NCBI GenBank assembly: GCA_009873635.1
Contig: WAHY01000005.1
Coordinates: 1-40,697 of the forward strand
Reading direction: 5' to 3'
Length of the DNA: 40,697 bases
Source of the DNA: Nitrospinota bacterium
Lineage (GTDB): Bacteria; Nitrospinota; Nitrospinia; Nitrospinales; VA-1
Below the pieces are notes generated by a model. That model saw only the letters and a program-made list of their open reading frames with translations. It did no database searches and had not been told where the DNA came from. Positions 1 to 40,697 of the stretch are shown here, one piece after another; position 1 is the first letter of the stretch; every line of letters begins with the position of its first letter. Both the position numbers and the translations under genes were made by a program.

Positions 1-95
1 CCCCCAAAAACTGATCCAGATTTAATGTTAGAATTTGATTCAAATGACCTGCACCCATTTGCTGGACAATTTATAATGCGAAAAATCTAATTATT

Positions 96-115
96 GGATC
101 AGGTTAACCTGATCC
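96..115. repeat. 20-bp perfect palindrome over the orfB stop codon
   Basis: GGATCAGG-TTAA-CCTGATCC reads the same on both strands. The central TTAA contains the complement of the orfB TAA stop. No T-run follows on the minus strand, so it is not a standard terminator. It may be a hairpin or a protein site near the left end of the insertion sequence. Confidence 0.7.
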
Positions 116-937
116 AGATTTTCGGAACTCCAGTGGAGTTCGATTTCCTAATGAGCTATGCGGCCGGGTTTCGTTATAATCTTTTCTCCACGATTCTATT
201 TTTTCTCGGGCATCTTGTAAACTCAAAAACCAGTTTTGACTTAAGCACTCTTCTCGAAACTTTCCATTGAAGCTTTCGATAAAAGCATTGTCCGTAGGTT
301 TTCCAGGCCTGGAGAAGTCCAGTTTGACCTGATTCCAATAGGCCCACTGATCCATCGCCCTTGATGTAAACTCCGTTCCATTATCCACCCAGATGCTTTC
401 GGGCTTTCCCCGTTCCCGGATCAACCGGCTTAATACTTCAGCCACCTGCTCTCCTTTGAAGTACTGTCCCGGCTCAATAGCCAGACTCTCACGAGTAAAG
501 TTATCCACTATCGTTAACAGCCTCAATTTGCGGCCATCAAACAGAGTATCGGCCATAAAATCCATCGACCAGGAATGATTGGGAGTCAAAGCCAAAGGGC
601 GAATAACCCGCTTAACTGAACTGACATGGCGCTTAGGTCGTTTCCGCCTTAAGGTCAAACCCTCTTGGGTATACAATCGGTAAACCCGTTTATGATTCAC
701 CTGCCAACCTTCCCGCTTAAGCAAAATATGAATGCGGCGATAACCCCAGCCGACACGGACTTGGGATAACTCCTTAATCCGCATCTTCAAAAATGCCTGA
801 TCGTCTGCGAGAGAACAATAATATCGAGTGGATCGGGCCAGTTCAATCACTTCGCAGGCCCGACGAATGCTGACATGATACCTGGCTTGGAAAATATCAG
901 CCCATTCCCGCTTGCGATCAGGCTTTAAGGCTTTTTT
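104..937 (-). CDS. IS3-family transposase OrfB (DDE integrase catalytic domain)
   Basis: This is the catalytic half of the transposase. Counting from the internal ATG at 850, it carries the retroviral-integrase DD(35)E triad: D97 in [10 protein letters not shown]156 in WVDNGTEF and E192 in AFIESFNGK, followed by the typical C-terminal YNxxRPHSSLGxxTP. An HTH_21-like segment precedes it. The reading frame is open upstream of the ATG, back to the slippery site at 931-937, and encodes [12 protein letters not shown] and the conserved [12 protein letters not shown]. The protein is therefore most probably made as an OrfAB fusion by -1 frameshifting, not from the internal ATG. The stop codon lies inside a 20-bp perfect palindrome (96-115). 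Confidence 0.92.
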
Positions 938-1191
938 CCAAGTACATCCTGAAGCATCTTCTTATCCAAACTCAGGTCGGCCACCAGTTGTTTTAACTTC
1001 CGGTTCTCTTCCTCCAACTGCTTCAACCGCCTCAATTCGGCAACGCCCAGTCCACCGTACTTCTTCTTCCAACGATAAAACGTCTGCTCTGCTATCCCCA
1101 GCTTCCGGGTAATATCTCCAATAGAAATTCCTGACTCCGACTGGCGAAGTGCAAATGCAATCTGTTCTTCTGTAAATCTCGATTTCCTCAT
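925..1191 (-). CDS. IS3-family transposase OrfA (HTH and leucine zipper)
   Basis: An 88-residue DNA-binding half of the transposase. Residues 1-50 form the HTH_Tnp_1 helix-turn-helix, with the family pattern [38 protein letters not shown]. Residues 55-80 are a leucine-zipper-like coiled coil ([18 protein letters not shown]) used for multimerisation. A strong Shine-Dalgarno AGGAGGAGG lies 8 bases before the ATG. The frame stops just after an A6G run, where a share of ribosomes should slip -1 into orfB. Confidence 0.92.
931..937 (-). other. Programmed -1 frameshift site A-AAA-AAG joining orfA to orfB
   Basis: Read on the minus strand, the sequence is GGA AAA AAG CCT TAA. Slipping back one base at AAA AAG moves ribosomes from the orfA frame, which stops two codons later, into GCC TTA AAG CCT GAT. 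This is the start of the conserved OrfB N-terminus ([10 protein letters not shown]). The A6G heptamer is the typical IS3-family signal. Confidence 0.85.
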
Positions 1192-1273
1192 GCCAAAATC
1201 CTCCTCCTAAAAATAGGGTTTTTTACGAGAATTTTCACATTCTAAAAGGTCCAGATTGCGAGGAGCAGGTCTA

Positions 1274-1474
1274 AGGTTGAAATAATAACTTAATGGGCAG
1301 GTCAGTTTTCCATTGGGACTTATAATGATATTCCTCAAAATCTTTGTCTGGAATATCATTTGTAAAAATCAGCCAGCAATTGGGGCATTTATAAAAAGTT
1401 CGGGCGCCCTAGTAAAAAAGGTTGAGGGATATTTGCAAATACGACAGGAGGCTTCTAAGTTAATAGCGGGAAAG
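1274..1474. other. Intergenic segment between IS and TPR gene, nothing recognised
   Basis: About 200 bp of AT-rich sequence. A short plus-strand frame (1313-1504) runs into the end of the neighbouring gene on the opposite strand. It has no ribosome binding site and no recognisable motif, so I do not call it. Confidence 0.5.
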
Positions 1475-3310
1475 CTAAGGGAGATCTTCCAGTATTTTTT
1501 TTAAAATCTTCTTTTTTTCGGGTGCAGGGTTAAGGCTGAGCGCGGCATTAAGATGAATTTTTGCTTTTTGTGGGTCGTTTTTGAATTCTAGCAAAAGTTT
1601 TGCCAGATTGAACCTGGCCGACAAAAGCCGAGGGTTCTCTCGAACCGATTTTTCAAGCTGGATTAGTGCCTCGTCAAATTTCTTTGCTTGTATCAGCTCA
1701 ATGCCGGCTTGGTTATGAGCCCGGGACTTATCAATATAAAACTGTGGAGGTGCACCTTTTCCCATACTCCTGTATAAGGCAGCTGCCTTTTCAAACTCCT
1801 GGCTTGCCCAGACAAATTTTCCCAGGTTGCCGTATAGGCTTGCCAGGTTGAAGTGAGAGGCTGGATTTTTAGGTTCAATGCGTATCGCTTCTTTAAAGTT
1901 TTTTTCAGCTTCAGCAAACATTCCCAGACTTTTATGGGCGATGCCCAGGTTTTGGTGTACATCATAAAGGTTGGGGTTTAGCTCAAGCAATGCTTTCAGA
2001 GGTTTTATAGCACTGGCATAATCCTCTTCCATCAGGTAATGAATGCTTAATGTTTTTCCAACACTCAATTTATGTGGAGATTTTCTGAACGTATCAGCCC
2101 ACAGAGACGAAGGTGAAGCGTAAACCTGATTTCTTTTTACTACCAGAACAGAGAAAGCGATAAACATTAACACGATAGCTCCCCAGACACGTTTCTCAAT
2201 TTTACTTATCAGGAACAGTATGACTGCAAAGAACAGGCACAATCCAAATGAAGGGATATACATATTGCGTTCACTGAACAAATGTGTACGTTCCATAAAT
2301 GAGTTTGTGGGAGCAATTGTCAATGGGAACCACAATACACAGAATGTGAGGAGAGAGTTGTTGATGTAAAACTTTTTGAAGGCCAGAAAAATACATAATA
2401 AAAGAAGAGCTATGGAAAGAATAAGAGAGGGCCAGGATATCAGTGTCATAAAATCATATTCAAAAGTCAGGTTGACAGGAAACAGGAATAGTTTCAAAGG
2501 GTGTTTGAGGAGGTCTAATTGCACGAGCCCAAGAGTGAGGTTGATTTTTTCAAAAAATTTTTCAACATTAAGAGTGTCTGTGAAACGCATGGCATTGGGC
2601 GCAAGGTAAAAAGCGCTAATTGCTAGTGCGGGGTAGCAGAGGTAGTACCCAAGCCTGTATCGGAAAGGTATCCAATTATCACCTTTGATAAAACACAGGT
2701 CGTAAATTACAATCAATAAAGGCAGGGTGATTGCAGTTTCCTTGCTCAGCAGGGCCATTGCAAAAGTCAAAAGGGAAAGAGGATAGAGAATAATCCCGGG
2801 AACTTTGCTGTCTTTCAAGCTTGCAAGAATAAAAAGCAGTAAGGATAAAAAGTAAAAAAGTCCCGCGAGACCTCCCGGTCGCCCCGAAATATATGTCACG
2901 GTTTCTGTTTGAATTGGGTGAAGCCCGAATATTAAAGTTGTTATCAACGCTATCTTTTGCGCTGCATCTTTGCCCCAGGATGTTCCTCTGTTAACTGTCA
3001 AATATGTGATGAAAAAAATCAGAAAGGTGGAGCAAATATGTATCAGTATATTAAATAGATGGTAGCCAAAAGGATTCTCCTGCCCCCATTTGTAGTTCAG
3101 GGCAAAACTCAGCCCATTGATGTGGCGGTTTCGGATATATGAAAGGCTGGTGTAATAACCTGTGTCTTTAATAACAGGTGATAGCTTGATATGCCTTTCG
3201 TCATCACTTTGAAACGGGGTGTTCAATCCATTAGCGTAAACGAGGAATATAATTCCTGAAATGGCTACTAAAATACTGATAGTATTCAAACGTAAAAGGG
3301 AAAAGTTCAC
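1475..3310 (-). CDS. Multi-pass membrane glycosyltransferase-like protein with C-terminal TPR repeats
   Basis: 611 residues starting at GTG; the Shine-Dalgarno is weak (AAAGG about 14 bases upstream). The N-terminal two thirds hold about ten hydrophobic segments. The first is followed by an acidic SDDERHI loop (about residues 35-41), the position where GT39/TMTC-type O-mannosyltransferase-like enzymes keep their catalytic acidic pair. HPIQTETVTYISGR and LLSKETAITLPLL are typical of this bacterial family. Residues from about 415 to the end form TPR helices, for example HQNLGIAHKSLGMFAEAEKNFKEAIRIEPKNP and HFNLASLYGNLGKF. The architecture matches TMTC-like proteins that transfer lipid-linked sugars. 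Substrate and acceptor are unknown. It stands alone on its strand. Confidence 0.75.
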   Translation of the reverse strand: MNFSLLRLNTISILVAISGIIFLVYANGLNTPFQSDDERHIKLSPVIKDTGYYTSLSYIRNRHINGLSFALNYKWGQENPFGYHLFNILIHICSTFLIFFITYLTVNRGTSWGKDAAQKIALITTLIFGLHPIQTETVTYISGRPGGLAGLFYFLSLLLFILASLKDSKVPGIILYPLSLLTFAMALLSKETAITLPLLIVIYDLCFIKGDNWIPFRYRLGYYLCYPALAISAFYLAPNAMRFTDTLNVEKFFEKINLTLGLVQLDLLKHPLKLFLFPVNLTFEYDFMTLISWPSLILSIALLLLCIFLAFKKFYINNSLLTFCVLWFPLTIAPTNSFMERTHLFSERNMYIPSFGLCLFFAVILFLISKIEKRVWGAIVLMFIAFSVLVVKRNQVYASPSSLWADTFRKSPHKLSVGKTLSIHYLMEEDYASAIKPLKALLELNPNLYDVHQNLGIAHKSLGMFAEAEKNFKEAIRIEPKNPASHFNLASLYGNLGKFVWASQEFEKAAALYRSMGKGAPPQFYIDKSRAHNQAGIELIQAKKFDEALIQLEKSVRENPRLLSARFNLAKLLLEFKNDPQKAKIHLNAALSLNPAPEKKKILKKILEDLP

Positions 3311-3596
3311 AGATTCTCGAGTACCTTTTAGGAAGGAAAAAACGTTGATATTAGGGTTGTGAGCTTGATTTGAGAACGAAATCGGGTCAAAATCACAGTG
3401 TGCGCTTTCCTGGGTCCTGATCTATTTGGAGGTCTCCTGCATACCTGAATCAGTTTATCAGAAAATAATATTTAATAATGAAGAAATAGCCCTATTTCAG
3501 GGTAGATCGTTAAAGCTCGTTATTTGAAATGTCGTTAAGGCACTATCAGCTTGTGTGCGTTTTTTTCATAAACCCCGATAAAAATAAGGGAGATTC
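3311..3596. other. Divergent intergenic region with leader of the fusion gene
   Basis: Separates the minus-strand TPR gene from the plus-strand ATP-grasp fusion gene, so it should carry promoters for both. I found no convincing -35/-10 pair. The plus-strand gene has a clear Shine-Dalgarno (AAGGGAG, four bases before the ATG at 3597). Confidence 0.5.
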
Positions 3597-5849
3597 ATGT
3601 CACTAAAGCATCCCAGGCATATTCTTATAATTGGAGGAGGGGTTTTTCAAGTACCTGCGATCAAAACTGCCAAGTCGATGGGCTTGAAGGTTGTTGTGAC
3701 AGATTATAACCCTGAAGCAGAAGGAATGCTTTTGGCTGATTACCCCATTGAGGTCAGCACCCGCAATATCAACCTTACTGTTAATACTGCCAAACAGTTT
3801 CATAGGGCTTGCCCACTGGATGGAGTTCTGACGGTTGGAACAGATGCTTCCCAGACGGTAGCCGCTGTAGCGGATGCATTGAATTTGCCGGGGATTCCTT
3901 TTGAAGTTGCTGAACGGGCTACCGACAAAATCAAGATGCGCCAGGTGCTCAAGGAAAAAGGTGTATCTGTACCAGACTTCAGGCCAATCTGGACGTTGGA
4001 AGATTGCAGGGAAGCTATCAAAGAAATGCCTCTGCCTCTGGTTATAAAACCTTGCGACAATATGGGCGCGCGTGGAGTGCGCAAAGTAGAACGCCTTGAT
4101 GATCTGATCCCTGCATTTCGTGAAGCCAAAGAAGCCTCCATAAGTGGGAAGCTTATCCTCGAAGAATTTATGGAAGGGCCTGAGTTAAGTCTGGACGCGT
4201 TGGTATTTGAGGATAATATCCATATTACAGGAGTGGCTGACAGAATTATTGAACGGGATCCCTATTTTGTTGAAGTTGGGCATACACTTCCTTCTATCCT
4301 GCCGGCAGAACAGCAGACACAAGCCGTTGATGTTTTCAAACAGGCTATCTCTGCATTGGGGATTGATATTGGAGCGGCCAAGGGGGATATCAAAATAACA
4401 CCAGAAGGTCCCAAGATTGTTGAGATCGCGGCCCGTTTGAGCGGAGGATGGATGTCGGCGTATACTTATCCTTTGGCTACAGGGGTCAACCTTTATAAAG
4501 CGGCTATTCAAATTGCCCTGGGTGAAAAGCCTTCTGATCTGACTCCTAAAACTTCTCTGTTTTCCGCTGAACGTTCTTTGCTGCCCCCTGCAGGAAAAAT
4601 CCTTTCCATTCGAGGTGTGGAAGAAGCACGAAAAATTAAGGGAGTTAAGGAGATCATCCTTATGAAAGAGGCCGGTGATATGTCTGAAGAGCCTCGCAGT
4701 AATATGGGTAAAGTGGGTTACGTCATCACGGTTGGTAAAACCCGCGAGGAAGCCATAAGCATTAATGAGCTGGCGCGCGAAACCCTGAAAATAGAAATAG
4801 GTGCCCCCAACGATCTGACTTGGGACATCATCCGCAATAATGCTCGTAAAAAGTTTTATATTGCCTGCAAAGCCTGCACAGTTTGTGATGGTCTGGAATG
4901 CGCTGGAAAAGTGCCTGGAATAGGAGGAATAGGCACTGGCAGCGCTTTCACAGAAAACTTGACAGCATTGGCTCGATATCAAGTGAACCTTAGAACAATT
5001 CATGAAGTGAAAGCCCCGGATACTTCGGTGGAACTGTTTGGTCATAAGCTCGCTCTTCCAGTCCTGGCAGCACCCATCACGGGAATGGAAACAAATCTGG
5101 CAGGTGGCATGGATGAGCGTGAATACGCAGATGCCATCCTTGATGGATGTCTTGAGTCAGGCACAATAGGGATGGTGGGTGATGGGGCAAGTCCAAAAAA
5201 ATATTTGATTGGACTTGAAGCTATCAAAAAGCGTGGTGGACTGGGAATACCTGTCTTCAAGCCCAGAGAATACAATCTAGATATCATCATGCGGTTCAAA
5301 GCTGCCGAAGATGCCGGTGCTGTTGCGGTAGGGGTCGATATTGACGCTGCTTCGTTTAAAACCATGGCCCAGAAGGGTCAGGCGGTTGGTCCCAAAACAG
5401 TTTCTGAGTTAAGGGAGTTGAAATCTCATTTAAAAGTTCCTTTTATATTGAAAGGCATCATGAATGTGGAGTCGGCTTTAGCGGCGATAGAGGCCGGTGC
5501 CGATGCCATTGTTGTATCTAACCATGGTGGGCGTGTTATGGATCATATGCCGGGAACTGCGGAAGTCCTCCCTGAAATAGCAAATGCAGTGGGTGGAAGA
5601 ATTAAGGTTTTAGTCGATGGGGGTATACGTGAAGGTATTGATATTCTCAAAATGCTGGCACTTGGGGCCGATGTTGTCATGATTGGTCGCCCGGTCTGTA
5701 TTGCTGCATTTGGAGCGGGACAGGAAGGCGTCTCGTATTACTTGAGAGAGAAACTGAATGAATTAAAGAAAGCCATGATTCTAACAGGTTGCGGATCCAT
5801 TGATCAAATTGATCCTTCAATCATATTCCGCAAAAAGGGAGACCGTTAA
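3597..5849 (+). CDS. ATP-grasp ligase / FMN-dependent alpha-hydroxy-acid dehydrogenase fusion protein
   Basis: A 750-residue two-domain enzyme. Residues 1-400 are an ATP-grasp ligase: Rossmann-like start ILIIGGGVFQVPAI, ATP-binding lysine near K151 in VIKPCDNMGARGV, EEFMEGPELSLD at 189-200, and metal-binding EIAARLSGG (E276, R280). Residues 420-740 are an FMN alpha-hydroxy-acid oxidase-type TIM barrel. It has SNHGGRxxD (H643 as catalytic base, R646), LVDGGIREG and MIGRP for FMN phosphate. Between them lies C424-x2-C427-x2-C430-x4-C435, a possible metal or Fe-S site. From memory, stand-alone clostridial hydroxy-acid oxidase homologues start with a similar cysteine motif; I know no such ATP-grasp fusion. 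The next gene begins directly after its stop codon, so the two are probably co-expressed. Substrate unknown. Confidence 0.85.
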   Translation: MSLKHPRHILIIGGGVFQVPAIKTAKSMGLKVVVTDYNPEAEGMLLADYPIEVSTRNINLTVNTAKQFHRACPLDGVLTVGTDASQTVAAVADALNLPGIPFEVAERATDKIKMRQVLKEKGVSVPDFRPIWTLEDCREAIKEMPLPLVIKPCDNMGARGVRKVERLDDLIPAFREAKEASISGKLILEEFMEGPELSLDALVFEDNIHITGVADRIIERDPYFVEVGHTLPSILPAEQQTQAVDVFKQAISALGIDIGAAKGDIKITPEGPKIVEIAARLSGGWMSAYTYPLATGVNLYKAAIQIALGEKPSDLTPKTSLFSAERSLLPPAGKILSIRGVEEARKIKGVKEIILMKEAGDMSEEPRSNMGKVGYVITVGKTREEAISINELARETLKIEIGAPNDLTWDIIRNNARKKFYIACKACTVCDGLECAGKVPGIGGIGTGSAFTENLTALARYQVNLRTIHEVKAPDTSVELFGHKLALPVLAAPITGMETNLAGGMDEREYADAILDGCLESGTIGMVGDGASPKKYLIGLEAIKKRGGLGIPVFKPREYNLDIIMRFKAAEDAGAVAVGVDIDAASFKTMAQKGQAVGPKTVSELRELKSHLKVPFILKGIMNVESALAAIEAGADAIVVSNHGGRVMDHMPGTAEVLPEIANAVGGRIKVLVDGGIREGIDILKMLALGADVVMIGRPVCIAAFGAGQEGVSYYLREKLNELKKAMILTGCGSIDQIDPSIIFRKKGDR

Positions 5850-6635
5850 TTGAAACCTGAGAATCACGTTTTAAAAATGGTCCCGGGTGAGCCTAATAAA
5901 GGTTTGCGTTCTTCACTCTTGAAGCTTAAAAACAATTTTAGAGCTTGCGGTATCAAACTATCTACAGAAGATGCTGCGATGTCTATAGATCAGATCGCTT
6001 ATTGGGCAGAGTTTTGCGATTTATCTACTATTGTAAAGATTGGAGGCCCTAACGCTCGCAACGATATTAAACAACTGTTGCCTTTGAATATTGATGGATT
6101 AATCGCTCCCATGGTGGAATCACCTTATGGGTTGGAAAACTTTATTTCAGCAGTTCGAGATTTCACCACTCCCATGCAGTTTGAGAGGATAAAGAAGCAA
6201 ATCAATATTGAAACTGAGACATCGGTCCGTCAACTGGAATCCATACTTGCTGCACCAGAAGCAAAATATCTTGATGAAATTACAATCGGATGCAGCGACC
6301 TTTCCGAATCCATGAAAAAACCGAAGTGGGACGAGAGTTTCATAGCTTTGGTTTCCAGCATCGTTCAAACAATTAAAAAAAAGAATATCCCTGTTTCCGT
6401 GGGAGGAGGAATAACTCCCAGTACCATTGACGCATACCTGAAAAAAGTCCAGCCGGATCATTTTAATACCCGGGTTGTCATGTTCAATGTGGTACCGGGT
6501 AGCAACTACTCTGAAGCGGTTCAAGCTGCGTTAAGCTTTGAAATCCTTATGCTTGAGCACGATTCGGCCTTGAATTATATTACCCGGGATGAAGAAAAGT
6601 TTCGCATTAAGGAGCTCAAAAAAAGATTAAAGTAG
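5850..6635 (+). CDS. HpcH/HpaI aldolase / citrate lyase beta-like protein
   Basis: 261 residues of the PEP/pyruvate TIM-barrel superfamily. Visible family features are VKIGGPNARNDIKQ (substrate-phosphate strand), DGLIAPMVESPYGLENFI (family pattern iaPmVes), and INIETETSVRQLESIL with ITIGCSDLSESM, where the glutamate and the aspartate are the expected Mg2+ ligands. SVGGGITPSTIDAY follows. The start is taken as TTG immediately after the TAA of the fusion gene, because GGGAG sits nine bases upstream. An ATG at 5877 is an alternative but has no ribosome site. Members cleave or form C-C bonds between pyruvate or acetyl-CoA and an aldehyde or keto acid. The true substrate is not evident. Coupling to the preceding gene suggests one pathway. 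Confidence 0.75.
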   Translation: MKPENHVLKMVPGEPNKGLRSSLLKLKNNFRACGIKLSTEDAAMSIDQIAYWAEFCDLSTIVKIGGPNARNDIKQLLPLNIDGLIAPMVESPYGLENFISAVRDFTTPMQFERIKKQINIETETSVRQLESILAAPEAKYLDEITIGCSDLSESMKKPKWDESFIALVSSIVQTIKKKNIPVSVGGGITPSTIDAYLKKVQPDHFNTRVVMFNVVPGSNYSEAVQAALSFEILMLEHDSALNYITRDEEKFRIKELKKRLK

Positions 6636-6708
6636 GTTGTTTTTAAAGGTCTTTTCTTATCTTGGTTTTCTTCTTAATTTCCTAATGGATATTCTAAAAA
6701 GGATATTA

Positions 6709-6736
6709 TTGACAAAAGAGTGAAATGTCATAAAAT
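6709..6736 (+). promoter_or_regulatory. Sigma70-type promoter for aclBA
   Basis: A perfect -35 TTGACA (6709-6714), a 16-bp spacer and a -10 TAAAAT (6731-6736). It lies 133 bp before the aclB ATG, with no other gene between. It fits constitutive high expression of the carbon-fixation enzyme. Confidence 0.7.
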
Positions 6737-6782
6737 ACCCTCCTCGTTTCACAAATAATCCTTGTAAAAAATCATACTTAGC

Positions 6783-6802
6783 TGATTCGATTGTAATTGA
6801 AT
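6783..6802. promoter_or_regulatory. Inverted repeat in the aclB leader
   Basis: GATTCGATT-GT-AATTGAATC is a near-perfect dyad (one mismatch) about 40 bp downstream of the expected transcription start. It could be an operator or a leader hairpin. The sequence cannot decide between these. Confidence 0.4.
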
Positions 6803-6868
6803 CTGCTTATTTTTTAGCTACCTTATTTCCATTTTAATTTTTATATTTTTGGAGGACAGTAAAACAAA

Positions 6869-8137
6869 ATGCAGATAACTGGCATGCTTTGGGGAAGAAA
6901 ATTGTTGGACCTGGTGGAATTCCCCCACTCAGAAGTCCGGGGTCCTGAACTGAGTGTCGATGAGATCAAAGATATGATCAAACGACATGGACAGGTTTTT
7001 ATTAAACCTGTATTCAAAGGTGGTGTAGGAAAGAAAGGCAAGTCTGGTCTTTTAGGGCGTGTAGATAATATCAATGATGCCCTAAAAGAAAAAGAACGGC
7101 TATATTTTGCAGAACATGTAGATGGCTTCAGTAAGGTCAAATCTGATGGTGTTACCTTTGAGGGTGCCGTTCCTGCGGATTATGAAGTTTATTTTTCTAT
7201 TTCTGAGAGCACCGAACACCGCTCTCCTGTCATGACAGTTACTCACCATGGTGGTGTAGATATTGAAGAGTTGGACCCCAGTAAGCTTGCAGTGGTGCCC
7301 TTTGATCCGCTGACAGGTTTGAAAGCATTTCATGTGTCTAATGCTTTGATGGATTTGGGTGCGCCACCTCAAGTAATTAGTCCCTTGGTTCAGAATCTTC
7401 CAAAACTTTGGGATTTATATAACAACTACGGAATGTGGATGCTGGAACTCAATCCCATTCGGATGCAGCCGGGAAAAGGTGGGCGTTTAGCTCCTATTGC
7501 TTGCGATTTTAAATGTGCATTTGACCAAGATGATCCGGCTTGGAAAAGATTGCATCTTCCTACGCATCTTTTTGCATCCGACTATTCAGAGTTCGAACAG
7601 GAGATCAATCAGCTTCGTACCTATCAGGGTCAAAGTGATGTATTTGTGATGAACGATAAAGGAAGCATTACTGCACCTACATTTGGTGGTGGTGCGAATG
7701 CGATGGTTACCGAACTTCTGGGAGAAGATGCAACGATCTCCTCCGACTTTGGTGGTAATCCTCCTTATGAAAAAATGAATGATATTTCCAAAATCAGTTT
7801 TAAATATTGGCTTCCACAATCAAATGTCCTTTTTATTATTGGGGGTAAGGCAAACAACACGGATATTTATGAAACATTCCGTGCTATGGGGGATGGACTG
7901 CGAGAGTTTTTTCAGACACATGGTCCGATTCCACTTTTTGTGGTTGTAGGTCGAGGCGGGCCCAATGTTATTAGAGGTATGAACTATTTGCGGGATGTAT
8001 TGGATTCTCTAGGGCTGCCCTACCGTTTCTTTGGGCATGACAGTGCAATGTCAGAGGTCATCAACTACGCACTTAAGGTGAACGAGTGGATGAAAAACGG
8101 TGGAAAAGACGAAATAAAAGCCAAATTAAAAATTTAA
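6869..8137 (+). CDS. aclB: ATP-citrate lyase small (beta) subunit, ATP-grasp
   Basis: 422 residues, a little longer than the roughly 400 of Chlorobium AclB. It corresponds to the N-terminal part of animal ACLY. The ATP-grasp part carries GQVFIKPVFKGGVGKKGKSGL near residues 40-60 and MWMLELNPIRM, the Mg-binding end. The C-terminal half is the citrate-binding succinyl-CoA-synthetase-like flavodoxin fold (TAPTFGGGANAMVTELLG, SSDFGGNPPYEKM, VVVGRGGPN). With AclA it cleaves citrate, with ATP and CoA, to acetyl-CoA and oxaloacetate in the reductive TCA cycle. The ribosome site GGAGG is 13 bases from the ATG, which is long. aclA follows after 25 bp. The pair is a hallmark of Aquificota, Chlorobi, Nitrospirota and Nitrospinota autotrophs. 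Confidence 0.92.
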   Translation: MQITGMLWGRKLLDLVEFPHSEVRGPELSVDEIKDMIKRHGQVFIKPVFKGGVGKKGKSGLLGRVDNINDALKEKERLYFAEHVDGFSKVKSDGVTFEGAVPADYEVYFSISESTEHRSPVMTVTHHGGVDIEELDPSKLAVVPFDPLTGLKAFHVSNALMDLGAPPQVISPLVQNLPKLWDLYNNYGMWMLELNPIRMQPGKGGRLAPIACDFKCAFDQDDPAWKRLHLPTHLFASDYSEFEQEINQLRTYQGQSDVFVMNDKGSITAPTFGGGANAMVTELLGEDATISSDFGGNPPYEKMNDISKISFKYWLPQSNVLFIIGGKANNTDIYETFRAMGDGLREFFQTHGPIPLFVVVGRGGPNVIRGMNYLRDVLDSLGLPYRFFGHDSAMSEVINYALKVNEWMKNGGKDEIKAKLKI

Positions 8138-8162
8138 CCTAACGAAACTGTTGGAGGTTTGA

Positions 8163-10877
8163 ATGCATAAGCAAGGTGTAGGGGATTTCCCCTTTTACTG
8201 TGGAATAAACTCCCTTTCTGAATTGGCAACTAAAGATGACAGATGCGTGGTCTTAAATATTTTGGGTAAAGAGAGTTCTGGGGTTACCCCGATAAGCCAT
8301 GATTATTCAGGAGGAAATATTGTTTTTGGGACAGGACCTGGTAAGTCTGGTAAGTTTTTACCAACGAAAACCGGAAAAATTCCGGTTTATAACTCAATTA
8401 AGGAGGGGTTGGAGGCAGGCCATAAATTCAATACCGTTGTTATATATCTTCCTCCTTCAGGAGTAAAAGATGGGCTTGCGGAAGCCGTTCGAGATAACCC
8501 AGATCTAAAAAAAGCGATAATACTTACTGAAAAAGTTTCAATAAAAGATTCTCGAATAATGCGTGCAATTTGTCAGGCTAACGGAATTACTCTTTTTGGT
8601 GGCAACTGCCTAGGACTTGCTGATGCTTGGAATCACGTTCGATTAGGTGGGGCATTGGGTGGAAATGCTCCTGAAGAATCTCTCATTAAAGGTTCGGTTG
8701 CTATTTTTTCCAACTCTGGCAACTTCACAACGACAATGGCTGTTTACTTATCTACAGCAGGATGGGGGACAACCACTTCTGTTTCTAGTGGTAAGGATGT
8801 ATACATTCAATATAGTGCTAAAGAATTCCTTTATGCATTCGATAATGATGACCGCTCAAAAGTAGCAGTTCTTTACAGCGAGCCTGGCGGGTATTATGAA
8901 AATGGGCTTAAGTCCAATAAGCCCATCATCGCTTGTGTGGTGGGTCGTTGGAAAGCTCGATTGACCAAGGCCTGCGGTCATGCAGGATCTTTGTCTGGGT
9001 CTGGAGACGATGCCTTGGCAAAAGAACAATGGTTTATGGACTATTTTGGAGTCGACGGAATTTATACACCGGAAAAACCCATCTTTTCGAAAAAGGGCGC
9101 GTTGGTTACCAACATCGCACATATTCCAGAAGCGCTAACGAAAGTTATGGAAATTAACAATACTCAACCTGATTTTGAACCAAAAGGCAGTCTTGATTTA
9201 AAACCCTGGTTTGGAAACAATCAAGGACTTTCTCTTCCCCCTGAATTGGATGTGCCTATTGTTGAAGCAGCAAGTCCATATAACGAACAGATCGAAGCGT
9301 TGGATAAAATGGTGGGAGCACAGCATCGTCGTGAAACCTTAAAAGATGCCAGTGGTGCCTCAATGATGGATCCAAAAACCCAAGTATCAAAAATTCATAA
9401 CACCTCGATTCTCGATGCTTCAATGAAAACCTTTGAATCCAACTTGGTTTTTGCTCTTACGCGACAATACACTTGTGATTATGGTGAAAAGATTGCAAAC
9501 ATCGTTTTAAATATGTATACCAACCAGCACAACCAACCCACGCTGGTAGCCGCTGAAGCGGCTCGTGAAAACGGAAACTCTCCGAATACGGTGGTCTCCT
9601 CTGCTGTAGCTATTGTTGGTAAGAAAATGGTACAAAAGGCAATGGATGCCTCTTGCGCATTGTTGGATTTATTTCAGTTTACCAAACTCGCCGGTCCAAA
9701 AGAAAAATTTGATTACTCGGCTCAATTAAAGGAAGCAGAAAAGTATAAAGACGCTTTACTTTCCGATGGTGAAGATCATTGTGCTGCTAAATTGGCTGAA
9801 TATTTAAATAAGGCTGGTGATTCTGTGTTCATCAAATTTGTACAAGACTTTGCAGTAGCAAATGGTGGAAAGCTTTCTACCGATGCTTTATTTGGTGCGG
9901 TATGGGTTACCCTTGGCTGGGAATCATTGAGAGGCAAAAAGATTTCAAAAGACACGCTCGTCCGTCTTCCTTGGTATTCACGTATCTACAGTACAATTGT
10001 TGGGGTTTCTGCGCCAGCTTCTAGACATACAGAAGATAGCATTGCCGAAGTTAAGCTTGAGGAATTGATTCCTAATTATAGCTTTACTAAAACAGCATTC
10101 GTTACTTTGTTGGGTAGACAACCCTCTGAGTCCGAGTTGTATGAGTTCCAGGTTTTACTGGGACTTATAATCACAAACGGACCGGGTACCATCTCAGCCC
10201 AAGGTTCGAAGGGCGCAGTCAGCGCCGATGGACCCGAACAACCCCAGAGAGTGCAGGTGAATAAAGGTTTTATTGGTTTCCTCACGCATACCGGTTTTGC
10301 TCATGGTGGAAACGGCTTTGAAGCGGCAGCATTTTTGATGGAAAACTTTAAAGACACTGGTTTGAAAGATCCTGCAGACGCGAATCATGGTCTAAACCTT
10401 GATGCTATGGCTCTAAAAGTTGCCAACGATTATGCAAACTACAAGAAAAAACAGAAAGCAGTCGGAAATCTTGATTATGCCAAGCTACCTTGTGTGAACC
10501 ATCCTGTATTTAAAGGTAAAGATGTTAACTACGATCCGCGTGAAGTATTCGTCAATGATCTTTTTAAAGAAAAGGGTATTAATAACGTTTTTCTTGATTT
10601 TTACCATAGTCTTGTTCAAGGCTTGTTCAAAGCGAAAGTCAGTAAGAATGTTTATTGTGTAAATATTGATGCGGTTATTGCCGTTATCCTTCTGAAAATT
10701 GTCTGGTCAGATTTCAACGCAGGCAAGATGAAAGAAGAGGATATCGAATCTGCCAGCTTTGCAACCTTCTTATTCGGCAGAATGATTGGTTGTGCAGCTG
10801 AGATTGATGATCATACCTCGCGTGGCAAAAACATGGATACACGAACACCAGCGAGCAAATGCTCGTATGTAGGTTAG
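8163..10877 (+). CDS. aclA: ATP-citrate lyase large (alpha) subunit, long divergent type
   Basis: 904 residues against about 610 for the Chlorobium type. Order: a CoA-binding Rossmann domain (about 20-170), a succinyl-CoA-ligase-like domain with the phosphohistidine loop CGHAGSLSG (H273), a segment of about 230 residues (330-560) I could not assign, and a citrate-synthase-like domain (about 565-890). Compared by eye with animal ACLY, H780 (CVNHPVFKGK) and D836 (NIDAVIAV) match two catalytic residues. The first catalytic histidine is replaced: the TADHGPAVSG-like segment reads IITNGPGTIS, with N672. Long divergent ACLs are known in Leptospirillum, Nitrospira and Nitrospina, and this one fits them. 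Good Shine-Dalgarno (GGAGG, five bases). A terminator follows the gene. Confidence 0.9.
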   Translation: MHKQGVGDFPFYCGINSLSELATKDDRCVVLNILGKESSGVTPISHDYSGGNIVFGTGPGKSGKFLPTKTGKIPVYNSIKEGLEAGHKFNTVVIYLPPSGVKDGLAEAVRDNPDLKKAIILTEKVSIKDSRIMRAICQANGITLFGGNCLGLADAWNHVRLGGALGGNAPEESLIKGSVAIFSNSGNFTTTMAVYLSTAGWGTTTSVSSGKDVYIQYSAKEFLYAFDNDDRSKVAVLYSEPGGYYENGLKSNKPIIACVVGRWKARLTKACGHAGSLSGSGDDALAKEQWFMDYFGVDGIYTPEKPIFSKKGALVTNIAHIPEALTKVMEINNTQPDFEPKGSLDLKPWFGNNQGLSLPPELDVPIVEAASPYNEQIEALDKMVGAQHRRETLKDASGASMMDPKTQVSKIHNTSILDASMKTFESNLVFALTRQYTCDYGEKIANIVLNMYTNQHNQPTLVAAEAARENGNSPNTVVSSAVAIVGKKMVQKAMDASCALLDLFQFTKLAGPKEKFDYSAQLKEAEKYKDALLSDGEDHCAAKLAEYLNKAGDSVFIKFVQDFAVANGGKLSTDALFGAVWVTLGWESLRGKKISKDTLVRLPWYSRIYSTIVGVSAPASRHTEDSIAEVKLEELIPNYSFTKTAFVTLLGRQPSESELYEFQVLLGLIITNGPGTISAQGSKGAVSADGPEQPQRVQVNKGFIGFLTHTGFAHGGNGFEAAAFLMENFKDTGLKDPADANHGLNLDAMALKVANDYANYKKKQKAVGNLDYAKLPCVNHPVFKGKDVNYDPREVFVNDLFKEKGINNVFLDFYHSLVQGLFKAKVSKNVYCVNIDAVIAVILLKIVWSDFNAGKMKEEDIESASFATFLFGRMIGCAAEIDDHTSRGKNMDTRTPASKCSYVG

Positions 10878-10902
10878 TCGCTAAATAAGTTAGGAGGGTA
10901 TA

Positions 10903-10920
10903 TTGGCGACCAATAGATAG
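10903..10920 (+). other. Five-codon mini-ORF with ideal ribosome binding site
   Basis: AGGAGGG, four bases, then TTG GCG ACC AAT AGA TAG (MATNR, stop). It lies between the aclA stop and its terminator. It may be a remnant of a lost gene or a small leader peptide. A chance match is possible. Confidence 0.25.
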
Positions 10921-10936
10921 GTTTAGATAATACTTA

Positions 10937-10976
10937 GGACCTTTGCTCTTAAAGAGTAAAGGTCCTTTGTTTTTTA
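10937..10976 (+). terminator. Rho-independent terminator of aclBA
   Basis: Stem GGACCTTTGCTCTT paired with AAGAGTAAAGGTCC (one G-U pair), small loop, then CTTTGTTTTTT. It closes the aclBA transcript. Confidence 0.85.
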
Positions 10977-11167
10977 TGGCGAAGCCTTCTGCTGGCAATG
11001 AAAAAGTGTAATAACATAAAGGGTCAATAAAGTAAGTCTGCTTAATGAGAAAAGGCCAATTCCCAATGGGCTTAGTTTGGCAAGTGTAATGCGGGTCAAC
11101 TTTTTAAAAACTTTGAATCACTTTGTAATTACTAAATACTATTGATATTCGAGAACGGAGGCAATCC

Positions 11168-11926
11168 GTGCAGGCTCAGGAAGGGGTATTGAAAGCTCCT
11201 TATCATTATTCATTGATTCAAAAATATATTTTTGACGATTTACCTCTAATCGCCATGAACGTGGCTCGCATTGGCGCTCAAACTCCAGGAATGGCTTACG
11301 AGACCGCCGGTGGCGAACTACATTGGGTAACGATTGGATTCGGCCCTATGATTTGGTTGCTCATTACGCCGGATCTCCCAGCACCAGGAGGGTTTCGTGC
11401 ATTTGATGAAGTCGATATTGGAGATAAAGAGATCTCAGAATCTGAAGGTGATATGTTGCTGTATTTTTCTTCCGGCCAGCCTAAGCTAAACCGGAAACTT
11501 GCTCGGAGTGTAGGTGAACTGTTTGGGAACAATGGTAGATTAATTGAAGAAGTGGAAGTAGAAGGGGGCGAACATTCAGATTTTTCAGGAGTGAAAAAAC
11601 AGTTGCTTATTGATGATCCAAACTTTCTTGATCAGGCACAAAGCAGTTTTTTGAGCACGCACCGTTTCTTAACCAAAGAAGATTCTGACTGTGATTTGCT
11701 GCAACACCGCTATAATTATAAAGCAGAATGTGGTGGATCGGGTGACTATGTTTTGACCTTTAATAATAAACCATTCAGGTTGGAAGAACATAGTGAGTCC
11801 TTAACACAACCTCCAATTTCGCGGGGCCTATTTTTCATACCCTCTCTCGATTTATTGACCAGCCTGAGAATGGGTGGTATCCGTATGGGTTCCCTTGCCA
11901 TCAACGCCAAATGGAAAGGGCATTAA
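11168..11926 (+). CDS. DyP-type peroxidase-like protein with degenerate active site
   Basis: 252 residues from GTG, with GGAGG six bases upstream. The layout follows B-type dye-decolourising peroxidases of the YfeX kind: VTIGFGPMIWLLITPD near residues 53-69, GFRAFDEV, the SEGDMLLYF strand, LFGNNGRLIEEVEVEGG, and a C-terminal RGLFFIPSLDLLTSL that resembles the YfeX ending. The diagnostic GFxDGxxNP loop with the catalytic aspartate is absent; its place reads HSDFSGVKKQLL (137-147). H180 in LLQHRYNY could be the proximal heme histidine, but that alignment is weak. It may bind heme without peroxidase activity or have another role. It lies 290 bp after aclA behind a terminator, so it is probably a separate unit. 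The family call rests on pattern reading only. Confidence 0.5.
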   Translation: MQAQEGVLKAPYHYSLIQKYIFDDLPLIAMNVARIGAQTPGMAYETAGGELHWVTIGFGPMIWLLITPDLPAPGGFRAFDEVDIGDKEISESEGDMLLYFSSGQPKLNRKLARSVGELFGNNGRLIEEVEVEGGEHSDFSGVKKQLLIDDPNFLDQAQSSFLSTHRFLTKEDSDCDLLQHRYNYKAECGGSGDYVLTFNNKPFRLEEHSESLTQPPISRGLFFIPSLDLLTSLRMGGIRMGSLAINAKWKGH

Positions 11927-11967
11927 CTCTAATATATTACTGGCTAGTTGGCCTAGTTTAAATTGCT

Positions 11968-12411
11968 TTAGAGGTTTTGGTGGTCTCCACTATTTATGGT
12001 TTCGAGGCGTTTTACTAAAACTTCAATCAGTTTGTCTTTCAATTTCGATGAAATATTTGGTTTGAGTTTGTCCATATTTTGAGTGTCTATTTTCAGCGCA
12101 ATAGCGTTTCCATCAGCTACGACAGTGGTGGTTCGAACTCGTTTTAAAATACAGGAGATCTCTCCAAATACAGCACCTGCTTTAAGTGTGGTAAGAACCA
12201 TATCGTTAGAGTTGCTTTTAATAACAGTCACTAAGCCTTTTAGAAGTATGAAAAAAGAATAATCTAATTCTCCTTCCCTGATAATTACATCGGTAGAGTT
12301 GAATCCCCAGATTTGATTGTCCAAAGTGCTGATGGAGTGCTTTTCTTCCTGAGTGAAGTTTTCAAAGAAGGGAAGTTTGTCAATAAGTTCAAATGCTTGT
12401 TTCTGTTCCAC
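11968..12411 (-). CDS. Cyclic-nucleotide-binding domain protein without HTH
   Basis: 147 residues starting at GTG, with AGGA 11 bases upstream. It is a single cNMP-binding beta-roll. FFILLKGLVTVIKS and the phosphate-binding cassette AVFGEISCILKRVRTTTVVADG (conserved G-E and R-T) are visible. The C-terminal helix is followed by no winged helix, so it is not a Crp/Fnr transcription factor. It is more likely a small sensor or partner domain. It lies downstream of gcvPB on the same strand with a 128-bp gap that may hold its own promoter. Confidence 0.85.
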   Translation of the reverse strand: MEQKQAFELIDKLPFFENFTQEEKHSISTLDNQIWGFNSTDVIIREGELDYSFFILLKGLVTVIKSNSNDMVLTTLKAGAVFGEISCILKRVRTTTVVADGNAIALKIDTQNMDKLKPNISSKLKDKLIEVLVKRLETINSGDHQNL

Positions 12412-12481
12412 TTAATGGGATCCTAGTTAGTTTTTAATATGTCATTTTATTTAATTACAAAGTTAATAAAAGCCCCATTCA

Positions 12482-12501
12482 ATGAACAAATTCCTGTTCA
12501 T
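12482..12501. promoter_or_regulatory. Inverted repeat between gcvPB and the cNMP-domain gene
   Basis: ATGAACA-N6-TGTTCAT is a perfect 7-bp dyad with 6-bp spacing, in the 128-bp gap upstream of the cNMP gene. The spacing fits a dimeric regulator. No T-run follows on the minus strand, so a terminator is less likely. Confidence 0.35.
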
Positions 12502-12539
12502 CGTAAAGATATAGTTTTCTGCCGGGTATTGTTTTCTCA

Positions 12540-14039
12540 TTACCCTTTTATATGCCTCTTCCAGCGTAATTTTGGATGACGGGCGGCCTGGGCTTCATCG
12601 GGACGTGACACTTTAGGCAGGCAAGGCGAAGCGTGCAAGCTGTCCGGATCTTCTTTACCCTTATCTGCAATAGATTTCATCGCATCAATAAAATTGTCCA
12701 ACGTTTCCTTCGATTCCGTTTCAGTAGGCTCGATCATCAACGCGCCTTTGACAATCAGTGGAAAATATACGGTAGGTGGATGGAAACCTTTATCAATGAG
12801 GGCTTTGGCGAAATCCATTGTGGTGATACCTTGCCCTTTATCGTTGAAGACGCATTCATGTAAAGTCGGCCCTGTAAATGGCAGGTGGAATGTGTCTTTC
12901 AATCGGGCGCGAATATAATTTGCGTTCAGGACTGCAGATTGAGCCACTTCCCGAATGCCTTCCGCTCCCAGTGTTCGAATGTAGGCGTAGGCACGTAACA
13001 GCATACCAAAGTTGCCGTTGAAAGATTTCAGCCTGCCGACACTTTCTGGACGGTCCGCGTTTAGCCTGTATTTTGATCCTGTTTTTTCTACTACTGGTGC
13101 GGGCAGATAAGGTTCAAGTATGTTTTTAATACAAACAGGGCCTGCACCCGGACCACCACCGCCATGCGGGGTTGAAAAAGTTTTGTGCAGGTTGATATGC
13201 AGCACATCGATTCCCATATCACCCATTTTGGCAATTCCCATAACAGCGTTTAAGTTGGCTCCATCACAATAAACAAGCCCGCCTTTTTTGTGGACGATTT
13301 CTGTGATTTTTAAAATGTCTTTTTCAAACATTCCCAACGTGTTGGGATTGGTCAGCATGATTGCTGCTGTTTCTTCATCCATTGCCGCTTCAAGTTTGGT
13401 GACATCAATCATCCCTTCAGCATTGGATGGTAATTGAACGGATTTGTATCCGCATAACGTGGCACTGGCCGGGTTTGTACCGTGGGCGGAATCGGGAAGT
13501 AATACTTTTTTTCTGGGGTTACCTTGTGCAGAGTGGTAGGCCTGGATCATCAGCATGCCCGCAAACTCTCCCTGGGCTCCAGCAGCAGGTTGCAGGCTGG
13601 CGTGATCCATTCCGCTGATTATTTTCAGGCATTCCTGCAACTCATACATCAACTGAAGGCTGCCTTGCGAGTCTGAACAAGGTGTCATCGGGTGGTGCTG
13701 AGCGAAGCCGGGCAATCGCGCCAAGGTCTCATTAATTTTGGGGTTGTATTTCATGGTACACGATCCCAATGGGTAGAAATTTGTGTCGATGCTAAAGTTC
13801 CACTGGGATAGCCGGGTGTAATGGCGTACCACATCAAGTTCGGTAAGTTCCGGGAGTTCTTCTATCTCCTCGCGGATTTCTGTTGGTGGCAGTAAGGTTT
13901 CAATCTCTACTTCTGGTACATCACAAGAAGGTAGGGAATAAGCCTTTCGACCTGGGGAACCCATTTCAAATACAAGCGGTTCTTCAAAGATCAAACCAGA
14001 TGTTCCCGGGCTATTCGATTTTTTTGGCACTTGATTCAT
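12540..14039 (-). CDS. gcvPB: Glycine dehydrogenase (decarboxylating) subunit 2
   Basis: 499 residues, the usual length for the GcvPB half of a split P-protein. It is PLP-dependent; the Schiff-base lysine is K286 in HINLHKTFSTPHGGGGPG. Other family blocks are FYPLGSCTMKYNPK, SLQPAAGAQGE, DSAHGTNPASA and CDGANLNA. It decarboxylates glycine and passes the aminomethyl group to GcvH lipoamide. It could run in reverse in an autotroph, which is speculation. Shine-Dalgarno AAAGGAA sits before the ATG. The usual partners gcvT, gcvH and gcvPA are not in the window; the gene instead follows a glycosyltransferase gene by 15 bp. Confidence 0.95.
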   Translation of the reverse strand: MNQVPKKSNSPGTSGLIFEEPLVFEMGSPGRKAYSLPSCDVPEVEIETLLPPTEIREEIEELPELTELDVVRHYTRLSQWNFSIDTNFYPLGSCTMKYNPKINETLARLPGFAQHHPMTPCSDSQGSLQLMYELQECLKIISGMDHASLQPAAGAQGEFAGMLMIQAYHSAQGNPRKKVLLPDSAHGTNPASATLCGYKSVQLPSNAEGMIDVTKLEAAMDEETAAIMLTNPNTLGMFEKDILKITEIVHKKGGLVYCDGANLNAVMGIAKMGDMGIDVLHINLHKTFSTPHGGGGPGAGPVCIKNILEPYLPAPVVEKTGSKYRLNADRPESVGRLKSFNGNFGMLLRAYAYIRTLGAEGIREVAQSAVLNANYIRARLKDTFHLPFTGPTLHECVFNDKGQGITTMDFAKALIDKGFHPPTVYFPLIVKGALMIEPTETESKETLDNFIDAMKSIADKGKEDPDSLHASPCLPKVSRPDEAQAARHPKLRWKRHIKG

Positions 14040-14054
14040 AATATTCCTTTGAAC

Positions 14055-15122
14055 TTAATAAGAGGTCGTATTTAGCATTTTCAACAGGGTGTTGAGGACT
14101 TTATCAGGAGACAGGGAGTCATTGTCTCTTTCTTCCAATACCACGCTTTTGGGATTTAGAGGACCCCAGCGTTTTATTTCTCCATGTTTAAAGATGACAC
14201 ATACCGGTTTATCAACTGCCGAGGCAAGATGCATGATTCCGGTATGGTTACAAAGTAGAACATCGCATTCCTGGATCAAAATCGCAAGTTCTTTTGCGGT
14301 GAGCAAGGGAAGAAGTTTGGGTTTTTTCCTCATACTTGCAATAGCGGTTTGAAGTTCGGTTTCTTCTCCGGGGCCATTTATCATCCAGACCTGGGCGGAA
14401 TCCAGAAGTTTTTCAATGACCTCTTTGAACTTTTCCCATTTCCATCCCCATTTTGCGATACGGGTGCCAGACTTGACCAGCACAACCGGTTGGGTTGATG
14501 GGCCGAGGAATTGTTGAACGATGTCCGCGATCTTTTTTGACTCTGCAGGATTGAAATAAAGCCGAGGCTGGCTTTTTATATTCTGGATTCCGAGTGCTCT
14601 CAGGAGTTCAAGATTATTTTCGGTTTCGTGTCGTGGTGGACTTTCCAGGGGAACACGTATGTTATGCACCCATGCGTTTTCCTTGTGGTTATAGCCGACT
14701 CTGATTTTTGCGTCTGAAGAAAGGCTGAAAAATGTAGCGGTAGCACTGAAGCTTTTATTGAGAGTCAGAGAGAGATCAAAATGTTCATCGCGAAGTTGGC
14801 GTAAGACAATTAAAGGTTGACCGGGATCATAAGCAATTACCCTGTCTATATTCGGATTATCGGCTAGCAGCCCAGCCTGTGCTGTATCCACAAGGGCACT
14901 TATATGTAAATGAGGAAAATGACTCTTTAGTGTTTCGTAAACGGGGGTGGAAAGCAATACATCACCCAGCCTGTCTGAACGTATGACCAGGACAGACTTT
15001 ATTTTGTCAAAGTCCAGGGGAAGGGGGGGTGGATTTGGAGCTTTCCCCGCACAGATGCCAATAAGGTTCCATAGCAATTGTTTGCCTTTTTTTTCCAGGG
15101 TGTGCAGAGCTTGGTTGGCCAT
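14055..15122 (-). CDS. Glycosyltransferase family 9 (heptosyltransferase-like)
   Basis: 355 residues with the ADP-heptose:LPS heptosyltransferase GT-B pattern: KIKSVLVIRSDRLGDVLLSTPVYETLK at about residues 40-66, VVLVKSGTRIAKWGWKWEKFKEVI, and the nucleotide-sugar region VLLCNHTGIMHLASAVDKPVCVIF with the closing KRWGP. A 40-residue amphipathic N-terminal extension precedes the core. No good Shine-Dalgarno is visible before the ATG, so translational coupling to the upstream gene or a different start is possible. It works with the neighbouring heptosyltransferase in LPS core assembly; its acceptor is not predictable. Confidence 0.85.
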   Translation of the reverse strand: MANQALHTLEKKGKQLLWNLIGICAGKAPNPPPLPLDFDKIKSVLVIRSDRLGDVLLSTPVYETLKSHFPHLHISALVDTAQAGLLADNPNIDRVIAYDPGQPLIVLRQLRDEHFDLSLTLNKSFSATATFFSLSSDAKIRVGYNHKENAWVHNIRVPLESPPRHETENNLELLRALGIQNIKSQPRLYFNPAESKKIADIVQQFLGPSTQPVVLVKSGTRIAKWGWKWEKFKEVIEKLLDSAQVWMINGPGEETELQTAIASMRKKPKLLPLLTAKELAILIQECDVLLCNHTGIMHLASAVDKPVCVIFKHGEIKRWGPLNPKSVVLEERDNDSLSPDKVLNTLLKMLNTTSY

Positions 15123-15182
15123 GGATTGAGAAGAAAAGTTTATAGGGATTGATTGATGTGTTGCGTGGCCGACAGATTTGCT

Positions 15183-15350
15183 TTAAAGCGGGAGAGCCTC
15201 ATCAATCAGCATGATGGGAATGTCGTCTTTAATAGGGTATTTCAAAGCACAGGCTTTGCAGGCAAGCGCGTCTTCTTCAGTGGTAAGTTCAATGTCTCCC
15301 TTGCATTTTGGGCAGACCAGAATGTCCAGCAATTCCTTATCGATTCCCAT
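15183..15350 (-). CDS. Trm112-like small zinc-ribbon protein (UPF0434/YcaR type)
   Basis: A 55-residue gene. It reads MGIDKELLDILVCPKCKGDI, then a CKAC pair and LKYPIKDDIPIMLIDEA. The CPxC...CxxC pairs form a zinc ribbon, and the motif YPIxDxIPxML is the signature of the bacterial Trm112/UPF0434 family. GGGAG precedes the ATG. In other bacteria the gene often sits with LPS or lipid A genes (lpxK, kdsB). Here it lies between two heptosyltransferase genes on the same strand, 60 bp before the next and 27 bp after the previous. It is probably an activator or stabilising partner of another enzyme; which one cannot be told. Confidence 0.9.
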   Translation of the reverse strand: MGIDKELLDILVCPKCKGDIELTTEEDALACKACALKYPIKDDIPIMLIDEALPL

Positions 15351-15377
15351 AATTGTTCTCCCTGCAAAATACGTTTA

Positions 15378-16436
15378 TCAGTGTGATTGTTTAATAATTT
15401 GCTGGTGATTCCTCACAGCCTGGAACACTTCATCTATGCTCACCTGATTCATACATTCTTTAGTTCCCAGCGGGCAGATTTTTTTCCAGCAAAAACTGCA
15501 CGATAGTACTTTATAAACCGTCGCGTGATTGACCCCATAAGCACCATTGCGCACCGGATCAGTGGGGCCAAATATCGCTACGGTTGGAGTGCCCACTGCG
15601 GCGGCCAGGTGAAGCGGACCTGAGTCACAGCTTACCAGCAGTGCCATCCTTTTGTACAGGGCAATAGATTCCAAAATTGAAGTCGGGGGTGCTATCCAGC
15701 TTTTCTCTGACATGAGTGCGGAAATTTGCTGGACTTTAAATTCTTCACCGGGTCCCCAAGTTAGCATAATGGTGAACCCCAGCTCTTTAGATATCTGGTC
15801 GGCCAACTCGGCAAAACGTTCCAGCTTCCACTGTTTGCTTTCAAACCCTGCTCCGGGGTTGATTGCTATGATTGGCTGTGATGTCAGTTCCGGGTGTTGT
15901 TCAAAATAGTCCGCAATTTTTTTATCTGCTTCATCCGGAATCCTTAGAGGAAATTTTTTTTCTTCTGTGATTTTGCCCAGTGCGGTTTCTAAAACCGTGA
16001 GGTACCTGTCTACAATATGAAGCCCGCCTGTTATTCTTTGTGCTTTGAGGTTGGTGAACAGGGTGCTGAATTTTTCTTTGCAGTTGTTCCGGTGAAAGCC
16101 GACACGTGTTGGGGCGCCACTCATTTTCGCTATGACTCCACTTTTTAGGAGACCATGAAGATCCAGAACAAGATCGAAGTTGTGTTGACGAAGGGTTTTG
16201 ATGGTGCCCATGATTTCGCTGAGTGATTGGCTGTTCCAGTTTTTGCGCCAAACTTTGGTACGCAACGGTATGATCTCATCAATGTCCGGATTATCATGCA
16301 GGATATCCTGAAACCTTTCCTCGACCATCCAGGTGATGTGAGCATCAGGCAGAGTTTTCCTCAACGTGGCCGCTACGGGTAGCGCGTGGACGATGTCTCC
16401 CAGCGCGCTGAACTTAAGAATCAGTATTTTCTTCAT
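15378..16436 (-). CDS. waaC: Lipopolysaccharide heptosyltransferase I-like (WaaC type)
   Basis: 352 residues of GT family 9. The start MKKILILKFSALGDIVHALPVAATLRKTLP and HITWMVEERF, followed by IIPLRTKVWRKNW and VLDLHGLLKSG, matches the order of blocks in E. coli WaaC, which adds the first heptose to Kdo. The donor-binding segment LLVSCDSGPLHLAAAVGTPTVAIFGPTDPVRNGAYG is intact. A C-terminal cysteine cluster, CSFCWKKICPLGTKECM, is common in this subgroup. It starts 10 bp after the PAP2 gene stop. Its presence implies a heptose-containing LPS core. Confidence 0.85.
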   Translation of the reverse strand: MKKILILKFSALGDIVHALPVAATLRKTLPDAHITWMVEERFQDILHDNPDIDEIIPLRTKVWRKNWNSQSLSEIMGTIKTLRQHNFDLVLDLHGLLKSGVIAKMSGAPTRVGFHRNNCKEKFSTLFTNLKAQRITGGLHIVDRYLTVLETALGKITEEKKFPLRIPDEADKKIADYFEQHPELTSQPIIAINPGAGFESKQWKLERFAELADQISKELGFTIMLTWGPGEEFKVQQISALMSEKSWIAPPTSILESIALYKRMALLVSCDSGPLHLAAAVGTPTVAIFGPTDPVRNGAYGVNHATVYKVLSCSFCWKKICPLGTKECMNQVSIDEVFQAVRNHQQIIKQSH

Positions 16437-16445
16437 CTTGTCCAG

Positions 16446-16979
16446 CTAGGTTCGAACGAGTTTTAAATAGATAAAGCGGTATCCCAGAGTGCCCATCAAG
16501 CCTCCAAACAAAGCGCCCGCAATCACATCTGAGGGGTAATGCACTTTTAAGTAAATTCTTGAATAACAAACCAGCAGGGCACAGGCAAATGCCAGTAGCG
16601 TTGTGTTCCTGAAACAAAGGCTCATTAGAGTGGCTGCGGCAAAAGTATTGCCTGCATGATTTGAAGGAAAAGAAAAACTGTTCGAACAGTTCACGGTATT
16701 GATCAGATCCGGTAAAACATGACAGGGCCTGAGCCGGGCTATCGATTCTTTAAGTATATAGTGACTGGTGGCATCGGTCAGTCCAATGGTCGCTCCTAAT
16801 GTTAGCAGAAAGGCAAAACCGTATCGTTTGTAAACTATGAGGATAGCGATTATGCAGGCAATGCCGATATGTAAAAAGTTCTGCTTGATGGTGATAAACA
16901 GCATGAACTGCTGCATTATTCGGGATTGAAAATGCTGATTGATCCAGTAGAATAGTGAAACGTCAAGATCGTATAAAAT
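16446..16979 (-). CDS. PAP2-family membrane phosphatase, probable ATT start
   Basis: The three phosphatase motifs are present: KESIARLRP, FPSNHAG and SRIYLKVHYPSDV, with the nucleophilic histidines in the last two. About four to five membrane helices. The family includes undecaprenyl-diphosphate and lipid A phosphatases, which fits the LPS genes that follow. The first ATG (16916) has no ribosome site and cuts off the family's usual N-terminal block. The frame stays open upstream and encodes YDLDVSLFYWINQHF, typical of PAP2 proteins. The only plausible codon there is ATT at 16977-16979, with AAGGA six bases before it. This gives 177 residues. If ATT is not used, the protein has 156 residues from 16916. 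Confidence 0.75.
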   Translation of the reverse strand: MLYDLDVSLFYWINQHFQSRIMQQFMLFITIKQNFLHIGIACIIAILIVYKRYGFAFLLTLGATIGLTDATSHYILKESIARLRPCHVLPDLINTVNCSNSFSFPSNHAGNTFAAATLMSLCFRNTTLLAFACALLVCYSRIYLKVHYPSDVIAGALFGGLMGTLGYRFIYLKLVRT

Positions 16980-17143
16980 GGTGGATCCTTTTTGCGGGGG
17001 TTGTGGTTACTGTGCTAATTTTATGGAGTTTAATGGATTGAGTCAATCGATTTGTCGTGCTCCCTCATTGTGGAAATTAAAAAAATCTTCATGGAGGAAA
17101 ATCATACTAAGGTTTATGGGTTACCACCTGAGCGGAGTTGTTG

Positions 17144-17827
17144 ATGTTAAAAAACCATGATAATGCCTTGATCCTGTTTGCCCGTGACCCGGTTCTGGGT
17201 AAGGTGAAGACGAGACTATCCCCATTTCTTGATGAAGACGTTATTCTCAGGCTTTATACCTGCTTTCTTAATGACAGCCTTAAAAAAATCCGGCAAATAA
17301 AAAACGCAGATTGCTTTGTTGGAATCGCCCCCTCTAATGATTCGGGATTTTTTACCGGAACTCCTGATTCTGATATCCGCCTTTTTGTTCAGGAGGGAGA
17401 AGGGTTGGGTGATAAAATGCGCAAGGCCATGCAAGACAGGTTTGCCGAGGGATATGAGAGGGTTGTGATTATCGGTTCAGACAGCCCTTCTTTACCGGTT
17501 TCCTACCTGTCGAGAGCTTTGGGTTCTGATAAAGATATGGTCATCGGGCCAAGTACAGATGGAGGCTATTATTTAATAGGTATGAAAGGTAGGGTTGTCG
17601 AAGTTTTTGATGGGGTGACATGGGGAACCGAAAAGGTGCTTCGTGAAACGTGTGAACGACTTGGGAAAAATGGAGTGGAATTGGAACTTTTACCTGTTTG
17701 GTATGATGTCGACAGTCCGGAAGACTTGAAGTTTTTCAAAACACACTTAGAGCTTATCGAGATGGCCGGACTTGAGAACGCGGGTGAAACTGGAAGATTG
17801 CTGGATAAGATCCTGCCGTCTTACTAA
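17144..17827 (+). CDS. TIGR04282/CofC-like nucleotidyltransferase (GT-A fold)
   Basis: 227 residues. It begins ALILFARDPVLGKVKTRLSP, the nucleotide-binding loop shared by CofC-like and TIGR04282 proteins. GIGSDSP-like IIGSDSPSLP and GPSTDGGYYLIGM (sugar/Mg part) follow, then VWYDVDSPEDL. ATG at 17144 is preferred over the two upstream TTG codons because GGAG lies six bases before it. The family is often found with radical SAM and glycosyltransferase genes and is annotated as a glycosyltransferase; its real substrate is not known. hisD follows after 49 bp on the same strand. Confidence 0.8.
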   Translation: MLKNHDNALILFARDPVLGKVKTRLSPFLDEDVILRLYTCFLNDSLKKIRQIKNADCFVGIAPSNDSGFFTGTPDSDIRLFVQEGEGLGDKMRKAMQDRFAEGYERVVIIGSDSPSLPVSYLSRALGSDKDMVIGPSTDGGYYLIGMKGRVVEVFDGVTWGTEKVLRETCERLGKNGVELELLPVWYDVDSPEDLKFFKTHLELIEMAGLENAGETGRLLDKILPSY

Positions 17828-17876
17828 TAAATTATTTGGTGCTTGTCTCAGAATTAATTTAAATGGACTGAAAAAT

Positions 17877-19172
17877 ATGAAGCTTAGTAAATATACAGAC
17901 CCTGATTATCAGGCTGTTATTGATGCGTTGGAAAATCGTTCTGGTATGGACTTGTTCACTCATGATGAGACCGTACGAAAGATATTAAAGGACATCCAGG
18001 AGCGTGGTGATGCGGCATTGTTGGAATACACGAGCCGTTTTGATAGGTGCGACCTTTCTGTTGAGCAGTTAAAAGTCACTCCAGAAGAGATACGGCAGGC
18101 TTACAACGGTGTTGCGGAAGAAGAGTTGAAGGCACTGAAAGAAGCGGCAGAACGTATTCGCAGGTTTCATGAACGGCAGAAACAGGAATCATGGAATTAT
18201 GAGGAAGAAGGGATCATGCTGGGCCAAGTGGTGAGGCCTCTGGCAACAGCAGGAATCTACGTTCCGGGAGGTAAGGCATCGTACCCTTCTTCAGTGCTAA
18301 TGAATGCGATTCCGGCGAAAGTGGCCGGTGTCGACCGCGTTATCATGTGTTCACCTTTTCCCGACGGGCAGACTCGTCCGCATGTTCTGGTAGCGGCGGA
18401 TATAGCAGGGGTGACAGAAATTTATAAGGTGGGCGGTGCACAGGCTGTTGCCGCCATGGCTTTTGGAACGGCAAGCATTCCACGTGTTGATAAAATTGTC
18501 GGGCCGGGCAACATATTTGTGGCATTGGCCAAGCGACTTGTGTTTGGGATGGTAGATATTGACATGATAGCGGGTCCCAGTGAAGTTCTGGTGGTGGCGG
18601 ACCATAGTGCTAACCCGGCCTATGTGGCGGCAGATCTGTTATCCCAGGCTGAGCATGATGAAGAGGCGGTGCCAATTCTGGTTACACCTGAAGAAGGGCT
18701 GGCGAGGGAGGTGATGGCCGAACTGGAGAGGCAGAAAAAAACTCTGGACCGCCAATCCATAATAGACGTGTCTTTGAGCAGAGAATGCCGGATTCTGGTG
18801 ACAGAATCCCTTGAAGAAGCGGTTGATGTGGCTAATCGGTTGGCTCCTGAGCATTTGGAACTGGCCCTGGAAGAGCCTGAGCGTTGGGCTGAAAAGATTC
18901 AGAATGCGGGAGCGGTATTTTTAGGGCATTACACCCCCGAGGCTGTTGGGGACTATCTGGCAGGTCCAAACCATGTATTGCCCACAAGTGGAACAGCGAG
19001 GTTTTCATCGCCATTAGGTGTGTATGATTTTGTCAAACGGACGAGTATGATTTCCTATTCCCGCTCAGCTTTAGAAAAATGTGGCAAAAATGTGACATTA
19101 TTGGCTGAAATGGAAGATTTGGGAGCACATGCAAATTCGGTCAAAATAAGGCTGGAACCCGACAAAAAATAA
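17877..19172 (+). CDS. hisD: Histidinol dehydrogenase
   Basis: 431 residues from the ATG at 17877, the normal family length. A longer reading frame begins inside the preceding gene but adds 35 unrelated residues. It oxidises L-histidinol to histidine with two NAD+. Visible motifs are [57 protein letters not shown], and the catalytic Glu-His pair in [10 protein letters not shown]. The zinc region is complete with AEHDEEA and [10 protein letters not shown]. No other his genes are present in the window. The Shine-Dalgarno is weak, so it may depend on the upstream gene. Confidence 0.95.
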
Positions 19173-19219
19173 ATCTTCTAAAACACCATATTTTCATAGT
19201 TTCGAGACTCGATTTTGAC

Positions 19220-19248
19220 TTGACACTTAATAAAGGCTATGTTCTAAT
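19220..19248 (+). promoter_or_regulatory. Strong sigma70 promoter of the bd-like/cytochrome c unit
   Basis: TTGACA at 19220-19225, exactly 17 bp, then TCTAAT (5 of 6) at 19243-19248. It is the best -35/-10 pair I see in the window and lies about 280 bp before the first ATG. Confidence 0.75.
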
Positions 19249-19254
19249 CACCAA

Positions 19255-19529
19255 CAATTTAGGCACTTGTGTGCCAAATTGATAGCTGTTAATTTGGGTT
19301 TTGAAACCCATATAAAACAATAATTTATGGGGAATTAAGCGGCTATTCTTTTTCCGGTTAAGGCTTCGATTGGCGTTTGAGGGCGATGCTTTTGCTGGAG
19401 CTTATGAGATTTAAGAATTTTTTAATTTTGCAAGATTTAGAAAGTTAGATTGAACTATATAAACAGGTACCTTTTAAATTTACGTTTTACTAGCAACGGA
19501 TCCTGATCAGATCCAAAAGGAGGTTAGTC
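19255..19529 (+). promoter_or_regulatory. Long structured 5' leader of the respiratory operon
   Basis: About 270 nt without a gene between the promoter and the ATG at 19530. It holds three compact hairpins: GGCAC-TTGT-GTGCC (19262-19275), GGGTTT-TG-AAACCC (near 19296-19309), and GGATC-N7-GATCC (near 19499-19515) just before the Shine-Dalgarno AAGGAGG. No known riboswitch class was recognised. Regulation of translation is possible but unproven. Confidence 0.45.
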
Positions 19530-21503
19530 ATGTTGGGGAAAAACAAACGTAGCATAGTGGCATTTTCACTGGGGCTGGTACTGGCAATGGCCATGTATCT
19601 GGTTCCGGGCATGACCAGCGATGCGATAGCCAAGGAAGTGTTCGCGGAGCAGGTTTTTGCTGAAGAAGCATTCGCAAAAGAGGTTCAGGCTGAAGAGGCG
19701 GCTGAAGGCGAAGGCGAACCTGAAATTGAGTGGGGCCAGGACGTTTTCTATAAGGACTGGGAGGGTAATCCTCTTAAGGGTCCTGTGAGTGGTCATCCTG
19801 CTCCAGAGTTGGGCGAGACGGATTATAATACATATTCTTTCGCCCCCAGCCGGATGCTTTTATGGGTTGCCAATCAGCAGCACCTTTACTTTGGTAGCTT
19901 CGTACTAGCTGTTCCGATTTTCTGTATGATTATCGAATTCATCGGTATTCGTACCAAGGAAGAGGATCCGGTTATGTCTGCCAAGTATGATCGTCTTGCG
20001 CATGACCTGATGAAAGTAAGTTTGACAGCTTATTCCTGGACGGCGATCCTCGGTGGTGTCCTGCTTTTTACGTTTATTACGTTGTTTCCGGGCTTCTTTA
20101 AATACATGGCTGGTATTTTCCGTCCAGTAATGCATGTGTACGCGTTGATGTTCCTGGCTGAGTCAGGCGTTCTCTACGTCTATTACTATGGCTGGGACAA
20201 AATGAAAGAAGATCCTTTCCTTAAATGGATCCATTGTAGTCTTTCAGTTCTTCTGAATCTCATCGGTACGGTTCTGATGTATCTGGCTAATTCCTGGGCG
20301 ACCTTCATGCAGGCTCCTGGTGGAATTGACTCTGAAGGCCGTTTCCTGGGAAATATCTGGCACGTTATTCATTCCACCCTCTGGAATCCGGTCGGTGTAC
20401 ATCGAATTCTCGGTAACATTGTATTCGGTGGTGGAATCGTTGGTGCGTACGCCGCTTATCATTATCTCACCGCAAAAACGGAAGAAGAGCGGGCCCACTA
20501 TGACTGGGTTTGTTATGTTGCGATGTTTATCGCTATCTTCGGTTTGATTCCCCTGCCATTCGCAGGCTACTGGTTGATGAAAGAAGTTTATGCGTTCCGA
20601 CAACAGATGGGTATCACCCTGATGGGCGGAATCATGGCTTGGTTGTTCATCATTCAGGCGGTAATGATTGGTTTGTTGTTCTTCGGTGCAAACTCATATC
20701 TGCATAATGGTATGTCGCGGGTTAAAGGGTCGCACCGTTATATGAAATATTGTAAGTACATGGTTCTTCTGTTGATCTGTTGTTTTACGATGTGGATGAC
20801 ACCGCACACCATTGTTATGACTCCTGCGGAGTTGAAGGCGATGGGTGGTGCGCAGCATCCTGTTGTTGGTCACTTTGGTGTTATGTCGGCCAAGAATACA
20901 GCGGTTAACCTGATGATCACTACTACGGTTCTCTGTTTCTTGCTGTATCAGAGGGCGAATAAAAAGATAACTGTGCCATGGGCTACAGTGGGTAACTGCT
21001 GGATAACGGCTATATTTATTGGTGCGGCTGCAAATATTATCTTCTTGGGTGTATATGGATATTTTCTCCCTGCTAACCAGCGGGTTGGTCTTTCTGTGCC
21101 CCAGGTAACCAGTACGTTGACAACTCTATTTGCGGGTACTGCAATCAATATCTCCATGTTTAAAGACTCTGAGTCTTATGGTGATATTGAATGGGGTTCA
21201 CAATCAAAAGTGGGAACATACGCCATTTTCCTTCTGGCAATTTCTTTCACCTGGTTGATGGGTCTCATGGGTTATATCCGTTCGGCGGTTCGCCTCTTCT
21301 GGCATGTGACCGAAGTTGTTCGTGATAACTCTGTTGATGCTTATACGCTTACGATTGGCGAAGCGGGTAAGATGCTTACCTTTAACACCCTTTTCGTGTG
21401 GGTTCAATTTGTGGTAGTGTTTTGGGTGGGTAGTTTGACTGGTAAGAAAGTCGTTACTAAGGCTCCTGAGGGAGTTCCGGTGCCGGCTCAACAACAACAA
21501 TAA
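19530..21503 (+). CDS. Cytochrome bd-like oxidase subunit I (CydA-like), divergent
   Basis: 657 residues with about 13 hydrophobic segments. After a signal-like helix (8-27) and an Ala/Glu-rich periplasmic stretch comes the CydA-like core. H118 (NQQHLYFGS) stands at the position of the high-spin heme histidine. E211 (ALMFLAESGVLYVYYYGWDKM) and NPVGVHRILGN with H291 match the next conserved blocks; M350 or M360 may be the second axial ligand. There is no long Q-loop and no CydB gene. Bd-like proteins of this divergent kind are known from Nitrospira and Nitrospina genomes and were proposed as terminal oxidases there. Here it starts a four-gene unit with three cytochrome c genes. Ribosome site AAGGAGG, six bases. 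Confidence 0.8.
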   Translation: MLGKNKRSIVAFSLGLVLAMAMYLVPGMTSDAIAKEVFAEQVFAEEAFAKEVQAEEAAEGEGEPEIEWGQDVFYKDWEGNPLKGPVSGHPAPELGETDYNTYSFAPSRMLLWVANQQHLYFGSFVLAVPIFCMIIEFIGIRTKEEDPVMSAKYDRLAHDLMKVSLTAYSWTAILGGVLLFTFITLFPGFFKYMAGIFRPVMHVYALMFLAESGVLYVYYYGWDKMKEDPFLKWIHCSLSVLLNLIGTVLMYLANSWATFMQAPGGIDSEGRFLGNIWHVIHSTLWNPVGVHRILGNIVFGGGIVGAYAAYHYLTAKTEEERAHYDWVCYVAMFIAIFGLIPLPFAGYWLMKEVYAFRQQMGITLMGGIMAWLFIIQAVMIGLLFFGANSYLHNGMSRVKGSHRYMKYCKYMVLLLICCFTMWMTPHTIVMTPAELKAMGGAQHPVVGHFGVMSAKNTAVNLMITTTVLCFLLYQRANKKITVPWATVGNCWITAIFIGAAANIIFLGVYGYFLPANQRVGLSVPQVTSTLTTLFAGTAINISMFKDSESYGDIEWGSQSKVGTYAIFLLAISFTWLMGLMGYIRSAVRLFWHVTEVVRDNSVDAYTLTIGEAGKMLTFNTLFVWVQFVVVFWVGSLTGKKVVTKAPEGVPVPAQQQQ

Positions 21504-21581
21504 CTGCTAACTGTGTTAGTGGGGTTCTCTGTGGAGAGCCTCACTTTCACATTATGAGGGATCAGGAGAGAGAGGAAAAAA

Positions 21582-22955
21582 ATGTTACCAGAGCAACATG
21601 ATATTTTATTTTCGTTTATAGCGATCCTGTTTGCCGTGTTTGCAGTTTTTGTTTTCGGCAACGTGATTACGCATTGTAGGGAAAGAGAAGGTTTGAATAC
21701 AAATATGTGGGGTGGAATATTTGGAATCTTTGCGGTCACTTGTTTTATGATGACCGTCCATATGTTCGACCTGGTTCAGGCGGATCAGTTGAAGTTTTTC
21801 TTTTCAACGTATCTTTGGGTAGTTGTATTAATGTTGTTGATTTGGGGAGTATTTTTCAAGAGCAACAAGCTTGAAAGTCAATCACCTCCAATCATCAGAG
21901 GTTTCTTCTTTTGGTGTACGGTTTCTCTCCTTTTGGCCGGTTATACTAACTGGTTGCCGCAGCAGCGCAGTGATCCTCCTCCTAAAGAAGCGGCGGTTGT
22001 TGGTGATTTGACCATGGAAGAATTTGCGGAAATGGGTCGGGTTATCATTTTTGGTGCTAAACAAGTCGCGGGACAGAAGTCAATTGGTAAGGGGCAATGT
22101 CCTCTTTGTCACACTTTTGATCCTGGTGATAATATAGGTCGTTGTCCAAACCTCTTTGGAGTTGAAAAGAGAAGTCATGACCGAGTAAAAGAAGAAAGGT
22201 ATAAGACAAGTCCTGTAGCCATAGGAGAAGTAGAGCCAGCATCGGGAATTGTAAAAGGAAAATACAGTGAAATTCCGGAGGAATACAAGCGTCAACATGG
22301 TCCGGATGAATTGGTAGGTGAAGATTACCTTCGTGAGTCATTAATGTGTCCAACCTGTTATGTGGTTGAGGGATATGGTAAGGACAACGATACAAAAAGT
22401 CCGATGCCGGTAATTACTAAGCCGCCGATCAGTTTGAGTCGAACTGAGGTGAATGCAGTAGTTGCCTATCTTCAATCAAAAGACACGCCAGGTGAATTCG
22501 CCGCTGTGACAGTACCATTACCTCAGGATGATGCTGGTAATACTGGTGGTGGTGAGGTTGCTGAGGATTCTGGTGGGGGTGATGAAGAAGCCCCAACATT
22601 CGTAACGGGTAAAGAAGATATTCAGACTATGATCAATACTCTGGGTTGTCCTCTTTGTCACACAATACCAGGTGTTGAGGGTGCCGTTGGTCAGTTAGGG
22701 CCTATGCTTCATGAGAAGACAAATGCTCCGAAGCGTATCAAGGATCCTAACTACAAGGGTAAAGCAACTAACACCAAAGAGTATGTTCGTGAATCAATAT
22801 TGAACCCTGGTGCTTATGTTGTTTTTAATGAAGAAGCAGGTGAGTCATATCCAGATGGATTAATGCCTACAACGTTTTCTGAGATGCTTTCAGTTCAGGC
22901 TCTAGATAAACTTGTAGATTTTATAAGTCAGACCGAAGCTCCGGCTGGCAGTTAA
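21582..22955 (+). CDS. Membrane-anchored di-heme cytochrome c
   Basis: 457 residues. Three to four N-terminal membrane helices (about 8-30, 42-62, 73-93, 105-122) anchor two cytochrome c domains. Heme sites are C173-PLC-H177 and C356-PLC-H360; the likely Met ligands are M275 (SPMPV) and M429 (GLMPT). The domains resemble each other and are joined by a Gly/Asp-rich linker (315-338). In domain 1 the stretch matching NPGAYVV of domain 2 reads C256-PTC-Y, which gives two extra cysteines but no heme histidine. Strong Shine-Dalgarno. Its place after the bd-like gene suggests it passes electrons to or from that subunit. Confidence 0.85.
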   Translation: MLPEQHDILFSFIAILFAVFAVFVFGNVITHCREREGLNTNMWGGIFGIFAVTCFMMTVHMFDLVQADQLKFFFSTYLWVVVLMLLIWGVFFKSNKLESQSPPIIRGFFFWCTVSLLLAGYTNWLPQQRSDPPPKEAAVVGDLTMEEFAEMGRVIIFGAKQVAGQKSIGKGQCPLCHTFDPGDNIGRCPNLFGVEKRSHDRVKEERYKTSPVAIGEVEPASGIVKGKYSEIPEEYKRQHGPDELVGEDYLRESLMCPTCYVVEGYGKDNDTKSPMPVITKPPISLSRTEVNAVVAYLQSKDTPGEFAAVTVPLPQDDAGNTGGGEVAEDSGGGDEEAPTFVTGKEDIQTMINTLGCPLCHTIPGVEGAVGQLGPMLHEKTNAPKRIKDPNYKGKATNTKEYVRESILNPGAYVVFNEEAGESYPDGLMPTTFSEMLSVQALDKLVDFISQTEAPAGS

Positions 22956-22970
22956 TATAAGGAGACAGCA

Positions 22971-23939
22971 ATGAACAAAGGATTAATCAGTTTTCTAGTA
23001 TTTGTTGTCGGCCTGGGGGTGTTTCACAACATCATATTCCCTATTTTTACTCCTAAGGAGCCGGGCTGGATATTAAATAGGTACGTGTATTTCTTGCTTT
23101 TCGCAGCCTATTTAATAATTACTAATTTGGTGCTCAGACTTAAGCCGCCAATATCAATGACGGCATTATTTGTCTGGTCAATGGGATTTTATTTTTATAA
23201 ATTTGTACTGTATCCACCAATCCCGTGGACCCTTTTCATCACTTATATGGTGATGTGGTCAATCGGTACCTTCCTGTTTATCAGTCAGGATCCTGTGACA
23301 TTTAGGGAGTTCAGGAAACCGATCGTAAAAACTATCGTTGGTGAATATAAATTCGCTCGTATAATTGTAATGGGTGCATTGCCTTTTCTGGTTGGATGGG
23401 GAACATATAACGCAATCTATCCGTCATACCAGGAACCAGTAGAATTGAGGACGGTACATCCTGCGCCACCAGCAACAACAAAGGTGCATGGTAAAACCTA
23501 TCCGCTAGAATCTACCAATAATCCATTTCGTATAGACGAGCAGGACAACTATAAAGATAGTTTCCCTTTTCTTGATGCGGATAAACAAGAGTACATGAAG
23601 TATGTTACAGAGGGTGGCACAATATTTTTTCAAAACTGCCACTATTGTCATGGTGACCAGTTGAATGGACTGGGCATGTTCTCTCATGTGTTCAATCCTA
23701 CACCGGCAAACTTTATTGATCCGGGTACGATTGCTATGTTGCAGGAAGCATTTTTGTTTTGGAGGGTTTCTAAAGGTGGGCCGGGTCTACCAAATGAATC
23801 GACCCCATGGTCCTCAGCAATGCCTCCTTGGGAAGAGCACTTGAAGACGGAAGAAATCTGGAAGGTAATCCTTTTTGAATATTGGTACACAGGATGGCAT
23901 CCAAGAACTTTCGGTACAGAATCATCTACTTCTGAATAG
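22971..23939 (+). CDS. Membrane-anchored mono-heme cytochrome c
   Basis: 322 residues with about five membrane helices (5-25, 37-57, 63-80, 85-105, 130-150) and a C-terminal periplasmic cytochrome c domain. Heme site C223-HYC-H227 in FFQNCHYCHGDQLNGLG; sixth ligand probably M284 in SSAMPPW. The pattern recalls the electron-accepting cytochrome subunits found with alternative complex III and bd-like complexes, but no closer family is evident. Spacing from the preceding gene is 15 bp with AAGGAG six bases before the ATG, so it is translated as part of the operon. Confidence 0.85.
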   Translation: MNKGLISFLVFVVGLGVFHNIIFPIFTPKEPGWILNRYVYFLLFAAYLIITNLVLRLKPPISMTALFVWSMGFYFYKFVLYPPIPWTLFITYMVMWSIGTFLFISQDPVTFREFRKPIVKTIVGEYKFARIIVMGALPFLVGWGTYNAIYPSYQEPVELRTVHPAPPATTKVHGKTYPLESTNNPFRIDEQDNYKDSFPFLDADKQEYMKYVTEGGTIFFQNCHYCHGDQLNGLGMFSHVFNPTPANFIDPGTIAMLQEAFLFWRVSKGGPGLPNESTPWSSAMPPWEEHLKTEEIWKVILFEYWYTGWHPRTFGTESSTSE

Positions 23940-23957
23940 TTGAGAGGTGATTAAATT

Positions 23958-25748
23958 ATGAACATACGGTTACTTAAACCTAAACATATGGAAAAGAACA
24001 TGACAAACATCAACAGTATCAAAAGCTTGATCTTTTCGATTCTTGCTCTAGCTTTGATTGCGATACCTGCTACGGCTTTTGGCCGAGCACCAGATCCAGT
24101 CAAAAAAGATATGCTAGAAGCAGGTAAAAAGGTCTATTTTAAGAGATGTGTATGGTGTCACGGAGTTGAGGGCGGTGGAGATGGTCCATCAGCAGATCGA
24201 CTTTTTACCCGTCCCAGAAACTTTATTCAGGGAACATTTAAGATAAGAAGTACAGATTCAGGTGAATTACCCCTGGATATTAATTTAATAAACACAGTTA
24301 AGAATGGTCTTCAAGGCTCTGCAATGCCAGCCTGGGGTGAATTTTTATCTGAACAAGAAATACTCTCTGTTGTGCAGTTTGTTAAATCCTTGGTCCAAGA
24401 TCGTGAGTGGGACGATGAGGATGAAGAAGTAAATAATGTCATTACTGAGATTGCAGCTGACAATGGAAAAGGACCTTTAGGTGATGCCCCGTGGGGCAAA
24501 ACTCAAGGCCCATATCATCTTGGAGTTCCTCAAGAGCATATCGATGCAGGTAAAGAACTCTTCATGAAAAATAAATGTTGGGAATGTCATGGTGGCGAGG
24601 GACGTGGCGATGGTAACCCAACAATGAAAGATGATTGGGGATTTCCTATAGTTGCAGCAAACTGGCAGCAGTGCTGGAATTTTCGTGGGGCAAGAAGAGA
24701 CCCATTTGATCCTTTTATTATTGCGCGAACAATATCAACAGGATTGAACGGTACTCCAATGCCAAACTTTCGTGAACAGCTTACTGGTACTGAAAGATGG
24801 CAGGTTGCAGCGTTTGTAAATTCGCTTTGTCCAAGGAAAAAAATTGATCCTTTGACAAATAAGCCTGTGCCAGACTTTTTAATTCAGTCTGTTTATACAG
24901 AGGGTCCAGTAGTACCTAAAATTGATGATCCGAGTTGGGCTTCTGCAGATGATGACTACAGGATTATTGAACCTACAGAGGAACAAAAAGATAATCCAAG
25001 AAGACATCATATTGCTATGGCTGGTCAGATCACCAGAGGTAAGCGAAACTTTGACCCCAAAACTGATAATCTCTGGGTAACTTCACGTTGGAGTGCTGAA
25101 GAGAATGCGGTTTATTACTTGGTCGAATATGACTTGCGTTTCATGTCTACAGACCCAGAATATCCTGATGCGGTAGCGATTCAATGGCCCGCAAAACTTC
25201 AGGATCTTTTTGGAGCTGAAAAACCATATTTTATTAATGGTGATTCAAAAAAACCAGTAGATATATGGAAAGCAAGTTTTCTAGCTCAGGATTATAATGC
25301 TACAAATGCACCAAAGCCGGAAGGTTATAAGTTGGATGTTAATGTTGAAGAGACAACAGGTTGGGGTTTTGATGCTATTAAAGCAAAAGAATCTGAAGGC
25401 CAGGTACAGGTTGTTGACTCAATATTTCATCAAGGGCGCGTAAAAGTGATGTTTAAACGTGCACTTGCAACTGATGGTGAATTTGATGTGCAGATTCCAA
25501 CAGAGAAGTTTATACCGGTTAGTTTCTTGCAATGGGCTGGTAGAGATAAAGAAAAAGATGAGCATATGGCTATCTCTACCTGGTATTACACCATTTTAAA
25601 ACCGGCATTGCCTGCGTCTCTGTATTACATGCCTCCCATCATGGCAGTCATCTTTGTCTGCTTCCAGGGTTGGTTGATATGGATGACCAAGCGAGCACGT
25701 AAAATGTATGACGAAGGGAAGATCAGACGTGACGAGCTTCCGCAGTAG
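23958..25748 (+). CDS. Di-heme cytochrome c fused to ethylbenzene dehydrogenase/NXR gamma-like heme b domain
   Basis: 596 residues. A signal peptide (residues about 15-42 ending ATAFG) is followed by two cytochrome c domains: C64-VWC-H68 with M123, and C207-WEC-H211 with M268. From about residue 330 to 550 there is a DMSO-reductase-gamma/ethylbenzene-dehydrogenase-like heme b domain (NLWVTSRWSAEENAVYYLVEYDLRF, DAVAIQWP, FLQWAGRD, AISTWYY). A single C-terminal helix (about 556-580) ends in a basic tail. Start ATG 23958 has GAGAGGTG eight bases upstream. ATG codons at 23988 and 24000 are alternatives closer to the signal helix. Such gamma-like subunits pair with nitrite oxidoreductase in nitrite oxidisers. 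Here it is the last gene of the bd-like unit. Confidence 0.85.
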   Translation: MNIRLLKPKHMEKNMTNINSIKSLIFSILALALIAIPATAFGRAPDPVKKDMLEAGKKVYFKRCVWCHGVEGGGDGPSADRLFTRPRNFIQGTFKIRSTDSGELPLDINLINTVKNGLQGSAMPAWGEFLSEQEILSVVQFVKSLVQDREWDDEDEEVNNVITEIAADNGKGPLGDAPWGKTQGPYHLGVPQEHIDAGKELFMKNKCWECHGGEGRGDGNPTMKDDWGFPIVAANWQQCWNFRGARRDPFDPFIIARTISTGLNGTPMPNFREQLTGTERWQVAAFVNSLCPRKKIDPLTNKPVPDFLIQSVYTEGPVVPKIDDPSWASADDDYRIIEPTEEQKDNPRRHHIAMAGQITRGKRNFDPKTDNLWVTSRWSAEENAVYYLVEYDLRFMSTDPEYPDAVAIQWPAKLQDLFGAEKPYFINGDSKKPVDIWKASFLAQDYNATNAPKPEGYKLDVNVEETTGWGFDAIKAKESEGQVQVVDSIFHQGRVKVMFKRALATDGEFDVQIPTEKFIPVSFLQWAGRDKEKDEHMAISTWYYTILKPALPASLYYMPPIMAVIFVCFQGWLIWMTKRARKMYDEGKIRRDELPQ

Positions 25749-25767
25749 TCATTAGCAGTTTTATAAG

Positions 25768-25799
25768 AAAGCCCGCCGATTATTCGGCGGGCTTTTTTT
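25768..25799 (+). terminator. Rho-independent terminator of the respiratory operon
   Basis: Perfect 9-bp GC-rich stem GCCCGCCGA-TTAT-TCGGCGGGC followed by seven T residues, 20 bp after the last stop codon. Confidence 0.95.
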
Positions 25800-25837
25800 A
25801 TGTCATTTTTAACAGAAAATTCAGCATACCCTTCCAT

Positions 25838-25857
25838 TTCCTCCTTAGAAGGAGGAA
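25838..25857. repeat. Inverted repeat with SD-like arms
   Basis: TTCCTCCTT-AG-AAGGAGGAA is a perfect 9-bp dyad. One arm is a consensus Shine-Dalgarno and the other its complement. No start codon with good spacing or gene follows on either strand. It lies in the 266-bp gap after the operon terminator. Confidence 0.6.
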
Positions 25858-25945
25858 CTTAAATTAAGATCTCTTCTACGAAGATCGGCTGGGGAGATTA
25901 AGGATATTCTGGTGTACGGTAAACGAAACTTGCGGACAGAACCAG

Positions 25946-25973
25946 TGGCTTTTGTCTCATTGCACAAAAGCCA
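25946..25973 (-). terminator. Hairpin downstream of rpoZ
   Basis: A 10-bp perfect stem, TGGCTTTTGT paired with ACAAAAGCCA, loop of 8. It lies about 40 bp after the rpoZ stop on the minus strand. No T-run follows, so it is a weak terminator or a 3' RNA stabiliser. Confidence 0.4.
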
Positions 25974-26014
25974 ACTTTATTGAATATAATTTATTGAAAT
26001 AATTTGGGAAGGCG

Positions 26015-26257
26015 TTAATCTTCTTCAGTGACTTGTTCCAGATCCATATTTCCTTCGATAATTTCTCTAAGTGCAAGTTCAAAGTATGACTTGGGTGAAG
26101 AGTAATCTTCTGGATTAGCATCAATGGTAGGTTGAGCACCTGTTTCCAGTTGATGGATTCTCTGGGTTACCAGGATACATAACAGGTACCGGCTTTTTAC
26201 TACATTTTGCGCCTGGCGAACCAACTCCAGAGTGTCTTTCATTTCTAATGCAATCAT
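26015..26257 (-). CDS. rpoZ: RNA polymerase omega subunit
   Basis: 80 residues from the ATG at 26257, chosen because AGGAAA lies just upstream; the longer frame to 26314 adds 19 unrelated residues. Family features are the SRYLLCILVTQRIHQLETGA helix, matching the sRyxLvlvaakRaxqL motif, and YFELALREIIEGNMDLEQV, matching ALrEIxeGki. Omega binds the beta-prime tail and helps polymerase assembly. It is less conserved than usual in its N-terminus and lacks the common neighbour gmk. Confidence 0.75.
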   Translation of the reverse strand: MIALEMKDTLELVRQAQNVVKSRYLLCILVTQRIHQLETGAQPTIDANPEDYSSPKSYFELALREIIEGNMDLEQVTEED

Positions 26258-26379
26258 AGTTTTCCTATACGTTAAAGGTTGACCCATTTTAGAGCCAATT
26301 CCATTCACTGTCAACTGCTAGCCGCAGGGACAATGTGTCAAAACTTGTAAAGCCAACGCGATGTAGGCCAGTCAGGCTT

Positions 26380-27429
26380 TTAAGCCTCACGCCCTGAGGT
26401 CAAAATGGACTGGATGGTATCGGCCACAACTTCAACTTGTTTTCTGGAAACTTCCCGGTGCAGAACTGCCCGGAATATTCCCGGATCTGTCATGAGAATC
26501 TTGATGGATTTTGCTTCCAATTTGTTTAGAAATTCGTCCCAGCTTATTTCCGGATGATTGAGTTTAAAGAATATAATATTGGTTTTTACATCTTCCGGGT
26601 TCAGTTCAATGCTGTCTATAACGGATAATTGCTTAGCAAGGAAACCAGCATTTGAATGATCGTCTTTCAGCCGTTTTGTCAAATTTTCCAGGGCTATCAA
26701 TCCAGCTGCGGCAAGATGTCCTGCCTGTCTCATTCCCCCTCCTGCCATTTTTCTTGTTTTTCTGGCTCGTTGGATAAAATCCCTGCTGCCACAGACCACA
26801 GAGCCAACTGGAGCAGAAAGACCCTTGGAAAGGCAGAACATGACGGAATCTGCATGTTTGCTCAGGACCTCAGCCTCAACCTCCAGCGCTACCGCGGCAT
26901 TGAATAACCTTGCTCCATCTACATGAATTCTGAGCCCGTGTTTTGCGGCCAAAGTGCCTACACTTTCCATATATTCAGGGCTGAGGGGTGAGCCCTGGCA
27001 GAAATTATGGGTGTTCTCAAGGCATATCAACCGGCTTGGGGGGTTATGGATATCCTGGTGTCTTACAGCACTCTCTATCAATTGCAAGGGCAGGGTGCCA
27101 TCCGTATTGTTGGGAAGGATTCTGGGATGAACTCCGCCCAGGGCAGATATACCTCCCACTTCGTGAAGGAAGATATGGCTTCTGTCTCCCAGTATCACTT
27201 CATCCCCTCGCTGGCAATGGCTGAGTACGCTGATAAGGTTTCCCATGGTACCACTGGGAACAAATAGAGCCGATTCCTTACCCGTTTTCTCAGCTGAGAG
27301 AATTTCAAGTTTTTTAATGGTGGGGTCTTCTTCGAATACATCATCCCCAACCTCGGCTTTGGCCATGGCTTCACGCATAGCTGGAGTGGGCTGGGTCAGT
27401 GTATCGCTTCTTAGATCAATCGTGTTCAT
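26380..27429 (-). CDS. ltaE: Low-specificity L-threonine aldolase
   Basis: 349 residues from ATG 27429 with AAGGAAG before it; the 29-residue longer frame overlaps the upstream gene. It is a PLP enzyme that splits threonine/allo-threonine to glycine and acetaldehyde. It shows IDLRSDTLTQPTPAMREAMAKAEVGDDVFEEDPT, the GTMGNLIS block, ENTHNFCQGSPL, HVDGARLFNAAV and the PLP lysine K202 in FCLSKGLSAPVGS. It overlaps the small membrane gene upstream by 14 bp, so the two are probably co-transcribed. Glycine made here could feed the glycine cleavage system. Confidence 0.92.
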   Translation of the reverse strand: MNTIDLRSDTLTQPTPAMREAMAKAEVGDDVFEEDPTIKKLEILSAEKTGKESALFVPSGTMGNLISVLSHCQRGDEVILGDRSHIFLHEVGGISALGGVHPRILPNNTDGTLPLQLIESAVRHQDIHNPPSRLICLENTHNFCQGSPLSPEYMESVGTLAAKHGLRIHVDGARLFNAAVALEVEAEVLSKHADSVMFCLSKGLSAPVGSVVCGSRDFIQRARKTRKMAGGGMRQAGHLAAAGLIALENLTKRLKDDHSNAGFLAKQLSVIDSIELNPEDVKTNIIFFKLNHPEISWDEFLNKLEAKSIKILMTDPGIFRAVLHREVSRKQVEVVADTIQSILTSGREA

Positions 27430-27754
27430 TTTCTTCCTTTGAAAGTGAGGTCTTTTCCATGCGGTTTCGTTTAACCCGGTAGTAGGCCAAGGAAATGAAA
27501 AAGACCGGAACCACAAACCCGCTCAATAGCAAACCGGTTATTTTTTCTGGAGGATAATCCAGAGCCAGCAGTCCCTGGTACATCAGTTGTGCCAGAAAGG
27601 CAACAATAGCACAGGTTATGAATAAATAGCCGATTCGTTTGGACCCTTTGGGACCGGGAAATACAATCGAATAGGCGATAAAGTTCAAACCCAGGAAAAG
27701 GATTCCGTTTAAAAACATGAGATAAATAATCTGGTTCTGGGCCTGTGTCAGCAA
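27416..27754 (-). CDS. Small three-helix membrane protein, unknown
   Basis: 112 residues with three hydrophobic segments (about 8-30, 40-62, 72-94) and a charged Lys/Glu-rich tail (RVKRNRMEKTSLSKEENEHD). I do not recognise the family. The start is uncertain: TTG at 27754 has no ribosome site, and ATG at 27718 would trim 12 residues. The stop overlaps the start of ltaE by 14 bp. Confidence 0.6.
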   Translation of the reverse strand: MLTQAQNQIIYLMFLNGILFLGLNFIAYSIVFPGPKGSKRIGYLFITCAIVAFLAQLMYQGLLALDYPPEKITGLLLSGFVVPVFFISLAYYRVKRNRMEKTSLSKEENEHD

Positions 27755-27985
27755 AGGATTTTAAAATAAAAGATTCAACGAGTCATTAACTTCAAAATGC
27801 ATTCGACTCTTAGTAAATTTGTTTAAGTTCTCTTTTGCAGAATAGCTCATAGAATGCTTTAAAACCAAGCAAATTCACAGAATAAAGCTAACAAATTCCT
27901 AACAAAATTTGTATCTCCCCCTAACATTAAATTATTAATCTATGCTCGTATTATGAAGCAAAAGTACTACTTAATTGAGGAAGAG

Positions 27986-29338
27986 ATGAAGAGGAAATTA
28001 CTATCAATAGGACTATTATGTACGTCGATGCTGTTTATTGGAATTTTTGAAGCATCAGCCATGTCGGAACAGGAACTAAGAATCAGGGCCCTGGAAGAAA
28101 AGCTGGAGGCACTGTATCCAAAGTCAGCAGATGGTAAATCTTTTAGTGCTCATGGAATGAAGAAACAGGGAACCAAGAACCCCTTTTATTATAAAAAAGG
28201 TTTTCATTTTGAATCTGAAGACGGTTTATTTTCCACTAACTTACAGTGGAGAGCTCAAATGCGGTTTGGCAACCCAGGTGATGGTGACCCGATAACCACA
28301 GCTGACTTTAGGACTGACCCTAAAACCAGCAACTTTGAGTTGCGGCGGGTTCGTATGAAAATCGGCGGGCATGGTTACAAGCCATGGGTGAAATATTATT
28401 TTGAAATAGATTTGCAACCATCCAGAACTTACACCGCTTCTTCTGCCAACGCTTCATCACGAGTCATTGACTGGAGACTCGATGTCCAGCCCTGGGAGGA
28501 GTTTGGATTTCGTGTGGGTCAATGGAAAATCAATTACAACAGAGAGCGCGTTGACTCATCCGGAAGGCAGCAATTTGTAGAACGTTCAATTGTTAACAGT
28601 ATTTTTACAATAGATCGTCAGGTGGGTATTATGGCCAAAGGTCGATTGTTCAAGAAAACCCATGCAGATTTGAGATATTACGTTGGTATCTTTAACGGTG
28701 AAGGCCGTGCTGTTGACAATGCCAATGAGCAGATGATGAAAATGGCCCGTCTCCAATGGAACTTTTTGGGTAGGGATCTGAAATGGAGACAGTCAGACGT
28801 TAAACGGCATAAGAAGCCCACCGCGCAACTTGCAGGTGGCTGGGCGTCTACCAAGACTCCCTGTACCAGGTGGTCATCCTCCGGTTGTGGAAACCTGGGC
28901 GGATTTACGGATGAAGCTAGTGCAAATGGATCACAATTTGATATTGAGCAATGGGTTGCTGAATTTGCGATGAAGTATCAGGGCTTATCAATCCAGTCGG
29001 AATACCACTGGAAGACTATTGAAGATAGTGAAGCTCAAACAACTCACGACCTTAAAGGTGCCTATGCGCAAGTGGGTTACTTTTTCAATGAAATCATGCC
29101 AGCAGTTCCTGAAGAGTTCGAAATGGCTTTCAGGTACGCATTTGTGGACGAGCCAGACTCAAATGTCACGACTCTAACGAGTAACAGAGAAGAATATACT
29201 GTAGCCGCAAATTATTTTATAGCCGGTCATAACAATAAAATCACTGCGGACTATTCTTATCTGACTCTGAACGATGCTTCGGATACTTTATTCTCTAAAG
29301 AAAACCGTGTGCGAGTGCAGTGGGATATTTCCTTTTAA
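27986..29338 (+). CDS. OprO/OprP-like (phosphate-selective type) porin
   Basis: 450 residues from ATG 27986, with GAGGAAG immediately upstream; another ATG at 27953 would add 11 residues before the signal peptide. A signal peptide (MKRKLLSIGLLCTSMLFIGIFEASA) and a short coiled coil (MSEQELRIRALEEKLEALYP) are followed by a long run of alternating beta strands. FELRRVRMKIGGHGYKPWVKYYFEIDL and RVGQWKINYNRERVDSSGRQQFVERSIVNSIF are signatures of the porin O/P family. It ends with the outer-membrane C-terminal phenylalanine (VRVQWDISF). A disulfide-like CTRWSSSGC sits in a loop. The transported anion is not predictable. The unit is monocistronic, with a terminator at 29456. Confidence 0.88.
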   Translation: MKRKLLSIGLLCTSMLFIGIFEASAMSEQELRIRALEEKLEALYPKSADGKSFSAHGMKKQGTKNPFYYKKGFHFESEDGLFSTNLQWRAQMRFGNPGDGDPITTADFRTDPKTSNFELRRVRMKIGGHGYKPWVKYYFEIDLQPSRTYTASSANASSRVIDWRLDVQPWEEFGFRVGQWKINYNRERVDSSGRQQFVERSIVNSIFTIDRQVGIMAKGRLFKKTHADLRYYVGIFNGEGRAVDNANEQMMKMARLQWNFLGRDLKWRQSDVKRHKKPTAQLAGGWASTKTPCTRWSSSGCGNLGGFTDEASANGSQFDIEQWVAEFAMKYQGLSIQSEYHWKTIEDSEAQTTHDLKGAYAQVGYFFNEIMPAVPEEFEMAFRYAFVDEPDSNVTTLTSNREEYTVAANYFIAGHNNKITADYSYLTLNDASDTLFSKENRVRVQWDISF

Positions 29339-29455
29339 TGATGGTCTAAGGGTGAAGGGGACGCAGAAATAAACAAAGGTTGCAAATGGATCTAAAATTG
29401 AAATTTTGAATGTTGGTTTCGTATTCAATCTCCTAGAAGGATTGAGTGCCCAAAT

Positions 29456-29495
29456 ACCGTTAACCCGGATCTTCAAGCTGGGTAACGGTTTTTTT
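29456..29495 (+). terminator. Rho-independent terminator after the porin
   Basis: Stem ACCGTTAACCC with GGGTAACGGT (one bulged A), loop of 13, then seven T. It lies about 120 bp downstream of the porin stop. The remainder of the 328-bp gap to the convergent amt gene shows nothing further. Confidence 0.8.
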
Positions 29496-29666
29496 ACTTA
29501 TATCTAGACTGACTTTAACTGTTTTATCTCACTGAAATCTAATAGTAAGAAATTAAATTTTCCAAGGAGAAATAAATATATTTTTCTGCATAAAACAATT
29601 ATTTGAATGAACTTATTGACAGTCGATTTTTAATCTTTATTATTAATTGGTATTTATATTTGGCTG

Positions 29667-30953
29667 TTAAACCAAGTTGTATCCAGTTTCACCATGTTGT
29701 GTTGTATCGAGTCCCATTTCTTCACCTTCCTCATCTACTCTGAATCCTATTACTTTTTCAATGATTAAAACTAGTACATAAGTGATTATAAAAGAGTATG
29801 CTCCTGCGGCGACAATGCCTATTAGTTGGATCCATACTTGGTTTAAATTTCCAGTTAAAAGTCCTGTACCTCCTATGGTTACAAAAAGGCCAGTTGCAAG
29901 AGCACCCCATGCCCCACCAACTGCATGGATACCCAAGACATCTAGGGAGTCGTCATATCCAACTTTGATTTTTACAATTACAGCATAGTAGCAAATGATT
30001 CCTGCAAATAAACCGATCACTATTGCCCATAGGGGTTCTACATATCCTGCTGCAGGTGTAATTGCAACAAGACCAGCAACGACTCCCGATGCTGCACCCA
30101 GAGCACTAGCTTTTCTTACTTTGATAAACTCTGCAAGCAACCAGCCAATCAGTCCTGCTCCAGCAGATACTTGTGTGTTGGTAAATGCTAATACTGCTAA
30201 CTCATTAGCTGCGAGTGCACTACCAGCGTTAAAACCAAACCAACCAAACCACAATAATCCAGCACCAAGGAGTGTAAGCGGTAGGCTATGTGGGATCATG
30301 AGTTTTCCAGGAAAACCTTTACGCTTTTTTAGTACTAATGATGCAGCAAGTGCTGCTGTTCCAGAAGAGATATGAACAACTGTACCACCAGCAAAATCCA
30401 AAGCTCCCAAATCACCCAACCAGCCATTGCCCCAGACCCAGTGGCAAATGGGATCATAAACAATGGTTGACCAAATAAAAATAAAGATAATATATGCTTT
30501 AAAGTCAATTCTTTCAGCTATTCCACCACTAATTAGGGCTGTAGTTATAATGGCAAACATTAATTGAAATGTGCTGAATAAAAACTCCGGTATGGTTCCC
30601 GATAGAGTTTTAAAATCAAATCCAGTGAAAAATACTTTGCTCATATCTCCGATAAAATTTCCGATATCGTTACCAAAGGCTAATGAATAACCAAAAAAAA
30701 CCCATTGTATGGTTATGACCCCAAGCGGTACAAAGCTGTGCATTAGTGTGCTGAGTACATTTTTTCGACGCACCATACCTCCATAAAATAGCGCCAAGCC
30801 TGGTAGCATAAGCATAACCAGAGCAGAAGAAAACATTACCCAAACAGTGTCTGAATAGTTGATTTTGCTTGTTTCATCGGCAAAAGCGATAACAGGGAAG
30901 AAAATAAATAAACAGATCAGTATAATCCTGATTGACGAAACTCTGCTCTTCAT
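29667..30953 (-). CDS. amt: Ammonium transporter
   Basis: 428 residues. An N-terminal signal-like helix (MKSRVSSIRIILICLFIFFPVIAFA) precedes eleven membrane helices of the Amt/MEP family. Conserved blocks: VMLMLPGLALFYGGMVRRKNVLSTLM, DPICHWVWGNGWLGDLGALDFAGGTVVHISSG (recruitment/pore aspartate and first pore-region histidine), and VLGIHAVGGAWGALATGLF (second pore histidine). The C-terminal tail ends GFRVDEEGEEMGLDTTQHGETGY as in regulated AmtB. AGGAGA lies upstream of the ATG. It imports ammonium for assimilation. No glnK gene lies next to it, which is unusual. Confidence 0.95.
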   Translation of the reverse strand: MKSRVSSIRIILICLFIFFPVIAFADETSKINYSDTVWVMFSSALVMLMLPGLALFYGGMVRRKNVLSTLMHSFVPLGVITIQWVFFGYSLAFGNDIGNFIGDMSKVFFTGFDFKTLSGTIPEFLFSTFQLMFAIITTALISGGIAERIDFKAYIIFIFIWSTIVYDPICHWVWGNGWLGDLGALDFAGGTVVHISSGTAALAASLVLKKRKGFPGKLMIPHSLPLTLLGAGLLWFGWFGFNAGSALAANELAVLAFTNTQVSAGAGLIGWLLAEFIKVRKASALGAASGVVAGLVAITPAAGYVEPLWAIVIGLFAGIICYYAVIVKIKVGYDDSLDVLGIHAVGGAWGALATGLFVTIGGTGLLTGNLNQVWIQLIGIVAAGAYSFIITYVLVLIIEKVIGFRVDEEGEEMGLDTTQHGETGYNLV

Positions 30954-31464
30954 AAAACCCGATCTCCTGAATTAAGTAAAGTGGAGGTAATGGATGGTAG
31001 CGACCTTAGATTGAGGAGTATCAATTCTCATACCATCTATAAATTTATGTTTATGATTTGTAACAAACAACCATATTTATTTTAAAAACAGTTGCTTATA
31101 AATGCTTATTGTTTTAGATAGAGTTATGCGAGGTGTTTTTGATCAAAAGTATTGTTTAATGAAAAAGCATAGGCATATAAAAATTGCTATAAAATGCACC
31201 ACTTTTTTGAGTATCACAATATGGACTATTGCTTACGATCTGTAATTACGTCAATAATATGACTAGGTAGGAAGAATATTTCCTAAAAATATTTCTGGAG
31301 TGACTCTGAAAAATATTTAAAAAGTTTTTATATACAAAGACTTATATGTTTTTGGTGCGTTTTTCTCATTTTTGGCATATAAGTTGCTTTTATATGCAAA
31401 AGTTAGTAAGTATCAGAATTTTAATGTTTAACTCTTTTGGCGAAAAAGGGCAGGAGAACGACCT
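30954..31464. other. 511-bp AT-rich intergenic region between amt and fliL
   Basis: Divergent promoter region. It contains the sigma54-like site at 31373 for fliL. I found no convincing promoter for amt on the minus strand and no small gene. The sequence is strongly AT-rich with several short A and T tracts. Confidence 0.6.
31373..31388 (+). promoter_or_regulatory. Sigma54-like promoter upstream of fliL
   Basis: TGGCAT-N5-TTGCT, with the GG and GC dinucleotides exactly 10 bp apart. This matches the sigma54 consensus TGGCAC-N5-TTGCW at the key bases. It lies 77 bp before the fliL ATG. Sigma54 drives flagellar gene classes in many bacteria. Confidence 0.7.
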
Positions 31465-31989
31465 ATGGCAGAAGATGAAGACCTACTAGAAGAGCTTGAA
31501 GCTGCAGATGCTAAAGGTGGGAAAAAGCCCATTGGTAAGATCATCGGCATTATAGTTGGTTTGGCTCTGTTGGGCGGCGGAGGATATTATGCTTACACCA
31601 ATTTTTTTCAAGAAAAACCAGCCGAAGAAAAGCCCGCTGAAGGTGAGAAAGCCAAAGCGGAAGAGCCCGTTAAGGAAGACGTCAACCTGGGTGTTATGTT
31701 TCCGATGGACCCATTTGTAGTCAATTTAGCCGGTAGTGAAGGCAAGCGTTTTCTAAAAGTTACCATTTCTCTGGAATTGAGCACCCCGGAAGTTCATTTG
31801 GAACTTAAGGAAAATGCTCAGAAAATCACAGATTCCATCTTGGTATTACTCAGCAGCAAGGCTTTTGAGGATGTCTATTCGGTTCAGGGCAAGTTTAAGT
31901 TAAAAGATGAGATAACTACTCGTGTAAATCGATTTTTGGTGGTGGGGCATGTAAAGGACGCTTATTTTACCGAATTTATAATTCAGTGA
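31465..31989 (+). CDS. fliL: Flagellar basal body-associated protein FliL
   Basis: 174 residues. An acidic cytoplasmic N-terminus (DEDLLEELEAAD) is followed by one membrane helix (about 23-45, IGKIIGIIVGLALLGGGGYYAY), a Lys/Glu/Pro-rich linker and the periplasmic FliL domain. The family pattern is FPMDPFVVNLAGSEGKRFLKVTISLEL and ends VKDAYFTEFIIQ. FliL supports stator function at the motor. It is the first gene of the flagellar cluster, behind a sigma54-like promoter. Confidence 0.9.
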   Translation: MAEDEDLLEELEAADAKGGKKPIGKIIGIIVGLALLGGGGYYAYTNFFQEKPAEEKPAEGEKAKAEEPVKEDVNLGVMFPMDPFVVNLAGSEGKRFLKVTISLELSTPEVHLELKENAQKITDSILVLLSSKAFEDVYSVQGKFKLKDEITTRVNRFLVVGHVKDAYFTEFIIQ

Positions 31990-32022
31990 TAAAATATATA
32001 GATAAATTAAACGGCATAAATT

Positions 32023-33006
32023 ATGAGTGAGGTTTTATCACAGGGCGAAGTCGATGCCTTATTAAGAGGTGTCGGTGATGGTGAGATTGATACTGAAACC
32101 GATGAGGCACCGGAAGAGGTTTCAGGTATAGTTCCATACGACCTCACCAGTCAGGAAAAAATCATTCGCGGTCGCCTACCGACTCTGGATATTATCAACC
32201 AGATGTTTTCCAGGTTATTTCGGAATACGTTTTCCACTATGATGCGTAAGTCGGTTGATGTTAGTGCTGTTTCGACTGATACGATCAAGTTTGGTGACTT
32301 TTTAAGATCTCTTCCCGTTCCTTCCAGTTTGCATATTTTCAGGATGGAGCCTTTGCGCGGACATGGCCTTATAGTTGTCGAAAGCAAACTGGTCTTTGCG
32401 GTGGTCGATACTTTTTTTGGTGGATCTGGAGTTAAGGAAGCCAAGATAACAGGCCGGGATTTCAGCGCGATTGAAATCAGGATGACCAAAAGTGTTGTTC
32501 TAAGTGCTTTGGAAGACTTGGAAAAAGCCTGGCGACCTGTACATGCTGTAACCACAAACTTTGTTCGTTCAGAAGTCAACCCGCAGTTTGCTGCGATCGT
32601 ACCCCCCACTGATATCGTTCTGGTTATACTCTTTGAAATTGAAATGGAAGACATTTCAGGAACATTGACGATTTGTATTCCATATGCGGCGATCGAACCG
32701 GTCATTCCCAAGCTTAAAGCCCAGTTCCAATCTGAAGAGATGGAAGTTGATCAGGTTTGGGTACGCAGACTTCGTACAGAACTTTTAACCACTGAAGTGG
32801 AGCTAATAACTGAATTGGGTTCAACTGTAATCACTCCAGAAGAACTTATGAGGTTTAAGGTTGGCGACACACTCATGCTTGGTAATGATGTGACCGATCC
32901 TTTAACTTTAAAAGTAGAACAGAATCCAAAGTTTAAAGGTTTCCCTGGTGTTTCGAGGGGAAATAAAGCGATACAAATAACTGAAATAATCGAAAGGGAA
33001 GGATAA
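32023..33006 (+). CDS. fliM: Flagellar motor switch protein FliM
   Basis: 327 residues. The N-terminal [15 protein letters not shown] is the CheY-P binding motif. The middle domain (about 40-225, [33 protein letters not shown]) resembles CheC, and the C-terminal SpoA domain (about 245-320) contacts FliN. No Shine-Dalgarno is visible before the ATG, so translation may rely on the preceding gene 33 bp away. It is a C-ring component that sets rotation direction. Confidence 0.95.
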
Positions 33007-33010
33007 GATT

Positions 33011-33391
33011 ATGGAAGATGAAACCGCAAAAGAGAATTTTGAAGAACTCGAAGATCTTGATGATATTGATGCGGCAGCTGAAGAGGATGATGAATTAGAA
33101 GATGCAGGGGAGACTGCTCCCCCAGGTGAAACCAAAAGTTTGGATCTCATCCTTGATATTCCTCTTACCGTAACTGTGGAATTAGGACGGAGTAAAATGC
33201 TGATCAACGATCTCCTGCAATTGGGACAGGGATCAGTGATTGAACTGGCCAAACTGGTGGGTGAGCCTCTGGAAGTTCTGGTCAATCAGAAACTGGTTGC
33301 CCGTGGTGAAGTAGTGGTGGTCAACGAAAAATTTGGTGTAAGGCTGACTGATATTGTTTCTCCCATGGAACGCGTTCAATCCTTGTCATAA
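33011..33391 (+). CDS. fliN: Flagellar motor switch protein FliN
   Basis: 126 residues. A very acidic N-terminal third (about residues 1-40, Glu/Asp runs) is followed by a SpoA domain: [74 protein letters not shown]. It forms the base of the C-ring and docks the export apparatus. It starts 4 bp after fliM. A hairpin terminator follows at 33391. Confidence 0.95.
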
Positions 33392-33427
33392 AACCAGCCG
33401 CATTGATTTCTGGCGGCTGGTTTATTT
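33391..33427 (+). terminator. Rho-independent terminator between fliN and fliO
   Basis: Stem AAACCAGCCGC with GCGGCTGGTTT around a short loop, ending in TTTATTT. It begins at the fliN stop and splits the flagellar cluster into two transcription units. Confidence 0.75.
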
Positions 33428-33530
33428 GCCCCATCCTCTGCATAATGTTTTACCCTGCCCATAACAAGCCCTGGTAGTCCCTCAACCTGTTTCAAAAAAA
33501 ACTGAAAAATATAATTACTTTGTTCCGTTT

Positions 33531-33546
33531 AGGTACAACCCTTGCA
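33531..33546 (+). promoter_or_regulatory. Second sigma54-like promoter upstream of fliO
   Basis: AGGTAC-N5-TTGCA with GG and GC exactly 10 bp apart. The -12 part is perfect; the -24 part keeps GG and AC. It lies about 70 bp before the fliO start, similar to the spacing at fliL. A hairpin TTTCATG...CATGAAA (33548-33569) follows directly. Confidence 0.5.
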
Positions 33547-33614
33547 ATTTCATGCTTTAAGACATGAAACTGTCGGTTTTTTGACTGAATATAAAATATG
33601 CAAGGGTGCTGAAA

Positions 33615-34916
33615 ATGAAACATGTTTTTAAAATTCAATTTTTGGTTGGAGTCTTTATTTTACTTTTCGCTTCTCTGGCTGGAGCAACCGGGAAATGGAG
33701 CTCACTCAACCTGTTGAAAAATGTAAAAACCAGTGAAGTGGACGATGGGTTCATTATCAGGCTCGAATTTGAAAAGCCTGTCGAACAATATATCGATCCG
33801 GTTTTTTTTGATAAGTCTGTTCAAGTCGATTTTCCCCTTGCCTATATAAAACCTGCTAAAAAATATTTTCCTGCTGAAAGTTTTGCGCTGACTAAAGTTT
33901 TTGCGGCTCAATATGACGCTGAAACGTTGAGAGTACGATTTCTTAAAAAAGATGGTTTGGATATTCGGGATTCCTTCAAACTCGCAAGCCAGGGAAGGTT
34001 TGTGATTGTCCGCCTGGACCATTTGGCAAACTCATCTACTTCGGAGGCCAGCCAAAGAACAGTAGAAGTTAAAGACAATAGTCTGATGAGTGATGATGAG
34101 CTTTCACGGTTTCTGGCCCAGGCATCTGAAAAAATTCAGGCTAAGGGTAGAAAAAATGTTACTGAATCTTCAGAAAAGAAAAAAATAGAATCAATCCCCC
34201 AACCTAAAAAGACCAATAATGTAAAAAATATTACCAGTGTTGAAGTGAACAGGGCTGGAATGGGTGTGGAGCCTATAGTTGAAAGGATTAGAAAAGCAGC
34301 TTTACCCGATTCTCAAGCAGAAAAAGTAGTTAATGAAAAAAATGTAGAAGGAACACCGGCTTCTAAAAAGAAACCTAAAAAGTTCTCTTTAAAAGATTCT
34401 CGTCCCACAGGAAAGCCCATTGAACTGGTTCCTTCAGGCATGAAAATGTTTTCCATGCTTGCTCTGGTTCTTGGTCTGATATTTCTTCTTTTTTTTGGGT
34501 TTAAAAAATTCGTGTTGAAAAACACTGTTTTTGGAGGTGGTGAAAAACTAGTGAACGTTTTGGGCAGTGGTTTTCTGGGGCCCAAAAAAAATATTGTACT
34601 GGTAGAGGTGGCTGGTGAAGTGCTGGTTCTTGGAATGTCGCAAGACCATATAGCTTTGCTCACGAGTATTACCGATGCGGAAAAGATTGAAGAAATCAAG
34701 AGTGCAGGAGAAAAAGGTGGTAGTGGATTGAACTGGAATCAGATAACCCGCACAAATGATAAGCCTGTTGCACAAACAGGAAAGGCCACAGAGAAGTTTT
34801 CAAATTATATGAAACAGTTTTCCGGATCTGAAAAGGGCAAAAAAGAAAAGTCTGTAGCTGATGTGAAAGAGCAGATCAGACAGCAAATGGGAAGGTTTAA
34901 AACCGCGAGAGCATGA
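33615..34916 (+). CDS. fliO: FliO-family flagellar biosynthesis protein with N-terminal AMIN-like domain
   Basis: 433 residues from ATG 33615, with AAGG nine bases upstream; GTG at 33606 is a minor alternative. A signal peptide (MKHVFKIQFLVGVFILLFASLAGA) is followed by a beta-rich periplasmic domain (about 30-140) that resembles AMIN domains (VDDGFIIRLEFEKPV). Next come a long Lys/Glu/Pro-rich linker, one membrane helix (about 280-300, MLALVLGLIFLLFFGFKKF) and the FliO domain (LVNVLGSGFLGPKKNIVLVEVAGEVLVLGM). Ordinary FliO proteins are 100-150 residues, so this is much larger. FliO helps assemble the FliP ring. Its stop overlaps the fliP start (ATGA). Confidence 0.85.
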   Translation: MKHVFKIQFLVGVFILLFASLAGATGKWSSLNLLKNVKTSEVDDGFIIRLEFEKPVEQYIDPVFFDKSVQVDFPLAYIKPAKKYFPAESFALTKVFAAQYDAETLRVRFLKKDGLDIRDSFKLASQGRFVIVRLDHLANSSTSEASQRTVEVKDNSLMSDDELSRFLAQASEKIQAKGRKNVTESSEKKKIESIPQPKKTNNVKNITSVEVNRAGMGVEPIVERIRKAALPDSQAEKVVNEKNVEGTPASKKKPKKFSLKDSRPTGKPIELVPSGMKMFSMLALVLGLIFLLFFGFKKFVLKNTVFGGGEKLVNVLGSGFLGPKKNIVLVEVAGEVLVLGMSQDHIALLTSITDAEKIEEIKSAGEKGGSGLNWNQITRTNDKPVAQTGKATEKFSNYMKQFSGSEKGKKEKSVADVKEQIRQQMGRFKTARA

Positions 34917-35659
34917 ATATAAAAAGAATAGGTCTATTCATATTTTTCATTTTAATTATAGGGGTTGTCCCTGCTGATGCAATACCTCTGCCTTCTCTTC
35001 AATTGGGCATGGAGGAAGCGGATGACCCGGAAAAAGTTTCCAGTGCTTTGCAGATTTTGTTCCTGCTCACTATTTTGACGCTGGCCCCATCTATTCTGAT
35101 CATGACCACTTCTTTTGCAAGAATCATTATTGTCCTGTCTTTTCTAAGGCAGGCGATGGGTACCCAGCAAACTCCTCCAACACAAGTGCTCATCGGGTTG
35201 GGTCTGTTTTTGACACTTTTTGTAATGGGGCCAACATGGAGTGAAATTAATCAAAAAGCATTGCAACCCTATTTGAATGAAGAAATATCCCAGACCGATG
35301 CTTTAAAGATGGCCGAAGCCCCGCTGAAATCATTTATGTTGGAACAAACCCGGGATAAAGATCTCTCGCTATTTGTAAGCCTTGGGGACGGGCAACAACC
35401 AGGAGATAGTGAGGTGGAGATGCAATCCTTAATTCCAGCTTTCATCATAAGCGAGCTAAAAACGGCATTCCAAATTGGTTTTTTGATTTATATACCTTTT
35501 TTGATCCTGGATATGGTTGTGGCCAGCATTCTTTTATCAATGGGTATGATGATGCTGCCTCCCGTACTAATTTCCTTGCCGTTCAAGTTGATGCTGTTTG
35601 TGATGGTGGACGGGTGGCATCTCATAGTAGGTTCACTGATTAGAAGTTTTGGAGGTTAG
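34913..35659 (+). CDS. fliP: Flagellar export apparatus protein FliP
   Basis: 248 residues. A cleavable signal peptide (about 1-23) is followed by membrane helices with the FliP signatures SFARIIIVLSFLRQAMGTQQTPPTQVLIGLGLFLTLFVMGP, FIISELKTAFQIGFLIYIPFLILDMVVASILLSMGMMMLPP and SLPFKLMLFVMVDGWHLIVGSLIRSF. It forms the core of the type III export gate with FliQ and FliR. It is translationally coupled to fliO by a 4-bp overlap. Confidence 0.97.
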   Translation: MNIKRIGLFIFFILIIGVVPADAIPLPSLQLGMEEADDPEKVSSALQILFLLTILTLAPSILIMTTSFARIIIVLSFLRQAMGTQQTPPTQVLIGLGLFLTLFVMGPTWSEINQKALQPYLNEEISQTDALKMAEAPLKSFMLEQTRDKDLSLFVSLGDGQQPGDSEVEMQSLIPAFIISELKTAFQIGFLIYIPFLILDMVVASILLSMGMMMLPPVLISLPFKLMLFVMVDGWHLIVGSLIRSFGG

Positions 35660-35665
35660 AGGCAA

Positions 35666-35935
35666 ATGACCCAGGCATTTATTATTGATTTTGCAATGGA
35701 GAGTATTAAAACCACTTTACTTTTATCAGCTCCCATGTTGGGTTTTGGTTTGGTAACGGGTCTTGCTGTCTCTATTTTTCAGGCGGTCACTTCAATTCAG
35801 GAATTGACGTTAACCTTTATTCCCAAAATTCTGGCGGTTTTTTTATCTGTCCTTCTGTTTTTCCCATGGTTGATGCAGTTAATGATCACTTTTACCTCCA
35901 AAGTTCTCGCAAACTTTCCTGAATACATTCAATAA
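35666..35935 (+). CDS. fliQ: Flagellar export apparatus protein FliQ
   Basis: 89 residues with two membrane helices. FMESIKTTLLLSAPMLGFGLVTGLAVSIFQAVTSIQELTLTFIPKILAVFL is the standard family core. It starts 6 bp after fliP and its TAA overlaps the ATG of fliR (TAATG). Confidence 0.97.
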   Translation: MTQAFIIDFAMESIKTTLLLSAPMLGFGLVTGLAVSIFQAVTSIQELTLTFIPKILAVFLSVLLFFPWLMQLMITFTSKVLANFPEYIQ

Positions 35936-36711
35936 TGGATATATTCAACCTCAATTATGCCGAGTTTGAAAGGTTTCTCTTTGTATTCTTCCGGGTAGGG
36001 GCCCTTATACTTTTTGTTCCAGTATTGGGGAGTCGTCAAATTCCCCGGGTATTGAAAGTAGGATTCATCTTCTTTATAGCGATTGTTACTTTTCCACTGG
36101 TCAAGAATCAACCATTGCCTGAACCGCGAGGGGTGTTCGAGCTGGCAGTTTTCCTGTCGATGGATGTGACCATTGGTCTTGCTATTGCCTATATTGCTCG
36201 TCTGATTTTTGCGGCGGTACAGGTTGCAGGAACAGTTGTGGATTTTCAAATGGGTTTTGGCGTTGTAAATGTTATTGACCCGCAAACAGAAGCGCAGGTA
36301 TCAGTCACTGCCCAATTCCATAACATTCTGGCAGTCTTGATATTTCTTGCAACCGATGCGCACCATTTCATCATCCAGGCTATTGTTGAAAGTTTTTTCA
36401 TTATCAACCCTGCCGAGATCAATTTTGCGAGCATCACTCCTGAATATATGCTGCATCTTTTTACTGGAACATTTACCACTGCTGTGAAAATTGCTGCTCC
36501 CATCATGGCGATTCTTTTCTTTCTCAGCGTCGGGTTGGGTCTGGTTGCCAGAACGGTACCTCAAATGAACGTGTTCATTGTTGGTTTCCCCTTACAAATT
36601 GGTGTTGGACTTTTAATGGTTGGATTGTCGATGTCTTTTTTCAGCATTCTGGTTCAAAACCAAATGTATGAGCTGCCCGTTAAATTCATAGGCTTTCTTA
36701 GAGGGTTATAA
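35935..36711 (+). CDS. fliR: Flagellar export apparatus protein FliR
   Basis: 258 residues with about six membrane helices. Typical blocks are FFRVGALILFVPVLGSRQIPRVLKVG, GTVVDFQMGFGVVNVIDPQTEAQVSVTAQF, and VARTVPQMNVFIVGFPLQIGVGLLMVG. It completes the FliPQR gate. It overlaps fliQ by one base and is followed 15 bp later by flhB. Confidence 0.97.
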   Translation: MDIFNLNYAEFERFLFVFFRVGALILFVPVLGSRQIPRVLKVGFIFFIAIVTFPLVKNQPLPEPRGVFELAVFLSMDVTIGLAIAYIARLIFAAVQVAGTVVDFQMGFGVVNVIDPQTEAQVSVTAQFHNILAVLIFLATDAHHFIIQAIVESFFIINPAEINFASITPEYMLHLFTGTFTTAVKIAAPIMAILFFLSVGLGLVARTVPQMNVFIVGFPLQIGVGLLMVGLSMSFFSILVQNQMYELPVKFIGFLRGL

Positions 36712-36726
36712 TCCTGAAAGGACAAG

Positions 36727-37794
36727 ATGGCTGAAGACAATAAAGACCAAAAAACTGAGGAACCTACATCCAAGCGGATTACCGATACTGAGGAAAAGGG
36801 TAACTTTGCCCACAGTAGGGAAATTAACTCTTCATTCATCCTTCTGGCGGCTCTTCTTGGATTTATGATTATGGGAGAGCAAAGCACCAGGCAGGTAATG
36901 ACTTCCTGGAACGGAATGTTTTCTGAGTCGTGGGCCCTGCAGTTGACTCCTCAGGAGTTGTACAAGGTGACTGTTAACTCCATGCAGGCTTTTTTGAAGA
37001 TTATTGGTCCTTTTCTGATTCTTGTCATGCTGGCGGGCCTTTTGTCCAACATTGTTCAAATTGGTGGTTTGCGCTTTTCTTCACATCCATTAATTCCCAA
37101 ATTTAACAAGCTAAACCCACTTACGGGATTTGGTCGAATTTTTTCTAAGAACTCTTTGATGGAGCTGTTCAAGTCCCTTTTCAAAGTTGGGATTATTTCA
37201 GTGATTTCCTATTTTGTCATCAAGTCACATTGGAAGGAAATTCCCCCTTTAATGGGCTTGGGTGTGGGGCAGATACTATCATTCATGGGTTTTGTTTCAT
37301 TAAAAATTATTTTTAATGTTTTGTTGGTCATGATTTTTCTTTCCCTGATCGATTATGCGTTTCAAAAGTTTACTTACCTTGAAAACCTTCGCATGACCAA
37401 GCAGGAAGTTAAAGAAGAAAGAAAAGAAACAGACGGTAACCCGCAAATCAAGCAACGCATTCGAACAGTACAAATGGAAATGGCTCGAAAACGTATGATG
37501 GCAGCCGTTCCTGAAGCAGATGTAATAGTGACCAACCCGACTCATATTTCTGTTGCGATAAAATATGATATGGAAAATTTTGCGGCTCCCGTGGTCGTAG
37601 CCAAGGGTGTTGGACCAATAGCTATGAAAATCAGGGAAATTGCCAGGGAAAACGATATTCCTCTAGTGGAAGACAAGCCACTCGCTAGAGCCTTGAACAA
37701 AACTGTGGAAGTGGGACAGATGATCCCGGCCAGTCTTTATAAAGCCGTGGCTGAAATTCTGGCCTATGTTTACAAACTCAAACATTCTCATTAG
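36727..37794 (+). CDS. flhB: Flagellar export switch protein FlhB
   Basis: 355 residues. The N-terminus DQKTEEPTSKRITDTEEKGNFAHSREI is typical, followed by four membrane helices and a cytoplasmic domain. The autocleavage site NPTH is present (IVTNPTHISVAIKYD, near residue 270), so the substrate-specificity switch should work. AAAGGA lies upstream of the ATG. It ends the fliO unit; a 160-bp gap follows before flhA. Confidence 0.97.
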   Translation: MAEDNKDQKTEEPTSKRITDTEEKGNFAHSREINSSFILLAALLGFMIMGEQSTRQVMTSWNGMFSESWALQLTPQELYKVTVNSMQAFLKIIGPFLILVMLAGLLSNIVQIGGLRFSSHPLIPKFNKLNPLTGFGRIFSKNSLMELFKSLFKVGIISVISYFVIKSHWKEIPPLMGLGVGQILSFMGFVSLKIIFNVLLVMIFLSLIDYAFQKFTYLENLRMTKQEVKEERKETDGNPQIKQRIRTVQMEMARKRMMAAVPEADVIVTNPTHISVAIKYDMENFAAPVVVAKGVGPIAMKIREIARENDIPLVEDKPLARALNKTVEVGQMIPASLYKAVAEILAYVYKLKHSH

Positions 37795-37954
37795 GTATGA
37801 AGTTTGCAATATATTGATTTTTAAAGGAATCGGGCCAGATTCCTCTGTCCCAACAACAGGGAGGGAGTGGGCCTAACGCCTTTATTTAAATAGGTTTTCG
37901 GGGGCTTAGGGTTCCTGAATGGTGTCAAACTTTTGAAAGGTTAATGACTGAATC

Positions 37955-40042
37955 ATGGCGCAGGCGGGTGTTGTAAAGTTTATTTCTCAAAGACCGCAGG
38001 AGATGATGGTAGCGGCAGGAATTGTCACTATTCTTGGAGTGATGGTGATGCCGATCCCAACAGTATTTTTGGATCTCCTGCTTTCATTCAGCATTACTTT
38101 TGCGTTGATTGTGCTCATGGTGGCGGTATTTATGCTTTCACCGCTTGAGTTTTCTGTATTTCCTTCACTTTTACTTATCATCACATTATTGAGGCTTTCT
38201 TTAAATATTGCATCTACCCGAATCATTCTCCTGAATGGCGACCGAGGAACAAGTGCGGCAGGGCAGGTGATCGAGTCTTTTGGTTCTTTTGTTGTCGGGG
38301 GTAATTATGTTGTCGGAACGGTCATCTTCATAATTTTAGTGATGATTAACTTTATTGTTATCACCAAAGGTTCAGTGCGTACTTCAGAAGTTGCTGCTCG
38401 TTTTACTTTGGATGCCATCCCCGGTAAACAGATGAGTATTGATGCAGATTTGAATGCAGGGCTGATTACTGAGCAGGAAGCACGCACACGAAGAAGAAAC
38501 CTTGAGCGAGAAGCGGATTTTTACGGAAGCATGGATGGTGCGATTCGTTTTGTACGGGGAGATGCCATTGCGGGTATTCTGATTACTTTGGTCAATATCA
38601 TCGGCGGTTTTGCTATTGGTGTTTTTCAGCAGGGTATGGAAGCCGGAGAAGCGGCTCAGGTTTATACGCTGCTAACCATAGGAGACGGTCTTGTTTCACA
38701 GCTTCCGGCACTGGTGGTTTCCACGGCAGCAGGCCTGGTCGTGACACGAGCTGTGTCGGACAAGAATCTCCCGGGCGAACTTTTAAAACAATTGCTGGAC
38801 CAACCCTACGCATTTGTTATTGCTTCATGCATTCTGTTTTTCTTTGGCCTGATTCCAGGTCTGCCGCATTTCCCATTTATTTTAATGTCTATAGTGGCCG
38901 GGCTTATTGCATTTTATAAAATCCAGAATAATAAACAGGTTGAGCTGAAACAACTGCGTAAAAAAGAAGACGAGGCCAAAGTGCCGCTTCCAGAAAAAGT
39001 CGAGTCCATTCTTCCTCTTGATGTCATGGAACTGGAAGTGGGTTATGAACTGATTCCGCTCGTCGACGCTGATCGAAATGGCGAGCTTTTGGAAAGGATC
39101 AAATCTATTCGAAGGCAGTTTGCTTTGGAGATGGGTTTCATAGTTCCGCCTCTGCATATCAGGGATAATCTGCAATTAAAATCAAATGAATATGCAGTGC
39201 TTATAAAAGGTGTTGATGTAGCGCGTGGCTCAATCATGATGGGAAGAATTTTAGCTATGAACCCTGGAACGACTGACCGGGAAATTGATGGTATAAAAAC
39301 GACTGAACCCACTTTTGGTTTGCCGGCTGTATGGGTGCCAAGTAATAAAAAACAAGAAGCGCAGGTGGCAGGTTATACCGTTGTCGATCCCGCTACAGTT
39401 ATCACTACACATATTAAAGAAACGATTAAACGCCATGCTCATGAAATCATGGGTCGGCAGGAAACCCAGGCACTTCTTGACAAGTTTAAAGAAACCAATC
39501 CTAAGGTGGTTGAAGAACTCATTCCTAACATTCTGCCATTGGGTAAAGTTCAGAGAGTTCTTCAAAATCTTCTCCGCGAACAGATTTCCATTCGCGATCT
39601 TAGAACGATTCTGGAAAGTCTATCCGATTATGCTTCGTTGAGCCAGGATCCGGATGTGTTGACAGAGTATGTTCGCCAAGGATTGGCCAGGCCCATAACA
39701 AAGCAGTATCAGTCAAATGATGGAACACTTTCAGTCATGACATTGGACAGAAGCATTGAAGATGCTATTGAGGGTTCCATACAAAGGACTGAAACGGGTT
39801 CATTTCTGGCGCTGGAACCGAATGTTGCTGAACGATTTTTAGCTCGCCTGAAAGCGATGATCGAAACAATTACTCCGAATATAGAAACATCTCCGGTCCT
39901 GCTGGCTTCTCCGGGATTGAGAATGCATATCCGGAAATTCACGGAACGTTTTTTACCGGATTTGGTTATCATTTCGCACAGTGAAGTAGCACCTTCGGTG
40001 CAGATTAAAAACCTGGGAATTGTGGATTTAAATGCGAATTAA
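37955..40042 (+). CDS. flhA: Flagellar export protein FlhA
   Basis: 695 residues. Eight membrane helices occupy about 1-320 with the FHIPEP signature region TSEVAARFTLDAIPGKQMSIDADLNAGLITEQEARTRRRNLEREADFYGSMDGAIRFVRGDAIAG. The C-terminal cytoplasmic domain forms the nonameric ring that receives substrate-chaperone complexes. The 160-bp gap before it may hold its own promoter, though I saw no clear one. It overlaps flhF by 11 bp. Confidence 0.97.
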   Translation: MAQAGVVKFISQRPQEMMVAAGIVTILGVMVMPIPTVFLDLLLSFSITFALIVLMVAVFMLSPLEFSVFPSLLLIITLLRLSLNIASTRIILLNGDRGTSAAGQVIESFGSFVVGGNYVVGTVIFIILVMINFIVITKGSVRTSEVAARFTLDAIPGKQMSIDADLNAGLITEQEARTRRRNLEREADFYGSMDGAIRFVRGDAIAGILITLVNIIGGFAIGVFQQGMEAGEAAQVYTLLTIGDGLVSQLPALVVSTAAGLVVTRAVSDKNLPGELLKQLLDQPYAFVIASCILFFFGLIPGLPHFPFILMSIVAGLIAFYKIQNNKQVELKQLRKKEDEAKVPLPEKVESILPLDVMELEVGYELIPLVDADRNGELLERIKSIRRQFALEMGFIVPPLHIRDNLQLKSNEYAVLIKGVDVARGSIMMGRILAMNPGTTDREIDGIKTTEPTFGLPAVWVPSNKKQEAQVAGYTVVDPATVITTHIKETIKRHAHEIMGRQETQALLDKFKETNPKVVEELIPNILPLGKVQRVLQNLLREQISIRDLRTILESLSDYASLSQDPDVLTEYVRQGLARPITKQYQSNDGTLSVMTLDRSIEDAIEGSIQRTETGSFLALEPNVAERFLARLKAMIETITPNIETSPVLLASPGLRMHIRKFTERFLPDLVIISHSEVAPSVQIKNLGIVDLNAN

Positions 40043-40697
40043 AAAATTTACAGCTAGCAACTATGCAATTGCGCTAAAGCAGGTAAAGCAGGAGTTGGGA
40101 GAAGATGCCCTTATTTTAAGTACCCGCTCTATCAAACCTCCTACGCCAATTGCGGGAAGAAGAGAAGCGACGCGTGTAGAAATCACTGCTGCTGTTGAAT
40201 ATTCCTCTCCTGTTTTAGAGCCTTCGGTTCAAGTCTCTGACGAACAGGATAAAAAGCCTTTACCGGAAAAAGGTGATGAGGAATTGAAATCGCTGATTTT
40301 CAACTTGTTAAGCCAGACGGATCAGGCACGATCTTTAGGGCTTCAATCGCATCAGTTTGATACCTATTCACATTTGATTGAGAATGGCCTGGATAATAAA
40401 TTGGCATCAAAAATTCTTCAAAAAACACTTGAGCAGAATCCGCAACCTGCTGATGGCTGTGGAAAAGAACCTGTAATGAGCTTAATGAAAAAGGTTGTTC
40501 CCTGTAAAGGAGAGATTGACCTCAGTGGCTATGGGCCTAAAAAGGTTGCGTTTGTTGGGCCTACAGGAGTGGGTAAAACCACTACGATTGCTAAAATAGC
40601 GGCAGAGTATGCGCTTCGTCGAGGACTCAATGTAGCTCTGATATCTCTAGACACATACAGATTGGGGGCGATTGACCAACTCAAAATTTATGGTGAG
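40032..40697 (+). CDS. flhF: Flagellar GTPase FlhF, 3' end outside the window
   Basis: 222 codons are present, open to the end of the window. The N-terminus MRIKKFTASNYAIALKQVKQELGEDALILSTR is typical of FlhF. A low-conservation B region follows, and the SRP-type GTPase domain begins with KVAFVGPTGVGKTTTIAKIAAEYA (P-loop) and continues to SLDTYRLGAIDQL. FlhF sets the position and number of polar flagella. The start overlaps the end of flhA by 11 bp, so the genes are coupled. FlhG is the expected next gene. Confidence 0.95.
   Translation, partial: MRIKKFTASNYAIALKQVKQELGEDALILSTRSIKPPTPIAGRREATRVEITAAVEYSSPVLEPSVQVSDEQDKKPLPEKGDEELKSLIFNLLSQTDQARSLGLQSHQFDTYSHLIENGLDNKLASKILQKTLEQNPQPADGCGKEPVMSLMKKVVPCKGEIDLSGYGPKKVAFVGPTGVGKTTTIAKIAAEYALRRGLNVALISLDTYRLGAIDQLKIYGE

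Follow-up and report, generated by a model that had tools for sequence, protein, structure and literature searches.

An ATP-grasp/FMN-barrel fusion and an HpcH/HpaI-like aldolase as a probable two-protein module beside, and independent of, ATP-citrate lyase in Nitrospinota

The window, a 40,697-nucleotide stretch that forms part of a 2.6-Mb Nitrospinota genome, carries two directly adjoining genes on the forward strand. The first (3597-5849, ATG start) encodes a 750-residue bifunctional protein in which a LAL-type ATP-grasp ligase, a four-cysteine segment and an FMN_dh barrel follow one another; the second (5850-6635, TTG start) encodes a 261-residue homologue of the HpcH/HpaI-like class II aldolases. 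There is good support for regarding fusion and aldolase as a two-gene module. The best explanation, which we consider somewhat probable, is that they form a conserved metabolic module of two proteins with no relation to ATP-citrate lyase, in which the ligase, flavin and aldolase activities would follow the scheme proposed below. A narrower claim is put forward tentatively: the ligase-flavoprotein, which probably carries an Fe-S cluster, and the aldolase may produce a new metabolite through amide formation followed by oxidation in one polypeptide, in spirochaetes, nitrite-oxidising Nitrospinota and Hydrogenedentota.

A single stop-free reading frame extends across 3597-5849 and accounts for the whole fusion protein. 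Pfam profiles place ATP-grasp_3/4 at residues 108-287 and LAL_C2 at residues 328-401 (7e-19), followed by FMN_dh (E 4e-68), whose best-matching stretch covers residues 600-743. The alignment with 22 other Nitrospinota sequences gives full-length identities of 71-94%, higher than the 50-80% found for the aldolase, and conservation at this level indicates that the architecture is not due to chance. The uninterrupted frame, the domains and these identities bear out the 750-residue ATP-grasp/FMN fusion that had been read from the DNA in the preliminary description. The fusion is an old family, and a handful of queries in the open-access subset of the full-text literature returned no description of it. 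Its predicted structure is of moderate confidence (pLDDT 77 overall, below 50 in the four-cysteine segment); one half of the model matches the L-amino acid ligase 3vot and the other matches mandelate and hydroxyacid oxidases. At the left end of the window, a transposase/integrase open reading frame (rve, HTH_21) occupies positions 104-850.

The ATP-grasp half comprises residues 1-401, including LAL_C2 (3597-4799, forward strand). In an active-site alignment of 70 fusions from Nitrospinota, Spirochaetota and Hydrogenedentota, residues K151, E189, E196, D264, E276 and R280 are invariant in all 70 sequences; their nucleotide- and metal-binding roles are assigned as in ATP-grasp enzymes generally. 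The similarity to L-amino acid ligases is evident both in sequence (phmmer 2e-36) and in the predicted fold (Foldseek E 2e-30, TMt 0.80-0.82 against 3vot, the best PDB relative). The half thus combines ATP-grasp and LAL_C2 domains, a LAL structural match and intact nucleotide and metal residues. In the tree of this half, the placement of stand-alone forms from Treponema and Gammaproteobacteria among the fusions is tentative, since their branches are long.

Regarding the flavin half, the FMN_dh TIM barrel spans about residues 465-743 (4989-5825, forward strand). K619, at the flavin site, is invariant in the 70 fusions, and H643 and R646, together with the four cysteines, are retained in 67-68 of them. 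HMMER alignment with human HAO1 and lactate oxidase brings the catalytic Lys, His and Arg of the family into register. In the same alignment P552 occupies the position of HAO1 Tyr132, the tyrosine of the substrate-carboxylate site, and in our own mapping, an ungapped count from D581, the position of glycolate oxidase R164 holds mostly a lysine (K588). Because the three catalytic residues are kept but the carboxylate-binding Tyr and Arg are replaced, the designation hydroxy-acid oxidase describes only a family resemblance. The initial family assignments stand at the superfamily level, whereas a full alpha-hydroxy-acid oxidase, as the flavin half had first been called, is too strong; this half is a member of the fold family and should not bear that enzyme name.

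The four cysteines (C424, C427, C430 and C435; 4866-4901, forward strand) are arranged as C-x2-C-x2-C-x4-C, a candidate Fe-S site at which a cluster is possible; the low pLDDT of the segment within the fusion model leaves this idea without structural support. Two clear exceptions among the 70 aligned fusions, both from one Spirochaetota clade, have lost the four cysteines, the catalytic His and the Arg together while the ligase half is intact, which suggests that the cysteine motif and the flavin site work as one. These degenerate flavin halves are found at 7309-9519 of locus L266 and 7714-9885 of locus L267. A truncated match pattern resembling these two is seen in about 24 Spirochaetota genomes.

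The TTG start of the aldolase gene at 5850 follows the TAA of the fusion with no intervening nucleotide, so the abutting arrangement first described holds. The product matches HpcH_HpaI (PF03328) above the gathering score (5.6e-08), and its predicted structure (pLDDT 91) has the fold of the class II pyruvate aldolases HpaI, HpcH and YfaU. The metal-ligand motifs are aligned by the profile search, with E121 and D150 as the predicted Glu/Asp metal site. In a manual alignment, HpaI R70 and H45 appear to correspond to K63 and D41, although no tool aligned both positions confidently. Identity as a citrate lyase beta or citryl-CoA lyase was also considered; no NCBIfam model matches, and the best sequence and fold matches are of the HpaI type. 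Of the original double assignment, the HpcH/HpaI part is retained on the basis of Pfam and fold, and the citrate lyase beta part, with no specific model or structure match, is dropped.

The pairing of the two genes is conserved well beyond the window. Among 77 Nitrospinota genomes, the fusion is present in 39 (33 full-length, the others contig fragments; one 29%-identical ligase-only match is left out of this count), the aldolase orthologue in 34 and both in 33. The fused form and, in Nitrospinota, the neighbourhood shared with the aldolase, whose conservation the preliminary description had proposed to check, are both retained. The full fusion is also found in about 125 of 296 sampled Spirochaetota genomes (~42%) and in both Hydrogenedentota genomes searched. 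The contig scan beyond Nitrospinota used two exact peptide patterns, and the phyla that it found, with no Nitrospirota among them, need not represent the full range; in a set of seven non-Nitrospinota genomes with the fusion, the aldolase is present in six. Most genomes are MAGs, whose completeness affects all these presence/absence counts.

In Nitrospinota the fusion adjoins the aldolase. The Hydrogenedentota locus L123 has the reverse of the Nitrospinota order, with the aldolase gene directly upstream of the fusion gene. At the Spirochaetota loci examined, fusion and aldolase stand apart. The aldolase profile matches 75 of the 296 Spirochaetota genomes, and the full fusion is present in 64 of these 75 versus 61 of the 221 aldolase-less genomes (odds ratio 15, Fisher p 7e-19, a test that ignores shared descent). 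The co-occurrence of unlinked genes in Spirochaetota and the reverse-order adjacency in Hydrogenedentota provide the best evidence that fusion and aldolase act together, and the earlier proposal of one small pathway for both is upheld by these data and by the adjacency in Nitrospinota. It is improbable that the two proteins have separate roles and that their adjacency in Nitrospinota merely reflects inherited gene order: the reverse-order pair is an independent case of adjacency, the genes co-occur strongly in Spirochaetota though unlinked, and one Nitrospinota genome (G030) has lost both, apparently through one deletion. Such separate roles would nevertheless be consistent with the fusions that have no strong aldolase match (61 in Spirochaetota and six in Nitrospinota, some of the latter in incomplete genomes or on cut contigs), which indicate that the aldolase may not be obligatory. 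They would also agree with the Nitrospinota genus g7, where no aldolase adjoins the fusion, and with the other frequent neighbours of the Spirochaetota aldolase, among them a membrane protein family. Genes of this family lie shortly downstream of the aldolase at 12041-13072 of locus L194 and at 13 similar loci. No third pathway gene was found near the Spirochaetota fusions or aldolases, where the neighbours are varied and the recurrent membrane protein belongs to no enzyme family.

The genes for ATP-citrate lyase, aclB (6869-8137) and aclA (8163-10877), lie downstream on the same strand and are judged to be outside the module. The distance from the aldolase stop to the aclB start is 233 bp, not the roughly 70 bp initially given, and the gap contains a promoter-like TTGACA-N16-TAAAAT element (6709-6736, forward strand) that is conserved in relatives. 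This element is also kept before aclB in G030, a genome that has lost the pair except for a short aldolase-like 3' end. Conservation of the site, even where the pair is absent, indicates that aclBA probably has its own start. In the corresponding locus of G030 (L172, about 6420-6470) the deletion appears clean, the short aldolase 3' end being joined to the end of a TPR gene.

The reading originally advanced, a small di- or tricarboxylic acid pathway tied to ATP-citrate lyase and the reductive TCA cycle, draws on the gene order fusion-aldolase-aclB-aclA, which most members of the taxonomic order share. However, the flanks are partly kept as well, with XerC-, HslU- and HslV-like genes upstream and a polyprenyl-synthase-like gene downstream (named by eye from the sequence), and the arrangement is therefore part of a longer regional synteny. 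ATP-citrate lyase is present in 60 of the 77 Nitrospinota genomes, 24 of which have neither fusion nor aldolase, and in genome G045 the pair stays while acl sits on another contig. In Spirochaetota, any ATP-citrate lyase match is limited to 7 of 296 genomes, against 125 with the fusion. Two further observations favour the tie: all four Spirochaetota genomes with full-length AclA carry fusion and aldolase, and a distant Ilyobacter aldolase relative (28% identity) adjoins aconitase and isocitrate-type dehydrogenases. The promoter-like element, which G030 retains despite the loss of the pair, speaks against the tie as well. As a general explanation, a connection with ATP-citrate lyase or the reductive TCA cycle is largely refuted, and we regard it as very improbable. 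Membership of the pair in an acl/rTCA operon was likewise set aside, as the gap with its promoter-like site and a co-occurrence that fails in both directions would not fit one. The 904-residue AclA of the window has a succinyl-CoA-ligase-alpha-like region (~21-299) and a citryl-CoA-lyase-like region (~622-902), separated by ~320 residues that match no family. For the 252-residue product of 11168-11926, which recurs downstream of aclA in several relatives, neither Pfam nor NCBIfam gives a match.

For the two-protein module itself, the following chemistry can be proposed. The ATP-grasp half would most likely activate a carboxylate with ATP to an acyl phosphate and join it to an amine, presumably giving an amide. 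The flavin half would most likely remove two electrons from a carbon beside a carbonyl or amine, either in that molecule or in one related to it. H643 would act as the base, and these electrons may be handed on to an acceptor, possibly by way of an Fe-S cluster bound to the four cysteines. The aldolase, a separate metal-dependent enzyme, would make or cleave the 2-oxo-acid partner of that molecule. The order of these steps is likewise presumptive.

A rival and more specific explanation, rather unlikely but better placed than separate roles, is that the module adds an amide-linked group to a glycan of the nonulosonic-acid type on the cell surface or the flagellum; the ligase would join an acid to an amino sugar and the aldolase would build an oxo-acid piece. 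It arises from the relatives of the ligase half. The closest stand-alone ATP-grasp relatives found on annotated records (40% identity) come from Parabacteroides and Enterococcus hirae, where they stand next to sugar transferase and DegT aminotransferase genes within capsule clusters, and a Solidesulfovibrio relative (36%) lies within a pseB/pseC/pseF cluster. Such relatives in Treponema and Gammaproteobacteria have CMP-sugar-type cytidylyltransferase genes as neighbours, and in Treponema FlaA is close by as well. In both Hydrogenedentota genomes the gene after the fusion belongs to PF01973 (MptE-like), which includes the Maf flagellin glycosyltransferases, and a distant aldolase relative in genome G007 has a cytidylyltransferase as its neighbour within a sugar cluster. 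Furthermore, deletion of Shewanella sfmE, an ATP-grasp_4 gene in an operon with NeuB, TPP and methyltransferase genes, alters the flagellin mass (PMC3765264); this effect would bear on the fusion ligase only if the two are homologous. The fusion itself, however, stands outside glycan clusters in Nitrospinota and in nearly all Spirochaetota examined, and the PF01973 genes of Hydrogenedentota are the only sign of a glycan theme seen in its own neighbourhoods. The stand-alone relatives, moreover, are 30-44% identical and have no flavin half, and their function may differ for these reasons.

Retention of both active sites in three phyla and in ~42% of the sampled Spirochaetota makes it unlikely that the fused ligase-oxidoreductase is trivial. 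Fusion and aldolase offer a well-bounded two-gene target, with clear assays, in the search for a new metabolite or glycan decoration, and the adjacency to aclBA in Nitrospinota should not be read as a link to carbon fixation.

In comparison with known systems, the aldolase resembles HpaI, HpcH and YfaU in fold (TM about 0.6) and has their IET and DLS metal-ligand motifs, but its identity to them is only about 17%. The ligase half is 36-40% identical, across about 380 residues, to the Enterococcus hirae (WP_010738103.1) and Solidesulfovibrio (WP_129356101.1) proteins; unlike the fusion, these have no flavin half, and their annotated neighbourhoods contain no HpcH-type aldolase. The entire ATP-grasp half, LAL_C2 included, aligns with the L-amino acid ligases BL00235 (PDB 3vot) and RizA (4wd3), from which the protein differs in the fused FMN barrel and at an identity of ~25%. 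With glycolate oxidase, HAO1, lactate oxidase and mandelate oxidase the flavin half has in common the FMN_dh fold and the aligned catalytic Lys, His and Arg, whereas the replacement of Tyr by P552 and of Arg by K588, the added four-cysteine segment and the fusion to a ligase set it apart. The closest stand-alone relatives found for this half are clostridial proteins annotated as alpha-hydroxy-acid oxidizing protein, from Vescimonas (WP_212821939.1) and Acetoanaerobium, which are 42-48% identical over nearly the whole FMN half and carry the same C-x2-C-x2-C-x4-C motif, but are not fused to a ligase.
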